From the NCBI RefSeq assembly GCF_003236295.1, contig NZ_POTW01000036.1, forward strand, positions 1 through 55,348: a DNA stretch of 55,348 nt, given 5' to 3'. Source of the stretch: Jiangella anatolica. Its GTDB lineage: Bacteria > Actinomycetota > Actinomycetes > Jiangellales > Jiangellaceae. Made by a program: the position numbers and the translations under genes. The number at the start of each line of letters is the position of its first letter. The first letter of the stretch is position 1. Below are positions 1 to 55,348 of this stretch, one piece after another. Under the pieces are notes generated by a model. The model did not search any database, was not told the DNA's origin, and worked only from the letters and a program-made list of their open reading frames with translations.

Positions 1-210
1 CACCCGGCCGACCAGGAAGCCCTCCGCGACCAGTCGCTCGTACGCCGTCGCGACCGTCCCCCGCGACACCGACAGCGTCCGGGCCAGCTCCCGCGTCGGC
101 GGCAGCCGGTCGCCGGGACGCAGCCGCCCGTCGCGGACGCCGTCGCGCAGCGACCGGTAGATCCGCGCGCTCAGTTCGCCGGAGCCGTCGAGGCTGACAT
201 GGAACTCCAC
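1..210 (-). CDS. MocR/PdxR-type GntR regulator, N-terminal fragment
   Basis: The reverse strand encodes the first 70 residues of a winged-helix GntR domain. Seen: a conserved LRPGDRLPPTRELARTLSVS helix-turn-helix core followed by RGTVATAYERLVAEGFL, typical of MocR/PdxR regulators, whose C-terminal aminotransferase-like domain would lie outside the window. The start is taken as GTG at 210 because the reading frame has no ATG near the domain start. It is divergent from the AhpD-like gene at 279, an arrangement common for MocR regulators and their targets, so it probably controls that gene. The PdxR/MocR assignment rests on the HTH and the context only, because the diagnostic C-terminal domain is missing. 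Confidence 0.8.
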   Translation of the reverse strand, partial: MEFHVSLDGSGELSARIYRSLRDGVRDGRLRPGDRLPPTRELARTLSVSRGTVATAYERLVAEGFLVGRV

Positions 211-278
211 AATGGCCCAATCAGATCGGCGCGGATTGGCTCTTCAAGAGGACCAATCTACCGCCGTACCGTGAGGCC
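211..278. promoter_or_regulatory. divergent promoter/operator between MocR and AhpD-like genes
   Basis: This 68-bp gap holds three CCAAT/ATTGG half-sites: CCAATC at 217-222, ATTGG at 235-239 and CCAAT at 253-257. The last two form an inverted repeat around CTCTTCAAGAG. MocR regulators usually bind repeated half-sites in such divergent gaps. That this is the operator is inference. Confidence 0.45.
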
Positions 279-734
279 ATGACGAGGATGGACATCGCCG
301 CGCTCGCCCCCGCGGCCTACCGGGCGCTCACCGCCCTGGACAGCCGCTCCGAGCAGAACGGCGGCCTGCCGATCGGCCTGCTGAACCTGGTGCGCCTGCG
401 GGTCAGCCAGATCAACGGCTGCGCCTACTGCGTCGACCTGCACAGCCACGACCTCGCGAAGGCGGGCGAGAACCCGGCCCGCATCTACGCCGTCGGCGCC
501 TGGGACGAGGGCCCGTTCTTCAGCCCGGCCGAGCGGGCGGCGTTCGAGCTGGCGGAGTCGATGACGCGGCTGAGCGAGGGCATGCCACGGGTGCCCGACG
601 AGGTGTGGGAGCGGGCCACGGTGCACTACGACGAGGCGCAGCTGGCCCAGCTGGTCATGGTGATCACGACGATCAACGCCTGGAACCGGGTCGCCGTGAC
701 GGTCCGGATGGTGCCGGAGTCCTACGCGGAGTGA
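279..734 (+). CDS. AhpD-like carboxymuconolactone decarboxylase family protein
   Basis: A 151-residue protein of the AhpD/CMD fold. Seen: the active-site signature CAYCVDLHSHD (about residues 48-58), with the CxxC thiol pair and the following His that define the alkylhydroperoxidase core, preceded by the usual helical RLRVSQINGC segment. Family members are thiol-dependent peroxidases or decarboxylases acting in the cytoplasm. Length matches single-domain members. The gene is divergent from a MocR-type regulator, suggesting induced expression. Its real substrate cannot be read from sequence. A 15-bp palindrome covers its stop codon. Confidence 0.93.
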   Translation: MTRMDIAALAPAAYRALTALDSRSEQNGGLPIGLLNLVRLRVSQINGCAYCVDLHSHDLAKAGENPARIYAVGAWDEGPFFSPAERAAFELAESMTRLSEGMPRVPDEVWERATVHYDEAQLAQLVMVITTINAWNRVAVTVRMVPESYAE

Positions 735-746
735 CCAGCCTGGTCA
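732..746. repeat. 15-bp palindrome over the AhpD-like stop codon
   Basis: TGACCAG-C-CTGGTCA is a perfect 7-1-7 inverted repeat that includes the TGA stop of the AhpD-like gene. The one-base loop makes a simple terminator unlikely. A protein-binding site is the alternative. Confidence 0.45.
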
Positions 747-762
747 TCGCGGGAAATGGGTA

Positions 763-802
763 TTGACGACCGTTTCGCGGTGAGTCATCCTGGGGTCGTC
801 AA
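763..802. repeat. 9-bp perfect inverted repeat, 22-nt spacer
   Basis: TTGACGACC (763-771) is repeated as its reverse complement GGTCGTCAA (794-802). It lies downstream of the AhpD-like gene and about 190 bp before the small membrane-protein ORF. It could be an operator or a loose hairpin. No gene is visible across 735-994. Confidence 0.4.
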
Positions 803-994
803 CCCCAATTTCGCGCGAACGGCCACCGTTCCCCCACGGCCCTTTCCGGCCGCCCGAACCGCCGGTCGCTGGGTGGCCGGCAATTCGCGCCGGCCGCGCA
901 TAGGAACATCCCGGTCTGGGTCGAGATGCGCCCGGCATCGACTCGCGGTCAATCGCCGGCGAGGCCGTACCGGTCGCGGACTGGAGGGGTTGCC

Positions 995-1138
995 GTGACG
1001 CCCACGTTCGCCGGACTTCGTTCCCTCGCCCGGCTGCGCCGCTGGCTGCTCAGCCCGGAGCAGCCGAACCTGAGCCTGCGGCTGTCCGTCGGCCTCGTGG
1101 CGGTGCTGGCCCTGCTGGCGATGTCGACCGCCCGCTGA
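995..1138 (+). CDS. possible small membrane protein
   Basis: A 47-residue ORF from GTG at 995, preceded by a strong GGAGGGG ribosome-binding sequence at 983-989 with proper spacing. The N-terminal half is basic (LRSLARLRRWLL) and the C-terminal half contains one hydrophobic stretch (LSVGLVAVLALLAMS) able to span a membrane. I do not recognise a family. The case rests on the RBS and the hydrophobic segment, so it may be spurious. Confidence 0.35.
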   Translation: MTPTFAGLRSLARLRRWLLSPEQPNLSLRLSVGLVAVLALLAMSTAR

Positions 1139-1452
1139 CGGGCCGCCGGGCGTCGCCGCCCCGCCGGCCGACTGCGGTACGGCCGGCGACGCGAGCTGCG
1201 CGCGAGCCGCGCCGGCTGCCGCCCTTCACCGCGCCCACCAGCGATGACGCCGTCACGACGGGCGGTGGGTGGGTCAGCGGGAGGGGTTGCATGCACTCAC
1301 CTGATCTCGGACGAACGACAACGACCCGGCGGCCGTGCGGACCGCCGGTTGCGCTCGTCCGTGGCGTCGCGCCGCAGGCTTCGGCCCTGCCCTGCGACAC
1401 CTACACCACTGACGAGAATGGACGCTAGCGAGTCGGTGGTGCGCGCACAACC

Positions 1453-1468
1453 GTTACCTCACGGTAAC
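1453..1468. promoter_or_regulatory. inverted repeat GTTACC-TCAC-GGTAAC
   Basis: A perfect 6-4-6 inverted repeat, about 200 bp upstream of the proposed laccase promoter. The half-site GTTACC recurs at 1620-1625. A repressor or copper-responsive operator is possible. This is inference from symmetry only. Confidence 0.4.
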
Positions 1469-1661
1469 TTGCAAAAGTCCTGCATCCCGTCGACCTAAGT
1501 CGGCCCAGGACGGCCGCCCACCCGCACACACGCGGTAAACCGTCCGCGCGGAACCCCATCGCAGCGCACACCAGCGCCTTTTCGGTCGAATCGGATCAGG
1601 AACACAGTCGGTGCGCAACGTTACCAACGCGGGCATTTGTCGACGAACGTGAAACTTTCTG

Positions 1662-1689
1662 TTGACGTGCATGCAAAAGCCCCTTTACT
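1662..1689 (+). promoter_or_regulatory. putative sigma70-type promoter of the laccase operon
   Basis: TTGACG at 1662-1667 matches a good -35 element. After a 16-nt spacer TTTACT (1684-1689) gives a weak -10. It sits about 125 bp ahead of the laccase start, the first gene of the co-directional block. Confidence 0.4.
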
Positions 1690-1815
1690 GTGCGGTGCCA
1701 TGTACGGGTCGGTGCCGATCAGCGGCCGTCGGGGGTCATCCATGCCCTGCGACGGGGTCGGCCCGGCCCCCGGTCTCCGGTGCAGGCGCCCCGGGACTCA
1801 CGGAATGGAGACCCC

Positions 1816-2847
1816 ATGGCTGACAACCCCGCCCGACGCGGCTGGCTAGGGCACCTCACCCGCCGGTCGGTGCTGGCCGGCGCCGTCGCGAGTGCGGCCT
1901 TCCCCGCCGTCGCCGCGACCACCGGCGCCGCGACCGCGAGCCCGAGCTCGGCCACCGTTCCCGGGCTGCGCACCGCCCGGGCCACCGGGACCACCCATCG
2001 CGTGACGATGTACGCCGAGGCGCTGCCCGGCGGGCTGATCGGCTACGGCCTGGCGCCCGGCGAGGCGACCGTCCCCGGCCCGCTGCTGGAGATCGTCGAG
2101 GGCGACACCCTGGAGATCACGCTGGTCAACACCACCGACAAGCGGCTCTCCATCCATCCCCACGGCGTCGACTACGACGTCTTCTCCGACGGCGCGCCGT
2201 TCAACAACTCCTTCAACGAGCCGGGCGAGACGCGCACCTACGTGTGGCGCACGCGGGAACGCACGACGACCGCCGGACGGGCGTGGCTGCCGGGCAGCGC
2301 GGGCTACTGGCACTACCACGACCACGCCTACGGCGACCACGGCACCGACGGCCTCCGGGCCGGCCTGTACGGCGGCCTCATCGTCCGCCGTAAGGGCGAT
2401 CTGCTGCCGGACAAGACCTTCGTCGTCGTGTTCAACGACATGACGATCAACAACAAGATGGCGCCCGAGACGCCGATGTTCGACGCCGTCCTGGGCGAGC
2501 GGGTCGAGTGGCTGTGCATCGGCCACGGGAACATGGAGCACACCTTCCACCTGCACGCCCACCGGTGGGTCGACAACCGGACCGGCTACCTCGACGGTCC
2601 CAACGACCCGACGCCGGCCATCGACAACAAGGACCTCAACCCCGGCAGCTCGTTCGGGTTCCAGGTGATCGCCGGCGACGGCGTCGGTCCCGGTGCGTGG
2701 ATGTACCACTGCCACGTCCAGTTCCATTCCGACGGCGGCATGTCCGGTGTCTTCCTGGTCCGCAACGAGGACGGCAGCATCCCCGACCACGCACAGGAGG
2801 CGATCGACCGCTACCACGCAGGACACGGAGGGCACGGCGGCCATTAG
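1816..2847 (+). CDS. two-domain (small) laccase, multicopper oxidase, Tat-secreted
   Basis: A 343-residue multicopper oxidase that oxidises phenols or metals and reduces O2 to water outside the cell. ATG at 1816 is chosen because GGAG lies just upstream and the protein then begins with a Tat signal (TRRSVLAGAVASAAFP, residues 15-30). Seen: HPHGVDY, YWHYHDHAYGDH, HTFHLHAHRW and the C-terminal HCHVQFHSDGGM copper motifs, supplying type 1 (His, Cys, His, Met) and trinuclear ligands. Length and motif text closely match the Streptomyces small laccase (SLAC), which works as a homotrimer. The C-terminus is His-rich (GHGGHGGH). It is the first of three secreted-protein genes, 97 bp before the ThuA fusion gene. 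Confidence 0.95.
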   Translation: MADNPARRGWLGHLTRRSVLAGAVASAAFPAVAATTGAATASPSSATVPGLRTARATGTTHRVTMYAEALPGGLIGYGLAPGEATVPGPLLEIVEGDTLEITLVNTTDKRLSIHPHGVDYDVFSDGAPFNNSFNEPGETRTYVWRTRERTTTAGRAWLPGSAGYWHYHDHAYGDHGTDGLRAGLYGGLIVRRKGDLLPDKTFVVVFNDMTINNKMAPETPMFDAVLGERVEWLCIGHGNMEHTFHLHAHRWVDNRTGYLDGPNDPTPAIDNKDLNPGSSFGFQVIAGDGVGPGAWMYHCHVQFHSDGGMSGVFLVRNEDGSIPDHAQEAIDRYHAGHGGHGGH

Positions 2848-2944
2848 GCCGACGCGGGCCAGGCGCGGGCGCCCGCACCACCACTGACACGAATCAGGGC
2901 CGAGAACGCACAGGCACGAGCGCACATCGATCGAAGGAGCAACG

Positions 2945-5900
2945 ATGAGACGCAGCAGCCTCGTCCGTCCGGAGGGCGGGCCACCGGCGAGATCCGTCGG
3001 GTGGCGCCGGACGTTCGTCCTGGCGAGCACCGCGGTTCTGGCGCTGAGCGTGAGCACGCTGCCCGCACAGGGGCAGCCGGAGCCGCCCGAACCCTCGGCC
3101 AGCGCCTCCAGCGCACCGGCCGCGAAGTCCCCCGACGCCGCCGACAGCGCCAGCGCGAGCGCCCGGCAGGCGCTGGCCGCCGCCAAGGCGAACAACGCCG
3201 ACGGCGCCGCCAAGGTGCTGGTCTTCCACGGCCTGGTCGCCGAGCAGGACGACCCCGTCGCGACCGCAGTCGCGGCGATCCAGGAGCTCGGCGCGGCGAA
3301 CGGGATCGGCGTCGACGTCTCGACCGACCCCGCCAGCTTCACCCCGGACACGCTCGCCGCCTACCGCGGCGTCGTCTTCCTGTCCGCGATCGGCACCGAG
3401 CTGTCGCCGTCGCAGGAGGACGCGCTCGAGGCCTACATCGAGGACGGCGGCGGCTTCCTGGGCATCGGCGACGCGTCGCGCGCGCAGGAGCGTTCGGAGT
3501 GGTTCACCGGGCTGATCGGCAGCCGGCCGGTCGGCGCGCTGCCGGACTCGCTCGACGTCGCCTCCGTCAGTGCCACCGCGAACAACCCGCCGAACGAGGA
3601 CGCCCCCAAGGTCGTCGACGGCGACGTCAACACCAAGTGGCTGGGCTTCGTCCGCACCGCGCAGATCACCGTCCGGCTGACCGCACCGGCCGCGGTGAAC
3701 CAGTACGCGCTGTCCTCGGCGAACGACTCCGCCGGCCGGGACCCGCAGGACTGGACGCTGCAGGGCTCGAACGACGGCACGACCTGGACCGACATCGACC
3801 GCCGGACCAACGAGGACTTCCCGGAGCGGTTCCAGACCAAGGCCTACACGATCTCCAACACGACGGCCTACGAGTACTTCCGGCTCGACATCACCCGCAA
3901 CTCCGGCGACTCGATCACGCAGCTGGCCGAGTTGCAGTTCTTCGCCGGCGAGATCGTCGAGCCGCCGCCGGTGCCGGCGGTGGAGGCCACCGTCAGCATC
4001 GTCGACCGGCAGCACCCGGCCAACGACGGACTGCCGCTGGAGCTGACGCTCACCGACCGCTGGACCAACTGGGCGCCGAACCCGGTCGGCACGGTGCACA
4101 CCGTCGCGCAGGTCCAGGAGACCACCTACGACCCGGGCGAGGGCGCCAACGGCCCGTTCCACCCGGTCTCGTGGTGCCGTGACTACGACGGCGGCCGCTC
4201 GTTCTACACGAGCTTCGGCGGCGCGGCGGACAGCTGGAGCAACGACCAGGTCCGCAGCCACATCGCCGGCGCGCTGCAGTGGACCACCGGCCTCGTGCGC
4301 GGCGACTGCCAGGCCACCATCGGCTCGAACTACGAGATCGAGCGGCTGACGGCGCCGAACCAGCCGGGCCAGCTGGACCAGATCGGCGAGCCGCACGGCC
4401 TCGACGTCGCCGCCGACGGCACCATCTTCTACATCGGCAAGGCGTCCTGCGCCACCGGCCCGATCGTCCCGTGGGAGGACCCGAACGTCGGCCGCGGCTG
4501 CGGCACGATCCACCAGTGGGACCCCGACACCGGCGACGTCAAGCTGCTGACCACGCTCGACGTGTTCGGCAACCGCGGCAGCGGCGGCGAGCTGATCAAG
4601 GCCGAGGACGGCCTGGTCGGCATCGCCCTGGACCCGGACTTCCTCGACAACGGCTGGGTCTACGTCTATTGGATGCCGCACGACTCGATCGACCGGGTCC
4701 GTCACACCGGTGACCGCACGATCTCGCGGTTCACCTACGACTTCGGTGCGCAGTCGATCGACCAGGACACCCGCAAGGACCTGCTGTCCTGGGAGATCCA
4801 GGTGCACAGCTGCTGCCACGCCGGCGGCGGCATGGACTTCGACTCCGACGGCAACCTCTACATCGGTGTCGGCGACAGCAACTCCTCGGGTGGCTCGAGC
4901 GGCTACTCCGGCAACAACTGGACGCAGGAGTTCGGCGGGTACTCGTTCCAGGACGCCCGCCGCACGTCGGGCAACACGAACGACCTCAACGGCAAGATCC
5001 TGCGGATCCACCCGGAGCCGGACGGGACGTACACGATCCCCGAGGGCAACCTGTTCACCGGCCAGGAGGAGGGCGGCGGCAAGACCCGCCCGGAGATCTA
5101 CGTCATGGGCGTGCGCAACATCTCCACCCTCTACGTGGACCCCGTGACGGACTACCTGCACGCCGCGTGGGTCGGCCCGGACGCCGGCGGCCCGAACCCG
5201 GAGCTGGGCCCGGCCAAGTACGAGACCGCGACGATCATCACGTCGGCGGGCAACCAGGGCTGGCCGTACTGCATGGGCAACCGGCAGCCGTACCGCGACC
5301 GCAGCAACACCGACGCGTCGGTGCTGACCGGCTGGTACGACTGCAAGGGCAACCTGGTGAACACCTCGCCGCGCAACACCGGCCTGGTGGACATCCCGGA
5401 CGCCCGCGACAACATGATCTGGTACTCGCCGGGTGGCGGCGCACCGGTCTTCCCGGACCGCGGCGACGGCATCCCGACGTACACCAACGAGACCGCCACG
5501 TACACGTGGCCGTACATGCGCAGCGGCGGCTGCCAGGCCATCATGACCGGCCCGACCTACCGTGAGTCGTTGGTCGACCCGGACAGCGACGTCGCCTGGC
5601 CGTCGTACTGGGAAGGCAAGTGGATCATCGGCGACGAGTGCGGCAGCAGCAGCCGGGTCGCGGTCACCGTCGACCCGGAGGGCATCGAGGAGCAGGCCCC
5701 GCCGCTGTTCGCCGAGGACCTGCGCCCGATCATCCCGCACGGCAGCGCCGACGACCAGCTGCAGAGCTGGATGATGACGTCGCGGTTCGGGCCGGACGGC
5801 GCACTGTACATGTCCGACTACAGCACCGGCTTCTTCAGCCTCACGCCCAACCAGAAGCTGCTGCGCGTCGTCTACAACGGCGGGCCGGCCACGCCGGTCG

Positions 5901-7030
5901 CGACCGCGTCGGCGACGGCGGTCCAGAACAAGCCGCTGACCATCGCCTTCACCGGCGCCCGCTCCGGCGGCGTGTCCTACGCGTGGGACTTCGGCGACGG
6001 CGGCACGTCTGACGAGGCCAACCCGCGGCACACCTACGACGCGGTGGGCACCTACACCGCGACGCTCACGGTGACGTACGCGGACGGCGAGACGATGAGC
6101 ACCGAGGTGGACGTCACCGTCGGCTGCGCCGTGCCGGACGACCGCTCCACGGTCTTCCTGCGCGACACCGACACTGGCGTGGCCAACGACGTCGTCGGCG
6201 AGGGCTGCACGATCAACGACCTCATCGACGACGAGAGCAGCTGGCCGAACCACGGCCAGTTCGTCCGGCACGTGACCGACACCGCCAACGGCCTGGCCGC
6301 CGACGGCGTCATCACGGCCCGGGAGAAGACCACGCTGACCCGCCTGGCCGCGCAGTCCGAGATCGGAACGCCGGGCGACACCGGCTGGGACGCCATCTTC
6401 GACGGGACCGCGGAGTCCCTCGAGGGCTGGACCCAGGCGCCCGGCGGCTTCTTCGAGCTGCAGGACGACGGGACGATCCTCAGCCGCGGCGGCCTGGGCA
6501 TGCTCTGGTACGCCGAACGGGAGTTCGCGGACTACTCGATCCGGTTGCAGTTCCGCGACGTCTCACCCGGCACCACCAGGGCGAACAGTGGTGTCTTCAT
6601 CAGGTTCCCGAACCCGGACCAGCCGCTGGCCGAACGGCCGGAGTGCGGCCGGACCGGATCGGCGGCGAACTCGCCGGCGTGGGTCGCGATCTACTGCGGC
6701 CACGAGATCCAGATCTACGACGGCACCACCGGCGAGCCGCAGAAGACCGGGTCGGTCTACAACTTCGACCCGATCGCGCTGCCTGGCTCGGGCGCCACGC
6801 CGAAGGGCGAGTGGAACGACTACGAGATCCAGGTGGTCGGGCAGCACTACACGATCATCCGCAACGGCGTGGTGATCAACGAGTTCGACAACGTGCCCGG
6901 CATCCAGTCGTCTCGCGCGGGTGACCCGCCGACCGACCTGCGGCAGTTCCTCAGCGGATACATCGGGTTGCAGAACCACGGCAACAACGACCAGATCGAG
7001 TTCCGCAACATCCGAGTCCGGGACCTGTAG
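2945..7030 (+). CDS. secreted ThuA-discoidin-sugar dehydrogenase propeller-PKD-DUF1080 fusion
   Basis: A 1361-residue exported multidomain protein, with RBS GAAGGAG before ATG 2945. Domains in order: signal peptide (1-43); ThuA-like N half (about 88-198); an F5/8-type discoidin domain (about 203-335); ThuA C half (about 345-455); a glucose/sorbosone-dehydrogenase beta-propeller (about 460-975) with LVGIALDPDF, CCHAGGGMDFDSDGNLYIGV and the GNQGWPYC strand typical of PQQ aldose dehydrogenases; a PKD domain (about 980-1060, AWDFGDGGTS); a module of about 80 residues shared with the next gene (1061-1143); and a DUF1080/3-keto-disaccharide-hydrolase jelly roll (1146-1361). Likely role: oxidation and cleavage of sugars at the cell exterior. 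The discoidin domain interrupts ThuA. Catalysis and PQQ use are inferred from family. Confidence 0.9.
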   Translation: MRRSSLVRPEGGPPARSVGWRRTFVLASTAVLALSVSTLPAQGQPEPPEPSASASSAPAAKSPDAADSASASARQALAAAKANNADGAAKVLVFHGLVAEQDDPVATAVAAIQELGAANGIGVDVSTDPASFTPDTLAAYRGVVFLSAIGTELSPSQEDALEAYIEDGGGFLGIGDASRAQERSEWFTGLIGSRPVGALPDSLDVASVSATANNPPNEDAPKVVDGDVNTKWLGFVRTAQITVRLTAPAAVNQYALSSANDSAGRDPQDWTLQGSNDGTTWTDIDRRTNEDFPERFQTKAYTISNTTAYEYFRLDITRNSGDSITQLAELQFFAGEIVEPPPVPAVEATVSIVDRQHPANDGLPLELTLTDRWTNWAPNPVGTVHTVAQVQETTYDPGEGANGPFHPVSWCRDYDGGRSFYTSFGGAADSWSNDQVRSHIAGALQWTTGLVRGDCQATIGSNYEIERLTAPNQPGQLDQIGEPHGLDVAADGTIFYIGKASCATGPIVPWEDPNVGRGCGTIHQWDPDTGDVKLLTTLDVFGNRGSGGELIKAEDGLVGIALDPDFLDNGWVYVYWMPHDSIDRVRHTGDRTISRFTYDFGAQSIDQDTRKDLLSWEIQVHSCCHAGGGMDFDSDGNLYIGVGDSNSSGGSSGYSGNNWTQEFGGYSFQDARRTSGNTNDLNGKILRIHPEPDGTYTIPEGNLFTGQEEGGGKTRPEIYVMGVRNISTLYVDPVTDYLHAAWVGPDAGGPNPELGPAKYETATIITSAGNQGWPYCMGNRQPYRDRSNTDASVLTGWYDCKGNLVNTSPRNTGLVDIPDARDNMIWYSPGGGAPVFPDRGDGIPTYTNETATYTWPYMRSGGCQAIMTGPTYRESLVDPDSDVAWPSYWEGKWIIGDECGSSSRVAVTVDPEGIEEQAPPLFAEDLRPIIPHGSADDQLQSWMMTSRFGPDGALYMSDYSTGFFSLTPNQKLLRVVYNGGPATPVATASATAVQNKPLTIAFTGARSGGVSYAWDFGDGGTSDEANPRHTYDAVGTYTATLTVTYADGETMSTEVDVTVGCAVPDDRSTVFLRDTDTGVANDVVGEGCTINDLIDDESSWPNHGQFVRHVTDTANGLAADGVITAREKTTLTRLAAQSEIGTPGDTGWDAIFDGTAESLEGWTQAPGGFFELQDDGTILSRGGLGMLWYAEREFADYSIRLQFRDVSPGTTRANSGVFIRFPNPDQPLAERPECGRTGSAANSPAWVAIYCGHEIQIYDGTTGEPQKTGSVYNFDPIALPGSGATPKGEWNDYEIQVVGQHYTIIRNGVVINEFDNVPGIQSSRAGDPPTDLRQFLSGYIGLQNHGNNDQIEFRNIRVRDL

Positions 7031-7050
7031 GACCCCGGCGGCCGGCCGGT

Positions 7051-7083
7051 GCGGGCGCGACCTTCCCCCTGGGTCGCGTCCGC
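7051..7083 (+). terminator. hairpin between ThuA fusion and cupredoxin genes
   Basis: A 12-bp stem (7051-7062 with 7072-7083, one G-U pair) and a 9-nt loop lie 20 bp after the stop of the ThuA fusion gene. No U-tract follows. It may be a partial terminator or an mRNA-stabilising hairpin rather than an operon end. Confidence 0.5.
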
Positions 7084-7148
7084 GCCGGCGGCCTCGGCCG
7101 CCGGGACGCCCGGTGCGTCTCGCGGATTCACGAAAGGTGCGCCACCTC

Positions 7149-10100
7149 ATGCTCGAACGACTCTGGGCGGCACTCAACGGCCGCCATCCCTCGACGGGCC
7201 GGTCCGGCCCGCGGCGGGTGACGCCTCAGGGCGTCATCGTCGCGGTGCTGGTCACGGCCCTGCTGGCGGTCGGCCTGGTGCCGACGGCCGCGGCCCTGCG
7301 CGGCGCCCCAGCGTCGGCCGCGGCCTCGGCGGCGGCTCCGGCCGCGTCCTCGGCCGAGGCGGCGGCCGCGCAGACCTTGACCTGGACCGCCAACAACAGC
7401 GTGACGGCGTACGCGTCGGCGCCGACCACGGCGGTCGCCGGCCCGACCACGATCGTCTTCGAGAACAGCGTGGCCACCGGCAACACGTCCGGGATGCCGC
7501 ACACGCTGACCTTCGAGACCGGTGACCCGCAGTACAACCAGGACGTCGACGTCAACATCACGGCGAACCCGTTCGACCCGAACGGCGGCCGGTACCAGGT
7601 CGACGTGAACCTGACTCCGGGCATCTACCGGTACTACTGCGCGTTCCCCGGCCACGGCCAGATGACCGGCCTGCTGGTCGTCACCGGCGGCGAGGACACC
7701 ACGCCGCCGGACATCTCCGCGACCGTCAGCGGCGACCAGAACCCCGGCGGCGACTACATCGGCTCGGCCACCGTCACGGTCAACGCGACCGACAGCGGCA
7801 CCGGCGTCGACACCGTCGAGTACAACCTGGACAACGCTGGCTGGCAGGCCTACACGGCGCCGGTGGTGGTCAACACCTTCGCCGCGCACACGCTGCAGTA
7901 CCGGGCGACGGACAACGCGGGCAACGTCGCGCCGGTCGAGTCGGTGCAGTTCACCGTCGTCGAACCGGAGCCGGAGGACACCACTCCCCCGGACGTCTCC
8001 GCGGCGGTGACCGGTGAGCGGGACGACCAGGGCAACTACATCGGCTCGGCGACGGTCACGGTGACGGCGACGGACGCCGGGTCCGGCGTCGCGTCGGTCG
8101 AGTACAACCTCGACAACGGCGGCTGGCAGCCCTACACCGCGCCCGTCCAGGTGACGTCGTTCGCCGCGCACACGCTGCAGTACCGGGCGACGGACAACGA
8201 GGGCAACGTGGCGCCGGTCGAGTCGGTGCAGTTCACCGTCGTCGAGCCCGAACCGGACGACACCACTCCCCCGGACATCTCGGCCGCCGTCACCGGTGAC
8301 CAGAACGAGGACGGCGACTACATCGGCTCGGCCACGGTGACGATCACCGCCACCGACGCCGGGTCCGGCGTCGCCTCGGTCGAGTACAGCCTCAACGGCT
8401 CCGCCTTCCAGCCGTACACCGCGCCGCTGGTGGTCAACACGTTCGCCGACCACACCGTGCAGTTCCGCGCGACGGACAACGAGGGCAACGTCGCGCCGGT
8501 CGAGTCGGTGCAGTTCACCGTCGTCGAGCCGGAGCCGGACGACACCACGGCGCCGGACATCTCGGCCGCCGTCACCGGCGAGCGGGACGACCAGGGCAAC
8601 TACATCGCATCGGCGACCGTGACGATCACCGCCACCGACGCCGAGTCCGGTGTCGCGTCGATCGCCTACGCGCTCGACGGCGGGTCGTTCCAGCCGTACA
8701 CGGCGCCCGTCGTCGTGACGGCGCTGGGCGCCCACACGGTGCAGTTCCGAGCGACGGACAACGCCGGCAACGTCGCGCCGGTCGAGTCGGCGCAGTTCAC
8801 CGTCGTCGAACCGGAGCCGGACGACACCACGCCGCCGGACATCTCCGCGGCGGTCACCGGCGACCAGAACGGCGACGGCGACTACGTCGGGTCCGCGACC
8901 GTCACCATCACGGCGACGGACGCGCAGTCCGGTGTCGCGTCGGTCGAGTACAACCTCGACGGCGCGGGCTTCACCGCCTACACGGCGCCGCTGGTCGTGA
9001 CGTCGTTCGCCGACCACGTCGTGCAGTTCCGGGCGACCGACAACGAGGGCAACGTCGCGCCGGTCGAGTCGGTGTCGTTCACCGTCGTCCAGCCGGAGCC
9101 GGACGACACCACGCCGCCGGACGTCTCCGCGGCCGTCACCGGCGACCAGAACCCGGACGGCGAGTTCGTCGGGTCGGCGACCGTGACGGTCACGGCATCC
9201 GACGCCGAGTCCGGTGTCGCGTCGATCGCCTACGCGCTGGACGGCGGCTCGTTCCAGCCGTACACCGCGCCGGTCGTCGTCTCCGCCGTCGGCAACCACG
9301 TCGTGCAGTACCGCGCGACGGACAATGCCGGGAACGTCGCGCCGGTCGAGTCGGTCGCGTTCGCCGTCGTCGAGCCCGAGCCGGACGACACCACACCGCC
9401 GGACGTCTCGGCGTCGGTCGCGGGGTCGCAGAACCCGGACGGCGACTACATCGGGTCCGCGACCGTGACCGTCACGGCGTCGGACACCCAGTCCGGCGTC
9501 GCGTCGATCGAGTACAACCTGAACGGCGCCGGGTTCGTGGCCTACACCGCGCCGGTCGTCGTCAACACCGTCGGCGACCACACGGTGCAGTTCCGGGCGA
9601 CCGACAACGCCGGGAACGTGGCGCCGGTCGAATCGGTCGCGTTCACCGTCGTGGCGGTGCAGCCGGACGACACGACGCCGCCGGCGGTCACCTCGTCGGT
9701 GGCCGGTGAGCAGAACGCGGACGGCGCCTACATCGACTCGGCGACGGTCACGGTGACCGCGACGGACACCCAGTCCGGTGTGGCATCGGTCGCCTACTCG
9801 CTGGACGACGGGTCGTTCGTGCCGTACACCGCGCCGGTGGTCGTCGGGGCGGTCGGCGAGCACACCGTCCGGTACCGGGCGACGGACAACGCGGGCAACA
9901 CGTCGCAGGTCGGCTCGGTGACGTTCACCGTCGTCGAGCGCGACGGCGACGCGTGCCCCGACTCCGACACCCGGCCGACGGTGGTCATCGGCGGTCTCGA
10001 CTCGCTCGTGGCCAACATCGACACCGGCGACGGCTGCACGATCGGCGACCTCATCGACGACGAGGGCGACTGGGCGAACCACGGCGCGTTCGTCCGGCAC

Positions 10101-10301
10101 GTCACCACCGTCGCGAACGAACTGGTCGTCGACGGCGTCATCACCAGCCGGGAGCGGGGCATGCTGACCCGCACCGCGGCCGCGTCCGACGTCGGCACGG
10201 CGCCCGCCGAGCCGGCGCTCACCGCGGCCAAGGTCAGCGCGTCGGCGCCGGTCGCCGAGCCGTCGATCGAGGAGGCGCTGCAGCACGCCGGACACCACTA
10301 G
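7149..10301 (+). CDS. secreted cupredoxin with eight Ig-like (OmpL47-type) repeats
   Basis: A 1050-residue exported protein. ATG 7149 is preceded by GAAAGG. Seen: an N-terminal hydrophobic segment (about 28-50), an Ala-rich linker, and a plastocyanin/azurin-like copper domain (about 75-180) with ligands in GMPHTLTF (His) and YYCAFPGHGQM (Cys, His, Met). Eight tandem 94-residue repeats follow (183-934), each running from DTTPPD through YTAP and RATDN.GNVAPVES to FTVVEPEPD. Then comes a module of about 80 residues homologous to one in the preceding protein, and a tail ending HAGHH. The repeats resemble the OmpL47/Ig-like spacers of surface proteins. A role as an electron carrier on a long stalk between the sugar-dehydrogenase fusion and the laccase is inferred from order and copper chemistry. 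Confidence 0.9.
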   Translation: MLERLWAALNGRHPSTGRSGPRRVTPQGVIVAVLVTALLAVGLVPTAAALRGAPASAAASAAAPAASSAEAAAAQTLTWTANNSVTAYASAPTTAVAGPTTIVFENSVATGNTSGMPHTLTFETGDPQYNQDVDVNITANPFDPNGGRYQVDVNLTPGIYRYYCAFPGHGQMTGLLVVTGGEDTTPPDISATVSGDQNPGGDYIGSATVTVNATDSGTGVDTVEYNLDNAGWQAYTAPVVVNTFAAHTLQYRATDNAGNVAPVESVQFTVVEPEPEDTTPPDVSAAVTGERDDQGNYIGSATVTVTATDAGSGVASVEYNLDNGGWQPYTAPVQVTSFAAHTLQYRATDNEGNVAPVESVQFTVVEPEPDDTTPPDISAAVTGDQNEDGDYIGSATVTITATDAGSGVASVEYSLNGSAFQPYTAPLVVNTFADHTVQFRATDNEGNVAPVESVQFTVVEPEPDDTTAPDISAAVTGERDDQGNYIASATVTITATDAESGVASIAYALDGGSFQPYTAPVVVTALGAHTVQFRATDNAGNVAPVESAQFTVVEPEPDDTTPPDISAAVTGDQNGDGDYVGSATVTITATDAQSGVASVEYNLDGAGFTAYTAPLVVTSFADHVVQFRATDNEGNVAPVESVSFTVVQPEPDDTTPPDVSAAVTGDQNPDGEFVGSATVTVTASDAESGVASIAYALDGGSFQPYTAPVVVSAVGNHVVQYRATDNAGNVAPVESVAFAVVEPEPDDTTPPDVSASVAGSQNPDGDYIGSATVTVTASDTQSGVASIEYNLNGAGFVAYTAPVVVNTVGDHTVQFRATDNAGNVAPVESVAFTVVAVQPDDTTPPAVTSSVAGEQNADGAYIDSATVTVTATDTQSGVASVAYSLDDGSFVPYTAPVVVGAVGEHTVRYRATDNAGNTSQVGSVTFTVVERDGDACPDSDTRPTVVIGGLDSLVANIDTGDGCTIGDLIDDEGDWANHGAFVRHVTTVANELVVDGVITSRERGMLTRTAAASDVGTAPAEPALTAAKVSASAPVAEPSIEEALQHAGHH
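7695..9950 (+). repeat. eight tandem 282-bp coding repeats
   Basis: Units begin at 7695, 7977, 8259, 8541, 8823, 9105, 9387 and 9669, every one exactly 282 bp (94 codons) with no insertion or deletion. Units differ by scattered substitutions, so they are old enough to have diverged but keep a fixed length. The last unit has lost part of the EPEPDD linker consensus. Confidence 0.95.
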
Positions 10302-10312
10302 CAAGGTGACCA

Positions 10313-10347
10313 CGGACGCCCCGGGGACCGCAGCCCCGGGGCGTCCG
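10313..10347. terminator. bidirectional terminator hairpin
   Basis: CGGACGCCCCGGGG (10313-10326) pairs perfectly with CCCCGGGGCGTCCG (10334-10347) across a 7-nt loop. It sits between the convergent cupredoxin and YihY genes, 12 bp after one stop and 5 bp from the other. There is no U-tract, as is common in actinobacteria. Confidence 0.8.
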
Positions 10348-10352
10348 CCTGT

Positions 10353-11171
10353 TCAGCCGGCTCTGATCCAGCGGCCCAGCCGGCCCGCGTCGGTGGCGAG
10401 CGCCCGCCCGACGATCGCCGTCACGAGGAAGGCGAGCGAGACCGCGTACAGCCAGGCCAGATAGGTGAACGCGACGCCGATGGAGCCGAACCGGTCCGCG
10501 CTGGTCTCCAGCGCCCGCGGCAGCCAGAGCGCCGAGGCCGGCCGGCCCGCGAGCATCGTCAGCGCGAACAGCAGCGCGCCGGGCAGCAGCAGCCGTGCCC
10601 GGACGGCGCCGGCCAGCAGCACCCACGGCAGCCCCACCCCGACCGCCACGTCCGCCGCGAACGCCGTCGCCGACTGCCAGGCCCGCGGCTGCGGCAGGCC
10701 GTCGGCCAGCGCCGCCAGCTGCCGCACCACGACGATCGCCAGCGCCAGCCCGACGACCGCGGCGAGCCAGCGCCAGGCCGAGCCGAGCCGGTTGCGCGGC
10801 CGCGGCAGCGCCCAGATCGCCGTGAACGCCCGCGTCACCGCACGGGACAGGCTGGTCGCCGACACCAGCACGATCAGCACGCCGGCCACCCCGTACGCCG
10901 TCCCCGACGCGCCCTCCACCGCGTCGTCGAGCACGGCCTTCGACTCGTCCGGGATCCGCAGCGCCTCCGCCGTCGCGTCCGGCCCGCTCGCGCCGGTCCA
11001 CGTCGCGAACAGGATCAGGATCGGCAGCACCGAGCTGAACAGCTGCGCCGCCACCGTCATCGCCCGGTCGAACACGTCGATGCGCACGCACGCGGCCGCG
11101 CTGCCCGCGACGATGCGGCCCGGCCAGCGCCGGGTGGCCCCGTTCTCCGTCAGCGACACGGCCCATCCCAC
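10353..11171 (-). CDS. YihY/BrkB-family integral membrane protein
   Basis: A 272-residue polytopic membrane protein. Seen: an N-terminal amphipathic region, the family landmark FDRAMTVAAQLFSSVLPIL near residues 34-52, then about five further hydrophobic spans (for example YGVAGVLIVLVSATSLSRAV, WRWLAAVVGLALAIVVV, YLAWLYAVSLAFLVTAIVG). The spacing and the SLSRAVTRAFTAIW motif fit the YihY/virulence factor BrkB family, whose biochemical role is unsettled. It is a single gene convergent with the cupredoxin gene and separated from it by a strong hairpin. Its upstream side faces the tRNA. Confidence 0.85.
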   Translation of the reverse strand: MGWAVSLTENGATRRWPGRIVAGSAAACVRIDVFDRAMTVAAQLFSSVLPILILFATWTGASGPDATAEALRIPDESKAVLDDAVEGASGTAYGVAGVLIVLVSATSLSRAVTRAFTAIWALPRPRNRLGSAWRWLAAVVGLALAIVVVRQLAALADGLPQPRAWQSATAFAADVAVGVGLPWVLLAGAVRARLLLPGALLFALTMLAGRPASALWLPRALETSADRFGSIGVAFTYLAWLYAVSLAFLVTAIVGRALATDAGRLGRWIRAG

Positions 11172-11259
11172 CGCCGCGCGACCGGAGTGCGGCCCACCCG
11201 CAGCGGGTGATGTCGCCGGGGTAAGGTTCTCGGGCGCGGGCGGTTCGCCCGCCGCTCCC

Positions 11260-11336
11260 GGGGCGGTAGCTCAGCCGGTTAGAGCAGGGGACTCATAATC
11301 CCTGGGTCGTGGGTTCGAGTCCCACCCGCCCTACCA
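11260..11336 (+). tRNA. tRNA with anticodon CAT (Met, or Ile2)
   Basis: A 77-nt cloverleaf with encoded CCA. Acceptor GGGGCGG pairs with CCGCCCT (one G-U), D-arm GCTC/GAGC, anticodon loop CTCATAA with CAT at 11294-11296, T-arm GTGGG-TTCGAGT-CCCAC. The acceptor and loop do not look like an initiator tRNA. A CAT anticodon may be elongator Met or, after lysidine modification, Ile. I cannot decide without comparison. A GCGGGCG/CGCCCGC hairpin lies just upstream. Confidence 0.95.
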
Positions 11337-11379
11337 GCACACATGTCGGTCAGAACCGCCTGTACCAGCAGCGCCGGCA

Positions 11380-11628
11380 TCAGCCGGGGACGAACCGGCC
11401 GAGGCGCAGGTGGCCGCCCTCCTCGACAGCGACGGCCCGGTGACGGTGTCGCCGCACGCCCCTGCAACGTGTCGTCACCACCACACGCCAGCCCGTCGAC
11501 CACGGCATGGAGCCAGGTGACAGGGCCAGTCCACGACCAAGCCGTGCGCCGCACCGGTCACAGCCGCTCACGTCGGCGGCCACCCCATAGGCGAGCTCCA
11601 TCACCCGCAGGTCGAGTTCGGCCGGCAC
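11380..11628 (-). CDS. small putative zinc-ribbon protein, unknown function
   Basis: An 82-residue reading frame, convergent with the tRNA. Seen: a CDRCGARLG CxxC knuckle near the middle and a second cysteine (TTRCRG) followed by a basic RRHRHRAV stretch, giving protein-like rather than random composition. The start is unclear: GTG 11628 is used, ATG 11601 is also possible, and the frame stays open to 11715. No good RBS is seen. I do not recognise the family. It could instead be a decayed gene. Confidence 0.4.
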   Translation of the reverse strand: MPAELDLRVMELAYGVAADVSGCDRCGARLGRGLALSPGSMPWSTGWRVVVTTRCRGVRRHRHRAVAVEEGGHLRLGRFVPG

Positions 11629-11731
11629 CCTATCTGGCCGCACAACTGGTGAGACATCGGCCGGATACGAGCCGTGGAGCAACGACATACACCAGCCGAC
11701 CGACAGCCATTCCACGGCTTACCCCTCCGGG

Positions 11732-13027
11732 TCAGCGGATCAGCCGGAAGGCGGCACGAAGCTCGTGAGCGAACAGTCCGGGCTCCTCCCAGGCCGCGAA
11801 GTGCCCGCCCCGCGTGGGCTTGTTGTAGTACCCCAGGGTCGGATAGACGGCCTCGGCCCAGCTGCGCGGCGCCTGGAAGATCTCGCCCGGAAAGGCGCTG
11901 AACGCGACCGGGACGGCTGGCGGCGGAGGGGCTTGGCCCGCGTCGACGGCGTTCGCTCGCTCCCAGTAGACGCGGGCGGCCGACTCACCGGTGCCGGTCA
12001 GCCAGTAGAGGGAGACGTTGTCGAGGACGTGCTCGCGGGTGAGGTTGCCCGACGGCGGTCCGCCGAGGAAGGCGCGGGAGATCTTGAGGTAGCTGTCGGT
12101 GTCGTGATCGAGCATCCAGGCCGCCAGTGCGACGGGAGAGTCCAGAAGCGCGTAGCCAATCGTCTGCGGACGTGTCGACTGCTCGACCAGGTAGCCTCTG
12201 CCGCTGGCCTCGAAGACCTGCAGTGCGGCGAGTGCGGATTTCTCCTCGTCGGTGTTCTTCGGCAGGTCGTCGGTGCCGGCCAACGCCGGTACCAGCAGGT
12301 TGAGATGTATGCCCAGCAGTCCCGACGGCGCCATGCGGCCAAGGCTGTCGGTGACGGCGGCTCCGACATCGCCGCCCTGGGCCACGTAACGTGTGTAACC
12401 GAGGCGACGCATGAGCTCCGCCCAGGCGCGCGCCGTCCGGGTGGCGTCCCAGCCGAGTTCGTCCGGTTTGCCGGAGAAGCCGTAACCGGGGATCGACGGC
12501 AGCACGAGGTGGAAGGCGTCCGCCGCGGTGCCGCCGTGCGCGGTCGGGTTCGTGAGGGGGCCCACGGCCTCGAGCAGCTCGACGATCGAGCCGGGCCAGC
12601 CGTGGGTCATGATGAGCGGCAGCGCGTTCCGGTGCCGCGAGCGTACGTGGACGAAGTGGACGTCGACGCCATCGATCTCGGTCCTGAACTGCGGAAACGC
12701 GTTGAGTTTGGCCTCGAACCGGCGCCAGTCGTAGCCAGTCGTCCAGAACCGGGCGAGAGCCTGAGCGGTCGCCAGTTGCACGCCTTGCGACCGGTCGGCG
12801 ACGAGCTCGCGAGACGGCCATCGGGTCGCGGCGACGCGGCGACGCAGGTCGGCCACCTGGTCGGGCCGGATCGCAACGCGGAACGGGCGGATCCTTGCCG
12901 GGCCGGTCGATGGTGCGGCGCTCGCCGGCACCGGTCCGAGCGCGGCTGCCGCGGCGATGGTGAGGCCTGCTGCGACGCCGCCCTGCAGCAGTTGCCGTCG
13001 AGTGGGATGGGACGCGGTGGAAGTCAT
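11732..13027 (-). CDS. Tat-exported epoxide hydrolase-like alpha/beta hydrolase
   Basis: A 431-residue protein with a Tat signal (PTRRQLLQGGVAAGLTIAAA, residues 8-27) and an epoxide-hydrolase N-terminal domain followed by the alpha/beta-hydrolase fold. Seen: oxyanion motif HGWPGS (142-147), nucleophile Asp220 in QGGDVG, and the catalytic His in GGHFAAWEEP near the C-terminus. Members open epoxides to diols. Export is unusual, because most relatives are cytoplasmic. The start is supported by AAGAGGTGAAG upstream. It lies 64 bp downstream of a non-exported paralogue on the same strand, so the two are probably co-transcribed. Confidence 0.9.
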   Translation of the reverse strand: MTSTASHPTRRQLLQGGVAAGLTIAAAAALGPVPASAAPSTGPARIRPFRVAIRPDQVADLRRRVAATRWPSRELVADRSQGVQLATAQALARFWTTGYDWRRFEAKLNAFPQFRTEIDGVDVHFVHVRSRHRNALPLIMTHGWPGSIVELLEAVGPLTNPTAHGGTAADAFHLVLPSIPGYGFSGKPDELGWDATRTARAWAELMRRLGYTRYVAQGGDVGAAVTDSLGRMAPSGLLGIHLNLLVPALAGTDDLPKNTDEEKSALAALQVFEASGRGYLVEQSTRPQTIGYALLDSPVALAAWMLDHDTDSYLKISRAFLGGPPSGNLTREHVLDNVSLYWLTGTGESAARVYWERANAVDAGQAPPPPAVPVAFSAFPGEIFQAPRSWAEAVYPTLGYYNKPTRGGHFAAWEEPGLFAHELRAAFRLIR

Positions 13028-13091
13028 CGTTCTTCACCTCTTGATCCGTGGACGTGGATGGCTGGGCTGGTGACGGGCTCGAAGCCCGCGG

Positions 13092-14303
13092 CTATCGCAG
13101 CGGGCGGAACGCGGCCCGCACTTCCGCCGCGAACACCTCCGGCTCTTCCCAGGCCGCGAAGTGGCCGCCCCGCTCGGCTACGCCGAAGTAGTCGAGGGTG
13201 GGGTAGGACTGCTCGGCCCAGCTGCGCGGCGTCCGCCAGATCTCGCCGGGGAAGGTGCTGAAGCCCACCGGAACCCTGGGCGCAGGAAGCGGCGGCCTGC
13301 CCGCGGCGGGCGCGTCCGGTCCGTAGGCCTCCCAGTACGACCGGGCCGTGGATGCTCCGGTGCCGGTCAGCCAGTAGGCCGTGATGTTGTCGAGAATGTG
13401 GTCACGGGTCAGGTTGCCCGAGGGCTCACCGTCGACGAACGCGCTGGCGATCTTGTAGTAGGCGTCGGTGTCGTGGTCGATCATCCAGGCGGCGAGCGCG
13501 GCCGGCGAGTCCAGGAGCGCGTAGCCGATCGTCTCCGGCCGGGTCGCCATCTCCACGAAGTAGCCGTTCCCGGTGGTCTGGAAGACCTTGATCGCGGCGA
13601 GCGCCGCGCGTTCCTCCTCGGTGTCGCTCGGAAGCGACGCCGGGTCGTTGAGCGCCGGCACGAGCAGGTTGGTGTGGATACCGACCAGCCCCTGCGGTCC
13701 CAGCCGTCCGATCGCGTCGGTCACGCCGGCGCCGACGTCACCACCCTGCGCAACGTACCGGTCGTAGCCGAGCCGGCGCATCAGCTCGGCCCACGCCTGG
13801 GCGGTACGCACGAGGTCCCACCCGACCTCGGCCGGCTCCGCGGAGAAGCCGTAGCCGGGCAGGGACGGCAGCACGAGGTGGAACGCATCGGTGGCGGCGC
13901 CACCGTGCGCGGCCGGGTCGGTGAGCGGTCCGACGGAGTCCAGCATCTCGATGATCGAGCCCGGCCAGCCGTGCGTCATGATCAGCGGCAACGCGTCCGC
14001 GTGCTCGGACCTGACGTGGACGAAGTGGATGTTCACGCCGTCGATCTCGGTGGTGAACTGCGGCAGCGCGTTCAGCCGGGACTGCACCCGCCCCAGGTCG
14101 TACTCTCCCTTCCAGTACCGGCGCAGCGCCCGCATCGTGTCCAGTTGCACACCCTGGGAGCGGTCGCCGACGAGTTCCCGGGTCGGCCAGCGCGTCGTCG
14201 CCAGACGGCGGCGCAGGTCGTCGAGCGCTTCGTCGCGGAAGTGCACGGTGAACGGCCGGATCGCCTGGACGGTGTGCTGCTCGATCGTCGTCATGTCATT
14301 CAC
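13092..14303 (-). CDS. epoxide hydrolase-like alpha/beta hydrolase (cytoplasmic paralogue)
   Basis: A 403-residue epoxide-hydrolase-family enzyme without a signal peptide. Seen: the N-terminal EHN domain (FTVHFRDEALDDLRRRLA), HGWPGS (111-116), nucleophile Asp189 in QGGDVG, and catalytic His in GGHFAAWEEP. It is closely similar along its whole length to the exported neighbour, indicating a local duplication followed by gain or loss of the Tat signal. GGAG lies 6-7 bp upstream of ATG. It is divergent from the LAL regulator gene, which is the obvious candidate controller. Confidence 0.92.
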   Translation of the reverse strand: MNDMTTIEQHTVQAIRPFTVHFRDEALDDLRRRLATTRWPTRELVGDRSQGVQLDTMRALRRYWKGEYDLGRVQSRLNALPQFTTEIDGVNIHFVHVRSEHADALPLIMTHGWPGSIIEMLDSVGPLTDPAAHGGAATDAFHLVLPSLPGYGFSAEPAEVGWDLVRTAQAWAELMRRLGYDRYVAQGGDVGAGVTDAIGRLGPQGLVGIHTNLLVPALNDPASLPSDTEEERAALAAIKVFQTTGNGYFVEMATRPETIGYALLDSPAALAAWMIDHDTDAYYKIASAFVDGEPSGNLTRDHILDNITAYWLTGTGASTARSYWEAYGPDAPAAGRPPLPAPRVPVGFSTFPGEIWRTPRSWAEQSYPTLDYFGVAERGGHFAAWEEPEVFAAEVRAAFRPLR

Positions 14304-14371
14304 AGCTCCTTCGGTCGAATCGGACGCTCAGCAGCCTGCCGATGCCGGGTGCGGCTCGCCCCCGTGAAACT

Positions 14372-14389
14372 CCCGGGTCGACACCCGGG
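14372..14389. promoter_or_regulatory. palindrome CCCGGGT-CGAC-ACCCGGG
   Basis: A perfect 7-4-7 inverted repeat between the divergent epoxide hydrolase and LAL genes, about 70 bp from the hydrolase start. Its place suggests a shared operator. Confidence 0.5.
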
Positions 14390-14511
14390 CCGCTTTCGGC
14401 CCGATCGGTGGTCAAGGGGCTGGGGGCGGCCCTACGCTGAGGCAGGTCGGGTGAACACGGGTGGCTCTCGACGTGGCCGCCTGCAGGGCTCACCGCTGGG
14501 AGGGGCCGACG

Positions 14512-17304
14512 GTGGCGAGTACGGACGGGGCCCGGGGCCCGGCGGCGGAGCGTGGGCAGCGGGAGGCCCGGCTGCTCGGACGCCGGTCGGAACGTGCCGT
14601 GCTCGACCGTCTGCTGAGCGATGTCCGGGCCGGCGTGAGCCGGGTGCTCGTCGTGCGCGGCGAGGCCGGGGTCGGGAAGAGCGCGCTGCTCGGCTACGCG
14701 ACGGAGTCGGCGGCCGGCCTGCGCATCCTGCGCGCCGTCGGCGTGCAGTCGGAGATGGAGCTGGCCTTCGCCGCCCTGCACCAGTTGTGCGTGCCGCTGC
14801 TCGATCGCATGGACCAGCTTCCGGAGCCGCAGCGCCGCGCACTGGCGACGGTCTTCGGGCTCGCGCCGGGCCCGGCCCCCGATCGCTTCATGGTCGGCCT
14901 CGCCGTGCTCAGCCTGATCTCGGACCTCGCCGAGAACGAGCCGGCGCTGGTGGTGGTCGACGACGCGCAGTGGCTGGACACCGCGACCGCACAGACGCTG
15001 GGCTTCGTCGCCCGGCGGCTCGACGCCGACGCGGTCGGGGTGCTGTTCGGCGCCCGCGAGGTCGGTATCGAGCTGCACGGCCTGCCCGAGCTCGAGCTCG
15101 ACGGACTGCCGGACGACGAGGCGCGCGCACTGCTCGGATCGGCGGTCGGGTTCCTGCTCGACGAGCCGATCCGCGATCGGCTGGTGGCCGAGACCGGCGG
15201 CAATCCGCTGGCCCTGCTGGAACTGCCCCGCGGGCTCACCGCGACGCAGCTCGCCGGCGGGTTCGGTCTGCACGGCGGTCAGGGCCTGCCCGGGCGGATC
15301 GAGCAGAGCTTCATCCGCCAGGCCGACGCGTTGCCGGCGCCGACCCGGCAGCTGCTGCTCGTCGCCGCGGCCGAGCCGGTCGGCGATCCCGTGCTGGTCC
15401 GGCGCGCCGCCGACCAGCTCGGGATCGAGACGGCCTTCGCGGAGATCGACGGCCTGCTGAGCCTGGGCGAGCGGGTCACGTTCCGCCATCCCCTCGTCCG
15501 GTCGGCCTTGTACGGGTCGGCCTCCGCGGCGGAGCGACGCGCGGCGCACCTGGCCCTGGCGGAGGCGACGGACTCGTCCTCCGACCCCGACCGGCGCGCG
15601 TGGCATCTCGCGGCGGCCGCCATCGGGCCGGACGAGGACGTCGCCATCGAGCTCGAGCGATCCGCCGACCGGGCCCAGGCCAGGGGCGGCTTCGCGGCGG
15701 CCGCGGCCTTCTGGCAACGCGCGGTCGCGTTGACCCGCAACCCGGCGCGCCGCACCGATCGCGCGCTGGCCGGTGCGCAGGCCAGTCTCCAGGCCGGCGC
15801 GTTCCGGACCGCCCTGGCGCTGCTCGCGACCGCCGAGGCCGGCACGCTGGACGCGCTCGGCCGCGCCCGGGTCGATCAGCTCCGCGCGGAGGCCGCGTTT
15901 GCACAGCAACGCGGCCGCGACGCGCCGGGCCTGCTGCTCCGCGCGGCGCAGACGTTCGAGTCGCTCGACGTGCGCCTCGCCAGGGACACCTACCTGGACG
16001 CCTGGAGCGCGGCGCTCTTCGCGGGCCGGCTGGCGGGCGCGGTCGGGTTGCGTGAGGTCTCCCGCGCGGCAGCGACGGCGCCGCGGCCGGACACCGCGCC
16101 ACGGGCCTCCGACGTGCTCCTCGACGGACTGTCCCTCGTGATCGCCGGAGAGCGGGATCGCGCGGTGCCGTTGCTCACCCGGGCCGCGACCGCCTTCGGC
16201 GGACCGGACATCACCGTCGAGGAGGTGCTGCGCTGGGGCTGGCTCGCCACCGCCGCGGCCGCCACCGCCTGGGACTTCGAGTCCTGCGTGGCCACCGCCA
16301 CCCGGCAGGTCGAGATCGCTCGTGGCGCCGGCGCGCTCGCCGTGCTCGCCGTCGGCGTCAACGTCCTCGGACAGGTGGTCGCCCTGGCGGGCGACTTCGC
16401 CGAGGCAAGCTCGCTGCGCGCCGAGGCCGACGCGGTGCGGGAGGCCACCGGCACGCACGTCCTGCCGTACGGCGCGCTGGTGCTGTCCGCCCTCCGCGGC
16501 CGGGCCGACCATGCCTTCCCGTTGGTCGAGGACACCATCGCCAGAGCGACGGCCGAGGGTCAGGGCACTGCGGCGCAGTACGCGCGCTGGGCGAAGGCGG
16601 TGATCCTGAACGCTCTCGGCCGCCACGACGAGGCGTTGCTCTGGGCCACGTCGGCCGGCGAGGACACGCCGGAGCTGTTCGTCTCCTCCTGGGCGTTGAG
16701 CGAGCTGGTCGAGGCGGCCGCAAGGAGCGGACGGCCGCGCGAGGCCGCGGCCGCGCTGGCACGACTGCAGGAGAAGACCGCGAACACCGACGAGCTCTGG
16801 GGCCGCGGCTTGGAGGCCCGCGCGCGGGCCCTCGTGCACGAGGGCGACGACGCCGAACGCGCCTACGGCCAGGCGATCGAGCTGCTCGCCTCCACCCGGC
16901 TGCGCCCCGACCTGGCTCGCGCCCACCTGCTGTACGGCGAATGGCTTCGCCGGCAGAGCCGCCGAGGCGACGCACGGACGCAACTGCGCACGGCCTACGA
17001 CATGTTCGCCACGATCGGCATGGAGGCCTTCGCCGACCGCGCCCGCCGGGAGTTGCAGGCGACCGGTGAGACCGTTCGCCGACGCGCGGACGCATCGTCG
17101 GCGCGCGAGGAGCTGACCCCGCAGGAACGCCAGATCGCCCTCCTGGTCCGCGACGGCCTCTCCAACCCGGAGGTGGGCGCGCGGCTGTTCCTCAGCCCGC
17201 GCACGGTCGAGTGGCACCTTCGCAAGATCTTCGACAAGCTCTCCATCAGCTCACGCCGGCAGCTGCGCGATGCCCTGCCCGCCGCTGAGGCCGCGACCCG
17301 CTAA
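14512..17304 (+). CDS. LAL-type LuxR regulator with AAA ATPase domain
   Basis: About 930 residues. GTG 14512 is preferred because GGGAGGGG sits 7 nt upstream; an in-frame GTG at 14461 would add 17 residues without a good RBS. Seen: Walker A GEAGVGKSALL near residue 50, Walker B-like PALVVVDDAQWLD, a long TPR-like helical middle, and a C-terminal LuxR helix-turn-helix (LTPQERQIALLVRDGLSNPE ... RTVEWHLRKIFDKL). LAL proteins are large ATP-dependent activators, often of secondary or catabolic gene sets. It is flanked by epoxide hydrolases (divergent) and an SDR gene (convergent, overlapping by 4 nt). Confidence 0.93.
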   Translation: MASTDGARGPAAERGQREARLLGRRSERAVLDRLLSDVRAGVSRVLVVRGEAGVGKSALLGYATESAAGLRILRAVGVQSEMELAFAALHQLCVPLLDRMDQLPEPQRRALATVFGLAPGPAPDRFMVGLAVLSLISDLAENEPALVVVDDAQWLDTATAQTLGFVARRLDADAVGVLFGAREVGIELHGLPELELDGLPDDEARALLGSAVGFLLDEPIRDRLVAETGGNPLALLELPRGLTATQLAGGFGLHGGQGLPGRIEQSFIRQADALPAPTRQLLLVAAAEPVGDPVLVRRAADQLGIETAFAEIDGLLSLGERVTFRHPLVRSALYGSASAAERRAAHLALAEATDSSSDPDRRAWHLAAAAIGPDEDVAIELERSADRAQARGGFAAAAAFWQRAVALTRNPARRTDRALAGAQASLQAGAFRTALALLATAEAGTLDALGRARVDQLRAEAAFAQQRGRDAPGLLLRAAQTFESLDVRLARDTYLDAWSAALFAGRLAGAVGLREVSRAAATAPRPDTAPRASDVLLDGLSLVIAGERDRAVPLLTRAATAFGGPDITVEEVLRWGWLATAAAATAWDFESCVATATRQVEIARGAGALAVLAVGVNVLGQVVALAGDFAEASSLRAEADAVREATGTHVLPYGALVLSALRGRADHAFPLVEDTIARATAEGQGTAAQYARWAKAVILNALGRHDEALLWATSAGEDTPELFVSSWALSELVEAAARSGRPREAAAALARLQEKTANTDELWGRGLEARARALVHEGDDAERAYGQAIELLASTRLRPDLARAHLLYGEWLRRQSRRGDARTQLRTAYDMFATIGMEAFADRARRELQATGETVRRRADASSAREELTPQERQIALLVRDGLSNPEVGARLFLSPRTVEWHLRKIFDKLSISSRRQLRDALPAAEAATR

Positions 17305-18062
17305 TCCCGCAGCAGCTGCTGACCGCCGTCCACGTCGTACGTCGCGCCGGTCAGCGCGCTGTTCGTCATCAGCTGGACGACGAGCGCGGCGACGTCCTCC
17401 GGGCCGACCACGCGCCGGATCGGCAGCGTCGCCCGAAGCTCGGTCCGGCGCTCCTCCAGCCGATCACCCAGCAGACGTGCGGAGAGCGGGGTGTCGACGA
17501 ACCCGGCCGCGACCGTGTTGACGCGGATCGGGGCGAGCTCGAGCGCGGCGTTGGCGGCGATCGCCGACAGCGCGACAGTGGCGATCGCGGCCATGCTCAG
17601 ACCGACTCCGGGACGCCGCGCGCCGGTTCCGCTGATCAAGGTCAGCGAACCGCCCGGCCGGACCCGTCCGATGCACCACCGGGCGATGCGCAGCGAGCCG
17701 ATCAGATGCTCGTCGACGTAGGCCTGTGCGCGGTCGAAGTCGAGGTCGGCGATCGGTGCGTAGAACGGCCCGCCGCCACTCACCAGCACGTGATCGATCG
17801 GCGCGGGCAGACCGGCGAAGAACCTCTCGACGGCCGCCGGGTCGCCCAGGTCCAGCATGTCCACCGTCTCCGCGCCCACGTCCCCGGCGGCAGCGTCGAG
17901 TCGCTCGCGGTTCCGGCCGCCGAGAACCAGCCGGGCGCCGGCAGCGGCGGCCTGCCGCGCGGTCTCCAGCCCGATCCCCGAACTGCCGCCGATCACGACG
18001 ACGACCTGTCCGGTCAGGCTGCCATGGGACTGCACCGTGGTCGGAGTGGTCGGTTCGGTCAT
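17301..18062 (-). CDS. SDR-family protein lacking the catalytic Tyr and Lys
   Basis: 253 residues with the Rossmann cofactor motif GGSSGIG (25-31), SGGG at 95-98 in place of NNAG, and the usual C-terminal YDVDGGQQL. Ser144 of the active site is present, but the positions of the YxxxK pair hold Met157 and Ala161. Classic SDR oxidoreduction is therefore doubtful; a binding, regulatory or altered-chemistry role is possible. It overlaps the upstream MFS gene by ATGA, so it is translationally coupled, and it overlaps the stop of the LAL gene by 4 nt. Confidence 0.85.
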   Translation of the reverse strand: MTEPTTPTTVQSHGSLTGQVVVVIGGSSGIGLETARQAAAAGARLVLGGRNRERLDAAAGDVGAETVDMLDLGDPAAVERFFAGLPAPIDHVLVSGGGPFYAPIADLDFDRAQAYVDEHLIGSLRIARWCIGRVRPGGSLTLISGTGARRPGVGLSMAAIATVALSAIAANAALELAPIRVNTVAAGFVDTPLSARLLGDRLEERRTELRATLPIRRVVGPEDVAALVVQLMTNSALTGATYDVDGGQQLLRD

Positions 18063-19564
18063 GCTGCTCTCCTGTTCGAGTCGGGTGACACCGGGACGGC
18101 GCAGCCGTGCACGCGTGGAGTCGCCGGCAACCGGGTCACCGGTGGGCGGCCGCGCGCGACGAACAGCGCCGTGATCGCGGCTGCCACGACGCTGACCGCC
18201 GCCAGCACGAGCATCGCCGTCTGGTACCTGTCCGCCAGCGGCCGGGTGAGGTCGCCGGAGCCGCCCGCGCCGAGCAGGGCGGGAACGAGCGCGATCAGCA
18301 CTACTCCCCCGACCCGCGACGCGGCGTCGTTGATCGCAGACGCCTCACCGAGATCGGCGTCGTCCACGGCCGCGAGCACGCCTGCCGTGAGCGGCGCGAC
18401 CGTCAGGCCGATGCCGAGACCCCACAGCAGCGCACCGGGCAGGATCGCCTGCACGTAGCCGTCACCCGGCTGCGCGGCCGACAACCACGCGAAGCCGCCG
18501 GCCACCAGCAGGATGCCGGCCGTCATCGGCCAGCGGATGCCGACCCTCGCCACCAGGCCACCGACCAGCGGCGAGACGATCAGGAAGACCGCCGACTCCG
18601 GGATCAGGGCAGCGCCCGCCGCGGTGGCGCTGTAGCCCAGCCGCAGCTGGCACTGCAGAACGACGAGGTAGCCGGCGGCCGAGAGCGCGCCGTAGAAGAG
18701 GACGGTCGCGGCGTTGATCGCGAGGAACTGCCGGATCCGGAACAACGCCGTCCGCAGCATCGGCGCGGGCCGCCGCCGCTCCACCGGAACCAGTCCGGCG
18801 AGACAGACGACCCCGACCGCCGCCGAGACCACGACCGCCGCACTGCTCCAGCCGGCGGACGGTCCCTCGGTCAGCGCGTAGATCAGCCCGCCCAGCCCCA
18901 GGACGGCCAGCAGAGCGCCGGCGAGGTCGAGCGACAGCGGCCGCCGGGCCCGGCCGGCCTCGGGCACACTGCGAAGGATCCAGCCGGCGACCAGGATCAA
19001 CGGGACGTTCAGCAGGAACACGTACCGCCAGGAGCCGTGGTCGACCAGCCATCCGCCCGCATAGGGACCGAGCGTCGTGCCCAGCGTCGCCAGACCAGCC
19101 CAGACGCCGATCCCCCGGGCCCGGTCCACCGGTCGCAACGTCCCGTTGAGCAGGGCCAAGCTGCTCGGCACGACCAGCGCGCCGCCGGCCCCTTGGACCA
19201 CGCGCGCGGCGATCAGCGTGGCGACGTCCGGAGCGGCAGCACAGCACAGGGACGCGACGAGCATGACGAGGAGCCCGGCGGCGAGGATGCGCCGCCAGCC
19301 GAAGTGGTCGGCCAGCGCTCCGGCGAGCAGCAGCAGGGCCGCGACGGTGATCAGGTAGCCGGTCAGCACCCACTGCACCTCGCCCACACCGGCGTTCAGG
19401 TCACGGCCGATGGCTGGAACGGCGACGTTGACCATATAGGCGTCGATGAAGCCGACCATCGACGCGAGCACCGTCGCCGCGATCAGGGCGCCACCGGCTC
19501 CGCTGCGCAGCTCGACCGGCCCGGCCAGGCCGTACGAGGCATCCCGCACATCTCCCGCAGTCAT
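18059..19564 (-). CDS. MFS drug/metabolite exporter, DHA2 (EmrB/QacA) type
   Basis: A 501-residue transporter with 14 predicted spans. Seen: motif A-like GALADHFGWRRIL, motif C-region (GWLVDHGSWRYVFLLNVPL) and MVNVAVPAIGRDLNAGVGEV near the N-terminus, all typical of proton-coupled DHA2 exporters. It is first in a two-gene operon with the SDR gene (ATGA overlap) and divergent from a flavoprotein gene. The double palindrome in the shared promoter suggests induction of export together with detoxifying enzymes. The RBS is weak. Confidence 0.92.
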   Translation of the reverse strand: MTAGDVRDASYGLAGPVELRSGAGGALIAATVLASMVGFIDAYMVNVAVPAIGRDLNAGVGEVQWVLTGYLITVAALLLLAGALADHFGWRRILAAGLLVMLVASLCCAAAPDVATLIAARVVQGAGGALVVPSSLALLNGTLRPVDRARGIGVWAGLATLGTTLGPYAGGWLVDHGSWRYVFLLNVPLILVAGWILRSVPEAGRARRPLSLDLAGALLAVLGLGGLIYALTEGPSAGWSSAAVVVSAAVGVVCLAGLVPVERRRPAPMLRTALFRIRQFLAINAATVLFYGALSAAGYLVVLQCQLRLGYSATAAGAALIPESAVFLIVSPLVGGLVARVGIRWPMTAGILLVAGGFAWLSAAQPGDGYVQAILPGALLWGLGIGLTVAPLTAGVLAAVDDADLGEASAINDAASRVGGVVLIALVPALLGAGGSGDLTRPLADRYQTAMLVLAAVSVVAAAITALFVARGRPPVTRLPATPRVHGCAVPVSPDSNRRAA

Positions 19565-19600
19565 GCCGCCAGCATCGGGCGAACCGTCCCGCGCCGGACC

Positions 19601-19641
19601 CCGGGAAGGTCCCTGGTGGGCCGAACCAGGGACCTTCCCTG
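19601..19641. promoter_or_regulatory. double palindromic operator in divergent promoter
   Basis: Two sites form one larger symmetric structure: GGGAAGGTCCCTGGT (19603-19617) is the exact reverse complement of 19625-19639. Each arm is itself a palindrome. The right is CCAGGGA-CCT-TCCCTGG (perfect 7-3-7) and the left is CCGGGA-AGG-TCCCTGG with one mismatch. It lies 37 bp from the MFS start and 64 bp from the flavoprotein start. It looks like two adjacent dimer-binding sites controlling both directions. The regulator is unknown; the nearby LAL protein is one candidate. Confidence 0.75.
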
Positions 19642-19704
19642 GGTCGGCCGGCCGCCGGCCGGGCCAGACTCGCCGTGTGGGTCTCGTCGAAGGGAGCGCC
19701 TGAC

Positions 19705-21087
19705 ATGGACAGGACGGAGTACGACGTCATCGTCGTCGGAGCCGGTGCTCCGGGCGAGCATTGCGCCGCCGCGCTGGCCAAGGGCGGCGCCCGCGTCGCC
19801 GTCGTCGAACGCGAGCTGCTCGGCGGCGAGTGCTCCTACTGGGCCTGCATCCCGTCGAAGACGTTGCTGCGCCCCGGCGAGGCGCTCGCCGCCGCCCTCG
19901 ACGCTCCGGGTGCGCGCGAAGCCGTGACCGGGGCCCTGGACCCCCAGGGCGTACTGGGCTGGCGCGACTTCATGGTGTCCGGCTACGACGACTCCGGCCA
20001 GGTGTCGTGGGCCAAGGACGCCGGCATCGAGGTGCTGCGCGGCCACGGCCGGCTCGCGGGGCCGCACGCGGTCGACGTGGACGACCGGACGTACACCGCG
20101 GACCAGGTCGTCATCGCGACCGGCGCCGATCCGGTGATCCCGCCGGTTCCCGGCCTCCGAGAGCTGCCGGGCATCTGGACGAACCGCGACGTCACCGGCC
20201 TGGCCGACGTGCCCGATCGCCTGCTCGTGCTCGGTGGCGGGGCGACCGGGGTCGAGATGAGCCAGGCGCTGGCCCGAATGGGCGCGGCTGTGACGCTCAT
20301 CGAGCGCAACGAACACCTGCTGCCGCGTGAGCCACGGGCGGTGGGCGAGGCGGTCGCGACGGCGCTCGTCGCGGACCACGTGGACGTGCGGGTCGGCACC
20401 GGCGCGGAACACGTGCGGCTCGAGGACTCGTCCTACGTGATCGACCTCGGCGACGGCACCGCGGTCCGGGGCGACCGCGTCCTGGTCGCGACCGGCCGAC
20501 GGCCCCGCGTCGACGGCATCGGCCTGGAGACCGTCGGGATCGCCGCGAACCCGCGAGGCATCGAGGTCGACGCCAGACTGTCGGCCGGGCCGGGCCTATG
20601 GGCGGTCGGCGACGTCACCGGCCTCTGGCAGCTCACACACGTCGGCGAGTACCAGGGCCGCGTCGTGGCGAGCAACATCCTCGGCAGACCGCGCACGGCG
20701 GACTACGAGGCGGTGCCGCGCGTCGTCTATTGCGACCCGCAGGCCGCCTCGGTCGGCGCCGCGGATGGGCCGTTCGTGAGCACCGTCCAGTTGTCCGGGG
20801 TCGCGCGGACGGCGACGTACCTGCGCTCGTACGACACCCGGCCGGGGTTCCTCACCGTCGTGTCGGACGGGACGATGATCACCGGCGCCTACGCGGTCGG
20901 CCCGGAGGCCGGCGAGTGGCTCCAGCAGGCCACCCTGGCGATCCGTGCGAAGGTGCCGTTGGAGGTCCTGCTCGACGTCATCCAGCCGTTCCCGACGTTC
21001 TCGGAGGCGTTCCTCCATGTGCTGCGGGACCTCGACGCGCGCGTGCGCGGCTCAGACCAGACGGCAACGAACACCGTTCATCTCTAG
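19705..21087 (+). CDS. disulfide-reductase-like FAD/NAD(P) oxidoreductase
   Basis: A 460-residue class-I-like pyridine nucleotide-disulfide oxidoreductase. ATG 19705 follows AGGGAG. Seen: FAD motif GAGAPG (12-17), redox pair C43-SYWA-C48 in GGECSYWACIPSK, NAD(P) motif GGGATG in the middle, the second FAD contact WAVGDVTG, and a dimerisation domain. At the C-terminus the usual HPT..E active-site motif reads FPTFSE, so the proton-relay His is Phe. Thiol redox activity is plausible but altered. It is the first gene of a unit with the VOC gene, divergent from the MFS operon. Confidence 0.9.
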   Translation: MDRTEYDVIVVGAGAPGEHCAAALAKGGARVAVVERELLGGECSYWACIPSKTLLRPGEALAAALDAPGAREAVTGALDPQGVLGWRDFMVSGYDDSGQVSWAKDAGIEVLRGHGRLAGPHAVDVDDRTYTADQVVIATGADPVIPPVPGLRELPGIWTNRDVTGLADVPDRLLVLGGGATGVEMSQALARMGAAVTLIERNEHLLPREPRAVGEAVATALVADHVDVRVGTGAEHVRLEDSSYVIDLGDGTAVRGDRVLVATGRRPRVDGIGLETVGIAANPRGIEVDARLSAGPGLWAVGDVTGLWQLTHVGEYQGRVVASNILGRPRTADYEAVPRVVYCDPQAASVGAADGPFVSTVQLSGVARTATYLRSYDTRPGFLTVVSDGTMITGAYAVGPEAGEWLQQATLAIRAKVPLEVLLDVIQPFPTFSEAFLHVLRDLDARVRGSDQTATNTVHL

Positions 21088-21096
21088 GAGGAAGTC

Positions 21097-21774
21097 ATGA
21101 GCACCACCGACGTAGACACCAACGAGTCCGGCGCAGCGCCCCAGGCCTCGGTCGACCTGAAGTTCGAGGCCGTCGTCATCCCGGTCGCGGACGCGGATCG
21201 GTCGAAGGCGTTCTACACAGGCCTCGGCTGGCGACTCGACGCCGACTACGCGTTCGACAACGGCTTCCGCGTCGTCCAGCTCACGCCGCCGGGCTCGCCC
21301 GCCTCGGTCCAGTTCGGCACGAACATCACGTCCGCCCAGCCCGGTACGGCGCAGGGGCTGTACCTCGTCGTCTCCGATGTGGAGGCCGCACGGGCCGACC
21401 TGACCGAGCGCGGCGCCGAGGTCAGCGAGGTCTTCCATCCCGGGGCGCCCGGCGCCCAGTTCGAGGCCGGCGACACGAGCGCGCGTGTCTCCGGCCCGGC
21501 CGACGAGCGGTCCAGCTACAGCTCCTTCGCCACCTTCAGCGATCCCGACGGCAACACCTGGCTGCTTCAGGAGGTCACCACGCGGCTCCCCGGCCGGGTC
21601 GACCCCGCGGAGGCGACCTACACCTCCGTCGAGGATCTCGAGGCCGCGCTCCAGCGTGCCGCGGCCGCCCACGGCGAGCACGAGGCCCGCACGGGCCAGG
21701 CCGACGAGAACTGGCCGGCCTGGTACGCGAGCTACATGATCGCCGAACGCACCGGCACCGAGCTTCCGCAGTAG
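21097..21774 (+). CDS. VOC-family (glyoxalase/bleomycin resistance-like) protein
   Basis: 225 residues, with a strong AGGAGGA RBS 9 bp after the flavoprotein stop. Seen: one VOC module (KFEAVVIPVADADRSKAFY ... FSDPDGNTWLLQEV) plus a C-terminal helical extension (EDLEAALQRAAAAHGEHEAR) found in some actinobacterial members. VOC proteins bind divalent metals and act as isomerases, dioxygenases or drug-binding proteins. The operon with a flavoprotein and divergence from an exporter suggest a detoxification role. The substrate is unknown. Confidence 0.9.
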   Translation: MSTTDVDTNESGAAPQASVDLKFEAVVIPVADADRSKAFYTGLGWRLDADYAFDNGFRVVQLTPPGSPASVQFGTNITSAQPGTAQGLYLVVSDVEAARADLTERGAEVSEVFHPGAPGAQFEAGDTSARVSGPADERSSYSSFATFSDPDGNTWLLQEVTTRLPGRVDPAEATYTSVEDLEAALQRAAAAHGEHEARTGQADENWPAWYASYMIAERTGTELPQ

Positions 21775-21788
21775 ACGCAGGCAGCCGG

Positions 21789-23096
21789 TCAGCAGCTCCT
21801 GCTCCCATACGGGATCGGCCACGTGTTCTCGTACGCGACGCCGTCGACGCGGGCGAACGCCTTCACGGTGGCGGTGCCGGCGGCAAGGGACGGCCCCGTG
21901 GCGGTGAAGGTCGGGGAGAAGGTCGCGCCCGGGGCCAGGCCGGTGATCTTGCGCTCCCCGATCGGCGTGGTGAGGCGGACGTCGACGGGTGCTGTGGACT
22001 CGTTGGTCGCCGCGACGGTGATCGTGGCGACACCGGTCGCGGAGCATCCCGTGGTCGCGGTGGCAGCGACGTCGAGGACGAACGGCGGTGCGAGGGCCGC
22101 CGTCGCGTAGGCGATGGTGGCGTCGAGCCGGTCGCCGGCCTCGTAGAACAGGTACAGCGTGCCGTCGTCGGCGACCAGTTCGGGCGAGGCGACCCGGCCG
22201 ACGTCCTCGCCGATGCCGCTGGCCTGGTGCAGGACGACCGGTGCGCCCACGACCGTCAGGGTGGGGTCGACCGTCCGGGCGAAGATCTTCTTCGACGAGG
22301 CGTGGTAGACGATGTAGAGCTGGCCGTCGTGCTCCCAGAGGTTCGCGGCCGAGACGTTCCCGGCGTCCAGCGATCCCGGTGTGACGATCGGGGTGGGCCG
22401 GACCGTCCAGGTGCGCCCGTCGACCGACTCCGCGAGACGGATGCGCCGGGAGTTGGCCGTCGTGTTCTCCATGTAGAACATGCCGTACTGGTACTGCGAC
22501 GCGGGATCCGGGTGCCGGAAGACCCGGGCGTAGGACGTCTCGGTCGTGGTCGTGCCGCCCATGGCGTTGGTCACCGCGGTGCCGCCGTAGCTGAACGTGA
22601 TGCCGTCGGCCGAGGTGGCGTACCGGGTCTGGTCGTTCGCGCCGTGGAAGTACAGGAACAGCTCGCCCGCCTCCTCGTTCCAGATCGCGTCGGGGCTGGA
22701 CACGTGGTTGACGCTGTAGTGCGGCGACCAGACGTTCGCGATGACGGGGTTGGCGGCGTACTCCGTCCAGGGCCCGTCGAGGGAGTCGGCGTACATGAGC
22801 ACGATGCCGCCGGGGCTCTCGTGCGGCGCGTAGTAGAGGTACCACTCGCCCAGTGGCGCGGCGAAGTGCTCCGACGCGTGCACGATGCTGGGGAAGATGA
22901 ACTCACCGGTGGGGTTGTACGACAGCTCCTCGGCCACCGTCACCTCGCCGGCGTAGGTGAACGTCGGCAGCACGGGGTCCGCCGACGCGGGCGCGGTGGC
23001 GGCGAGGCCGCCGGCCGCGAGCATCGCCGCCGCGGCGGCCGTCGCCGCTCGACGAAGGGTGGACCGCTGGTGGCGGGCAGGGTGGTGCTCGGTCAT
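21789..23096 (-). CDS. secreted GH43-like five-bladed propeller glycoside hydrolase
   Basis: 435 residues with a signal peptide (RRAATAAAAAMLAAGGLAAT). ATG 23096 is chosen for the AAGGAG upstream; an upstream ATG at 23123 overlaps the GH9 stop as ATGA and would add 9 residues. Seen: repeated propeller text such as VSSPDAIWNEEAGELFLYFH, RYATSADGITF, YGMFYMENTT and RVASPELVADDGTLYLFYEA, fitting the GH43/GH62/GH117 superfamily, then an Ig-like C-terminal domain (about 350-435). The exact GH family and catalytic acids are not certain. It lies downstream of GH9 in the same operon, so plant-polysaccharide degradation is likely. Confidence 0.75.
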   Translation of the reverse strand: MTEHHPARHQRSTLRRAATAAAAAMLAAGGLAATAPASADPVLPTFTYAGEVTVAEELSYNPTGEFIFPSIVHASEHFAAPLGEWYLYYAPHESPGGIVLMYADSLDGPWTEYAANPVIANVWSPHYSVNHVSSPDAIWNEEAGELFLYFHGANDQTRYATSADGITFSYGGTAVTNAMGGTTTTETSYARVFRHPDPASQYQYGMFYMENTTANSRRIRLAESVDGRTWTVRPTPIVTPGSLDAGNVSAANLWEHDGQLYIVYHASSKKIFARTVDPTLTVVGAPVVLHQASGIGEDVGRVASPELVADDGTLYLFYEAGDRLDATIAYATAALAPPFVLDVAATATTGCSATGVATITVAATNESTAPVDVRLTTPIGERKITGLAPGATFSPTFTATGPSLAAGTATVKAFARVDGVAYENTWPIPYGSRSC

Positions 23097-23119
23097 GTCG
23101 TCGCTCCTTCGCGCGAGAG

Positions 23120-25972
23120 TCATGACACGACGGGACCGGCCTGCACGGCGGTCACCGTCGGGGCGGAGGTGGTGTCGGTCGTGCGGACGTACCAGGTGTG
23201 CGGGCCCTTCGGCAGCTTCAGGCTCAGCTGGTAGGCGGCTCCGTCGGTGACGTCGGTGTCCTGCGGGTCTACGGCGGTCATGGTCCGCACGACGCCGTCG
23301 ACGACGAGCTCCACCCGGTGCGGCTGCTGGCCGTCGGTGTCGGTGTAGTCCGCGGTGAAGGTGAACGTCGTGCTGGTCGAGCCGGTGGCCGCCGAGACCC
23401 CGAGACCGCCGAGCGTGGGTGCCGTGCCGGACGGCGCGTTGGTGAAGCTGATCGAGTCGACGTGCAGCTCGCCGTCGACGTCGGCGGTCTGCTGCAGCCA
23501 GAGCTCCAGCTTCGCCGCGGACCGGTCCAGGCCGGGGAAGGCGTCGAGGTCGAAGTGGTACGTCGTCCACGTGGCCGGGACGGCCAGCAGCGCGCTGCCG
23601 GAGATCCGATGGCTGGAGTCGGCGTCGGTCAGCTGGAACCGCACCCGGTTGCCCGGCGACGGGCTCTTCATGACGACCGTGACGTAGCGATATCCCGACA
23701 GGTCGGCCACGTCGTGCCACGGCTGGAACTTCGCCTGCGAGCTGGCCGACGCCGGGTTCTGGACGAACCGGCCGGCGGTGCGTCCGTCGATGACGACCTT
23801 GCTGGCCGAGCCGACGCCGGCGTGGTTGTTCCACCAGTTCACCCAGGTGTAGCCCTGCTGGCCGAACACGCCGTCGCCGCCGAAGCCGTCGTAGAGCAGC
23901 GGCGTGCCGGGGCCGGGCAGCGGCGGGGCGACGGTGTAGTGCGTGGACCCGTAGCTGTGGGCGCCGCTGGCCTGGGTGCCGCGGACGTCGACCCGGGTCG
24001 TCGTGTAGGGCGCGAGGCCGCTGACGTCCACGACCCCGGTCGAGACGCCACCGCCGGCGGCGGTCATCGGCTGCCAGTCCGGGCCGATGCGGTGGTCGGT
24101 GAGCGACGTCCCGCCGGCGGCGAACACCGTCACCTCGCCGGTGACGTAGTCGCCGATGAGCGGTGACGTGACGCTCATCGCCGTGGGCGGGGTGCCGACG
24201 GTGGTGGGCGCGTCGTTGATGCGGGCCAGGCCGACGACGGAGTAGAGCAGCCCGGCCTGGATGCTGATCGAGTACTCGTTGTAGCGCCACTGCTGGCCGC
24301 TGTCGGCCCACACGGGACGGTCCTCGTACCAGGGGCTCGCGCTGCGCGAGTCCAGCGGATCCTTCGCGTTGGGCCCGCTCACCAGTGCGCCGGGGACGAC
24401 GATGCCGTCGCCGGTCTGGCTCTGCGCCTGCTCGTCCAGCCGGGTGTGCAGGTACCGCACGTGCTGTTCGCCGATGCCGGACACCCAGCTGGTGTTCCAT
24501 GGGTTCGCGCCGAACATCCAGTACATCCCGCGCAGGACGGCCTTGAGGGCGCGCTGGTCGCCGAAGAGCTCGTAGTAGCGCAGGGCGTCAGCCATGTAGG
24601 AGGCGTGCGGCTCGTTGACACCGAAGTTCTTGAACTGGTTGATCACGCCGTAGGGGGTGTCGTCGGTGGAGGAGAGGATGTAGTCGAGCTGGTTCTTGAG
24701 GAAGCGCTGGATGGCGGTCTTCCCGGCCGGTGTCGCGATCGGGTAGAGCTCGGCCATCGACAGCGGCGCCATGTCCCAGTAGTTCGTCGAGGACCGGACG
24801 TTGAACGTGGTGGCGGCGATCGTCGCCTCTGCGGCGTCGCGGAAGGACTGGTCGCCCGTCAGCAGCGCGAGCTCGGTCTCGGCGAACAGCAGCGAGTTGG
24901 CGATCCCGTCGCGGGTCGAGTACGAGCCGATCGGGTCGGTGCGGTGGGCGACCGCGTAGTCGTAGTAGAGCAGGGCGGTCTGCTCGCACAGGGCGGCGAA
25001 GTCCTCGTACTCCGCGACCAGAGCCGCGTCGAGGTGGCCCCGGTCGATCGCGGCCTGGATCGCTCGCGCGGTCGCGGCCAGCGTGGCGGCGGCCTTGGCC
25101 GAGCCGCCGACGCCGGGCCCGGAGATCCGCCGGTCGTCGGCGGTGCCGATGACGCCGTCGGTGTGGTGCTCCGGGTGGGCGAACCCGCCGCTGCCCTTGA
25201 TGTCGTAGAGGGCGCCGCCGAGAGCGTCGGCGAAGCGGATCAGGTACTCGCTGCCGAAGCGGGCCTCGTCGACGAGGTCCGGGGCGCCGTTGCCGTCGCC
25301 GTCGAACGCGACCTCGGCCACCGTGCCGTGGCGCAGGTAGCTGATCGCGATCGAGCCGCCCACCCACTGGTTGCCGGCGTACTTGCCGTAGTCGCCGGCG
25401 TCGTACCAGCCGCCGGTGAGCGCGTGGTGGGTGCTCCCGTCGGCGGACGCGGCGTCGTCGAGGTGCCCGGCCGCGTGGAAGACGTCCGGGCTCGGCGCGA
25501 TGTCGCTGTAGCCGGCCGGGTAGACGGTGGACGTGGCCACCCCGGCGCGCTGGATCCGGTAGAAGGCGGTCATCTCGTCGAGGTAGCCGTCCCAGACGTC
25601 CGGCTCGATGGCGAACGTGGGCGAGGAGACGCCGCCGACCTCCACGGCGAAGCCCTCGCCCTGACTGGTCAGCCCGGTGAACTCCACGACGTAGACGTGC
25701 TGGCCCCAGGTCGTGCCGCGGTCGAGGAGCACGCAGCTGGGCTGGACGACGGTCGAGCCCTGGACGATGCGGCAGCTGGTCCCGGCCGGGAGCTTCGCGT
25801 CGGCCACCACGTAGGCGACCTTGTAGGCGCCGGCGCTGTACCCGGCCTGGCTCACGGCGACCTCGAGCACGGTGGCGGTCGCGGCTGGAATCGCTGTCGT
25901 GACGGAGAGGGGGACGATGGCCGCGAGGGCGGCGACGAGGGCCCACCAGCGGATGCGGAATGTCTTCAGCAT
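23120..25972 (-). CDS. secreted GH9 family glycoside hydrolase (cellulase-like), multidomain
   Basis: 950 residues; ATG 25972 is chosen for GGGAAGGG upstream (the frame extends to 26020). Order: signal peptide; GH9 N-terminal Ig domain (VSQAGY ... VAYVV, about 35-120); (alpha/alpha)6 catalytic domain with GGWYDAGDYGKY (Asp191/Asp194), the SGIGEQHVRYLHTR active-site His region and catalytic Glu in YNEYSISIQAGLLY; an Ig-like domain; a CBM-like jelly roll (about 690-835, LLYDGFGGDGVFG onward); and a final Ig-like domain. It hydrolyses beta-1,4-glucans or related polymers outside the cell. It is the first gene of the hydrolase operon, downstream of the DeoR/LacI hybrid regulator. Confidence 0.93.
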   Translation of the reverse strand: MLKTFRIRWWALVAALAAIVPLSVTTAIPAATATVLEVAVSQAGYSAGAYKVAYVVADAKLPAGTSCRIVQGSTVVQPSCVLLDRGTTWGQHVYVVEFTGLTSQGEGFAVEVGGVSSPTFAIEPDVWDGYLDEMTAFYRIQRAGVATSTVYPAGYSDIAPSPDVFHAAGHLDDAASADGSTHHALTGGWYDAGDYGKYAGNQWVGGSIAISYLRHGTVAEVAFDGDGNGAPDLVDEARFGSEYLIRFADALGGALYDIKGSGGFAHPEHHTDGVIGTADDRRISGPGVGGSAKAAATLAATARAIQAAIDRGHLDAALVAEYEDFAALCEQTALLYYDYAVAHRTDPIGSYSTRDGIANSLLFAETELALLTGDQSFRDAAEATIAATTFNVRSSTNYWDMAPLSMAELYPIATPAGKTAIQRFLKNQLDYILSSTDDTPYGVINQFKNFGVNEPHASYMADALRYYELFGDQRALKAVLRGMYWMFGANPWNTSWVSGIGEQHVRYLHTRLDEQAQSQTGDGIVVPGALVSGPNAKDPLDSRSASPWYEDRPVWADSGQQWRYNEYSISIQAGLLYSVVGLARINDAPTTVGTPPTAMSVTSPLIGDYVTGEVTVFAAGGTSLTDHRIGPDWQPMTAAGGGVSTGVVDVSGLAPYTTTRVDVRGTQASGAHSYGSTHYTVAPPLPGPGTPLLYDGFGGDGVFGQQGYTWVNWWNNHAGVGSASKVVIDGRTAGRFVQNPASASSQAKFQPWHDVADLSGYRYVTVVMKSPSPGNRVRFQLTDADSSHRISGSALLAVPATWTTYHFDLDAFPGLDRSAAKLELWLQQTADVDGELHVDSISFTNAPSGTAPTLGGLGVSAATGSTSTTFTFTADYTDTDGQQPHRVELVVDGVVRTMTAVDPQDTDVTDGAAYQLSLKLPKGPHTWYVRTTDTTSAPTVTAVQAGPVVS

Positions 25973-26101
25973 GACACCCTTCCCGCCCGGGCGCCGTCGC
26001 CCAGGCCGGGTCAGTATCACACCATAATTAACGCTAGCGCAATATTCAGAAACAAGATGTTCGAAACTGTTCCTAATGGGTGCGTGATGTGCGTGCCGGG
26101 A
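25973..26101 (-). promoter_or_regulatory. AT-rich promoter/operator of the GH9 operon
   Basis: A distinctly AT-rich stretch (26020-26080) in an otherwise very G+C-rich window. It contains ATTAACGCTAGCGCAATATT with the palindrome CGCTAGCG, and a TTCGAA core at 26060-26065 that is repeated upstream of the regulator gene at 27265-27270. This fits control by the adjacent DeoR/LacI hybrid. The operator assignment is inference. Confidence 0.5.
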
Positions 26102-27181
26102 TCAACGAGCCGGCGGGACGGTCGAGGCCCGGATCCGCAGCCGGGGCTCGACGTGGACGTGCAGCGGCGCGGACGGCTCGCCGGCGTCGTCGATGCGGTC
26201 GATCAGCAGGCGGGTCGCGAGCGAGCCGACCGCTTCCCGGTCAGGCGCCACCGCCGACAGGGGCGGGTCGGCGAGCGCGGAGATCTCGTCGTCGTAGGCG
26301 ATGATCGACAGGTCGTCGGGGACGGTGATGCCCGCGCTCCTGGCCCGATGGATCAGCGTGAGCAGTGAGTTCTCGTCGCCGTGGCAGAACAGTGCCGTCG
26401 CGCGGTGCTCGCGGAGGCGATCGAGCACGAGCTCCACGGCGCCGGGGTTCCAGGTCGGGCCGCTGCCCAGGTCATCGGCGCCGAGCAGCAGCGCGTCGCG
26501 GCCGAGTCGCGCCTGGCCGATCGCGTCGGCCCACCCGGCGCGGACGAGATCGGCCGTCTGGGTGCGGCCGCGGCTGATCATGACGATCCGCCGATGGCCG
26601 AGGTCCAGCAGGTGGCGCACGGCGCCGACCGCGCCCTGCTCGTGGGCGGACCGGACGGTCGAGGGCCCGCCGAGGCCGCTGCCGGGCAGCGTGCGCTCGA
26701 CGAGCACGACCGGGACGCGGACCGAGTCGAGCCGCTCGCGCAGCGGCCGGTGATCGTCGTCCAGCTGGATCGACGGCGCGAACAGCAGGCCGTCGATGCC
26801 GTCGCGGACGAACTCGTCGAGCAGGCGCAACTCCTCGTCCAGGTCGTACTCGGACACGACCAGCTTCATCTCGCCGCCGCGCCGGCGCAGCGCGGCCGAC
26901 ACACCGGCGGCCACGTGACGGTAGTAGTACGAGGTGGGCACGATGAGGCCGATCGAACCGGTGAACCGTTGCGGCGCCGAGGCGGACGCGGCCTCGGCCC
27001 CGCCCCGCAGCATCGCGCCCCCGCGCACCTTGTCGAGCACGCGTTCGTCGACGAGCGCGTCGAGATCGCGCCGGATCGTGACGTGCGAGACGCCCAGCTC
27101 CTCGACGAGGCGAGCGACCTGGACGGCTCCTTCTTCTCGGGCACGCGCGACGATGTGCGCGCGTCGTTCCGCGGCGAGCAT
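26102..27181 (-). CDS. DeoR-HTH / LacI-type sugar-binding hybrid transcription regulator
   Basis: 359 residues; ATG 27181 follows GGAAGGAC. The N-terminus is a DeoR-type winged helix (MLAAERRAHIVARAREEGAV ... VSHVTIRRDLDALV ... KVRGGAML, residues 1-58), not a LacI helix-turn-helix. From about 75 on it is a periplasmic-binding-protein-like effector domain as in LacI (SIGLIVPTSYYY ... FCHGDENSLLTLI ... SIIAYDDEISALADPPLSAV). It probably binds a sugar and controls the GH9 operon and possibly the ABC operon. It lies upstream of GH9 on the same strand. Confidence 0.88.
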   Translation of the reverse strand: MLAAERRAHIVARAREEGAVQVARLVEELGVSHVTIRRDLDALVDERVLDKVRGGAMLRGGAEAASASAPQRFTGSIGLIVPTSYYYRHVAAGVSAALRRRGGEMKLVVSEYDLDEELRLLDEFVRDGIDGLLFAPSIQLDDDHRPLRERLDSVRVPVVLVERTLPGSGLGGPSTVRSAHEQGAVGAVRHLLDLGHRRIVMISRGRTQTADLVRAGWADAIGQARLGRDALLLGADDLGSGPTWNPGAVELVLDRLREHRATALFCHGDENSLLTLIHRARSAGITVPDDLSIIAYDDEISALADPPLSAVAPDREAVGSLATRLLIDRIDDAGEPSAPLHVHVEPRLRIRASTVPPAR

Positions 27182-27313
27182 GCGAGTCCTTCCGTCCCGA
27201 TCTGGCCTGACGCCGGTCGGGTGCGACCGGGCGGTCCAGTCGGTCACATTATCGACCGGATGCTTTCGAACCCGTACGGTCTCGTGCTCTCGGGTGCATT
27301 CGTGTCGCCGATC
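27182..27313. other. intergenic gap with TTCGAA element
   Basis: The region contains the start side of the regulator gene and the stop side of the 2-hydroxyacid dehydrogenase gene. CTTTCGAACCC at 27263-27273 shares its TTCGAA core with the GH9 promoter, consistent with autoregulation. No gene is seen. Confidence 0.4.
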
Positions 27314-28375
27314 TCATGCCATGGTGCTGAGGCGGCCCGCGTCGACCCGGTGCCGAAGTGGCCTGCCGTCGAGGAACCGTTCGAGCTCGTCGAGAGCGGA
27401 GTCGGCCAGCCTGCGCGCCTCACCATGCATGGCTCCGGCGATATGGGGCGTGAGCTGGACGGACGGCAGCTCGTAGAGGGGCGAGCCGGCGGGGAGCGGC
27501 TCCTGCTCGGTGACGTCGAGGATGGCCCGGATCCGCCCGTCCCGGCAGGCGTCGATCAGCGCCTCGGTGTCGATCAGGGCGCCGCGAGCGGTGTTGATGA
27601 GGACGGCGTCATCTCTGAGCAAGGCGAGTCTGCGGCGGTCGAGCAGGTGCCGCGTCTCGGGGAGCTCCGGTGCGTGCAGGCTGACGATGTCAGAGCATCG
27701 CAGCAGCTCGTCGAGCGCCACCAGGGTCGCGCCGACCCGGGCCGCCTGGCTCGCGTGCGCCGTCGGATCGGCGACGAGGACGGTGACGTCGAACGGCCGC
27801 AGCAGCTCCGCCACCCTGCGCCCGACCCGGGAGAGCCCCACCAGGCCGACGACGGCGCCGTGGTTCAGCGTCGGCGGGACGAGGCGGCGCCAGGCGTCGC
27901 CGCCGTCCCGATGCTGGCGGTATCCCTCGACGTACCGCCAGGTGCGCCGGCCCTCGAGCAGGATCGTCCCCAGCGTGAACTCGGCGACCGGCTTGGCGTT
28001 CGCATCCGCGGCGGAGGTGACGACCAGTCCGCGCGCCCAGCCGGCCGGCGGGATGTGGGTCTTGACCGATCCAGCGGCGTGGAACACCGCCACCAGGCGG
28101 GGCGCGGCGGCCAGGACGTCGTCGTCGAGTGGTGGGCAGCCCCAGCCCGTGAGCAGCACCTCGACCTCGCCGAGCTCGGCGCGCACGAGCGCGTCGTCGA
28201 GCGAGCCGGCGGGCAGCGGTCCGCGCACGTCGCACAGGTGATGCAGGCGGTTCAGGCGCGGCAGGTCGAACATGTCGCGGAAGTGGCTGTCGCCCATCGC
28301 GACAACGGTCCGCGGACGAGGAAGGGGGGACGTCCGCGCGATGCCGGCGCGTCGGTCGTCGCAGGTCGCGCTCAT
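27314..28375 (-). CDS. D-isomer 2-hydroxyacid dehydrogenase family protein
   Basis: 353 residues from ATG 28375; the frame is open further upstream but becomes non-protein-like, and no start has a strong RBS. Seen: a variant NAD motif GLVGLSRVGRRV (in place of GxGxxG), substrate Arg in NTARGALIDTEAL, Glu in DVTEQEPLPAGSPLY and His in LTPHIAGAMHGEA, the usual R-E-H active-site set. It reduces or oxidises 2-keto/2-hydroxy acids in the cytoplasm. It is divergent from the sugar ABC operon and shares its promoter region, so a step in the same catabolic route is likely. Confidence 0.88.
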   Translation of the reverse strand: MSATCDDRRAGIARTSPLPRPRTVVAMGDSHFRDMFDLPRLNRLHHLCDVRGPLPAGSLDDALVRAELGEVEVLLTGWGCPPLDDDVLAAAPRLVAVFHAAGSVKTHIPPAGWARGLVVTSAADANAKPVAEFTLGTILLEGRRTWRYVEGYRQHRDGGDAWRRLVPPTLNHGAVVGLVGLSRVGRRVAELLRPFDVTVLVADPTAHASQAARVGATLVALDELLRCSDIVSLHAPELPETRHLLDRRRLALLRDDAVLINTARGALIDTEALIDACRDGRIRAILDVTEQEPLPAGSPLYELPSVQLTPHIAGAMHGEARRLADSALDELERFLDGRPLRHRVDAGRLSTMA

Positions 28376-28579
28376 GGGGCGATTCGACCACACGCAGCCA
28401 CACAACGACAACTGTTGGAACGAAATGAAAAGAAAATGAAATTCACACTTGCGCTTCTGGCTCGTTGGTTGAATGATGACTCCGTCACACCGTGGTGGCT
28501 GCCCTCCGGCCTGAGACGTCCACGGTTCGTGGCCACCCGTCACGCTGCGCCGTGCAGCAGGTCATGGAGGAGCGAACAC
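28376..28579. promoter_or_regulatory. divergent promoter of the ABC operon and dehydrogenase
   Basis: A 204-bp gap with a locally AT-rich core (28409-28448) holding the direct repeat ATGAAA twice, 11 nt apart, within CGAAATGAAAAGAAAATGAA. It is the likely site of promoters in both directions. No separate gene is visible. Confidence 0.5.
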
Positions 28580-29953
28580 ATGAGATCGCGTCAGAGGCCG
28601 CTCGTCGCCGCGGCGGCGGCCCTCGCCGTCGTCACCGCACCCGCCGCGTGCTCGAACGACGACGAGGGCAGTGCCAGCGCCGGCGCAGTCACCATCACCG
28701 TCATGGGCCAGCCGGCCGCAACGAACACGGCCGCCCTCGAGCTCTTCCAGCAGCAGGTGGAGGAGTTCGAGGCGGCGAATCCCGGTATCGACATCGTCGG
28801 GTCCGACGTGCCCTGGGACGCGAAGACCTTCGCCGCCCGGCTGGCCGGCGGCAACGCGCCCACCGTCATCCGGGTGCCGCTGACCGAGCCGCCGTCACTG
28901 ATCGAGCGCGGGCAGGTCGCCGACATCGCGGCCGAGGCGTCGGAACTGGAGAGCTTCGACGAGCTGAACCCGCGGGTCATGGAGTTCCTCGTCCGCGACG
29001 ACGCCGTGTACGGGATCCCGGAGAAGAGCTACGCGTTCGGGCTGGTCTACAACCGGGCGCTGTTCGAGCAGGCCGGGCTCGACCCCGACGACCCGCCGGC
29101 CACGTGGGACGAGGTCCGCGCGTACGCCAAGCAGATCAGCGACGCGACCGGGAAGACCGGTTTCGGGGAGATCTCCACCAACAACAGCGGCGGCTGGCAT
29201 CTCACCGGCTACACCTACACCAACGGCGGCACCATGATCGAGCAGGGCGGCGACGGCGCCTGGTCGGCGTCGTTCGACGCCGAGCCGGCCCGGCAGGTCC
29301 TGGAGTGGTGGAAGCAGCTGCGCTGGGAGGACGACTCCCTCGGCGACAACGTGCTCGGCAAGCAGGAGGACCTGCTCGCGGAGTTCACCGCCGGGAACGT
29401 CGGCATGTGGATCTCCGCGCCGCCGGATCTGTACCCGAACTACGTCGCCGCGGGCGGCGACCCGGCGGTCTACGGCGCCGCCGCGATGCCGCAGGGCGGC
29501 GCCGACGCGACGCTCGCCGGCGCGACCGTGCTGATGGTCGACGCCAAGGCGTCGGCCGAGGAGCGGGCGGCGGCGGTGAAGTGGATCGAGTTCCGCGCGC
29601 TGCGGCCGAACTACGATCCCGAGGTCGCCACCGAGTACGCCCAGGCGTCGGCCGAGGACGGCCTGCCCGTCGGGGTGCCGGTCCTGCCCATCTTCAGCGA
29701 GGAGCGCTACGCGACGATCCAGGAGGCCATCGCACAGTATGTGAACGTGCCGGTGGAGAACTTCGCGTCGTACGTCGAGTCCCTGGACCGCTTCACCTAC
29801 GTGCCGGAGCCGACGGTCGCGTCGCAGGAGATCTACGCGGCCCTGGACCCGCTCGTGCAGTCGGTGCTCACCGACCCCGACGCCGACATCGACGCGCTGC
29901 TCGCCGACGCCGAGGCGCGCGTCAACACGATCCTGGAGCAGGCACAGGGATGA
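28580..29953 (+). CDS. ABC sugar-binding lipoprotein (family 1 extracellular)
   Basis: 457 residues. GGAGGAG lies just before ATG 28580. Seen: lipoprotein signal with lipobox APAAC (Cys24), then a family-1 solute-binding fold: ITVMGQPAATN, VPWDAKTFAARLAGGNAPTV, YGIPEKSYAFGLVYNRALFE, WKQLRWEDDSL, and LAGATVLMVDAKASAEERAA. It is the membrane-anchored receptor for a CUT1-type carbohydrate importer. It overlaps the first permease gene by ATGA. No ATPase is encoded nearby, so a general MsiK-like ATPase probably serves it. Confidence 0.94.
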   Translation: MRSRQRPLVAAAAALAVVTAPAACSNDDEGSASAGAVTITVMGQPAATNTAALELFQQQVEEFEAANPGIDIVGSDVPWDAKTFAARLAGGNAPTVIRVPLTEPPSLIERGQVADIAAEASELESFDELNPRVMEFLVRDDAVYGIPEKSYAFGLVYNRALFEQAGLDPDDPPATWDEVRAYAKQISDATGKTGFGEISTNNSGGWHLTGYTYTNGGTMIEQGGDGAWSASFDAEPARQVLEWWKQLRWEDDSLGDNVLGKQEDLLAEFTAGNVGMWISAPPDLYPNYVAAGGDPAVYGAAAMPQGGADATLAGATVLMVDAKASAEERAAAVKWIEFRALRPNYDPEVATEYAQASAEDGLPVGVPVLPIFSEERYATIQEAIAQYVNVPVENFASYVESLDRFTYVPEPTVASQEIYAALDPLVQSVLTDPDADIDALLADAEARVNTILEQAQG

Positions 29954-30918
29954 CGTCGGCTCCCACCCATGTCCCGGCGGCGGCCCGGGAGGCGCCCGGC
30001 AGCGCACCCGTCCGCCGCCGGGCGCCGGGGCCGCGCCGGGCGTCGAGCCAGCGCCGTCGCTCGGCGGCGAGCGGTCTGGTCTTCTTGCTGCCGGCGCTGG
30101 TCCTCTTCGGGTACTTCGCCTGGTGGCCGATCGGCCGCAGCGTCGTCCTGGCCTTTCAGCAGACGAACCTCGTCGACGCCCCGCAGTGGGTCGGCTGGCA
30201 GAACTTCGAGCAGCTGTTCGCCGACCCGCTGCTGCCGACGGCGGCGCTGAACACGTTGTGGTTCGCCGCGTTGTCGCTGCTGATCGGCCTGCCGATCCCG
30301 CTCGCGGTGGCCGTCGTCATGTCCGAGCTGCGCCGCGGCGGCGCCCTGGCCCGGGTGCTCGCCTACCTGCCGGTGGTGATCCCGCCGGTCGTCTCGGTGC
30401 TGCTCTGGAAGACCTTCTTCAACCCCGGTGAGCAGGGCGTCGTGAACGCCGCGCTCGGCGTCGTCGGGCTCGGGCCGTACCCCTGGCTGCAGTCGCCCGA
30501 CCTCGCGATGCCCAGCCTGGTGATCGTGGCGACCTGGTCCGGCGCCGGCACCGCCGTCCTCATCTACCTCGCGGCGCTGACCGGCGTCAGCACCGAGCTG
30601 TACGACGCGGCCGAGCTCGACGGCGCCTCGGTCTGGCGGCGGGTGTGGCACGTGACGCTGCCGCAGCTGCGCGGCGTCATCCTGGTGCTCCTGCTGCTGC
30701 AGATCATCGGCGCGTTGCAGGTGTTCACCGAGCCGTACGTCATGACCGACGGCGGCCCGGCGAACGCCACGGTGACGGTGCTGCTGATGATCTACCGCTA
30801 CGCCTTCCTGTTCGGGAACTACGGCGTCGCGACCGCGCTCAGCGTGCTGCTCGCCGCGGGGCTCGTCGTCGTGTCCGCCGTCTACCTCCGGCTGACTCGC
30901 GCCTGGAGCACCTCATGA
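29950..30918 (+). CDS. ABC sugar transporter permease (MalF type)
   Basis: 322 residues with six predicted membrane spans after an Arg-rich cytoplasmic N-terminus (RRRAPGPRRASSQRRRSAAS). Seen: the permease EAA loop LYDAAELDGASVWRRVWHVT and YVMTDGGPANAT, typical of MalF/UgpA-like subunits. Start ATG 29950 overlaps the receptor stop (ATGA), and its own stop overlaps the next start, so the operon is translationally coupled. Confidence 0.94.
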   Translation: MTSAPTHVPAAAREAPGSAPVRRRAPGPRRASSQRRRSAASGLVFLLPALVLFGYFAWWPIGRSVVLAFQQTNLVDAPQWVGWQNFEQLFADPLLPTAALNTLWFAALSLLIGLPIPLAVAVVMSELRRGGALARVLAYLPVVIPPVVSVLLWKTFFNPGEQGVVNAALGVVGLGPYPWLQSPDLAMPSLVIVATWSGAGTAVLIYLAALTGVSTELYDAAELDGASVWRRVWHVTLPQLRGVILVLLLLQIIGALQVFTEPYVMTDGGPANATVTVLLMIYRYAFLFGNYGVATALSVLLAAGLVVVSAVYLRLTRAWSTS

Positions 30919-31808
30919 CCCGGCGTGCGGCCGCGGCGCCCGTGCGCGGCATCCTGTCCGAGCGCGACTGGGGCCGGCGCCGCACCCGCGCCGGATGGCG
31001 CGGGCTGCACACCGTGCTGTTCGCCGGCCTGGTGCTGTTCGGAGCGCTGCCGCTGCTCTGGATGATCCGGGCCGCGGCGTCGACGACGACCGATCTGGTC
31101 CAGCGCCCGCTCGCGCTCTGGCCGGACCCGGCCAAGTGGAGCAACATCGCCGACGCGTGGAACCTGCTCGGCATCGACCAGTACCTGCTCAACACGGTCT
31201 GGCTCGTCGCCGGATCCTGGCTGGTCCAGCTGGTCGTCGCGACCGCCGCGGGGTTCGCGCTGGCCGTCATCCGGCCCTGGTACGGCCGGTTCGTCTACGC
31301 CGCGCTGCTCGCGACCCTGTTCGTGCCCGGCACCGTCACCCTCGTCGCGCTCTACCTCACCGTGCTCGACCTGCCCGGCCTGGGCATCTCGATCGCCGAC
31401 ACCCCGTGGGCCATCTGGTTGCCGGCCGGCGCCCACGCGTTCAACATCCTGCTGGCGAAGCAGTTCTTCGAGACCATCCCGCGCGAGCTGTTCGAAGCCG
31501 CCCAGGTCGACGGCGCCGGCTGGTTCACCGTCTTCCGGCGCATCGTGCTGCCCATGTCCCGTCCGATCCTGGCGGTGATCTCGCTGTTGTCCATAATGAC
31601 GGCGTGGAAGGACTTCCTCTGGCCGCTCATCGTCCTGCCCGACCCCGCCATGCAGCCGCTGTCGGTGGCCCTGCCCCGGCTGGCGCAGAACACCGACCCC
31701 GCCTACCTCATCGCCGGGCTGCTCATCGCGAGCATCCCGCCAATCCTGGTCTTCCTGCTGTTCCAGCGCCACATCGTGCGCGGCATCGGCTTCACGGGGC
31801 TCAAATGA
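30915..31808 (+). CDS. ABC sugar transporter permease (MalG type)
   Basis: 297 residues with six membrane spans. Seen: EAA loop ELFEAAQVDGAGWFTVFRRI followed by VLPMSRPILAVISL, and the C-terminal FQRHIVRGIGFTGLK common to MalG/UgpE-type subunits. It pairs with the preceding permease. ATGA overlaps on both sides (30915 and 31805) show strict coupling with the transporter and the isomerase gene. Confidence 0.94.
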   Translation: MTRRAAAAPVRGILSERDWGRRRTRAGWRGLHTVLFAGLVLFGALPLLWMIRAAASTTTDLVQRPLALWPDPAKWSNIADAWNLLGIDQYLLNTVWLVAGSWLVQLVVATAAGFALAVIRPWYGRFVYAALLATLFVPGTVTLVALYLTVLDLPGLGISIADTPWAIWLPAGAHAFNILLAKQFFETIPRELFEAAQVDGAGWFTVFRRIVLPMSRPILAVISLLSIMTAWKDFLWPLIVLPDPAMQPLSVALPRLAQNTDPAYLIAGLLIASIPPILVFLLFQRHIVRGIGFTGLK

Positions 31809-32548
31809 GGGCGCCCGTGGCGGTGCAGCTGTACTCGGTGCGCGACAGCCTGCGGCAGGACCCCACGGCCACCCTCGAGTGGCTCGCCGCGGCCGGCTTC
31901 GGCGCCGTCGAGCCGTTCGACCTCGTCCAGTGGGCGCCCGCGCTGGAGGGGCCGCTCCGCGCGACCGGGCTGACCGCCCGGACCGGCCACGCGAGCCTGC
32001 TCGGCGGGCCCGACCCGGCCGCGGTCTTCGACGCCGCCGCCCGGCTGGGCGTCACCACCGTCATCGAGCCGACGGTGCGAGACGGCTGGGACGACCTCGA
32101 CGGGGTCGCGCGGATCGCCGACGGGCTCAACCGCCTGGCGGAGCTGGCAGGTCCCCACGGCCTGACCATCGGCTATCACAACCACTGGTGGGAGTTCGCC
32201 GACCTCGGCGGCCGCACCGCGCTGGAAGGGCTCGCCGACCGGCTCGACCCGTCGGTCGTCCTCGAGCTCGACGCCTACTGGGCCGCCGTCGCGGGCACGG
32301 ACGTCGCCGCACTCGCCGCCCAGCTCGCGGGCCGCATCCAGCACGTGCACGTCAAGGACGGCCCGATCGAGCTCGACCCCGCGGCCCAGGTGCCGGCCGG
32401 GTCCGGCCGCACCGACCTGACCGGCGTGCTGGCCGCGCTGCCCGCGGCGACGCGGGTCCTCGAGTTCGACGACTACCCCGGCGACGTCTTCGCCGCACTC
32501 GCCGCGGGCGTGGCGTGGCTGCACACCGTCGAGAGGGAAAGCCAGTGA
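31805..32548 (+). CDS. sugar phosphate isomerase/epimerase (xylose isomerase-like TIM barrel)
   Basis: 247 residues. Seen: VAVQLYSVRDSLRQDP at the N-terminus, GYHNHWWEF, ELDAYWAAVAG and HVHVKDG, giving the metal-binding Glu/Asp/His set of the IolE/XylA-like TIM-barrel family. Such enzymes isomerise, epimerise or dehydrate sugars and inositols. Together with a Gfo/Idh/MocA oxidoreductase this is a frequent gene pair in catabolism of keto- or cyclitol-type sugars. Coupled by 4-nt overlaps to both neighbours. Confidence 0.92.
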   Translation: MRAPVAVQLYSVRDSLRQDPTATLEWLAAAGFGAVEPFDLVQWAPALEGPLRATGLTARTGHASLLGGPDPAAVFDAAARLGVTTVIEPTVRDGWDDLDGVARIADGLNRLAELAGPHGLTIGYHNHWWEFADLGGRTALEGLADRLDPSVVLELDAYWAAVAGTDVAALAAQLAGRIQHVHVKDGPIELDPAAQVPAGSGRTDLTGVLAALPAATRVLEFDDYPGDVFAALAAGVAWLHTVERESQ

Positions 32549-33711
32549 ACCGGAGCGGTCGAGTCGGCGTCGGAGTAGTCGGCGCCGGCAACATCAGCGA
32601 GCAGTACCTCGGCAACCTGACGCGGTTCCCCGACCTCGACGTGCGATTCGTCGCCGACCTCGACCCGGTCCGCGCCCGCGCCCAGGCCGGCCGGTTCGGC
32701 GTGCCCGGCGCGGGCTCCCTCGACGAGCTGCTCGCCGATCCCGCGATCGAGATCGTCGTCAACCTCACCGTCCCCGCCGCGCACGTCGAGGTCGGCCTGC
32801 GCGTGCTCGAGAGCGGGCGGCACCTGTTCGGCGAGAAGCCGTTCGCGCTCGACCTGGTCGCCGGCCGGCGGCTGCTCGACCGGGCGAAGGACCTCGGACT
32901 GCGGGCCGCCAGCGCGCCGGACACCTTTCTCGGCCCCGGCCTGCAGACCTCCCAGCGCCTCGTCGACGACGGCGCGATCGGCCGGCCACTCACGGCGCTC
33001 GCGCAGTTCCAGGCATCCGGGCCCGAGTCGTGGCACCCGAACCCGGAGTTCTTCTTCGCACCCGGAGCCGGGCCGCTGTTCGACATGGGCCCCTACTACT
33101 TGACGGCCCTCGTGCAACTGATGGGGCCCGTTTCGCGCGTGAGCGCGGCGGCGTCGACGTCACGACCGACCCGTGTGATCGGATCCGGGCCGCGCGCGGG
33201 TGTCGAGTTCCCCGTGCGCGTGCCGACCTACCATGCGGCGTTGCTGGAGTTCCGCGACGGCGGTGTCGGCCAGGTGGCCTTCAGCTTCCAGGCTCCGCGG
33301 TGGCATCCGCCGGTGGTCGAGGTGGCCGGGACGGCCGGCGCGATCGCGCTCCCCGATCCGAACGGGTTCGCCGGTACGACGCTGCTCTGGACCGACGACC
33401 CGCGGACGCCGGCCGAGGTCGAGCCCGGCATCGCCGAGCACACGCGCGGCATCGGCGTCGTCGAACTGGCCCGCGCGATCCGGGCCGGCGTGCCCGAGCG
33501 AGCCAGCGGCGACCTCGGCTTCCACGTCCTGGAGGTCATGGCGGGCATCGCCTCGGCCGCGGCATCGCACGGCCCGGTCGCCATCGTCAGCACGGTCGAG
33601 CCGGCACCGGTGCTGTCCCCGGGCTGGGACCCCGGTGCGGCCACGCTGACCACCCGAGCCGCCCCACCACGGGCCGAGGCGATGCCGAACCAGCCTGCGA
33701 CGGGAGTCTGA
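32545..33711 (+). CDS. Gfo/Idh/MocA family oxidoreductase
   Basis: 388 residues from GTG 32545 (GTGA overlap with the isomerase stop). Seen: N-terminal Rossmann VGVGVVGAGNISEQYL, the family GEKPFAL motif near residue 95, and a C-terminal alpha/beta domain with FDMGPYYLTALVQLMGP. It oxidises or reduces a sugar hydroxyl with NAD(P) in the cytoplasm. It is the last gene of the five-gene operon. Substrate not readable from sequence. Confidence 0.93.
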   Translation: MNRSGRVGVGVVGAGNISEQYLGNLTRFPDLDVRFVADLDPVRARAQAGRFGVPGAGSLDELLADPAIEIVVNLTVPAAHVEVGLRVLESGRHLFGEKPFALDLVAGRRLLDRAKDLGLRAASAPDTFLGPGLQTSQRLVDDGAIGRPLTALAQFQASGPESWHPNPEFFFAPGAGPLFDMGPYYLTALVQLMGPVSRVSAAASTSRPTRVIGSGPRAGVEFPVRVPTYHAALLEFRDGGVGQVAFSFQAPRWHPPVVEVAGTAGAIALPDPNGFAGTTLLWTDDPRTPAEVEPGIAEHTRGIGVVELARAIRAGVPERASGDLGFHVLEVMAGIASAAASHGPVAIVSTVEPAPVLSPGWDPGAATLTTRAAPPRAEAMPNQPATGV

Positions 33712-33790
33712 CATCCGGACTCGATCCGCCGTGGCGCGCCGGCTCGTGCCCTGGGCGACCGCTCCGAGTTGCAACCTCCGGCGCGGTGAG

Positions 33791-33804
33791 CGCAATATAT
33801 TGCA
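33791..33804. promoter_or_regulatory. GntR operator copy 1
   Basis: The core GCAATATATTGC (33792-33803) is a perfect 12-bp palindrome, with 13 of 14 bases equal to the second copy at 35247. It abuts the ATG at 33804, so a bound repressor would cover the start codon. There is no room for a normal RBS, suggesting a leaderless transcript or a GTG start at 33786 inside the repeat region. Confidence 0.8.
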
Positions 33805-34457
33805 TGCCCGTTCCCCAAGACGCTCAGTCGATCGGCCGGCGCCTCCTCCGCGATGACGTGTACCACCGGCTCCGCGATGCCATCGTCGACGGGACCCTGG
33901 TGCCCGGCGAGCAGTTGCGCGACGCCGAACTGGCGACGTGGCTCGGGGTCAGCCGGACCCCGATCCGGGAAGCACTGCTGCGCCTTTCGGAGGCGGGACT
34001 GGTCTCCGCCCTGCCCGGGCGTTCCACGACGGTGAGCTCCCTGGACGAGCGCGATATCCGCGAGGCGCGAGGCGTCGTCGCGGCCATGCACCAGCTGGCG
34101 GTCCGCGAGGCCGTCGGCCGGCTCACCGATGCCGACCTGGAGGCGATGCGCGAGGCCAACGCCCGATTCCGCGCCGCGATCGAGCAGGGCGACATCGAAT
34201 CGGCGCTCCGCGCAGACGACGACCTGCACAACGTTCCCGTGGCGGTGGCCTCGAACCGAGCGCTGACGACAGTCCTCGACCAGTTCACCCCCGTGCTCCG
34301 CAGAGCCGAGCGGCTCCGGTTCTCGTCGCTGGGCGGGCAGGCCTCGGCGGCGCGGCACGACGAGCTCATCCGGCTGTGCGCGCTCGGCGACACTGATCGT
34401 GCCGCCGAGATCGCCTTCGGGACCTGGAACACGTTGTCGGCCGTCAGCGAGGACTGA
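33804..34457 (+). CDS. GntR-family regulator, FadR/FCD subfamily
   Basis: 217 residues. Seen: winged helix (YHRLRDAIVDGTLVPGEQL ... WLGVSRTPIREALLRLSEAG, residues 15-65) and an all-helical FCD effector domain. In FCD, Asp and His of one ligand pair (DDDLHN) and a second His (RHDELIRL) are present, but the usual third His position near the C-terminus appears as Trp (AFGTWNTL), so metal binding may be lost. A palindromic operator lies directly before the gene and an identical one precedes the convergent hydrolase, indicating autorepression and control of that hydrolase. Confidence 0.92.
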   Translation: MPVPQDAQSIGRRLLRDDVYHRLRDAIVDGTLVPGEQLRDAELATWLGVSRTPIREALLRLSEAGLVSALPGRSTTVSSLDERDIREARGVVAAMHQLAVREAVGRLTDADLEAMREANARFRAAIEQGDIESALRADDDLHNVPVAVASNRALTTVLDQFTPVLRRAERLRFSSLGGQASAARHDELIRLCALGDTDRAAEIAFGTWNTLSAVSED

Positions 34458-34466
34458 GGCCGCGGA

Positions 34467-35171
34467 TCAGCGGCTCACAGACCCGGTCCTCGCGGCCTCG
34501 TCGATGACGTCGGAGACGACCGCGGCCTGCGTCATGAAGAGCGCGTGACTGGCCGGCACGTTGGTGATCTTCGCACCGCTCCGCGCCGCCATGTGCTGCA
34601 GCATGGCCTGGTCGAACGACTTGTCCTCCGTGGCGATGACGGCCCAGCTGGGCTTGTCACGCCAGGCGGCGTTCTTCACCGGCGTGCCGAAGGCCGACAT
34701 GTTGATCGGGACCTGCGTGTCGCGCAGGAAGGCGGCGTCCGCGTCGCTGGCGTCGTGGGCGAAGCCGGCCTTGAACTTCTCGTGATTGAGGAACCCGAAT
34801 CCGTCGTCGACGACATCGATGACGAAGTCCGGCGTCGCCGCGAAGCCCTCGTACTGCTGGCTCGTGGTCTCGCCGGCGTCGGGCACCAGGGCGGAGACGT
34901 AGACCAGGCCGGCCACGTTCGGATGGACACCGGCCTCCGTGATGACCGTGCCGCCCCAGGAATGGCCCACGAGGATCGTCGGACCGTCCTGGCGGCTCAG
35001 AACGCGCGTGGTCGCAGCGACGTCGTCCTCCAGTGAGGTGAGCGGATTCTGCACGATCGTCACCCGGTAGCCGCGCGCCGTCAGGTTGTCGTAGACGCCA
35101 CGCCATCCCGAGCCATCGGCGAACGCACCGTGCACCAGCACGACGTTCTTGATCTCCTGGTCGCTGCTCAT
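34467..35171 (-). CDS. alpha/beta hydrolase (EstC-like)
   Basis: 234 residues from ATG 35171, preceded by GGGGAGGACC. Seen: oxyanion strand VVLVHGAFADGSGW, nucleophile elbow GHSWGG with the Ser, and catalytic His in ASHALFMTQ near the C-terminus. Relatives are esterases or lactonases of small metabolites. The gene ends 9 bp from the end of the convergent GntR gene, and both start sides carry the same palindrome, so the two form one regulatory module. The native substrate is probably the effector of the GntR protein or is converted from it. Confidence 0.9.
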   Translation of the reverse strand: MSSDQEIKNVVLVHGAFADGSGWRGVYDNLTARGYRVTIVQNPLTSLEDDVAATTRVLSRQDGPTILVGHSWGGTVITEAGVHPNVAGLVYVSALVPDAGETTSQQYEGFAATPDFVIDVVDDGFGFLNHEKFKAGFAHDASDADAAFLRDTQVPINMSAFGTPVKNAAWRDKPSWAVIATEDKSFDQAMLQHMAARSGAKITNVPASHALFMTQAAVVSDVIDEAARTGSVSR

Positions 35172-35246
35172 GATCTGGTCCTCCCCTTCCCGCACCGGGT
35201 GCCCCCCGCGCGGATCCTGTGAAGCTCGGCGATCGCCGTCGCGATG

Positions 35247-35260
35247 TGCAATATATTGCA
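35247..35260. promoter_or_regulatory. GntR operator copy 2
   Basis: TGCAATATATTGCA is a perfect 14-bp palindrome, 76 bp upstream of the hydrolase start. It matches the site next to the GntR gene (33791-33804) at 13 of 14 positions. It is strikingly AT-rich for this genome. Confidence 0.85.
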
Positions 35261-35306
35261 TGTCGGCGACGGGCACAAGGGTGCCTCGGCTCGAGAGGGA
35301 CGGCGT

Positions 35307-35349
35307 GCGGTGGGGGTTGCCGGCCGAGCGCGCCGGCAACCCCCACCGC
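35307..35349 (-). terminator. strong terminator of the esterase gene
   Basis: A perfect 18-bp stem (35307-35324 with 35332-35349) and 7-nt loop, 7 bp after the esterase stop on the reverse strand. It also separates this gene from the hydrolase promoter. Confidence 0.85.
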
Positions 35350-35356
35350 GTTGTGA

Positions 35357-36898
35357 CTACTGCCAGAAGCCGACGTTGAAGATGATCTTGTCGGCTCCGT
35401 CGACGAGCCGCGCAGCCTCCTCCTCGGTCAGCTTCCCCTCACTCTCCAGCGAACCGACCTGGCTGACGAACGCGTTCAGCAGAGCGAGCGTGCCGCCCTC
35501 GTCCGTGGTGAGGAACTCGTACGCCCGGTCCAGCTTCGCCGCGAGCGCGCTGCGGTTGCCCCGGTTCAGGCCCGTGCCCGCGACGCTCTCCTCGAGCCGG
35601 TTGAACTCGTCGACGAGGAACGCCTCCGGGTGCCAGAGGTAGTCCCGGGCGAACGTGGTGAACAGCTGGTTCCACGCGTTGAAGTCGTGAGCGCCGGAGA
35701 CCACGACGTTCTCGACCACCGCGTTGTCCAGGGCCGCGACCAGGGCCGGGTTCGGCAACCCGAAGTCCCACGCCCCGCCGCCGAAGAGGATGTACGGCGC
35801 GGCGAGATTCGGCGTGGCGTTGTTGACCCGCACGCCGCCGCTCCACGGGCCGTAGTAGCCGAACGCCGTGGGGTCGTAGTTGATGAGGTTCGCCGTGACG
35901 ACGCTGCCCGCCGACAGACCGGCGAACGCACGGTCGCGCGGCTGTGCCGACACGTTGTAGTTCGACTCGACGAACGGGATCACGATGTCGCGCAGGTTCG
36001 GATACCCCGCCGCCGGGGCGCCCAGGTAGTTCGTCGCCGTCGTGATGACGACCGCCGGCTCGGTGGAGCCGTCCTGGATCAGGTTGTCCATGATGACGGG
36101 GACGCTGCCGATGTTCATCCAGTCGGACTGGTCCTGGCCGCCGCCGTGCTGCATGTAGATCGTCTTGTACGGCTCGGCCCGGTCCGGGTCGTATCCCGGC
36201 GGCAGGTACACGCCCAGGGTCCGCGTGGTCGTGCCGATCTGGATCGGCACATAGCTCCACGTGCCCTTCGGCGAGTCGGGCCTGGGGTTCTCGATCGCGC
36301 GCGCCGCCAGCGGAGCGTAGTTCTGCTTCTGCGCGTCATACGGCACGTTCACCTTGTTGAAGGCGCGCCGGGCGGTGCCGGTGAGACCGTCCGGAGCGTA
36401 GATCGGGGAGTTCGCCGGGTCGGTCACCCACAGGCTCGTGTTGTTGTCGACGTAGAACCAGTACTGGTTGGCGCCGGCAGCGAGGGGCACCTCGGTGACC
36501 CAGTAGCCGTTGCCGGCGTTCGTCATCTCCACGTCGTAGGCGCCGCCCCCGCGCATCAGGCCGGGCCGGTACTGCGACGGCTGGTACACCGTCGGGTCGG
36601 TGGGATCCTCCCAGTTCCGCAGCATGATGTCGGCGACGAACCGGACGCTGGTCGCGTCCGGGTCGTAGTAGACGAAGCGCCCGGTGTAGCCGGTCGGCGA
36701 GTCGGGGTCCGCGACGACGGTCGGGCCCGGGGTCAGCGCCGCGTCATCGGCACCCGCCGCGGGCGCGATGCTCAGCGCCGTCGCCCACGCGAGCACCAGC
36801 GCGACGATCAATCGTGGGAGCCGGGCCCGATGGCGACCGCCACCGCCGGCGTCCCCGACTCTTCCAGCCTGTCTTCCGAGGTGCAGAGCTCTCGTCAC
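35357..36898 (-). CDS. secreted CE1/enterochelin-esterase-like carbohydrate esterase
   Basis: 513 residues from GTG 36898, preceded by AAGGAGGA. Order: signal peptide (LPRLIVALVLAWATALSIAP), an E-set/Ig-like N-terminal domain (about 55-200), an esterase-D/feruloyl-esterase-like alpha/beta hydrolase (about 215-440) with YMQHGGGQDQSDW, nucleophile GLSAGS and GAHDFNAWNQ carrying the likely catalytic His, and a helical C-terminal tail resembling the FIMAH/FIVAR small domain. It probably removes acetyl or feruloyl groups from plant polymers. Single gene with its own operator cluster upstream and terminator downstream. Confidence 0.88.
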   Translation of the reverse strand: MTRALHLGRQAGRVGDAGGGGRHRARLPRLIVALVLAWATALSIAPAAGADDAALTPGPTVVADPDSPTGYTGRFVYYDPDATSVRFVADIMLRNWEDPTDPTVYQPSQYRPGLMRGGGAYDVEMTNAGNGYWVTEVPLAAGANQYWFYVDNNTSLWVTDPANSPIYAPDGLTGTARRAFNKVNVPYDAQKQNYAPLAARAIENPRPDSPKGTWSYVPIQIGTTTRTLGVYLPPGYDPDRAEPYKTIYMQHGGGQDQSDWMNIGSVPVIMDNLIQDGSTEPAVVITTATNYLGAPAAGYPNLRDIVIPFVESNYNVSAQPRDRAFAGLSAGSVVTANLINYDPTAFGYYGPWSGGVRVNNATPNLAAPYILFGGGAWDFGLPNPALVAALDNAVVENVVVSGAHDFNAWNQLFTTFARDYLWHPEAFLVDEFNRLEESVAGTGLNRGNRSALAAKLDRAYEFLTTDEGGTLALLNAFVSQVGSLESEGKLTEEEAARLVDGADKIIFNVGFWQ

Positions 36899-36962
36899 CG
36901 TTCCTCCTTGAATGGCCGCTGGGTACCGGAGCCGCGGAATCCGGCGACGCCAGGCTAGCGAT

Positions 36963-36996
36963 CGTTTACGACGTTGTAAATACAAGGTTGTAAACG
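36963..36996. promoter_or_regulatory. TTTAC/GTAAA operator cluster upstream of the esterase
   Basis: Four half-sites lie within 34 bp: CGTTTAC (36963-36969), GTTGTAAA (36973-36980), TACAA (36981-36985) and GTTGTAAACG (36987-36996). The outer CGTTTAC and GTAAACG are exact reverse complements. The AT-rich cluster lies 65-98 bp upstream of the GTG start and looks like a binding site for a sugar-responsive repressor. Confidence 0.55.
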
Positions 36997-37057
36997 CGCT
37001 GGCCTGGGACTTCGAGTACGTGCGGAAGGGCCGGCGATCAGGTGGGGGAGACTCCGG

Positions 37058-37558
37058 TCACTTGAGCACGGAGTCGATGAACGTCGCGAGGTTGCGGCGG
37101 GCGCGAGCGACCTTCTCCTCGACGGTGAGGGTCTCGTCGATCTCGGCGCCGACGATGGACTTCTTGCGGCCGCGAACGTAGAGCGAGCAGGCGAGATCGG
37201 CGCAGAGGTACTGGCCGACGGTGTTGCCCTGGCGGCCGGCCTCGCCGGCGCGGCGGGCGGTCATCAGCGACACGCCGCCGCTGGTGTGCGTCGTCAGGCA
37301 GAGCGAGCACATGCTGCGCGCGGTGAAGCCACGGCCCGCCTTCGGGGCCGCCCGCAGCGTGACGCCGAGCAGGCCGCCGTCGTCGCGGGCCGTGACGAGG
37401 TAGCCGCGGTCCGGCGCGCCGGGGTCGCGCCAGCCGAGGAAGTCGAGGTCGTCCCACGGCTGTTCGTCGAGGTCGCGCGGGACGCTCAGCCGTTGCGCCT
37501 CGCCCTTGGAGCAGTTGACGAAGGAGCGGCGGACGTCGTCCTCGGTGACCGGTCTCAT
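37058..37558 (-). CDS. FBP-domain (EF-G-binding type treble-clef zinc finger) protein
   Basis: 166 residues. Seen: an N-terminal MRPVTEDDVRRSFVNCSKGE segment, then a zinc finger with CSLC and a later C-x4-C pair (YLCADLACSLYVRG) plus GRKKSIVGAE, as in the FusB/FBP C-terminal zinc-binding family. FusB relatives bind elongation factor G and rescue it from fusidic acid; many actinobacterial members are uncharacterised. The start at 37558 is chosen by homology of the N-terminus. It is 51 bp downstream of the flavoprotein gene. Confidence 0.85.
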   Translation of the reverse strand: MRPVTEDDVRRSFVNCSKGEAQRLSVPRDLDEQPWDDLDFLGWRDPGAPDRGYLVTARDDGGLLGVTLRAAPKAGRGFTARSMCSLCLTTHTSGGVSLMTARRAGEAGRQGNTVGQYLCADLACSLYVRGRKKSIVGAEIDETLTVEEKVARARRNLATFIDSVLK

Positions 37559-37609
37559 GCTCGCGACGCTAACGCCGCCCGATTTCCGCGGGCAACGCAT
37601 TTACCGGCG

Positions 37610-38698
37610 TCACCCGAACAGGATGCGGCGGGCGGCCGCGCGGCCGGGCGAGGTGCGCAGCAGCGCGATCCCGGCGGCCGCGAGCGCCGGCGTGCGGACC
37701 CTGGCCAGCCCGTGCCGCAGCAGCAGGCGGCTGCGGAACCGAGCCCGCAGGTCGGCGCCGTCGTAGTGGGCCAGCGGGTCGGGCCGGCCGGAGCGCAGCG
37801 CGTCGTCGAGGACGGCGGCGGCCTGCTCGGACATCCGCAGGCACGGGTCGAGGCCGCCGGCGGTGAGCGGCGAGACCGCACCCGCGGCGTCGCCGACGAG
37901 CAGGCCGTCGACGCAGCTGATCCGGCGCAGTACGCCGCCGACCGGGATCGGGCCGCCGCGCCGCTCCACCACGTCGCTGCGCCGCACGCCGTCGAGCCCG
38001 GGCGCGGTGGCGGCGAACCGGGCCAGGGCCCGGCGCATGCCGTCGGGGAACCGGTCGGGGTAGCCCGCGACGCCGACGTGGGCGTGCTTGCCGTCGTCGA
38101 TGACCCAGGCCAGGTAGCCGGGCGCGAGCCGGGGGTCGATCACGCAGTGGAACGCCAGCGGCTGGTCCGAGCCGGCGATCGGGAAGATCTCCTCCGCGCC
38201 GGCGAGCAGGTGCCGGTTGCGGTCGAGCCCGAGGTCGCGGGCGACTCGCGAGCGCGCCCCGTCCGCCCCGACGACGTATCGGGCGCGCACCCGGACCGGC
38301 CCGTCCGGTCCGGTCAGCAGGTACGACTCGAGGCCGCGGCCGTCGTAGCGGGTGCCGAGCCGGACCCGCACGCCCGCGGCGGTCGCCGTCCGCGCCGCGT
38401 CGGCGTAGATCCCGGCCATGTCGGCGACCCGGTACTCGTCGTGAGCGCTGAGCAGCGTCACCGGGCCGCGGCGGCTGGGCGGATAGAGGAGGACGCGGCG
38501 GATCGGCGGGCCGAGGCAGTCCTCCGGCAGCGCGAAGTCCTCGAGGCTGCGGCGGACGAAGATCCCGGTGGTGCGGATCGCGACGTCGAGCCGGGACCGC
38601 CGCTCGGCCAGCAGCACGTCGTGGCCCCGTCGCGCCAGCAGCGTCGCGGTGCGCAGCCCGGCCAGCCCGGCGCCGACCACCAGCACGTCGACGTTCAC
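37610..38698 (-). CDS. FAD-dependent oxidoreductase (geranylgeranyl reductase/halogenase-like)
   Basis: 362 residues. Seen: N-terminal FAD motif VLVVGAGLAGLRTATLLA, the Arg-rich AERRSRLDVAIRTTG contact, YVVGADGARSRVARDLG and the second FAD contact LLVGDAAGAVSPLTAGG. This is a group A flavoprotein architecture; relatives reduce isoprenoids or hydroxylate aromatics. The start overlaps the XRE gene stop by ATGA, so it is coupled to the XRE/DUF2975 operon, an unusual partnership. Substrate unknown. Confidence 0.88.
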   Translation of the reverse strand: MNVDVLVVGAGLAGLRTATLLARRGHDVLLAERRSRLDVAIRTTGIFVRRSLEDFALPEDCLGPPIRRVLLYPPSRRGPVTLLSAHDEYRVADMAGIYADAARTATAAGVRVRLGTRYDGRGLESYLLTGPDGPVRVRARYVVGADGARSRVARDLGLDRNRHLLAGAEEIFPIAGSDQPLAFHCVIDPRLAPGYLAWVIDDGKHAHVGVAGYPDRFPDGMRRALARFAATAPGLDGVRRSDVVERRGGPIPVGGVLRRISCVDGLLVGDAAGAVSPLTAGGLDPCLRMSEQAAAVLDDALRSGRPDPLAHYDGADLRARFRSRLLLRHGLARVRTPALAAAGIALLRTSPGRAAARRILFG

Positions 38699-38910
38699 TC
38701 GTCACCGTCCGGGACCCACTCGAGCAGGTCGCCGGGCTGGCACTCGAGCACCCGGCACATCGCCTCCAGCGTGCTGAACCGCACCGCCTTGGCCCGCCCG
38801 TTCTTCAGCACCGCCACGTTGGCCGGCGTCAGCCCGACCCGCTCGGCGAACTCGCCGACGCTCAGCTTCCGCTTCGCCAGCTCGACGTCGATGCGCACGA
38901 CGATCGGCAT
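38695..38910 (-). CDS. short XRE-type helix-turn-helix regulator (YozG-like)
   Basis: 71 residues, nearly all one Cro/CI helix-turn-helix (LAKRKLSVGEFAERVGLTPA, then NVAVLKNGRAKAVRFSTLEA) and CRVLECQPGDLLEW. Its ATG overlaps the DUF2975 stop (TGATG) and its stop overlaps the flavoprotein start. DUF2975-XRE pairs are a common conserved unit. It probably represses its own operon through the inverted repeat at 39411-39437. Confidence 0.92.
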   Translation of the reverse strand: MPIVVRIDVELAKRKLSVGEFAERVGLTPANVAVLKNGRAKAVRFSTLEAMCRVLECQPGDLLEWVPDGDE

Positions 38911-39389
38911 CAGATCACCGCGTCCATGTCCGCGCGCAGGTTCGTCGCCTGGCGCAGCAGCGCCCGCATCACGATCATCAGCAGCACGAGCACGCCGCCG
39001 GTCAGCACCACGCCGAACAGCAGCACCGGCAGCCCCGGGCCGGGTTGCAGGACGCTGACGAAGATGAACGCGCCGAACAGCAGCACCCAGGCGGTGGCCA
39101 TCGTCCACACGATCGCGTCGACCCAGACGAACGCGGCCTCGCTGAAGATCCGGTCGGCCTTGACCATGCCCAGCAGCTTCCACGTGCAGACGATGACGAC
39201 CTGCACGCACAACAGCTCCACGATCGAGAACGCCAGCGCCGGCCAGCGCAGGTAGGCGAAGTCCGGCTCCTCGTCGGCGAGGTGCGCGAGCGTGCCGGGC
39301 AGGATCGCCACCTGCGCGACGACCAGCCCGGCGAACAGCAGGACGAGCAGGATCCGGAGCGGGCCCAGCGCCCGGTGGGTCGACAGCAT
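38910..39389 (-). CDS. DUF2975 four-helix membrane protein
   Basis: 159 residues with four hydrophobic spans (ILLVLLFAGLVVAQVAIL; LAFSIVELLCVQVVIVCTW; VWTMATAWVLLFGAFIFVSV; VLLFGVVLTGGVLVLLMIVM). It has the KADRIFSEAAFVWVDAIVW signature of DUF2975 between spans 2 and 3. The family is nearly always followed by a small XRE gene, as here, and may sense membrane state for that regulator. Function not established. Confidence 0.9.
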   Translation of the reverse strand: MLSTHRALGPLRILLVLLFAGLVVAQVAILPGTLAHLADEEPDFAYLRWPALAFSIVELLCVQVVIVCTWKLLGMVKADRIFSEAAFVWVDAIVWTMATAWVLLFGAFIFVSVLQPGPGLPVLLFGVVLTGGVLVLLMIVMRALLRQATNLRADMDAVI

Positions 39390-39410
39390 GCATCGACCCT
39401 CGCTGCCTAT

Positions 39411-39437
39411 CGATCGAAAGTCAATAGATTTCGCTCG
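39411..39437. promoter_or_regulatory. inverted repeat in the DUF2975-XRE promoter
   Basis: CGATCGAAA (39411-39419) and TTTCGCTCG (39429-39437) are reverse complements with one mismatch and a 9-nt spacer, 22 bp upstream of the DUF2975 start. Likely autoregulatory site for the XRE protein of this operon. Confidence 0.55.
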
Positions 39438-39441
39438 AATT

Positions 39442-39455
39442 GCGAGCTAGCTCGC
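39442..39455. repeat. 14-bp palindrome at the VOC stop codon
   Basis: GCGAGCTAGCTCGC is a perfect palindrome that includes the TAG stop of the reverse-strand VOC gene. It has no loop, so protein binding or a cruciform is more likely than termination. Confidence 0.45.
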
Positions 39456-39833
39456 AGGACCCGTCCCGACGTTGAGGATGTTGCCGTCGGGGTCCTTGAA
39501 CCAGGCGCCGCGGAACGGCCCCAGCTCGGCGATCCCGCGCTCGTCGGTCTTGAGTCCCGGCAGGTCGTACTGCTCGAACGTCACCCCCTTGCCGGTCAGC
39601 TCGTCGACCGCCGCGTCGGCGTCGTCGACGACCCAGGTCGCGACCGTCTGCGGCGGACCGCCGGCGAACTCGCTCGGGTACAGCAGGAACCGGGTGGCGC
39701 CGGAGCGGTACATGATGCCGCCGGCGGCGTCCTCCATCTCGGGGCTGAACCCCAGGGTGCCCTCGTAGAAGGCCCGCGCTCGCTCCAGATCCCCCGTCGC
39801 GATGGTGGCGTAGACCGGATAGTCAGTCAGCAT
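39447..39833 (-). CDS. VOC-family (glyoxalase-like) protein
   Basis: 128 residues from ATG 39833 (a second ATG at 39839 is possible), preceded by GGGGGG. Seen: one complete VOC fold, with YATIATGDLERARAFYEGTL at the start and AWFKDPDGNILNVGTG at the end. It binds a metal or small ligand. Not linked by operon to its neighbours. Substrate unknown. Confidence 0.9.
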   Translation of the reverse strand: MLTDYPVYATIATGDLERARAFYEGTLGFSPEMEDAAGGIMYRSGATRFLLYPSEFAGGPPQTVATWVVDDADAAVDELTGKGVTFEQYDLPGLKTDERGIAELGPFRGAWFKDPDGNILNVGTGPAS

Positions 39834-39900
39834 GACCATCACCCCCCACGCTGAACGTACGCCCCTCCCGGGGCGATGACCAGGGGGTTGGGCCGGCGGC

Positions 39901-40311
39901 GTGCGACGTCTGTCGGTGCCGGGTGCTTGGGTGGGCCCGTGCCTGAAACCGACGGCGCGGCCGATCCTCGGCGGGCTGGGCAACATCGACGCGTTCAGCT
40001 TCGCCGGGCTGCCCGGCATCGACCCGTGGGAGGCCGGCACCGTGCGGCTCTACGACCCCCGCACCGGCCTGTGGCGCTTGTACTGGATGACGTCGCGCTC
40101 CCCGGGTGACTTCGACCCGCCGATGGAGGGCCGGTTCGAGGACGAGGTCGGCGTCTTCTACGGCGCCGAGGAGCGCGACGGCCGGGCCGCGCGGGTGCGG
40201 TTCGTGTGGACGCACACACCCGGCGCGGCCCGCTGGGAGCAGTCCTACCGGTTCGAGGAGGACGGCCCCTGGAAGACCGACTGGATCATGGACTTCCGTC
40301 CAGCCGGCTGA
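39901..40311 (+). CDS. DUF1579-like protein, 5' end probably damaged
   Basis: 136 residues from GTG 39901. Seen: PILGGLGNIDAFSF, TVRLYDPRTGLWRLYWMTSR, MEGRFEDEVGVFYGAEERDG and WEQSYRFEEDGPWKTDWIMD, the conserved lipocalin-like text of this family. Relatives start 15-25 residues earlier with a W..(R)RRL segment. Here the frame upstream of the GTG still reads GGWAGGVRRL but is closed by TGA at 39877. An ATG at 39876 would join this frame if the G5 run at 39883-39887 differed by one base. Either a truncated start or a frameshift. No RBS visible. Confidence 0.65.
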   Translation: MRRLSVPGAWVGPCLKPTARPILGGLGNIDAFSFAGLPGIDPWEAGTVRLYDPRTGLWRLYWMTSRSPGDFDPPMEGRFEDEVGVFYGAEERDGRAARVRFVWTHTPGAARWEQSYRFEEDGPWKTDWIMDFRPAG

Positions 40312-40322
40312 GCCCGGCGCGG

Positions 40323-41051
40323 CTAGGAGAGTCCGACGGTCACGCCGCCGGAGAACAGCGAGTCGTGCAGCTCCACCGCCGCGGGAACCGCGTCGACCGG
40401 GATGTCGAAGACAACCGTTCCAGTGAGCGTGTTGCCGGGGTTGATCTCCTCGTACAGCGACTGCGACTCCGGCAGGTAGATCGCCGCCTCGCTGTCAGCG
40501 CTCGCCTTCCGGCCCTCGGTGTCGATGAGGTACTGGTTGTCGCCGAAGAACGTCCCGGGCTGGTCGCCGTGGTTGGTCACGGTGATCGTCACGTAGACGA
40601 AGCGGCCCTGCGGACTCGCCCCGAAGGTGTCGTCGCCGATCCGCTCCGGCCCGTCCTCGACGGCGTCCACGACGAAGGTGAAGTCGCCGTCCTCGGCTGG
40701 CTCGCCGAGTCCCGGCCCGGTGTCCTCGGCCGGCTCGTCCTCCGCCGGCGCCGCGGCATCCCCCTCCGTCGTCGCCGGGGTCTCTGCGTCGTCGCCGCCC
40801 GTGGCCGCCTGGATGATCGCGATCAGGACGATCACGCCGATCACGATGAGGAAGGCGTTCCGCACACGGTGCCGCTTCTTCTGCGGCTCCGCGACGGCGA
40901 CTCCCGCCGACGCCGGACGCTGCGCCGTCATAGCTGCCGGCCCGCCCCGAGGTCGCGTCGCCCCGGTCCAGCGCGTGCCGTCCCACCACCGGTCCACTGT
41001 CGGGTCCTGGCCGTCCTGGTACCAGCCCTCGGCCCACTGCTGCTCGTTCAT
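40323..41051 (-). CDS. DUF2510 / DUF4352 membrane-anchored protein
   Basis: 242 residues from ATG 41051, preceded by GGGGGA. Order: DUF2510 (AEGWYQDGQDPTVDRWWDGT), a basic linker, one transmembrane span (FLIVIGVIVLIAIIQAATG), an acidic Pro/Glu-rich linker and a C-terminal DUF4352 Ig-like (immunoprotective-like) extracellular domain with GRFVYVTITVTNHGDQPGTF. Topology: short cytoplasmic N-terminus, outside C-terminus. Common in actinobacteria, no proven function. The stop lies 11 bp from the convergent DUF1579-like gene. Confidence 0.88.
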   Translation of the reverse strand: MNEQQWAEGWYQDGQDPTVDRWWDGTRWTGATRPRGGPAAMTAQRPASAGVAVAEPQKKRHRVRNAFLIVIGVIVLIAIIQAATGGDDAETPATTEGDAAAPAEDEPAEDTGPGLGEPAEDGDFTFVVDAVEDGPERIGDDTFGASPQGRFVYVTITVTNHGDQPGTFFGDNQYLIDTEGRKASADSEAAIYLPESQSLYEEINPGNTLTGTVVFDIPVDAVPAAVELHDSLFSGGVTVGLS

Positions 41052-41165
41052 GGATCCCCCTGCGTTGTCGGTCCCCCGCGAGGCCGACCAGGTGGCCGCG
41101 GGCCGATCTGGCCCAGGGCACGAACGCCCGGCTGGCCCTGTCTCCGGGCGCGGGGATGACGCAGG

Positions 41166-41882
41166 ATGGCGCGCATGCGGTTTCGCCATGTCCCGGAGGT
41201 CTGGGCCGATCACCCCACCCTGAGCGCCGGGGTCCTCGTCGTCGACGGCGTGAGCGGCGCGGCCGAGGTGGACGAGGCGGTCGGCGGGTACGTTCGCCGG
41301 GCGCTGACGATGCTGGCGGACGGGCCGGTGAGCGCCCTGCCGCAGATCCAGGCGTGGCGGCGGACGTTCGCCGCGATGGGGCTGAAGCCGACGCAGTACC
41401 GGTGCGCCGCGGAGTCGCTGCTGCGCCGGCTGGGCAAGGACGGCACGCTGCCACGGATCCACCCGCTGGTCGACCTCTGCAACGCCGCGTCGGCGGCCGC
41501 CGCGATCCCCGTCGCCGTGCTGGATCGCGACCGTGTCAAGGGCGACCTGGAGGTCCGCTATGCGCACGGCGACGAGACGTACGCGACGTTCGCCGGCGAG
41601 GTCGAGCATCCGGCGGCCGGCGAGGTGATCTTCGCCGACGAGGCCGGGCAGGCGCACGCGCGGCGGTGGACGTACAAGCAGAGCGGCGCGTCCGTCGTGC
41701 GGCCGGAGACGCGCGAGGTGCTGATCGTCGCCGAGGCGCTGCATCCGGGCGCCGCCGCCGACGTCGAGGCGCTGCTGACGGCGCTGGCCGCGGACCTGGC
41801 CCGGGCCTGGCCGGCGGCGCGGATCCCGTCGGCCCCGGCCATGCTCACCAGCACGGCGCCGGTCGCGAAACTCACTGGCTGA
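41166..41882 (+). CDS. B3/B4 (tRNA-synthetase beta-like) domain protein
   Basis: 238 residues with the phenylalanyl-tRNA synthetase B3/B4 fold: WRRTFAAMGLKPTQYRCAAE, RIHPLVDLCNAASAAAAIPV and GEVIFADEAGQAHARRW. Stand-alone B3/B4 proteins are proposed to edit or bind mischarged aminoacyl-tRNA. It is followed after 29 bp by a phosphotransferase gene on the same strand. Confidence 0.88.
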   Translation: MARMRFRHVPEVWADHPTLSAGVLVVDGVSGAAEVDEAVGGYVRRALTMLADGPVSALPQIQAWRRTFAAMGLKPTQYRCAAESLLRRLGKDGTLPRIHPLVDLCNAASAAAAIPVAVLDRDRVKGDLEVRYAHGDETYATFAGEVEHPAAGEVIFADEAGQAHARRWTYKQSGASVVRPETREVLIVAEALHPGAAADVEALLTALAADLARAWPAARIPSAPAMLTSTAPVAKLTG

Positions 41883-41911
41883 CACCGTCGCCGCCGTGGT
41901 GAAGTGGCGTC

Positions 41912-42859
41912 GTGGACGCCGCCGCGATCGCCGACCGGTTCGCCCTGGGCGCCGCGCCCCGGCTGTCCGACGGCCCGGTCGCGCGCGGCAAGCAGGGTGC
42001 GGTCTGGCGGCTGACCACGTCTGATGGACGATGGGCGGTCAAGGTCCCGTTCCATCGCGACGACCCGGCCGCGCTGGAGCCGGCGGCCGCGTTCCAGGAG
42101 GCGGCGACCGCCGCGGGCGTCCCGGCGCCGCGGATCCGCCGCACCGCCGACGGCGATCTGTTCGCCGTCGTCGACGACGTCCAGGTGCGGGTCTACGAGT
42201 GGGCCGACCTCGCCGCGCCGGACCCCGGCATCGACCCGGAGCTGGTCGGCGCCGCCGTCGCCGCGCTGCACCGGGTGCCCGGCTTCGAGCACACCGGCCC
42301 GCTCACCGACGGCGACCGCTGGTACGCCGACCCCGTCGGCCCGGCCCGCTGGGACGCGCTGATCGAGCGGCTGCGGGCCGCCGGCGCGCCGTTCGCCGCC
42401 GACCTGGCCGCGCTGCGCGACGAGCTGGTCGCGCTGGAGTCGTGGCTCGCTCCCCCGGCGACACTGCGCACCTGCCACCGTGACCTCGTCGCGGACAACG
42501 TCCTCCCGACGGTGAGCGGCGGCGTGTGCGTCATCGACTGGGAGAACAGCGGCCCGGCCGGCCCGGCGCAGGAGCTGGCCTTCGTGCTGTTCGAGTACGG
42601 CCGCGCCGACCCCGGCCGCGCCCGTGCGCTCGTCAGCGCGTACACCGACGCGGGCGGCCCGGCCCGGCTCACCGGGCACGGCGACTTCTCCATGCTGATC
42701 GCCCAGCTCGGCCACGTGACCGAGCTCTCGGCCGGCGACTGGCTGCGTCCGAACGACCGCTCCCCCAGCCGCGCGCACGCCGAGGCCTGGGTCCGCGAGG
42801 CGCTCGACGACCCGCACACGCGCGACCGGCTGGACAACCTGCTGGCGGCCCTGCGATGA
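41912..42859 (+). CDS. aminoglycoside phosphotransferase (APH)-family kinase
   Basis: 315 residues from GTG 41912. Seen: an N-terminal ATP-binding lobe (GKQGAVWRLTTSDGRWAVKV), catalytic loop CHRDLVADNVLP with Asp and Asn, and the metal-binding CVIDWENSGPAGPAQELAF motif. Small-molecule kinase fold; an antibiotic target cannot be inferred. The stop overlaps the next gene by ATGA. Confidence 0.92.
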   Translation: MDAAAIADRFALGAAPRLSDGPVARGKQGAVWRLTTSDGRWAVKVPFHRDDPAALEPAAAFQEAATAAGVPAPRIRRTADGDLFAVVDDVQVRVYEWADLAAPDPGIDPELVGAAVAALHRVPGFEHTGPLTDGDRWYADPVGPARWDALIERLRAAGAPFAADLAALRDELVALESWLAPPATLRTCHRDLVADNVLPTVSGGVCVIDWENSGPAGPAQELAFVLFEYGRADPGRARALVSAYTDAGGPARLTGHGDFSMLIAQLGHVTELSAGDWLRPNDRSPSRAHAEAWVREALDDPHTRDRLDNLLAALR

Positions 42860-43601
42860 GGCTCACCGTGTTCGGCGGGTGCGGTGCCTGGCCGGCGGCC
42901 GGCCAGGCGTGCGGCGGCTACCTGCTCGAGCGGGACGGCTTCCGCCTGCTGGTCGATCCCGGGTACGCGGTGCTGCCGCGCCTGCTGGCGACGATCGACG
43001 CCGCCGCCGTCGACGCCGTCGTCGTCTCCCACGGGCACCCGGACCACTGTGCCGATCTCAGCCCACTGCTTCGGGCCCGGGCGCTGAGCGACGAGCCGCC
43101 GGCGCCGCTGCCGGTGTACCCCCCGGCGGGCGCGGTCGACGCCGTCCTGGCGCTTGACTCCATCCGGTCAGTGACCGGCGCAGTCGAGAGCAGACCCTCA
43201 CCGACGGTGACGGCGTCCGCGTCGGTCCGTTCGACGTCACGGCGGCGTTGCTGCCGCACTTCGTGCCGAACCTCGGCATGCGCATCACCGACGGCAGCGT
43301 GACACTGACCTACAGCGGCGACGCCGGACCGGACCCAGCCCTCGTCGAGCTGGCCCGCGACGCCGACCTGCTGCTCGTCGAGGCGACGTACCCCGACACG
43401 GTCCCGGACGAGGACGCCGGGCTGCTGTGCAGCGCCGTCGAGGCGGCCGAGCAGGGTGCGGCCGCCGGTGCCCGGCGGATCATGCTGACGCACCTCTGGC
43501 CGGGCCTGCCGCCCGCGGCGTTCCTGGCCGCTGCCGCAAGCACCGGCGCGCGGAACGTCACCGTCGCGGCGCCAGGCCCGGCTCAGCCGATCGGCTCGTA
43601 G
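42856..43601 (+). pseudogene. MBL-fold metallo-hydrolase, frameshifted near 43190
   Basis: The first part (42856 onward) encodes MRLTVFGGCGAWPAAGQACG, FRLLVDPGYAVLPRLL and the metal motif SHGHPDHCADL of an MBL-fold hydrolase (RNase Z/phosphodiesterase-like). After LALDSIRSVTGAVESR the frame runs into non-homologous Arg/Ser-rich sequence. The rest of the fold (VGPFDVTAALLPHFVPNLGM, YSGDAGPDP, MLTHLWPG) continues in the -1 frame to the stop at 43601. A one-base loss near 43160-43200 explains it; the other frame has a TGA at 43155. It is either a real inactivating mutation or a sequencing error. ATGA-coupled to the APH gene. Confidence 0.8.
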
Positions 43602-43876
43602 TCGAGCTCCAGGAAATCCTCGACCTCGCCGGCCCACCGGTCGGCGACGAACGCGACGTGCACCGGGTGCTCGTTGTACCCGTCGTAGGCCGCCTGGTCG
43701 GCGAACTCCATCGAGAAGCCGAACGTGAACTCGTTCTTCGGGCTGGTCTGGCGCAGCTGCTCGAACCGCTGGACACCGGGGATGTCCGCGAGCGCGAGCG
43801 CGGCGCGCAGGAAGTCCTGCTCCTGCGCCGAACCGGCGGGATGACGAAGGCGGAAGGCGACCGTGTGCCGGATCAT
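43583..43876 (-). CDS. Dabb-family (stress-responsive alpha-beta barrel) protein
   Basis: 97 residues, complete Dabb fold: MIRHTVAFRL at the start, IPGVQRFEQLRQTSP, FTFGFSMEFADQAAYDGYNE, then HPVHVAFVADRW. Such dimeric ferredoxin-like barrels include olivetolic-acid-cyclase-like and stress proteins. Its 3' end overlaps the convergent metallo-hydrolase by 19 bp. Confidence 0.92.
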   Translation of the reverse strand: MIRHTVAFRLRHPAGSAQEQDFLRAALALADIPGVQRFEQLRQTSPKNEFTFGFSMEFADQAAYDGYNEHPVHVAFVADRWAGEVEDFLELDYEPIG

Positions 43877-43892
43877 GGCTGGAGCGTAACCA

Positions 43893-44369
43893 TCAGCCGC
43901 AGTGGACGCGGGTCCGGGTGGCCGTCGTCCAGTCGACCACGCCCTTGATGTTGAGGCACCGGCTGGACATGTCGACCCCGGCCGGCGTGTAGACGGGGCC
44001 GGCGTAGTAGCTGTACATCCCGCCGTCGCAGCCGACGCTGCTCGGGCAGGACGGCGCCGCGGAGCCGTACGGCCAGATGCTCGCCTCGGTGTAGAGCCGG
44101 GTGCCGTAGGTGGCCGACGAGTGGTTGACGACCATGCAGTTGCGCTTCGTCGTGCCCGACCAGTACACGTCCATGTAGCCGAGGACCGGCGACGAGCCGA
44201 TCGCGTAGTGCCCGATGTGGCGGTAGGACGAACCGCACGGGCCGCCCGCCGCGGCCGCTCGCGTCTCCCCGCCGACCGTCGGGTCGGAGTCGCCGCCGGC
44301 CGCCGCGGGTGCGGCGAGACCGAGCAACAGGAATGCTATGAAGGCAAGTGCAGAGATGGCGCGTTTCAT
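43893..44369 (-). CDS. secreted SapA-like (spore-associated) protein
   Basis: 158 residues. GGAGGAT precedes ATG 44369. Seen: Sec signal peptide (ISALAFIAFLLLGLAAPAAA) and a mature domain with CGSSYRHIGHYAIGSS, GTTKRNCMVVNHSS, SYYAGPVYTPAG and RCLNIKGVVDW, with six cysteines likely in disulfides. The pattern resembles the Streptomyces spore-associated protein A family. Function unknown; assignment by pattern only. Confidence 0.7.
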   Translation of the reverse strand: MKRAISALAFIAFLLLGLAAPAAAGGDSDPTVGGETRAAAAGGPCGSSYRHIGHYAIGSSPVLGYMDVYWSGTTKRNCMVVNHSSATYGTRLYTEASIWPYGSAAPSCPSSVGCDGGMYSYYAGPVYTPAGVDMSSRCLNIKGVVDWTTATRTRVHCG

Positions 44370-44445
44370 CCGGCAGATCCTCCTTGCCCTGCGAGAACCG
44401 GATTGTCACGAACGACCCTGTCGGACCGGCGCCCTTAACGCAAGA

Positions 44446-46050
44446 TCATTTCGGCATCGATCTCACAACGCCGCCGGATTCGGGCCGGTCGAGCGGGCCG
44501 ACGGTGACCCGCAGCCCGAGGTGCTCGGCGAGCAGGTGCTCCAGCTGCCCGCCCTCGATCAGCTGGATGCGCCCGTGCCGCGCGGCGAACTCGTGCGTCG
44601 CCTTGCCGAACCAGGACGTGGTGACGAGGACGCCTCGGCCGGCATGCTTGTCCTCCATCGCGCCGGCCAGCGCCCGGACCGCGTCCGGCGGGACGACCTT
44701 CCGGTAGCGCTTGGCCTGGACGACGCAGACGCCGCCCATGATCGGGTCGGTGTTGACGGCGACGGCGTCGACACCGTCGTCGCCGGAGGCCTGCGTGACC
44801 CAGGCGTGCATGCCCATCGCCTCGAACAGCTGGCGCACGAGGTGCTCGAACTCGACCGGCCGCAGCTGCAGCAGCACCGGCCGGCTGTCCAGCACGGCGG
44901 CGGCGTCCAGCGGCTCGACGACGCGGTACCGGGACAGGTCCGGATCGAAGATCGGCGGCACCGCCTCCACGTCCCAAGGGTGCGGCGACACGACGGCGGC
45001 GAGGTGGCGCAGGCACTCGCGCGGGTCCAGCCGGGTCAGCACGAGATCGGCGAACTGCGCGCGGGTGGCGGTCACACTGACCAGGCACGGATACTCGGAC
45101 TGCCCGGTGGCCCGGTTGCGCGTCGAGACGTGCGCGTTGACGGCGACCTCGTCGACCAGCCCCGGCGGCTCGGCCGCGAACGCCGCGTGCAGCGTGCGCA
45201 GCACCAGCTGCGCGACCAGGCCGGAGTAGATCCGGCGGACCTCCTCGGCCGGTCGCGGCCGCGGCGCGATCCGGTCCGGCGACCGCACGCACCGGTACTC
45301 GCGGATCACCGGCACGATGTGCACCGCCGGCAGCTCGCGGACCACCAGCAGCCGCCGCTGGTCGGCCTGATACGCGACGTCGACCGCGGTGGGCACGCCG
45401 TCCGGCAGCGGGACGGCCTCGATGAGCAGCTGGTAGTAGTCGGCGACGGCGCGTGCGTCACCGGCCTCGACCCCCAACTCGACCTGGTCGACCAGGGCGT
45501 TGTGCCGGTCGATCTGCTCGCGCCGGGACGCCTCGGCCACGGCATGCCGTCGCTCGGCCTCGGCCAGCGCCGCCAGCCGCAGCGCCTCCTGCTCGCGGTG
45601 GGCGCGAACGGCCCGCTCGTACCGGGCCTGGGCCTGGGCCCGCGCGGCCGCCCGTCGGCGTCGGCCGGTCAGCAGCCGGGCGACCGGGCCCATCGGAGGT
45701 GGCGCGTAGTCGTCCCAGGCCGGCGCCTCGGCCACGGTCACCAGCGCCCGATCCGGCACGAACGGCCACTGCCGGTAGCCGTGCCGGAGCTGGCCGAAGT
45801 GCACGGGACCGCCCGCCGCCAGACCGTCGACCAGGATCGACTCCAGCTCGGCGACGCGGGCCGCGATCGCGCTCGTCACGTCCGCGGCGTCGGCCTGCTG
45901 CCGCCGGGCACGCTCAGCCCGTTCGGCCGACTCCGCTTCGCCGGGCCGGCCGGACGGTGACGGGCTTTCTGTGCCGGCGGCGGAGCCGGGGTGCCGCCGG
46001 GGTCGTCGGTGTTCTGGTCGGTCGGTGGACTCACTGCTCCGTCGCGTCAT
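44446..46050 (-). CDS. Mrr-like restriction endonuclease with coiled-coil region
   Basis: 534 residues from ATG 46050. The N-terminal third is charged and Ala/Arg/Glu-rich (about 45-180), likely helical coiled coil, with RRRRAAARAQAQARYERAV. The C-terminal domain (about 400-520) is a PD-(D/E)xK Mrr-type nuclease: VEFEHLVRQLFEAMGMHAWV, GDDGVDAVAV with the catalytic Asp, and VVQAKRYRKVV with the QxK triad. No methyltransferase or specificity gene lies beside it, so a type IV, modification-dependent nuclease or a DNA-repair role is more likely than classic restriction-modification. The 203 bp upstream hold no gene. Confidence 0.85.
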   Translation of the reverse strand: MTRRSSESTDRPEHRRPRRHPGSAAGTESPSPSGRPGEAESAERAERARRQQADAADVTSAIAARVAELESILVDGLAAGGPVHFGQLRHGYRQWPFVPDRALVTVAEAPAWDDYAPPPMGPVARLLTGRRRRAAARAQAQARYERAVRAHREQEALRLAALAEAERRHAVAEASRREQIDRHNALVDQVELGVEAGDARAVADYYQLLIEAVPLPDGVPTAVDVAYQADQRRLLVVRELPAVHIVPVIREYRCVRSPDRIAPRPRPAEEVRRIYSGLVAQLVLRTLHAAFAAEPPGLVDEVAVNAHVSTRNRATGQSEYPCLVSVTATRAQFADLVLTRLDPRECLRHLAAVVSPHPWDVEAVPPIFDPDLSRYRVVEPLDAAAVLDSRPVLLQLRPVEFEHLVRQLFEAMGMHAWVTQASGDDGVDAVAVNTDPIMGGVCVVQAKRYRKVVPPDAVRALAGAMEDKHAGRGVLVTTSWFGKATHEFAARHGRIQLIEGGQLEHLLAEHLGLRVTVGPLDRPESGGVVRSMPK

Positions 46051-46253
46051 GATCCGCCCCAGACTCGACGCCAAACGGTAAGGAGCATTGTATGACGGGA
46101 AAATGTCACGAAAGGCCGAGAAAGCCACCACGCGGGCGGCATCGATGAAAAGTCGGTGAACGCCGGGCGTCCGCCGGAATACCGATGATTGACGCCACGA
46201 CCAGCGACAATGCCCGGCCTTTACCGCGACGCGCGCGATTGTGACCCCTGCGG

Positions 46254-46649
46254 TCACACCGTCGGGTCGGCCCCGTCGGGCAACACCGCCACACAGTCGA
46301 TCTCGACCTGGATGAACGAGAAGTGATTGCCGACGGTGGTGCGCGCCGGATACGGCGGCTGGAACGTCTGCGCGTAGAGCTGGTTGAAGCGCGGCCGCGC
46401 CTCCTCGTCGCGCAGGAACGCCCGCACCTGCACGACGTCGCGCAGCGTCGCGCCGGCGGCGGCAAGGATCTGCTCGACGTTGCGGATGGTCCGGTGGAAC
46501 TCGCCGTCGAACGTGTCGGCCACGATGCCCTGGCCCGGCTCCGTCGACACCTGGCCCGACACGAACAGCAGCCGCCCCACCCGGACCGCGGACGACAGCG
46601 GGATCGGCGGCGGGTTCTCGGGGTCGGGCTCGATGTGCTCGATCAACAC
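46254..46649 (-). CDS. RidA-family (YjgF/YER057c/UK114) protein 1
   Basis: 131 residues from GTG 46649, chosen because AAGGAG lies 6 nt upstream; an ATG at 46685 is in frame but has no RBS. Seen: VGRLLFVSGQVSTEPGQGIV, TIRNVEQILAAAGATLRDVV, the YPARTTVGNHF stretch and FIQVEIDCVAV, the usual trimeric RidA core. RidA proteins hydrolyse reactive enamines/imines; some family branches have other roles. Divergent from the channel gene. Confidence 0.9.
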   Translation of the reverse strand: MLIEHIEPDPENPPPIPLSSAVRVGRLLFVSGQVSTEPGQGIVADTFDGEFHRTIRNVEQILAAAGATLRDVVQVRAFLRDEEARPRFNQLYAQTFQPPYPARTTVGNHFSFIQVEIDCVAVLPDGADPTV

Positions 46650-46743
46650 GTGGGGCTCCTTGACGGGTGGACGGACCTCGCTCACCCTCAGGTGGCACGT
46701 CGTTCCATGTCAAACCGTCCGACCCTCGTGGCAGCATTCGACC

Positions 46744-47451
46744 GTGCGACGCTGGGAACATCACGCCGAATGGCCGCTCATGGCGGCGGCGGTCCTGTTT
46801 CTGTTCGCGTACGCGTGGCCGATCCTCGACCCGGGCCTGCCGGTCGCTCTCGCCGGCCTGTGTGCCGCCGTGGGCTGGACCAGCTGGGCGCTGTTCGGCG
46901 TCGACTACGCCGTCCGCCTCACCCTCGCCGAGCAACGGTGGCGGTTCGTCGCCCACAATCTCGCCGATCTCGCCGTCGTGGCGCTTCCCCTGCTTCGCCC
47001 GCTCCGGTTGCTGCGGCTGCTCACGATGCTGCGCTTCCTCAACCGGTCCGCTGGCACCGCCTTCCGCGGACGCGTCGTCGTCTACGTCATCGGGACGGCG
47101 GGACTGCTGGTGTTCGTCGCCGCCCTGGCGATCCTCGATGCGGAACGGGGGCAGCCCGGGGCCACCATCGCCGACTTCGGAGACGGGTTGTGGTGGGCGC
47201 TGACGACCGTGACCACCGTCGGCTACGGCGACCACTACCCCGTCTCCGACACCGGCCGGGTGATCGCTGCCGGACTGATGCTGGGCGGCATCGCCCTCCT
47301 GGGCACCGTCACGGCGACCCTGGCATCGTGGATCGTGCAGCGGATCGCCGAGCAGGATGCCGGCGAGCAGGCGGCGACCCGCGCCCAGGTCGACGCGCTC
47401 GTCCGGGAGGTCCGCGATCTGCGCGCCGAGCTGCGGGAGGCGGGCTCATGA
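46744..47451 (+). CDS. K+-channel-like protein with voltage-sensor-like helices
   Basis: 235 residues from GTG 46744. Seen: three spans, then an S4-like basic helix (LLRPLRLLRLLTMLRFLN), another span, the pore helix and the selectivity filter TTVTTVGYGDHYPVSD, then an inner helix (GRVIAAGLMLGGIALLGTVT) and a cytoplasmic coiled-coil tail (AATRAQVDALVREVRDLRAE). Architecture matches six-span bacterial Kv-like channels. Ends 43 bp before the XRE-cupin gene. Confidence 0.9.
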   Translation: MRRWEHHAEWPLMAAAVLFLFAYAWPILDPGLPVALAGLCAAVGWTSWALFGVDYAVRLTLAEQRWRFVAHNLADLAVVALPLLRPLRLLRLLTMLRFLNRSAGTAFRGRVVVYVIGTAGLLVFVAALAILDAERGQPGATIADFGDGLWWALTTVTTVGYGDHYPVSDTGRVIAAGLMLGGIALLGTVTATLASWIVQRIAEQDAGEQAATRAQVDALVREVRDLRAELREAGS

Positions 47452-47494
47452 GGCTCCAGAAGCGCGGGGACGCGATAGCGGATACGATTCCACT

Positions 47495-48064
47495 ATGGAG
47501 GACGACCTGGCGGAGCGGCTGCGCACTCAGCTCAGGGCGCAGCGACACCGGCGCGAGCTGAGCCTGGAGGCGCTGGCCGCCGCCAGCGGAGTGAGCCGGA
47601 GCATGATCTCCGACATCGAGCGCGGCGCGAAGATCCCCACCGTCCTGGTGCTGGCGCGGCTGGCGACGGCGCTGGGCGTCACCGTCGCGCGGCTGCTCGG
47701 CGAGGACCGGCCCGAGCGGGTGATCGTCCGGCGGGCGGCCGAGCAGCCGGTCGTCACCGACACCGGCGGGTGGGAACGGCGCATCCTCTCCCCCACGCTG
47801 CCCGGCGTCGAGTTCGAGCTGATCCGCACCACCATCCCGCCCGGTGTGGTGCTCGGCTCGTTCGCCGCGCACGCCGCCGGGTCGCGCGAGTACGTCGCCG
47901 TCGAGACCGGCGAGCTCACCGTCACCGTCGACGGCACCGGTCACCGGCTCGCGGCCGGCGACGCCCTGTACTACGCGGGCGACGCCGTGCACGAGTTCGC
48001 CAATCACGGCGCCACCGAGTGCGTCTACTACACCGCCATGCACGTCGCGAAGGAGCCACCGTGA
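47495..48064 (+). CDS. XRE-cupin transcription regulator
   Basis: 189 residues. N-terminal XRE helix-turn-helix (LRTQLRAQRHRRELSLEALA ... ASGVSRSMISDIERGAKIPT, residues 7-60) and C-terminal cupin (GSREYVAVETGELTVTVDG ... AGDALYYAGDAVHEFAN). Such regulators sense small metabolites and control a neighbouring enzyme gene. Its GTGA overlap with the RidA gene makes that gene its likely target or partner. Confidence 0.93.
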   Translation: MEDDLAERLRTQLRAQRHRRELSLEALAAASGVSRSMISDIERGAKIPTVLVLARLATALGVTVARLLGEDRPERVIVRRAAEQPVVTDTGGWERRILSPTLPGVEFELIRTTIPPGVVLGSFAAHAAGSREYVAVETGELTVTVDGTGHRLAAGDALYYAGDAVHEFANHGATECVYYTAMHVAKEPP

Positions 48065-48447
48065 CCATCGAACGGCTCGACCCCGTCACCCTCCCCGCGG
48101 CGGTCGGCAACTACACGCACGGCACGCTGATCACCGGCGTGCGCCGCACGGTGTACGTCAGCGGTCAGGTCCCCTGGGCCGGCGACGACGGCCGGGAGCC
48201 GCCGGGGTTCGAGGAGCAGTGCCGGCTCACTTGGCGCAACGTGCTGGCGGTCCTGGCCGAGGCCGGCATGGGCGTGCCGAACCTCGCCAAGGTCACCACG
48301 TACCTGTCCGACCGGCGCCACCGCGAGGCGAACAGCCGCATCCGCCAGGAGGTGCTCGGCGACCACGCGCCGGCGCTGACGATCATCATCACCGACATCT
48401 ACTCCGAGAACTGGCTGCTCGAGATCGACGCCGTCGCGGTCGACTGA
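48061..48447 (+). CDS. RidA-family protein 2
   Basis: 128 residues from GTG 48061, overlapping the XRE-cupin stop. Seen: GVRRTVYVSGQVPWAGDDGR, EEQCRLTWRNVLAVLAEAGM, VTTYLSDRRHREANSRIR and WLLEIDAVAVD. The catalytic Arg of classical RidA (in RxxxxV near residue 105) is not evident, so it may be a non-deaminase subgroup. Distinct in sequence from RidA protein 1. Confidence 0.9.
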   Translation: MTIERLDPVTLPAAVGNYTHGTLITGVRRTVYVSGQVPWAGDDGREPPGFEEQCRLTWRNVLAVLAEAGMGVPNLAKVTTYLSDRRHREANSRIRQEVLGDHAPALTIIITDIYSENWLLEIDAVAVD

Positions 48448-48509
48448 AGCGAGAGAAAATGTCGACACCAGAGCCGTCAATGCCCACGACTTCTCTCACA
48501 TGGATAAAT

Positions 48510-48540
48510 GTGTCGCACGAATCTGGCCTCCGTGAGACAC
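48510..48540. promoter_or_regulatory. AbiE operator inverted repeat
   Basis: GTGTCGCACG (48510-48519) and CGTGAGACAC (48531-48540) are reverse complements at 9 of 10 positions with an 11-nt spacer, ending 8 bp before ATG 48549. AbiEi antitoxins are known to repress their promoter by binding such inverted repeats, and the site decides in favour of the 48549 start rather than the in-frame ATG at 48459. Confidence 0.65.
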
Positions 48541-48548
48541 TCCTATCC

Positions 48549-49139
48549 ATGAGCCCTCCGGTGAGCGACCTGCCGGACACCTTCACTACCCGCGACGCAC
48601 GTGCTCGCGGGGTGCATCCGCGCGACCTCTACCGCTGGCGTGACGAGGGCCTGGTCGTCGAGCTGTCCCGCGGCGTCTTCCGCGGCGCAGGCGCGCCCGC
48701 CGCCACCTATCCGGACTTCCTGGCGATCTCCTACAGAGCCCCTCGGGCCGTCATCTGCTGCGTCTCCGCGGCCGCCGCGTACGACCTCACCGACGAACTA
48801 CCAGGCGCGGTCCAGTTCGCGGTGCCTTCCCGGGACCGCCCGCCCCGCATCGTCTACCCGCCCACCGAGGTGTTCCGGTTCGACGCGGCCACCTTCGAGA
48901 TCGGCCTGTCGGCCATCGAGGCGGCGCCCGGCGAACCGGTGCGGATCTATGACCCGGCCCGTACCGTGGTCGACCTCATGCGCCTACGGCACCGACTGGG
49001 TGAGCCGCTCGCCCACGCCGCGCTCCATCGCTACCTCCGGCGCCCGGACGCGAGGCCCACCGAGCTGCTGCGGACGGCCGCCCGGCTGGACGTCCTCGGC
49101 CCGATGCGGACCGCTCTCGACGTGGCGAGCGCGCGATGA
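48549..49139 (+). CDS. abiEi: AbiEi-type antitoxin / transcriptional repressor
   Basis: 196 residues from ATG 48549. Seen: an N-terminal winged helix (FTTRDARARGVHPRDLYRWR, LVVELSRGVFRG), then the AbiEi antitoxin domain (RAVICCVSAAAAYDLTDELP, VQFAVPSRDR, IYDPARTVVDLMRLRHRLGE). In type IV AbiE systems this protein represses its operon and counteracts the nucleotidyltransferase toxin without binding it. The stop overlaps the toxin start by ATGA. Confidence 0.9.
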   Translation: MSPPVSDLPDTFTTRDARARGVHPRDLYRWRDEGLVVELSRGVFRGAGAPAATYPDFLAISYRAPRAVICCVSAAAAYDLTDELPGAVQFAVPSRDRPPRIVYPPTEVFRFDAATFEIGLSAIEAAPGEPVRIYDPARTVVDLMRLRHRLGEPLAHAALHRYLRRPDARPTELLRTAARLDVLGPMRTALDVASAR

Positions 49140-50046
49140 TCGCGCCGACTCGCGCGACGTCGGCCGGACGCGCCTACCTCGACCTGCAGAACCGCGCTCG
49201 CCGAGACGGACGCGGCACCCAGGAGTTGCTGACGCTGTACGTGGTGGAGCGCTGGCTGGCGCGGCTGAGTGGGTCGCCCTACGCCGACAGCTTCATCCTC
49301 AAGGGCGGGATGCTGCTGCGGCGTTCGGAGCCCGCCGGCCGACGGTCGACGCCGACGCGCTGGCCCGGCATATCGCCAACGACACGGACACCGTCGTCCG
49401 CGTCGTCGCGGAGATCGCCGGGCTGCCCGCCGACGACGGCGTCGAGTTCCTGCCGGACACGGCCCGGGCACGAATCATCCGTGACGACGCGCTCTACTCC
49501 GGGGTTCGCATCGCGATGGAGGCGAGAATCGCGACCGCGACGGTGCGGTTCCGCCTCGACGTCAACTTCGGCGACCCGGTGACCCCTGCCCCACGCACCG
49601 TCGAGCTACCGCCGATCCGCCCTGGCATCCCACCGGTACGGATCCTCGGCTACCCGATCGAGACGGTGCTGGCTGAGAAGATCGCCACGGCCACGCTGCT
49701 GGGCGCCACCAACACCCGGATCCGCGACTATGCGGACGTGTACACGCTGACCGGCCGGCACGACCTCGGCCATGAGGCCATGCGGGCGGCGCTGCTCGCC
49801 ACCACCGGCTTCCGCGGCGGACCAGCCGGGCCGCTCTCGGCGGCCATCGACGACCTCGTCGGCCAACGGCGCGGCGCCTACGACGCGTACCGCCGGTCGC
49901 TGCGGGCCGACGGCGCACACCTGCCGGACGACTTCGGCGCACTGGTCGCCGGCGTCGTCGACTTCGCCGATCCACTCGCCGAGGAGCATCGACGGCTCAC
50001 CTGGTCGGCGGCAGAGCGCCGCTGGGAGGGCATGGAGCCGGGCTGA
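49136..50046 (+). pseudogene. abiEii: AbiEii-type nucleotidyltransferase toxin, frameshifted at about 49318
   Basis: Starts at ATG 49136 with RAYLDLQNRARRDGRGTQEL ... SFILKGGMLL, the first nucleotidyltransferase motif. After LL at 49318 the frame leaves homology, but the frame one base back continues with AAFGARRPTVDADALARHIA, the DxD metal motif, and the whole toxin core to TGA 50046 (TVRFRLDVNFGDPVTP, GYPIETVLAEKIATATLLGA, RIRDYADVYTL). A single missing base explains the break. As given, the toxin is inactive; a base-calling error in this very G+C-rich stretch is equally possible. Confidence 0.85.
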
Positions 50047-50082
50047 GCCACGGCGTTCATGGACGTTTCATCCGGCCGCCGG

Positions 50083-50098
50083 GGCGCGTTATCGCGCC
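50083..50098. repeat. short hairpin downstream of AbiE
   Basis: GGCGCG-TTAT-CGCGCC, a 6-bp stem with tetraloop, 37 bp after the toxin stop. Possible weak terminator. Confidence 0.4.
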
Positions 50099-50156
50099 GG
50101 ATCCGGGCGGGTTCGAGGCTTCTGTGCCACCACCCACCCCACCACCGGAGGTCGAG

Positions 50157-51107
50157 ATGATCCGCCGCAGGAACGTCGCGCGAGCGTTGGCCGCCGCGAC
50201 GAGCGCCGTCGCGCTGGGCACGTTGCTGGTCTCCGCGCAGAGCCTCCCCGCTGCCGCCGTCGCGCCGAAAGCCGCCGCGGCCGGCGCCGACCAGGTGCTG
50301 CCGGGCACCGAGGTCGCCCGCTACGCCGCGTTCGACGCGAACCAGGGCGTGGCCGTCGACGGGCGCTACTTCTACGCCGTCAACAATCGGACGATCACCA
50401 AGCACGACCGCGTCACCGGGCAGCCGCTGCTGCAGTTCGCCGGCGTCGAGGACGGGCCGATCGAGCACCTGGACAGCGGCGTCGTCCACAACGGGCGGCT
50501 GTACGCGGCGCACTCGAACTACTCGGAGTATCCGATGGAGAGCTCCATCGAGATCTTCGACACCCGCACGATGCGCCACATCGGCACCCACAGCTTCGGC
50601 ATCTACCGCGGCTCGCTGACCTGGCTGGATCGCCACGACGGCGCCTGGTGGGCGACGTTCGCGAACTACGACCGGCTGCGCAACGGCACCGACGTCCCGT
50701 ACGGCGAGACCTACAACACGCAGGTCGTGAAGCTGGACGACGACTTCCAGGTGGTCGAGTCGTGGACGATCCCGAAGGAGATCCTCGACCGCTTCGACGA
50801 CATGAGCAACAGCGGCGGCTCGTGGGGGCCGGACGGACGGCTCTGGCTGACCGGCCACGACCTGCCCGAGGCCTACGTCATGCAGCTGCCGCAGGCCGGC
50901 AGCGAACTGGAGTGGGTTGCGACGATCACGCTGCCCGGCATCCAGGGGCAGGGCATCGCCTGGGACGACGCGCGGCAGAACTCGACGCTGTGGGGCATCA
51001 GCCGGAGCAGCTCCGAGGTGCTCAGCTACCGGATCCCGGTCGGCGACATCGTCGAGTCCGACGAGGACCCGTGGCAGGTGAACGGGCCGGGCGAGTTCGA
51101 GGAGTAG
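50157..51107 (+). CDS. secreted propeller-like protein of unknown function
   Basis: 316 residues; ATG 50157 is chosen because CGGAGG precedes it. Signal peptide (RRRNVARALAAATSAVALGT, then LLVSAQSLPAAA). The mature part shows propeller-like strands: QGVAVDGRYFYAVNNRTITK, EHLDSGVVHNGRLYAAHSNY, SIEIFDTRTMRHIGTHSFG, GQGIAWDDARQNSTLWGIS. I recognise no named family. It lies 20 bp upstream of the lyxose isomerase gene on the same strand, so a carbohydrate link is possible. Confidence 0.8.
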   Translation: MIRRRNVARALAAATSAVALGTLLVSAQSLPAAAVAPKAAAAGADQVLPGTEVARYAAFDANQGVAVDGRYFYAVNNRTITKHDRVTGQPLLQFAGVEDGPIEHLDSGVVHNGRLYAAHSNYSEYPMESSIEIFDTRTMRHIGTHSFGIYRGSLTWLDRHDGAWWATFANYDRLRNGTDVPYGETYNTQVVKLDDDFQVVESWTIPKEILDRFDDMSNSGGSWGPDGRLWLTGHDLPEAYVMQLPQAGSELEWVATITLPGIQGQGIAWDDARQNSTLWGISRSSSEVLSYRIPVGDIVESDEDPWQVNGPGEFEE

Positions 51108-51127
51108 CCGCCGTAGACTCCTGACCC

Positions 51128-51799
51128 GTGAAGAGATCCCGCATCGACGCCGCCATCGACGACGCCCGCTCGCGGGCCGAAGACGCGGGGATCGTGCTGC
51201 CCGGGTTCGCCACCTGGGGCCGGGACGAGTGGCTGGCCGCGCCGCCGTCGGCGCGGCCGGCGCTGGAACGGGGCCTGGGCTGGGACGTCACCGACTTCGG
51301 CCGTGGCGACTTCGACCGCGTCGGCCTGGTCCTGTGCACGCTGCGCAACGGCAGCCTGGCCGAGCGCGACGCCGGGGCCGGGCAGACGTACGCGGAGAAG
51401 TTCATGGTCGCGCGCGACGGCCAGGAGACGCCGATGCACCTGCACCGGCGCAAGACCGAGGACATCATCAACCGCGGCGGCGCGGCGCTGGTCGTGGAGC
51501 TGCACCCGGAGTCGGGCGACGACGCCGTCGTCACGCTGGTCGACGGGCTGGAGCGGGCGGTCCGCGGTGGCGAGCAGCTCCGGCTGGAGCCGGGGCAGAG
51601 CGTGCAGGTGCCGGCCGGCGTGTACCACCGGTTCTGGGCCGACGGCGGGGTGCTGCTGGCCGGTGAGGTGTCGTCGGTGAACGACGACGTCGACGACAAC
51701 GTGTTCCTCGACCCGTCGCCGCGCTTCCCGGCCGTCACCGAGGACGCACCGGCGCGGTACCTGCTGGTCAGCGAGTACGAGGCGGTCCTCGCCGGCTGA
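51128..51799 (+). CDS. D-lyxose isomerase family (cupin) protein
   Basis: 223 residues from GTG 51128. Cupin fold with the family signature MHLHRRKTEDIINRGG supplying the metal ligands His, His and Glu, and a further His in VPAGVYHRFWADGG. D-lyxose isomerases interconvert D-lyxose with D-xylulose and often D-mannose with D-fructose, in the cytoplasm, with Mn2+. Length fits the short (YdaE-like) branch. Likely co-transcribed with the secreted propeller gene. Confidence 0.9.
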   Translation: MKRSRIDAAIDDARSRAEDAGIVLPGFATWGRDEWLAAPPSARPALERGLGWDVTDFGRGDFDRVGLVLCTLRNGSLAERDAGAGQTYAEKFMVARDGQETPMHLHRRKTEDIINRGGAALVVELHPESGDDAVVTLVDGLERAVRGGEQLRLEPGQSVQVPAGVYHRFWADGGVLLAGEVSSVNDDVDDNVFLDPSPRFPAVTEDAPARYLLVSEYEAVLAG

Positions 51800-51843
51800 A
51801 AACCCGGTGCGGCGCCCGGCGCCCGGCGGCTACCGTCGAGATC

Positions 51844-52929
51844 ATGAGCACCGACACCGCCGTCGACATCGAGGAGCTGGCGATCCCGGCCTCGATGGAC
51901 GTACCCGAGGCGGCCGCGTTCGCCGAGATGGTCGACGTCCGCAACGCCATCGAGACGCAGATCATGGGCACCGACGCGCTCAACTGCACCGCGCGTGAGC
52001 TGCTGCCCAATTACCAGGCGCAGGAGGACGAGCCGATCCGGCTGTTCGTCGCCCGCGTCGGCGGCCGCATCGTCGCGCGCGGCATGCTGTCGTGGCAGGC
52101 CGAGGAGGGTGCGAGCGCGTCGTGGGCCACGGCCGAGGTGCTGCCCGAGTTCCGCCGCCGCGGCATCGGCACCGCGCTGCTGGACCACCTGACCGCCATC
52201 GCGGTGGCGTCCGGGCGCCCCACGCTGCAGGCCGAGGCGATCCACACCCGGCCGGAGACCGGCGAGCGGATCGAGCCGCCGACCGGCTTCGGCTGGCTGT
52301 CCGCCGACGACCCCGGCGCACGCTTCCTGCTCCGCCGCGGCTACCGGCTCGAGCAGGTGGGACGCATCAGCGCGCTGCCGTTGCCGGTCGACCCGGCGCT
52401 GCTCGCGGCGAAGCGGACCGCCGCCCAGGCCGCCGCGGGCGACGACTACCGCCTCGTCGCCTGGACCGGCGCCACGCCCGCCGAGTGGGTCGGCGACCTC
52501 GTCACGATGAAGACCCGCATGAGCACCGACGCGCCCAGCGCCGGCATGGACTTCTCCGAGGAGAAGTGGGACGCCGACCGCGTCGCCCGGCTGGACCGTC
52601 AGCTCGCCGACAGCGGCCGCGAGCGCCTCACCGTCGCGGCCGAGCACGTGCCGACGGGGCGGCTGGCCGGCTACAACGAGCTCTACCTGCCCGCCGACCG
52701 CAGCCGGCCGGTGACGCAGGAGGACACCCTGGTCCTGTCCGAGCACCGCGGCCGCCGCCTCGGCATGCTGCTCAAGGTGGCCAACCTGCAGCGGCTGGCC
52801 GAGGTGAGCCCATCCTCGCCGATGGTCACCACGTTCAACGCCGAGGAGAACCGGCACATGCTCGACGTCAACGAGGCGGTCGGGTTCGTGCCGATCGGCT
52901 ACGACGGGAGCTGGAAGCTCACGCCCTGA
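51844..52929 (+). CDS. tandem GNAT acetyltransferase
   Basis: 361 residues with two GNAT folds. The N-terminal one has the acetyl-CoA loop VLPEFRRRGIGTALLDHLTA (about 98-117), the C-terminal one LSEHRGRRLGMLLKVANLQR (about 299-318), with NRHMLDVNEAVGFVPIGYDG after it. Double-GNAT proteins of this size include mycothiol synthase-like and other acyltransferases; this one is not clearly MshD. Substrate unknown. Single gene, 44 bp after the isomerase. Confidence 0.9.
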   Translation: MSTDTAVDIEELAIPASMDVPEAAAFAEMVDVRNAIETQIMGTDALNCTARELLPNYQAQEDEPIRLFVARVGGRIVARGMLSWQAEEGASASWATAEVLPEFRRRGIGTALLDHLTAIAVASGRPTLQAEAIHTRPETGERIEPPTGFGWLSADDPGARFLLRRGYRLEQVGRISALPLPVDPALLAAKRTAAQAAAGDDYRLVAWTGATPAEWVGDLVTMKTRMSTDAPSAGMDFSEEKWDADRVARLDRQLADSGRERLTVAAEHVPTGRLAGYNELYLPADRSRPVTQEDTLVLSEHRGRRLGMLLKVANLQRLAEVSPSSPMVTTFNAEENRHMLDVNEAVGFVPIGYDGSWKLTP

Positions 52930-53044
52930 TGACCGGAAAATATCCGGTGCGCAACCGGTCCAGGCGGACGATACCCGCCTAGACTCGTGCGGGTCTTGGA
53001 CTCCGAACCGCAGGCCGGCGCCGGCCGGCCGGGGAGTGATGACC

Positions 53045-55180
53045 ATGGCCAGTACGCGACGACTCGGGCCGCTCGTCAGCGGCCGCCGCACCAAGTGGAT
53101 CGTCCTGGTGTTTTGGGTGATCGTGCTGGCGGTCACGTTCCCGCTGTCGGCGAAGCTGACCGGGGCGCAGGACAACGACACCGCGTCCTGGCTGCCCGGC
53201 TCGGCGGAGTCGACCCGGGTGTTCGAGGCGCAGCGCGACGCCTTCCAGACCGGCGACGAGCTGCCGGCCATCGTCGTGTACGAACGGTCCGGCGGCATCA
53301 CCCCGGACGACCAGGCCAAGGCGGCCGACGACGCCCGCGCGTTCGCCGACGTCGAGCACGTCACCGGCGAGGTCCTCGGGCCGATCCCGTCCGAGGACGG
53401 CGAGGCGCTGCAGGTCATCGTGCAGATCGACCCCGGCGACGGCGGCTGGTTCGCGCTCGGCGACGCCGTCACCGAGATGAACGACATCCTGGCCGACGAG
53501 CCGGACGGGCTGTCCGCCTACGTCGCCGGGCCGGCCGGCGTCTCCGCCGACTTCGCCGACGCCTTCGAGGGCATCGACGGCACGCTGCTCTACGCGGCGA
53601 TGGGCGTCGTCATCGTCATCCTGCTGTTCTCGTACCGCAGCCCGGTGCTGTGGATCATCCCGGTGTTCTCCGCCTTCACCGCGCTCACCGCCGCGCAGGC
53701 CGTCGTCTACCTGCTGGCCGAGTACGCCGGCGTCACCGTCAACGGGCAGACCGCGGGGATCCTGCTGGTGCTGGTGTTCGGCGCGAGCACCGACTACGCG
53801 CTGCTGCTGATCGCCCGCTACCGCGAGGAGCTGCGCCGGCACGAGGACCGGCACGAGGCGATGGCGTTCGCGCTGCACCGCGCCGGGCCGGCGATCGTGG
53901 CCAGCGCCGCCACCGTCGCCGTCGGCATGCTGTGCCTGCTGGCCGCGGAGATGAACTCGACCCGCGGGATGGGCCCGGTGCTGGCGATCGGCGTCGTGAT
54001 CGGGCTCGCGGCGATGCTGACGCTGCTGCCGGCGCTGCTCGTCCTCTCCGGGCGGTGGGTGTTCTGGCCGCTCAAGCCTCGGTTCGGGTCGGCCGAGCCG
54101 ACGGAGCGCGGGTTCTGGGCGCGGACCGGCCGGGCGATCGCGCGCCGCCCGAGGACGGTGTGGATCGGGACGTCGCTGGCCCTCGGTGCGATGGCGCTCG
54201 GGCTGCTGGGGCTGAACACCGGCGTGATCGCCAACGCCGATGCCTTCGTCGACCGGCCCGCCTCGATCGCCGGCGAGGAGGCGCTGGCCCGGCACTTCCC
54301 GGCCGGCACCGGCAGCCCGGTCGTCGTCATCGCCGACGCGAGCGCGGCCGACGCGGTGCGCGAGGCGTTCGCGGCCACGCCGGGGATCGCGTCGGTCGCC
54401 GACCCCGTCGTGCTCGGCGACATCGCCTCCATGGACGGCACCCTCGAGGCGGCGCCGGACAGCCCGGCCGCGCAGGACACCGTCGAGGCGGTCCGCGACA
54501 GCGTGCACGTCGTGCCGGACGCGAATGCGCTGGTCGGCGGCAACACGGCGGTCGCGCTGGACGCCCAGAACGCGGCCGGCCGGGACAGCCTGGTGATCAT
54601 GCCGCTGGTGCTGGCGGCGGTGTTCGTGATCCTGATGATCCTGCTGCGTGCGATCGTCGCGCCGCTTCTCCTGGTCGCGACGGTCGTGCTGTCGTTCGCC
54701 GCGGCGCTCGGGATCAGTTCGCTGATCTTCGAGCACCTCCTCGGCTTCGCCGGCGCCGACACCGCGTTCCCGCTGTTCGTCTTCGTGTTCCTGGTGGCGC
54801 TGGGCATCGACTACAACATCTTCCTGATGACCCGCGTCCACGAGGAGGCCAAGCAGCACGGCACCCGGCGCGGGGCGCTGATCGGCCTCGCCGCGACCGG
54901 CGGCGTCATCACGTCGGCCGGGCTCGTGCTGGCCGGGACGTTCGCCGTGCTGGCGACGCTGCCGGTGGTGGCGTTCGCGGAGATCGGGATCGCAGTGGCG
55001 CTGGGCGTGCTGCTGGACACGCTGATCGTGCGGTCGATCCTGGTGACGGCGCTCAACCTGGACCTGGGGGCGCGCATGTGGTGGCCGAGCGCGCTGTCGC
55101 GGCAACCGGAGCCGCCGGTGTCAGAGGTGTTGGCGGAGCCGGTCGACGTGTCGTCGGAGGAGCCGCGGCCGGTGCGCTGA
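53045..55180 (+). CDS. MMPL-family (RND) transporter
   Basis: 711 residues from ATG 53045, 8 nt after GGGGAG; starts at 53036 and 53039 are also in frame. Twelve membrane spans in two halves: an extracellular loop after span 1, five spans with VFGASTDYALLLIARYREEL (the DY proton-relay pair), second loop, and five spans with LGIDYNIFLMTRVHEEAKQH. This is the compact actinobacterial MMPL form, which exports lipids or antibiotics with proton motive force. Its neighbours do not reveal a substrate. Confidence 0.94.
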   Translation: MASTRRLGPLVSGRRTKWIVLVFWVIVLAVTFPLSAKLTGAQDNDTASWLPGSAESTRVFEAQRDAFQTGDELPAIVVYERSGGITPDDQAKAADDARAFADVEHVTGEVLGPIPSEDGEALQVIVQIDPGDGGWFALGDAVTEMNDILADEPDGLSAYVAGPAGVSADFADAFEGIDGTLLYAAMGVVIVILLFSYRSPVLWIIPVFSAFTALTAAQAVVYLLAEYAGVTVNGQTAGILLVLVFGASTDYALLLIARYREELRRHEDRHEAMAFALHRAGPAIVASAATVAVGMLCLLAAEMNSTRGMGPVLAIGVVIGLAAMLTLLPALLVLSGRWVFWPLKPRFGSAEPTERGFWARTGRAIARRPRTVWIGTSLALGAMALGLLGLNTGVIANADAFVDRPASIAGEEALARHFPAGTGSPVVVIADASAADAVREAFAATPGIASVADPVVLGDIASMDGTLEAAPDSPAAQDTVEAVRDSVHVVPDANALVGGNTAVALDAQNAAGRDSLVIMPLVLAAVFVILMILLRAIVAPLLLVATVVLSFAAALGISSLIFEHLLGFAGADTAFPLFVFVFLVALGIDYNIFLMTRVHEEAKQHGTRRGALIGLAATGGVITSAGLVLAGTFAVLATLPVVAFAEIGIAVALGVLLDTLIVRSILVTALNLDLGARMWWPSALSRQPEPPVSEVLAEPVDVSSEEPRPVR

Positions 55181-55220
55181 GCCCCTCGGTTCCATGATCA
55201 TCAACCTTTTGGGATGTCAT

Positions 55221-55235
55221 AGAGCCTGTTGCTCT
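55221..55235 (+). terminator. possible MMPL terminator
   Basis: AGAGC-CTGTT-GCTCT followed by TTGTGGTT. The stem is short (5 bp) and the U-tract weak, 40 bp after the MMPL stop. Confidence 0.35.
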
Positions 55236-55317
55236 TTGTGGTTGTAGCTGACCGGTGTGGTTCGGGTTGGTGGTTCTTGGGTTGTCGGCTTGTCGGGGTC
55301 CGGTGCTGGTGGGCTGG

Positions 55318-55348
55318 TCAGGCGGTGGCGATCTGGGCGGTGGTGATG
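55318..55348 (-). CDS. possible C-terminus of a gene cut by the window edge
   Basis: Reading from the edge on the reverse strand gives ITTAQIATA then TGA at 55320-55318. Nine residues are too few to identify it. The change of composition next to it is what one sees at the end of an inserted transposase gene. Low confidence. Confidence 0.2.
   Translation of the reverse strand, partial: ITTAQIATA

What the first reader, a model, noticed from the sequence alone, without database searches (positions are those of the whole stretch)
19601..19641. Nested double palindrome controlling divergent exporter and flavoprotein operons
Two 17-bp sites (consensus CCAGGGA-N3-TCCCTGG) are themselves arranged as a perfect 15-bp inverted repeat with a 7-nt spacer. 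This symmetry of symmetric sites suggests two cooperating dimers regulating MFS-SDR and flavoprotein-VOC together, a probable detoxification switch.
Basis: partly seen in the sequence, partly recalled or inferred. Interest (0 to 1): 0.58.

Follow-up and report, generated by a model that had tools for sequence, protein, structure and literature searches.

The report
Shared activator box of detoxification genes
The mirrored DNA pattern is real and is best read as two back-to-back copies of a directional switch sequence, with a third copy nearby, through which a neighbouring large regulator protein probably turns on a set of export and detoxification genes.

Summary
The sequence observation holds: two 17-bp sites (19600-19616, one mismatch; 19626-19642, exact) form a perfect 15-bp inverted repeat with a 7-nt spacer between divergent MFS-SDR and flavoprotein-VOC operons. 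But the symmetry is not the functional unit. In relatives the element is directional, A-CCAGKGNNTNYCMCKGG-NGCGA, 18 bp upstream of a -10-like hexamer: activator geometry. The window holds three boxes, one per promoter; the third (14356-14377, epoxide hydrolase) was missed. All lie around one 947-aa LAL regulator gene (AAA_16 + LuxR/GerE HTH). In other genomes boxes face glyoxalase, flavoprotein, MFS, epoxide-hydrolase, SDR and AhpC genes and cluster near LAL genes: outside seed loci 15 of 101 matches lie within 3 kb of a LAL, 1.16 expected. LALs with an RTVEWH recognition helix have a box nearby in 51 of 66 cases, others in 3 of 41; this is weaker in loci chosen without regard to the box. Best reading: the LAL activates a compact detoxification regulon, much as PAS-LuxR proteins do, from a different box. 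Cooperation between two dimers is unsupported, since spacing is 25-28 bp in some loci and 43-132 bp in others. LAL binding, activation and inducer are inferred. My literature searches found no record of this box.

The parts
19600..19616 (-). box 1, reading CCAGGGACCTTCCCGGG on the minus strand; promoter of MFS-SDR
   Evidence: PWM score 11.8, the weakest of the three; its tail (GTCCG) departs from NGCGA, and the directional pattern at 1 mismatch does not recover it
19626..19642 (+). box 2, CCAGGGACCTTCCCTGG; promoter of flavoprotein-VOC
   Evidence: PWM score 19.4; tail GTCGG departs from NGCGA
   Evidence: PWM score 25.7, best in the window
19571..19576 (-). -10-like GATGCT at box offset +40..45; predicted start site falls on the MFS ATG (leaderless)
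   Evidence: offset matches the aligned set
19665..19670 (+). -10-like CAGACT at box offset +39..44 for flavoprotein-VOC
14333..14338 (-). -10-like CAGGCT at box offset +39..44 for the epoxide hydrolase
14461..17304 (+). LAL regulator, 947 aa (AAA_16 37-189, GerE HTH 884-935, recognition helix SPRTVEWHLRK); candidate protein that binds the boxes
13092..14299 (-). epoxide hydrolase (EHN domain); ATG at 14299 or 14294 looks a better start than the GTG at 14303
17301..18062 (-). SDR oxidoreductase, second gene of the MFS operon (overlaps the MFS gene and the LAL 3' end by 4 bp)
18059..19564 (-). DHA2/EmrB-like MFS exporter (TIGR00711 224 bits, just under its cut-off of 230)
19705..21087 (+). pyridine nucleotide-disulphide oxidoreductase (MerA/Lpd-like flavoprotein, below the cut-offs of the named NCBIfam models listed)
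21097..21774 (+). VOC (glyoxalase/bleomycin-resistance fold) protein

Best explanation
The feature is a pair of oppositely oriented copies of a directional activator box, one for each of two divergent promoters; a third copy serves the epoxide hydrolase. The box (A-CCAGKGNNTNYCMCKGG-NGCGA) sits directly upstream of and into the -35 region, centred near -44, with 18 bp to a weak -10. The neighbouring LAL protein (ATPase + LuxR-type HTH) most likely binds it as a dimer on the 7-3-7 dyad when its ligand is present and recruits RNA polymerase. That would switch on the exporter, SDR, flavoprotein, VOC protein and epoxide hydrolase together as a detoxification response. Shown by computation: boxes, geometry, conservation, gene content, co-location with LAL genes, correlation with the recognition helix. 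Inferred: that LAL binds the box, activation rather than repression, the start sites, the inducer, the detoxification role.
For: 47 dereplicated directional boxes show conserved columns that the search pattern left free: A at -1 (33 of 47), T at +8 (32 of 47), and a -10-like element with A at +41 (30 of 47) and T at +45 (27 of 47); p is 1e-11 and 3e-15 against local A and T frequencies. The same columns recur in 37 boxes of other loci (A40 19, A41 17, T44 20, T45 14 of 37). The PWM at 17 or more gives 134 hits on 4.08 million scanned bases (both strands, training loci and some overlapping loci included) against 0 in reversed sequence. Window hits at 10 or more are only at the three box places. 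Divergent pairs 30, convergent 2, the latter reverse readings of one DNA. FAD-anchored loci of 20 kb or more (60 of 80): box and RTVEWH-LAL 32, box only 8, LAL only 3, neither 17 (p 2.5e-6). Pattern matches outside seed loci within 3 kb of a LAL: 15 of 101, expected 1.16. LALs with a pattern match within 3 kb: 21 of 79 at 47% identity or more, 0 of 58 below; without seed loci 14 of 71 against 0 of 58. LAL-anchored stretches, chosen without regard to the box: 16 PWM hits (10 or more) in 11 of 29 stretches, reversed control 1 in 1; distant LALs 1 of 11, control 0. Helix RTVEWH: box of 14 or more within 4.5 kb at 51 of 66 LALs, other helices 3 of 41.
Against: No binding or expression data. In an unselected class sample the exact directional pattern is not enriched: 9 places in 178 genomes against 7 for the backwards pattern, and 1 of the 9 lies within 3 kb of a listed LAL. 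8 of 40 box loci have no RTVEWH-type LAL in the stretch held, although all 8 genomes carry LAL homologues elsewhere. Six LALs of the strict helix class have no box scoring 10. The helix class was chosen after seeing the table and relatedness was not corrected for; in LAL-anchored stretches, counted per stretch, it is 4 of 7 against 7 of 29 (p 0.11) at score 10 and 2 of 7 against 0 of 29 (p 0.03) at 14. The PWM was trained on FAD-anchored loci, so one search is partly circular. The window's two central boxes lack the full tail and its -10s sit at +39 or +40. Repression from this position is not excluded. 29 loci of flavoprotein homologues in relatives (39-62% identity, about 3-4.4 kb each) have no PWM hit of 8 or more, three 61-62% orthologues among them.
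Confidence: 0.75

Rival explanations
1. The nested palindrome is one composite operator on which two dimers of a regulator cooperate to switch both operons together.
For: Both sites lie between the divergent promoters; a 25-28 bp spacing recurs in 12 of the 30 listed pairs (two of the 12, L070 and L160, are the same DNA) from several genera.
Against: The other 18 divergent pairs are 43-132 bp apart; many boxes are single; each box keeps its own orientation and -10 distance; the window's third box stands alone; 26 bp is about 2.5 turns, which would put two dimers on opposite faces (general knowledge).
Confidence: 0.12
2. The boxes are operators of a repressor (LAL or another protein) that blocks RNA polymerase at -35.
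For: The box abuts or overlaps the -35 region. One LAL, SCO6993, acts as a repressor (PMC9628970, passages read).
Against: A strict orientation and a fixed distance to a weak -10 suggest an activator; PAS-LuxR boxes lie in the -35 region of the regulated promoters (PMC9774167 passages); TpdR, a LAL that controls a catabolic operon, is an activator (PMC6099782 passages).
Confidence: 0.13
3. Another transcription factor, not the LAL, reads the box; LAL genes merely travel with the same detoxification genes.
For: 8 of 40 box loci have no RTVEWH-type LAL in the stretch held; a MarR-like frame (L042, L048) and a MerR-like one (L052) were noticed upstream by eye, without a family search.
Against: In 16 box loci picked by hand, the 25 most frequent Pfam families of the other 102 proteins hold no DNA-binding regulator family with more than 4 members (TetR 4, sigma factors 2); boxes track the LAL recognition helix.
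Confidence: 0.11
4. The inverted repeat is a transcriptional hairpin or terminator, or chance.
For: A perfect 15-nt inverted repeat can fold.
Against: It lies upstream of both divergent genes, not downstream; conservation follows the box, not the arms; simulations give 0.025 expected.
Confidence: 0.01

Closest known systems
PAS-LuxR (PimM family) boxes CTVGGGAWWTCCCBAG
   Same: LuxR-type regulators; near-palindrome with GGGA...TCCC half-sites; located in the -35 region of regulated promoters (PMC9774167 passages)
   Different: Here 7-3-7 (17 bp) instead of 16 bp with a two-base centre, flanks CC/GG instead of CT/AG, a directional GCGA tail, and a LAL beside detoxification genes rather than a PAS-LuxR in an antibiotic cluster
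TpdR and the tpdABC promoter of Rhodococcus jostii TMP1
   Same: LAL activator of a small inducible operon for a foreign compound (PMC6099782 passages)
   Different: Proposed TpdR site is a 15-nt direct repeat TnnAAnnGCGGAnTC, not this dyad
MalT of enteric bacteria
   Same: Prototype LAL: N-terminal ATPase, C-terminal LuxR HTH (as stated in PMC6099782); one search gives a weak match of the window LAL to the MalT HTH region
   Different: MalT boxes are arranged as direct repeats (as quoted in PMC6099782)
SCO6993 of Streptomyces coelicolor
   Same: LAL with footprints on short palindromes (PMC9628970 passages)
   Different: A repressor; the authors could not give a consensus; sequences differ

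Membership tests
LAL (large ATP-binding LuxR) regulators | N-terminal ATPase domain and C-terminal LuxR HTH in a protein of about 900 aa | tested here: met
   AAA_16 1.3e-17 at 37-189, GerE 1.2e-12 at 884-935, 947 aa
LAL (large ATP-binding LuxR) regulators | ATP- and ligand-dependent control of transcription | not testable with these tools
   needs biochemistry
PAS-LuxR (PimM) regulon | box CTVGGGAWWTCCCBAG, 16 bp, two-base centre | tested here: not met
   window and relatives have a three-base centre, 17 bp, CC/GG flanks
PAS-LuxR (PimM) regulon | PAS sensor domain in the regulator | tested here: not met
   no PAS match in the neighbouring regulator at E 0.001
LuxR-type activator site next to -35 | dyad at a fixed distance from a -10 element | tested here: met
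   positions +41 A and +45 T in 47 sites, repeated in 37 other sites; the window's own -10s sit at +39 or +40
LuxR-type activator site next to -35 | binding by the HTH protein | not testable with these tools
   only correlation with the recognition helix

The most novel reading that the evidence does not exclude
An expanded actinobacterial LAL subfamily (3 to 21 LAL homologues per genome in the 15 genomes searched for the box) reads a common directional box through a shared RTVEWH recognition helix. Each member would run its own compact, locus-bound regulon of electrophile or xenobiotic detoxification genes. Sister LALs with other helices would read other boxes, so LAL-box pairs could be decoded from sequence and used as a library of orthogonal small-molecule sensors.
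Probability: 0.45. Interest if true: 0.6.

Novelty: new variant of a known kind. Interest (0 to 1): 0.46.

Why it matters
LAL regulators are numerous in actinobacteria, yet the few DNA sites met in the papers read here are unlike each other; for SCO6993 the authors write that a consensus could not be predicted. A predicted box with a defined promoter geometry lets a regulon be read from sequence, ties orphan detoxification genes to a sensor, and makes binding, activation and inducer screens directly testable.

Tried and rejected
Bare 17-mer as a regulon finder: rejected. Of 393 genomes of the class 7 have one perfect copy, this one included, against 3 for the backwards control; the six other loci (3 kb each) show no homologue of the window proteins.

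Composite operator with cooperating dimers: rejected as the main model because spacing varies and single boxes are common.

Class-wide search with the exact directional pattern: no enrichment (9 places against 7 control) and 1 of 9 beside a LAL (one search scored at most 4 LAL candidates per genome). A LAL-anchored test with the PWM followed.

Flavoprotein homologues in relatives: 29 loci (L006-L034) give no PWM hit of 8 or more. For L006-L008 I read stretches at one end of the match that, as the loci turned out to be oriented, were the gene's 3' side, so those readings carry no weight. Relatives were then taken from the named genome collection (capped at the best 80).

Papers: searches with CCAGGGA or CCAGGG plus LuxR terms, LAL with epoxide hydrolase, glyoxalase or binding site, and Kribbella with LuxR gave no listing whose title or abstract start describes this box. 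Listings were cut: 20 of 46, 15 of 74. Four listed papers that hold CCAGGG(A) were looked into, and the string is part of a primer in each; two others (PMC8546723, PMC9306550) and one (PMC1766931) were not. Papers outside the open library were not searched.

Full report
What is there. Between the divergent MFS gene (minus, ATG 19564) and the flavoprotein gene (plus, ATG 19705) lie CCCGGGAAGGTCCCTGG (19600-19616) and CCAGGGACCTTCCCTGG (19626-19642). They form a perfect inverted repeat of 15 nt with a 7-nt spacer. Markov simulations expect 0.025 such repeats per window (40 simulations). The genome has no other match to the 17-mer at 0 or 1 mismatch.

Is the 17-mer used widely? No. Exact copies occur in 7 of 393 genomes of the class, this one included, against 3 for the backwards control. 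The six other loci have no homologue of the six window proteins within their 3 kb. The bare palindrome is rare, and elsewhere it looks like chance.

Relatives. A scan of named genomes with the flavoprotein gave 80 loci (the best 80 kept) at 59-84% identity. In loci of Kribbella, Actinomadura, Geodermatophilus, Streptomyces and Paractinoplanes the 17-mer or a one-mismatch copy stands near flavoprotein, VOC, MFS or epoxide-hydrolase genes. In Lentzea, Amycolatopsis and Kutzneria loci a related but asymmetric form lies upstream of the VOC gene, for example ACCAGGGTGTTCCACGGGTTCGA. Read in one orientation, they fit A-CCAGKGNNTNYCMCKGG-NGCGA.

Geometry. From 63 pattern matches, 47 remained after dereplication; two of the palindromic sites are counted in both orientations. 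Columns that the pattern left free are conserved: A before the box (33 of 47), T at +8 (32 of 47), A at +41 (30 of 47) and T at +45 (27 of 47). Against local base frequencies the last two have p of 1e-11 and 3e-15. They mark a -10-like hexamer 18 bp after the CGA. The same columns appear in 37 boxes from loci not used for the alignment, less sharply. Of 132 boxes, 104 have an assigned gene downstream; the median distance from box to start codon is 77 nt, and 22 of the 104 lie 46-58 nt upstream, consistent with leaderless transcripts. In the window the promoters read GATGCT at +40 for MFS, CAGACT at +39 for the flavoprotein and CAGGCT at +39 for the epoxide hydrolase. This is the geometry of an activator site next to -35; placing it at about -44 assumes a standard distance from -10 to the start.

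Three boxes, one locus. With the directional pattern at 1 mismatch the 7.0-Mb genome has four matches: the epoxide-hydrolase box, site 2 read on both strands, and one in another contig that I take for chance; site 1 is not recovered. The PWM at 10 or more finds only the three box places in the window: 25.7 (epoxide hydrolase), 19.4 (flavoprotein), 11.8 (MFS), plus the reverse reading of site 2. All lie between 14.3 and 19.7 kb, around the LAL gene.

Pairs. Over the window and 140 loci there are 30 divergent pairs within 140 bp and 2 convergent ones, which are reverse readings of one DNA. Spacing is 25-28 bp in 12 pairs (L070 and L160 are the same DNA) and 43-132 bp in 18. A fixed composite operator is not supported.

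Gene content. Of 101 proteins first downstream of a box, 28 match Glyoxalase, 15 Pyr_redox_2, 10 MFS_1, 7 EHN, 5 SDR, 5 AhpC-TSA, 4 DJ-1/PfpI, 3 DUF4331 and 3 SnoaL_2. Most of these loci were fetched through the flavoprotein, so its share and that of its neighbours are inflated. The set suggests defence against electrophiles or oxidants; the substrate is unknown. The window flavoprotein keeps the CxxxxC pair but has Phe where Lpd has the His of HPTLSE, and the aligned mercuric reductase has no His there either.

Who reads the box? (a) In 60 of the 80 FAD-anchored loci (those of 20 kb or more): box with RTVEWH-type LAL 32, box only 8, LAL only 3, neither 17 (partly circular, as the PWM comes from these loci). 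The eight box-only genomes carry LAL homologues elsewhere. (b) In 15 genomes, chosen because they hold a FAD locus, the relaxed pattern at 1 mismatch has 141 matches against 69 for the control (summed). Within 3 kb of a LAL lie 9 of 40 exact and 24 of 99 one-mismatch places, expected 0.43 and 1.05. Without the seed loci it is 15 of 101, expected 1.16; one of the 15 lies just outside the edge of the L070 stretch. (c) LALs of at least 47% identity have a match within 3 kb in 21 of 79 cases, more distant ones in 0 of 58; without seed loci 14 of 71 against 0 of 58. (d) In LAL-anchored stretches, chosen without regard to the box, 29 stretches of closer LALs hold 16 PWM hits (10 or more) in 11 stretches, against 1 in reversed sequence; 11 stretches of distant LALs hold 1 against 0. 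(e) By recognition helix: with RTVEWH[LM][RKG], 50 of 62 LALs have a box of 14 or more within 4.5 kb, others 4 of 45; with RTVEWH alone, 51 of 66 against 3 of 41. In the LAL-anchored set it is 3 of 8 against 0 of 35 for the strict class and 3 of 10 against 0 of 33 for RTVEWH; counted per stretch, 2 of 7 against 0 of 29 (p 0.03), and at score 10, 4 of 7 against 7 of 29 (p 0.11). The class was defined after seeing the data, and the sequences are related. (f) In 16 box loci picked by hand from those with a LAL, the other 102 proteins show 4 TetR, 5 ANTAR and 2 sigma-factor matches among the 25 most frequent families, so no other DNA-binding regulator recurs at a comparable rate.

Results against. 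The exact directional pattern in 178 unselected genomes gives 9 places against 7 for the control, 1 of them within 3 kb of a listed LAL. Six LALs of the strict helix class have no box scoring 10. 29 loci of flavoprotein homologues in relatives have no PWM hit of 8 or more. The two central window boxes lack the full tail. No binding or expression evidence exists here.

Comparison with what is known. PAS-LuxR boxes (CTVGGGAWWTCCCBAG, in the -35 region; PMC9774167 passages) resemble this one but have a two-base centre and another regulator type. TpdR (PMC6099782 passages) shows that a LAL can activate an operon for a foreign compound, but its proposed site is a direct repeat. SCO6993 (PMC9628970 passages) is a LAL with palindromic footprints and no consensus. 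No listing describes this box by title or abstract start; some listings were cut. Passages only were seen of PMC3466318 and PMC3282765 and of four papers in which CCAGGG is part of a primer.

Verdict. The regulatory reading is right in outline, but the symmetric double-dimer model is replaced by oriented single boxes, one per promoter, of a LAL-linked detoxification regulon that includes the epoxide hydrolase. It is a new variant of a known kind.

Noticed in passing
window 35307-35349 and 10313-10347: Perfect inverted repeats with 18-nt and 14-nt arms and 7-nt loops; probably terminators.
   Followed up: no
window 17301-17304: The LAL and SDR genes converge and overlap by 4 bp, so transcription of one runs into the other; this could couple or interfere.
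   Followed up: no
window 19705-21087: The flavoprotein keeps the redox CxxxxC but has FPTFSE where Lpd has HPTLSE, i.e. Phe for the His; the aligned mercuric reductase also lacks the His.
   Followed up: partly
window 13-22 kb: Flavoprotein relatives of 80-84% identity are in Kribbella of the named collection, while the same-genus genomes searched have at most 48%, which suggests that the locus moved horizontally.
   Followed up: no
L106 8465-9230: A box-like CCAGGGTATCCACGGGCGCGA upstream of VOC, one base shorter in the centre, near an RTVEWH LAL that otherwise has no box.
   Followed up: no
16 box loci surveyed: GAF-ANTAR proteins (5 matches) and AhpC/thioredoxin-like proteins (3 each) recur near the boxes.
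   Followed up: no
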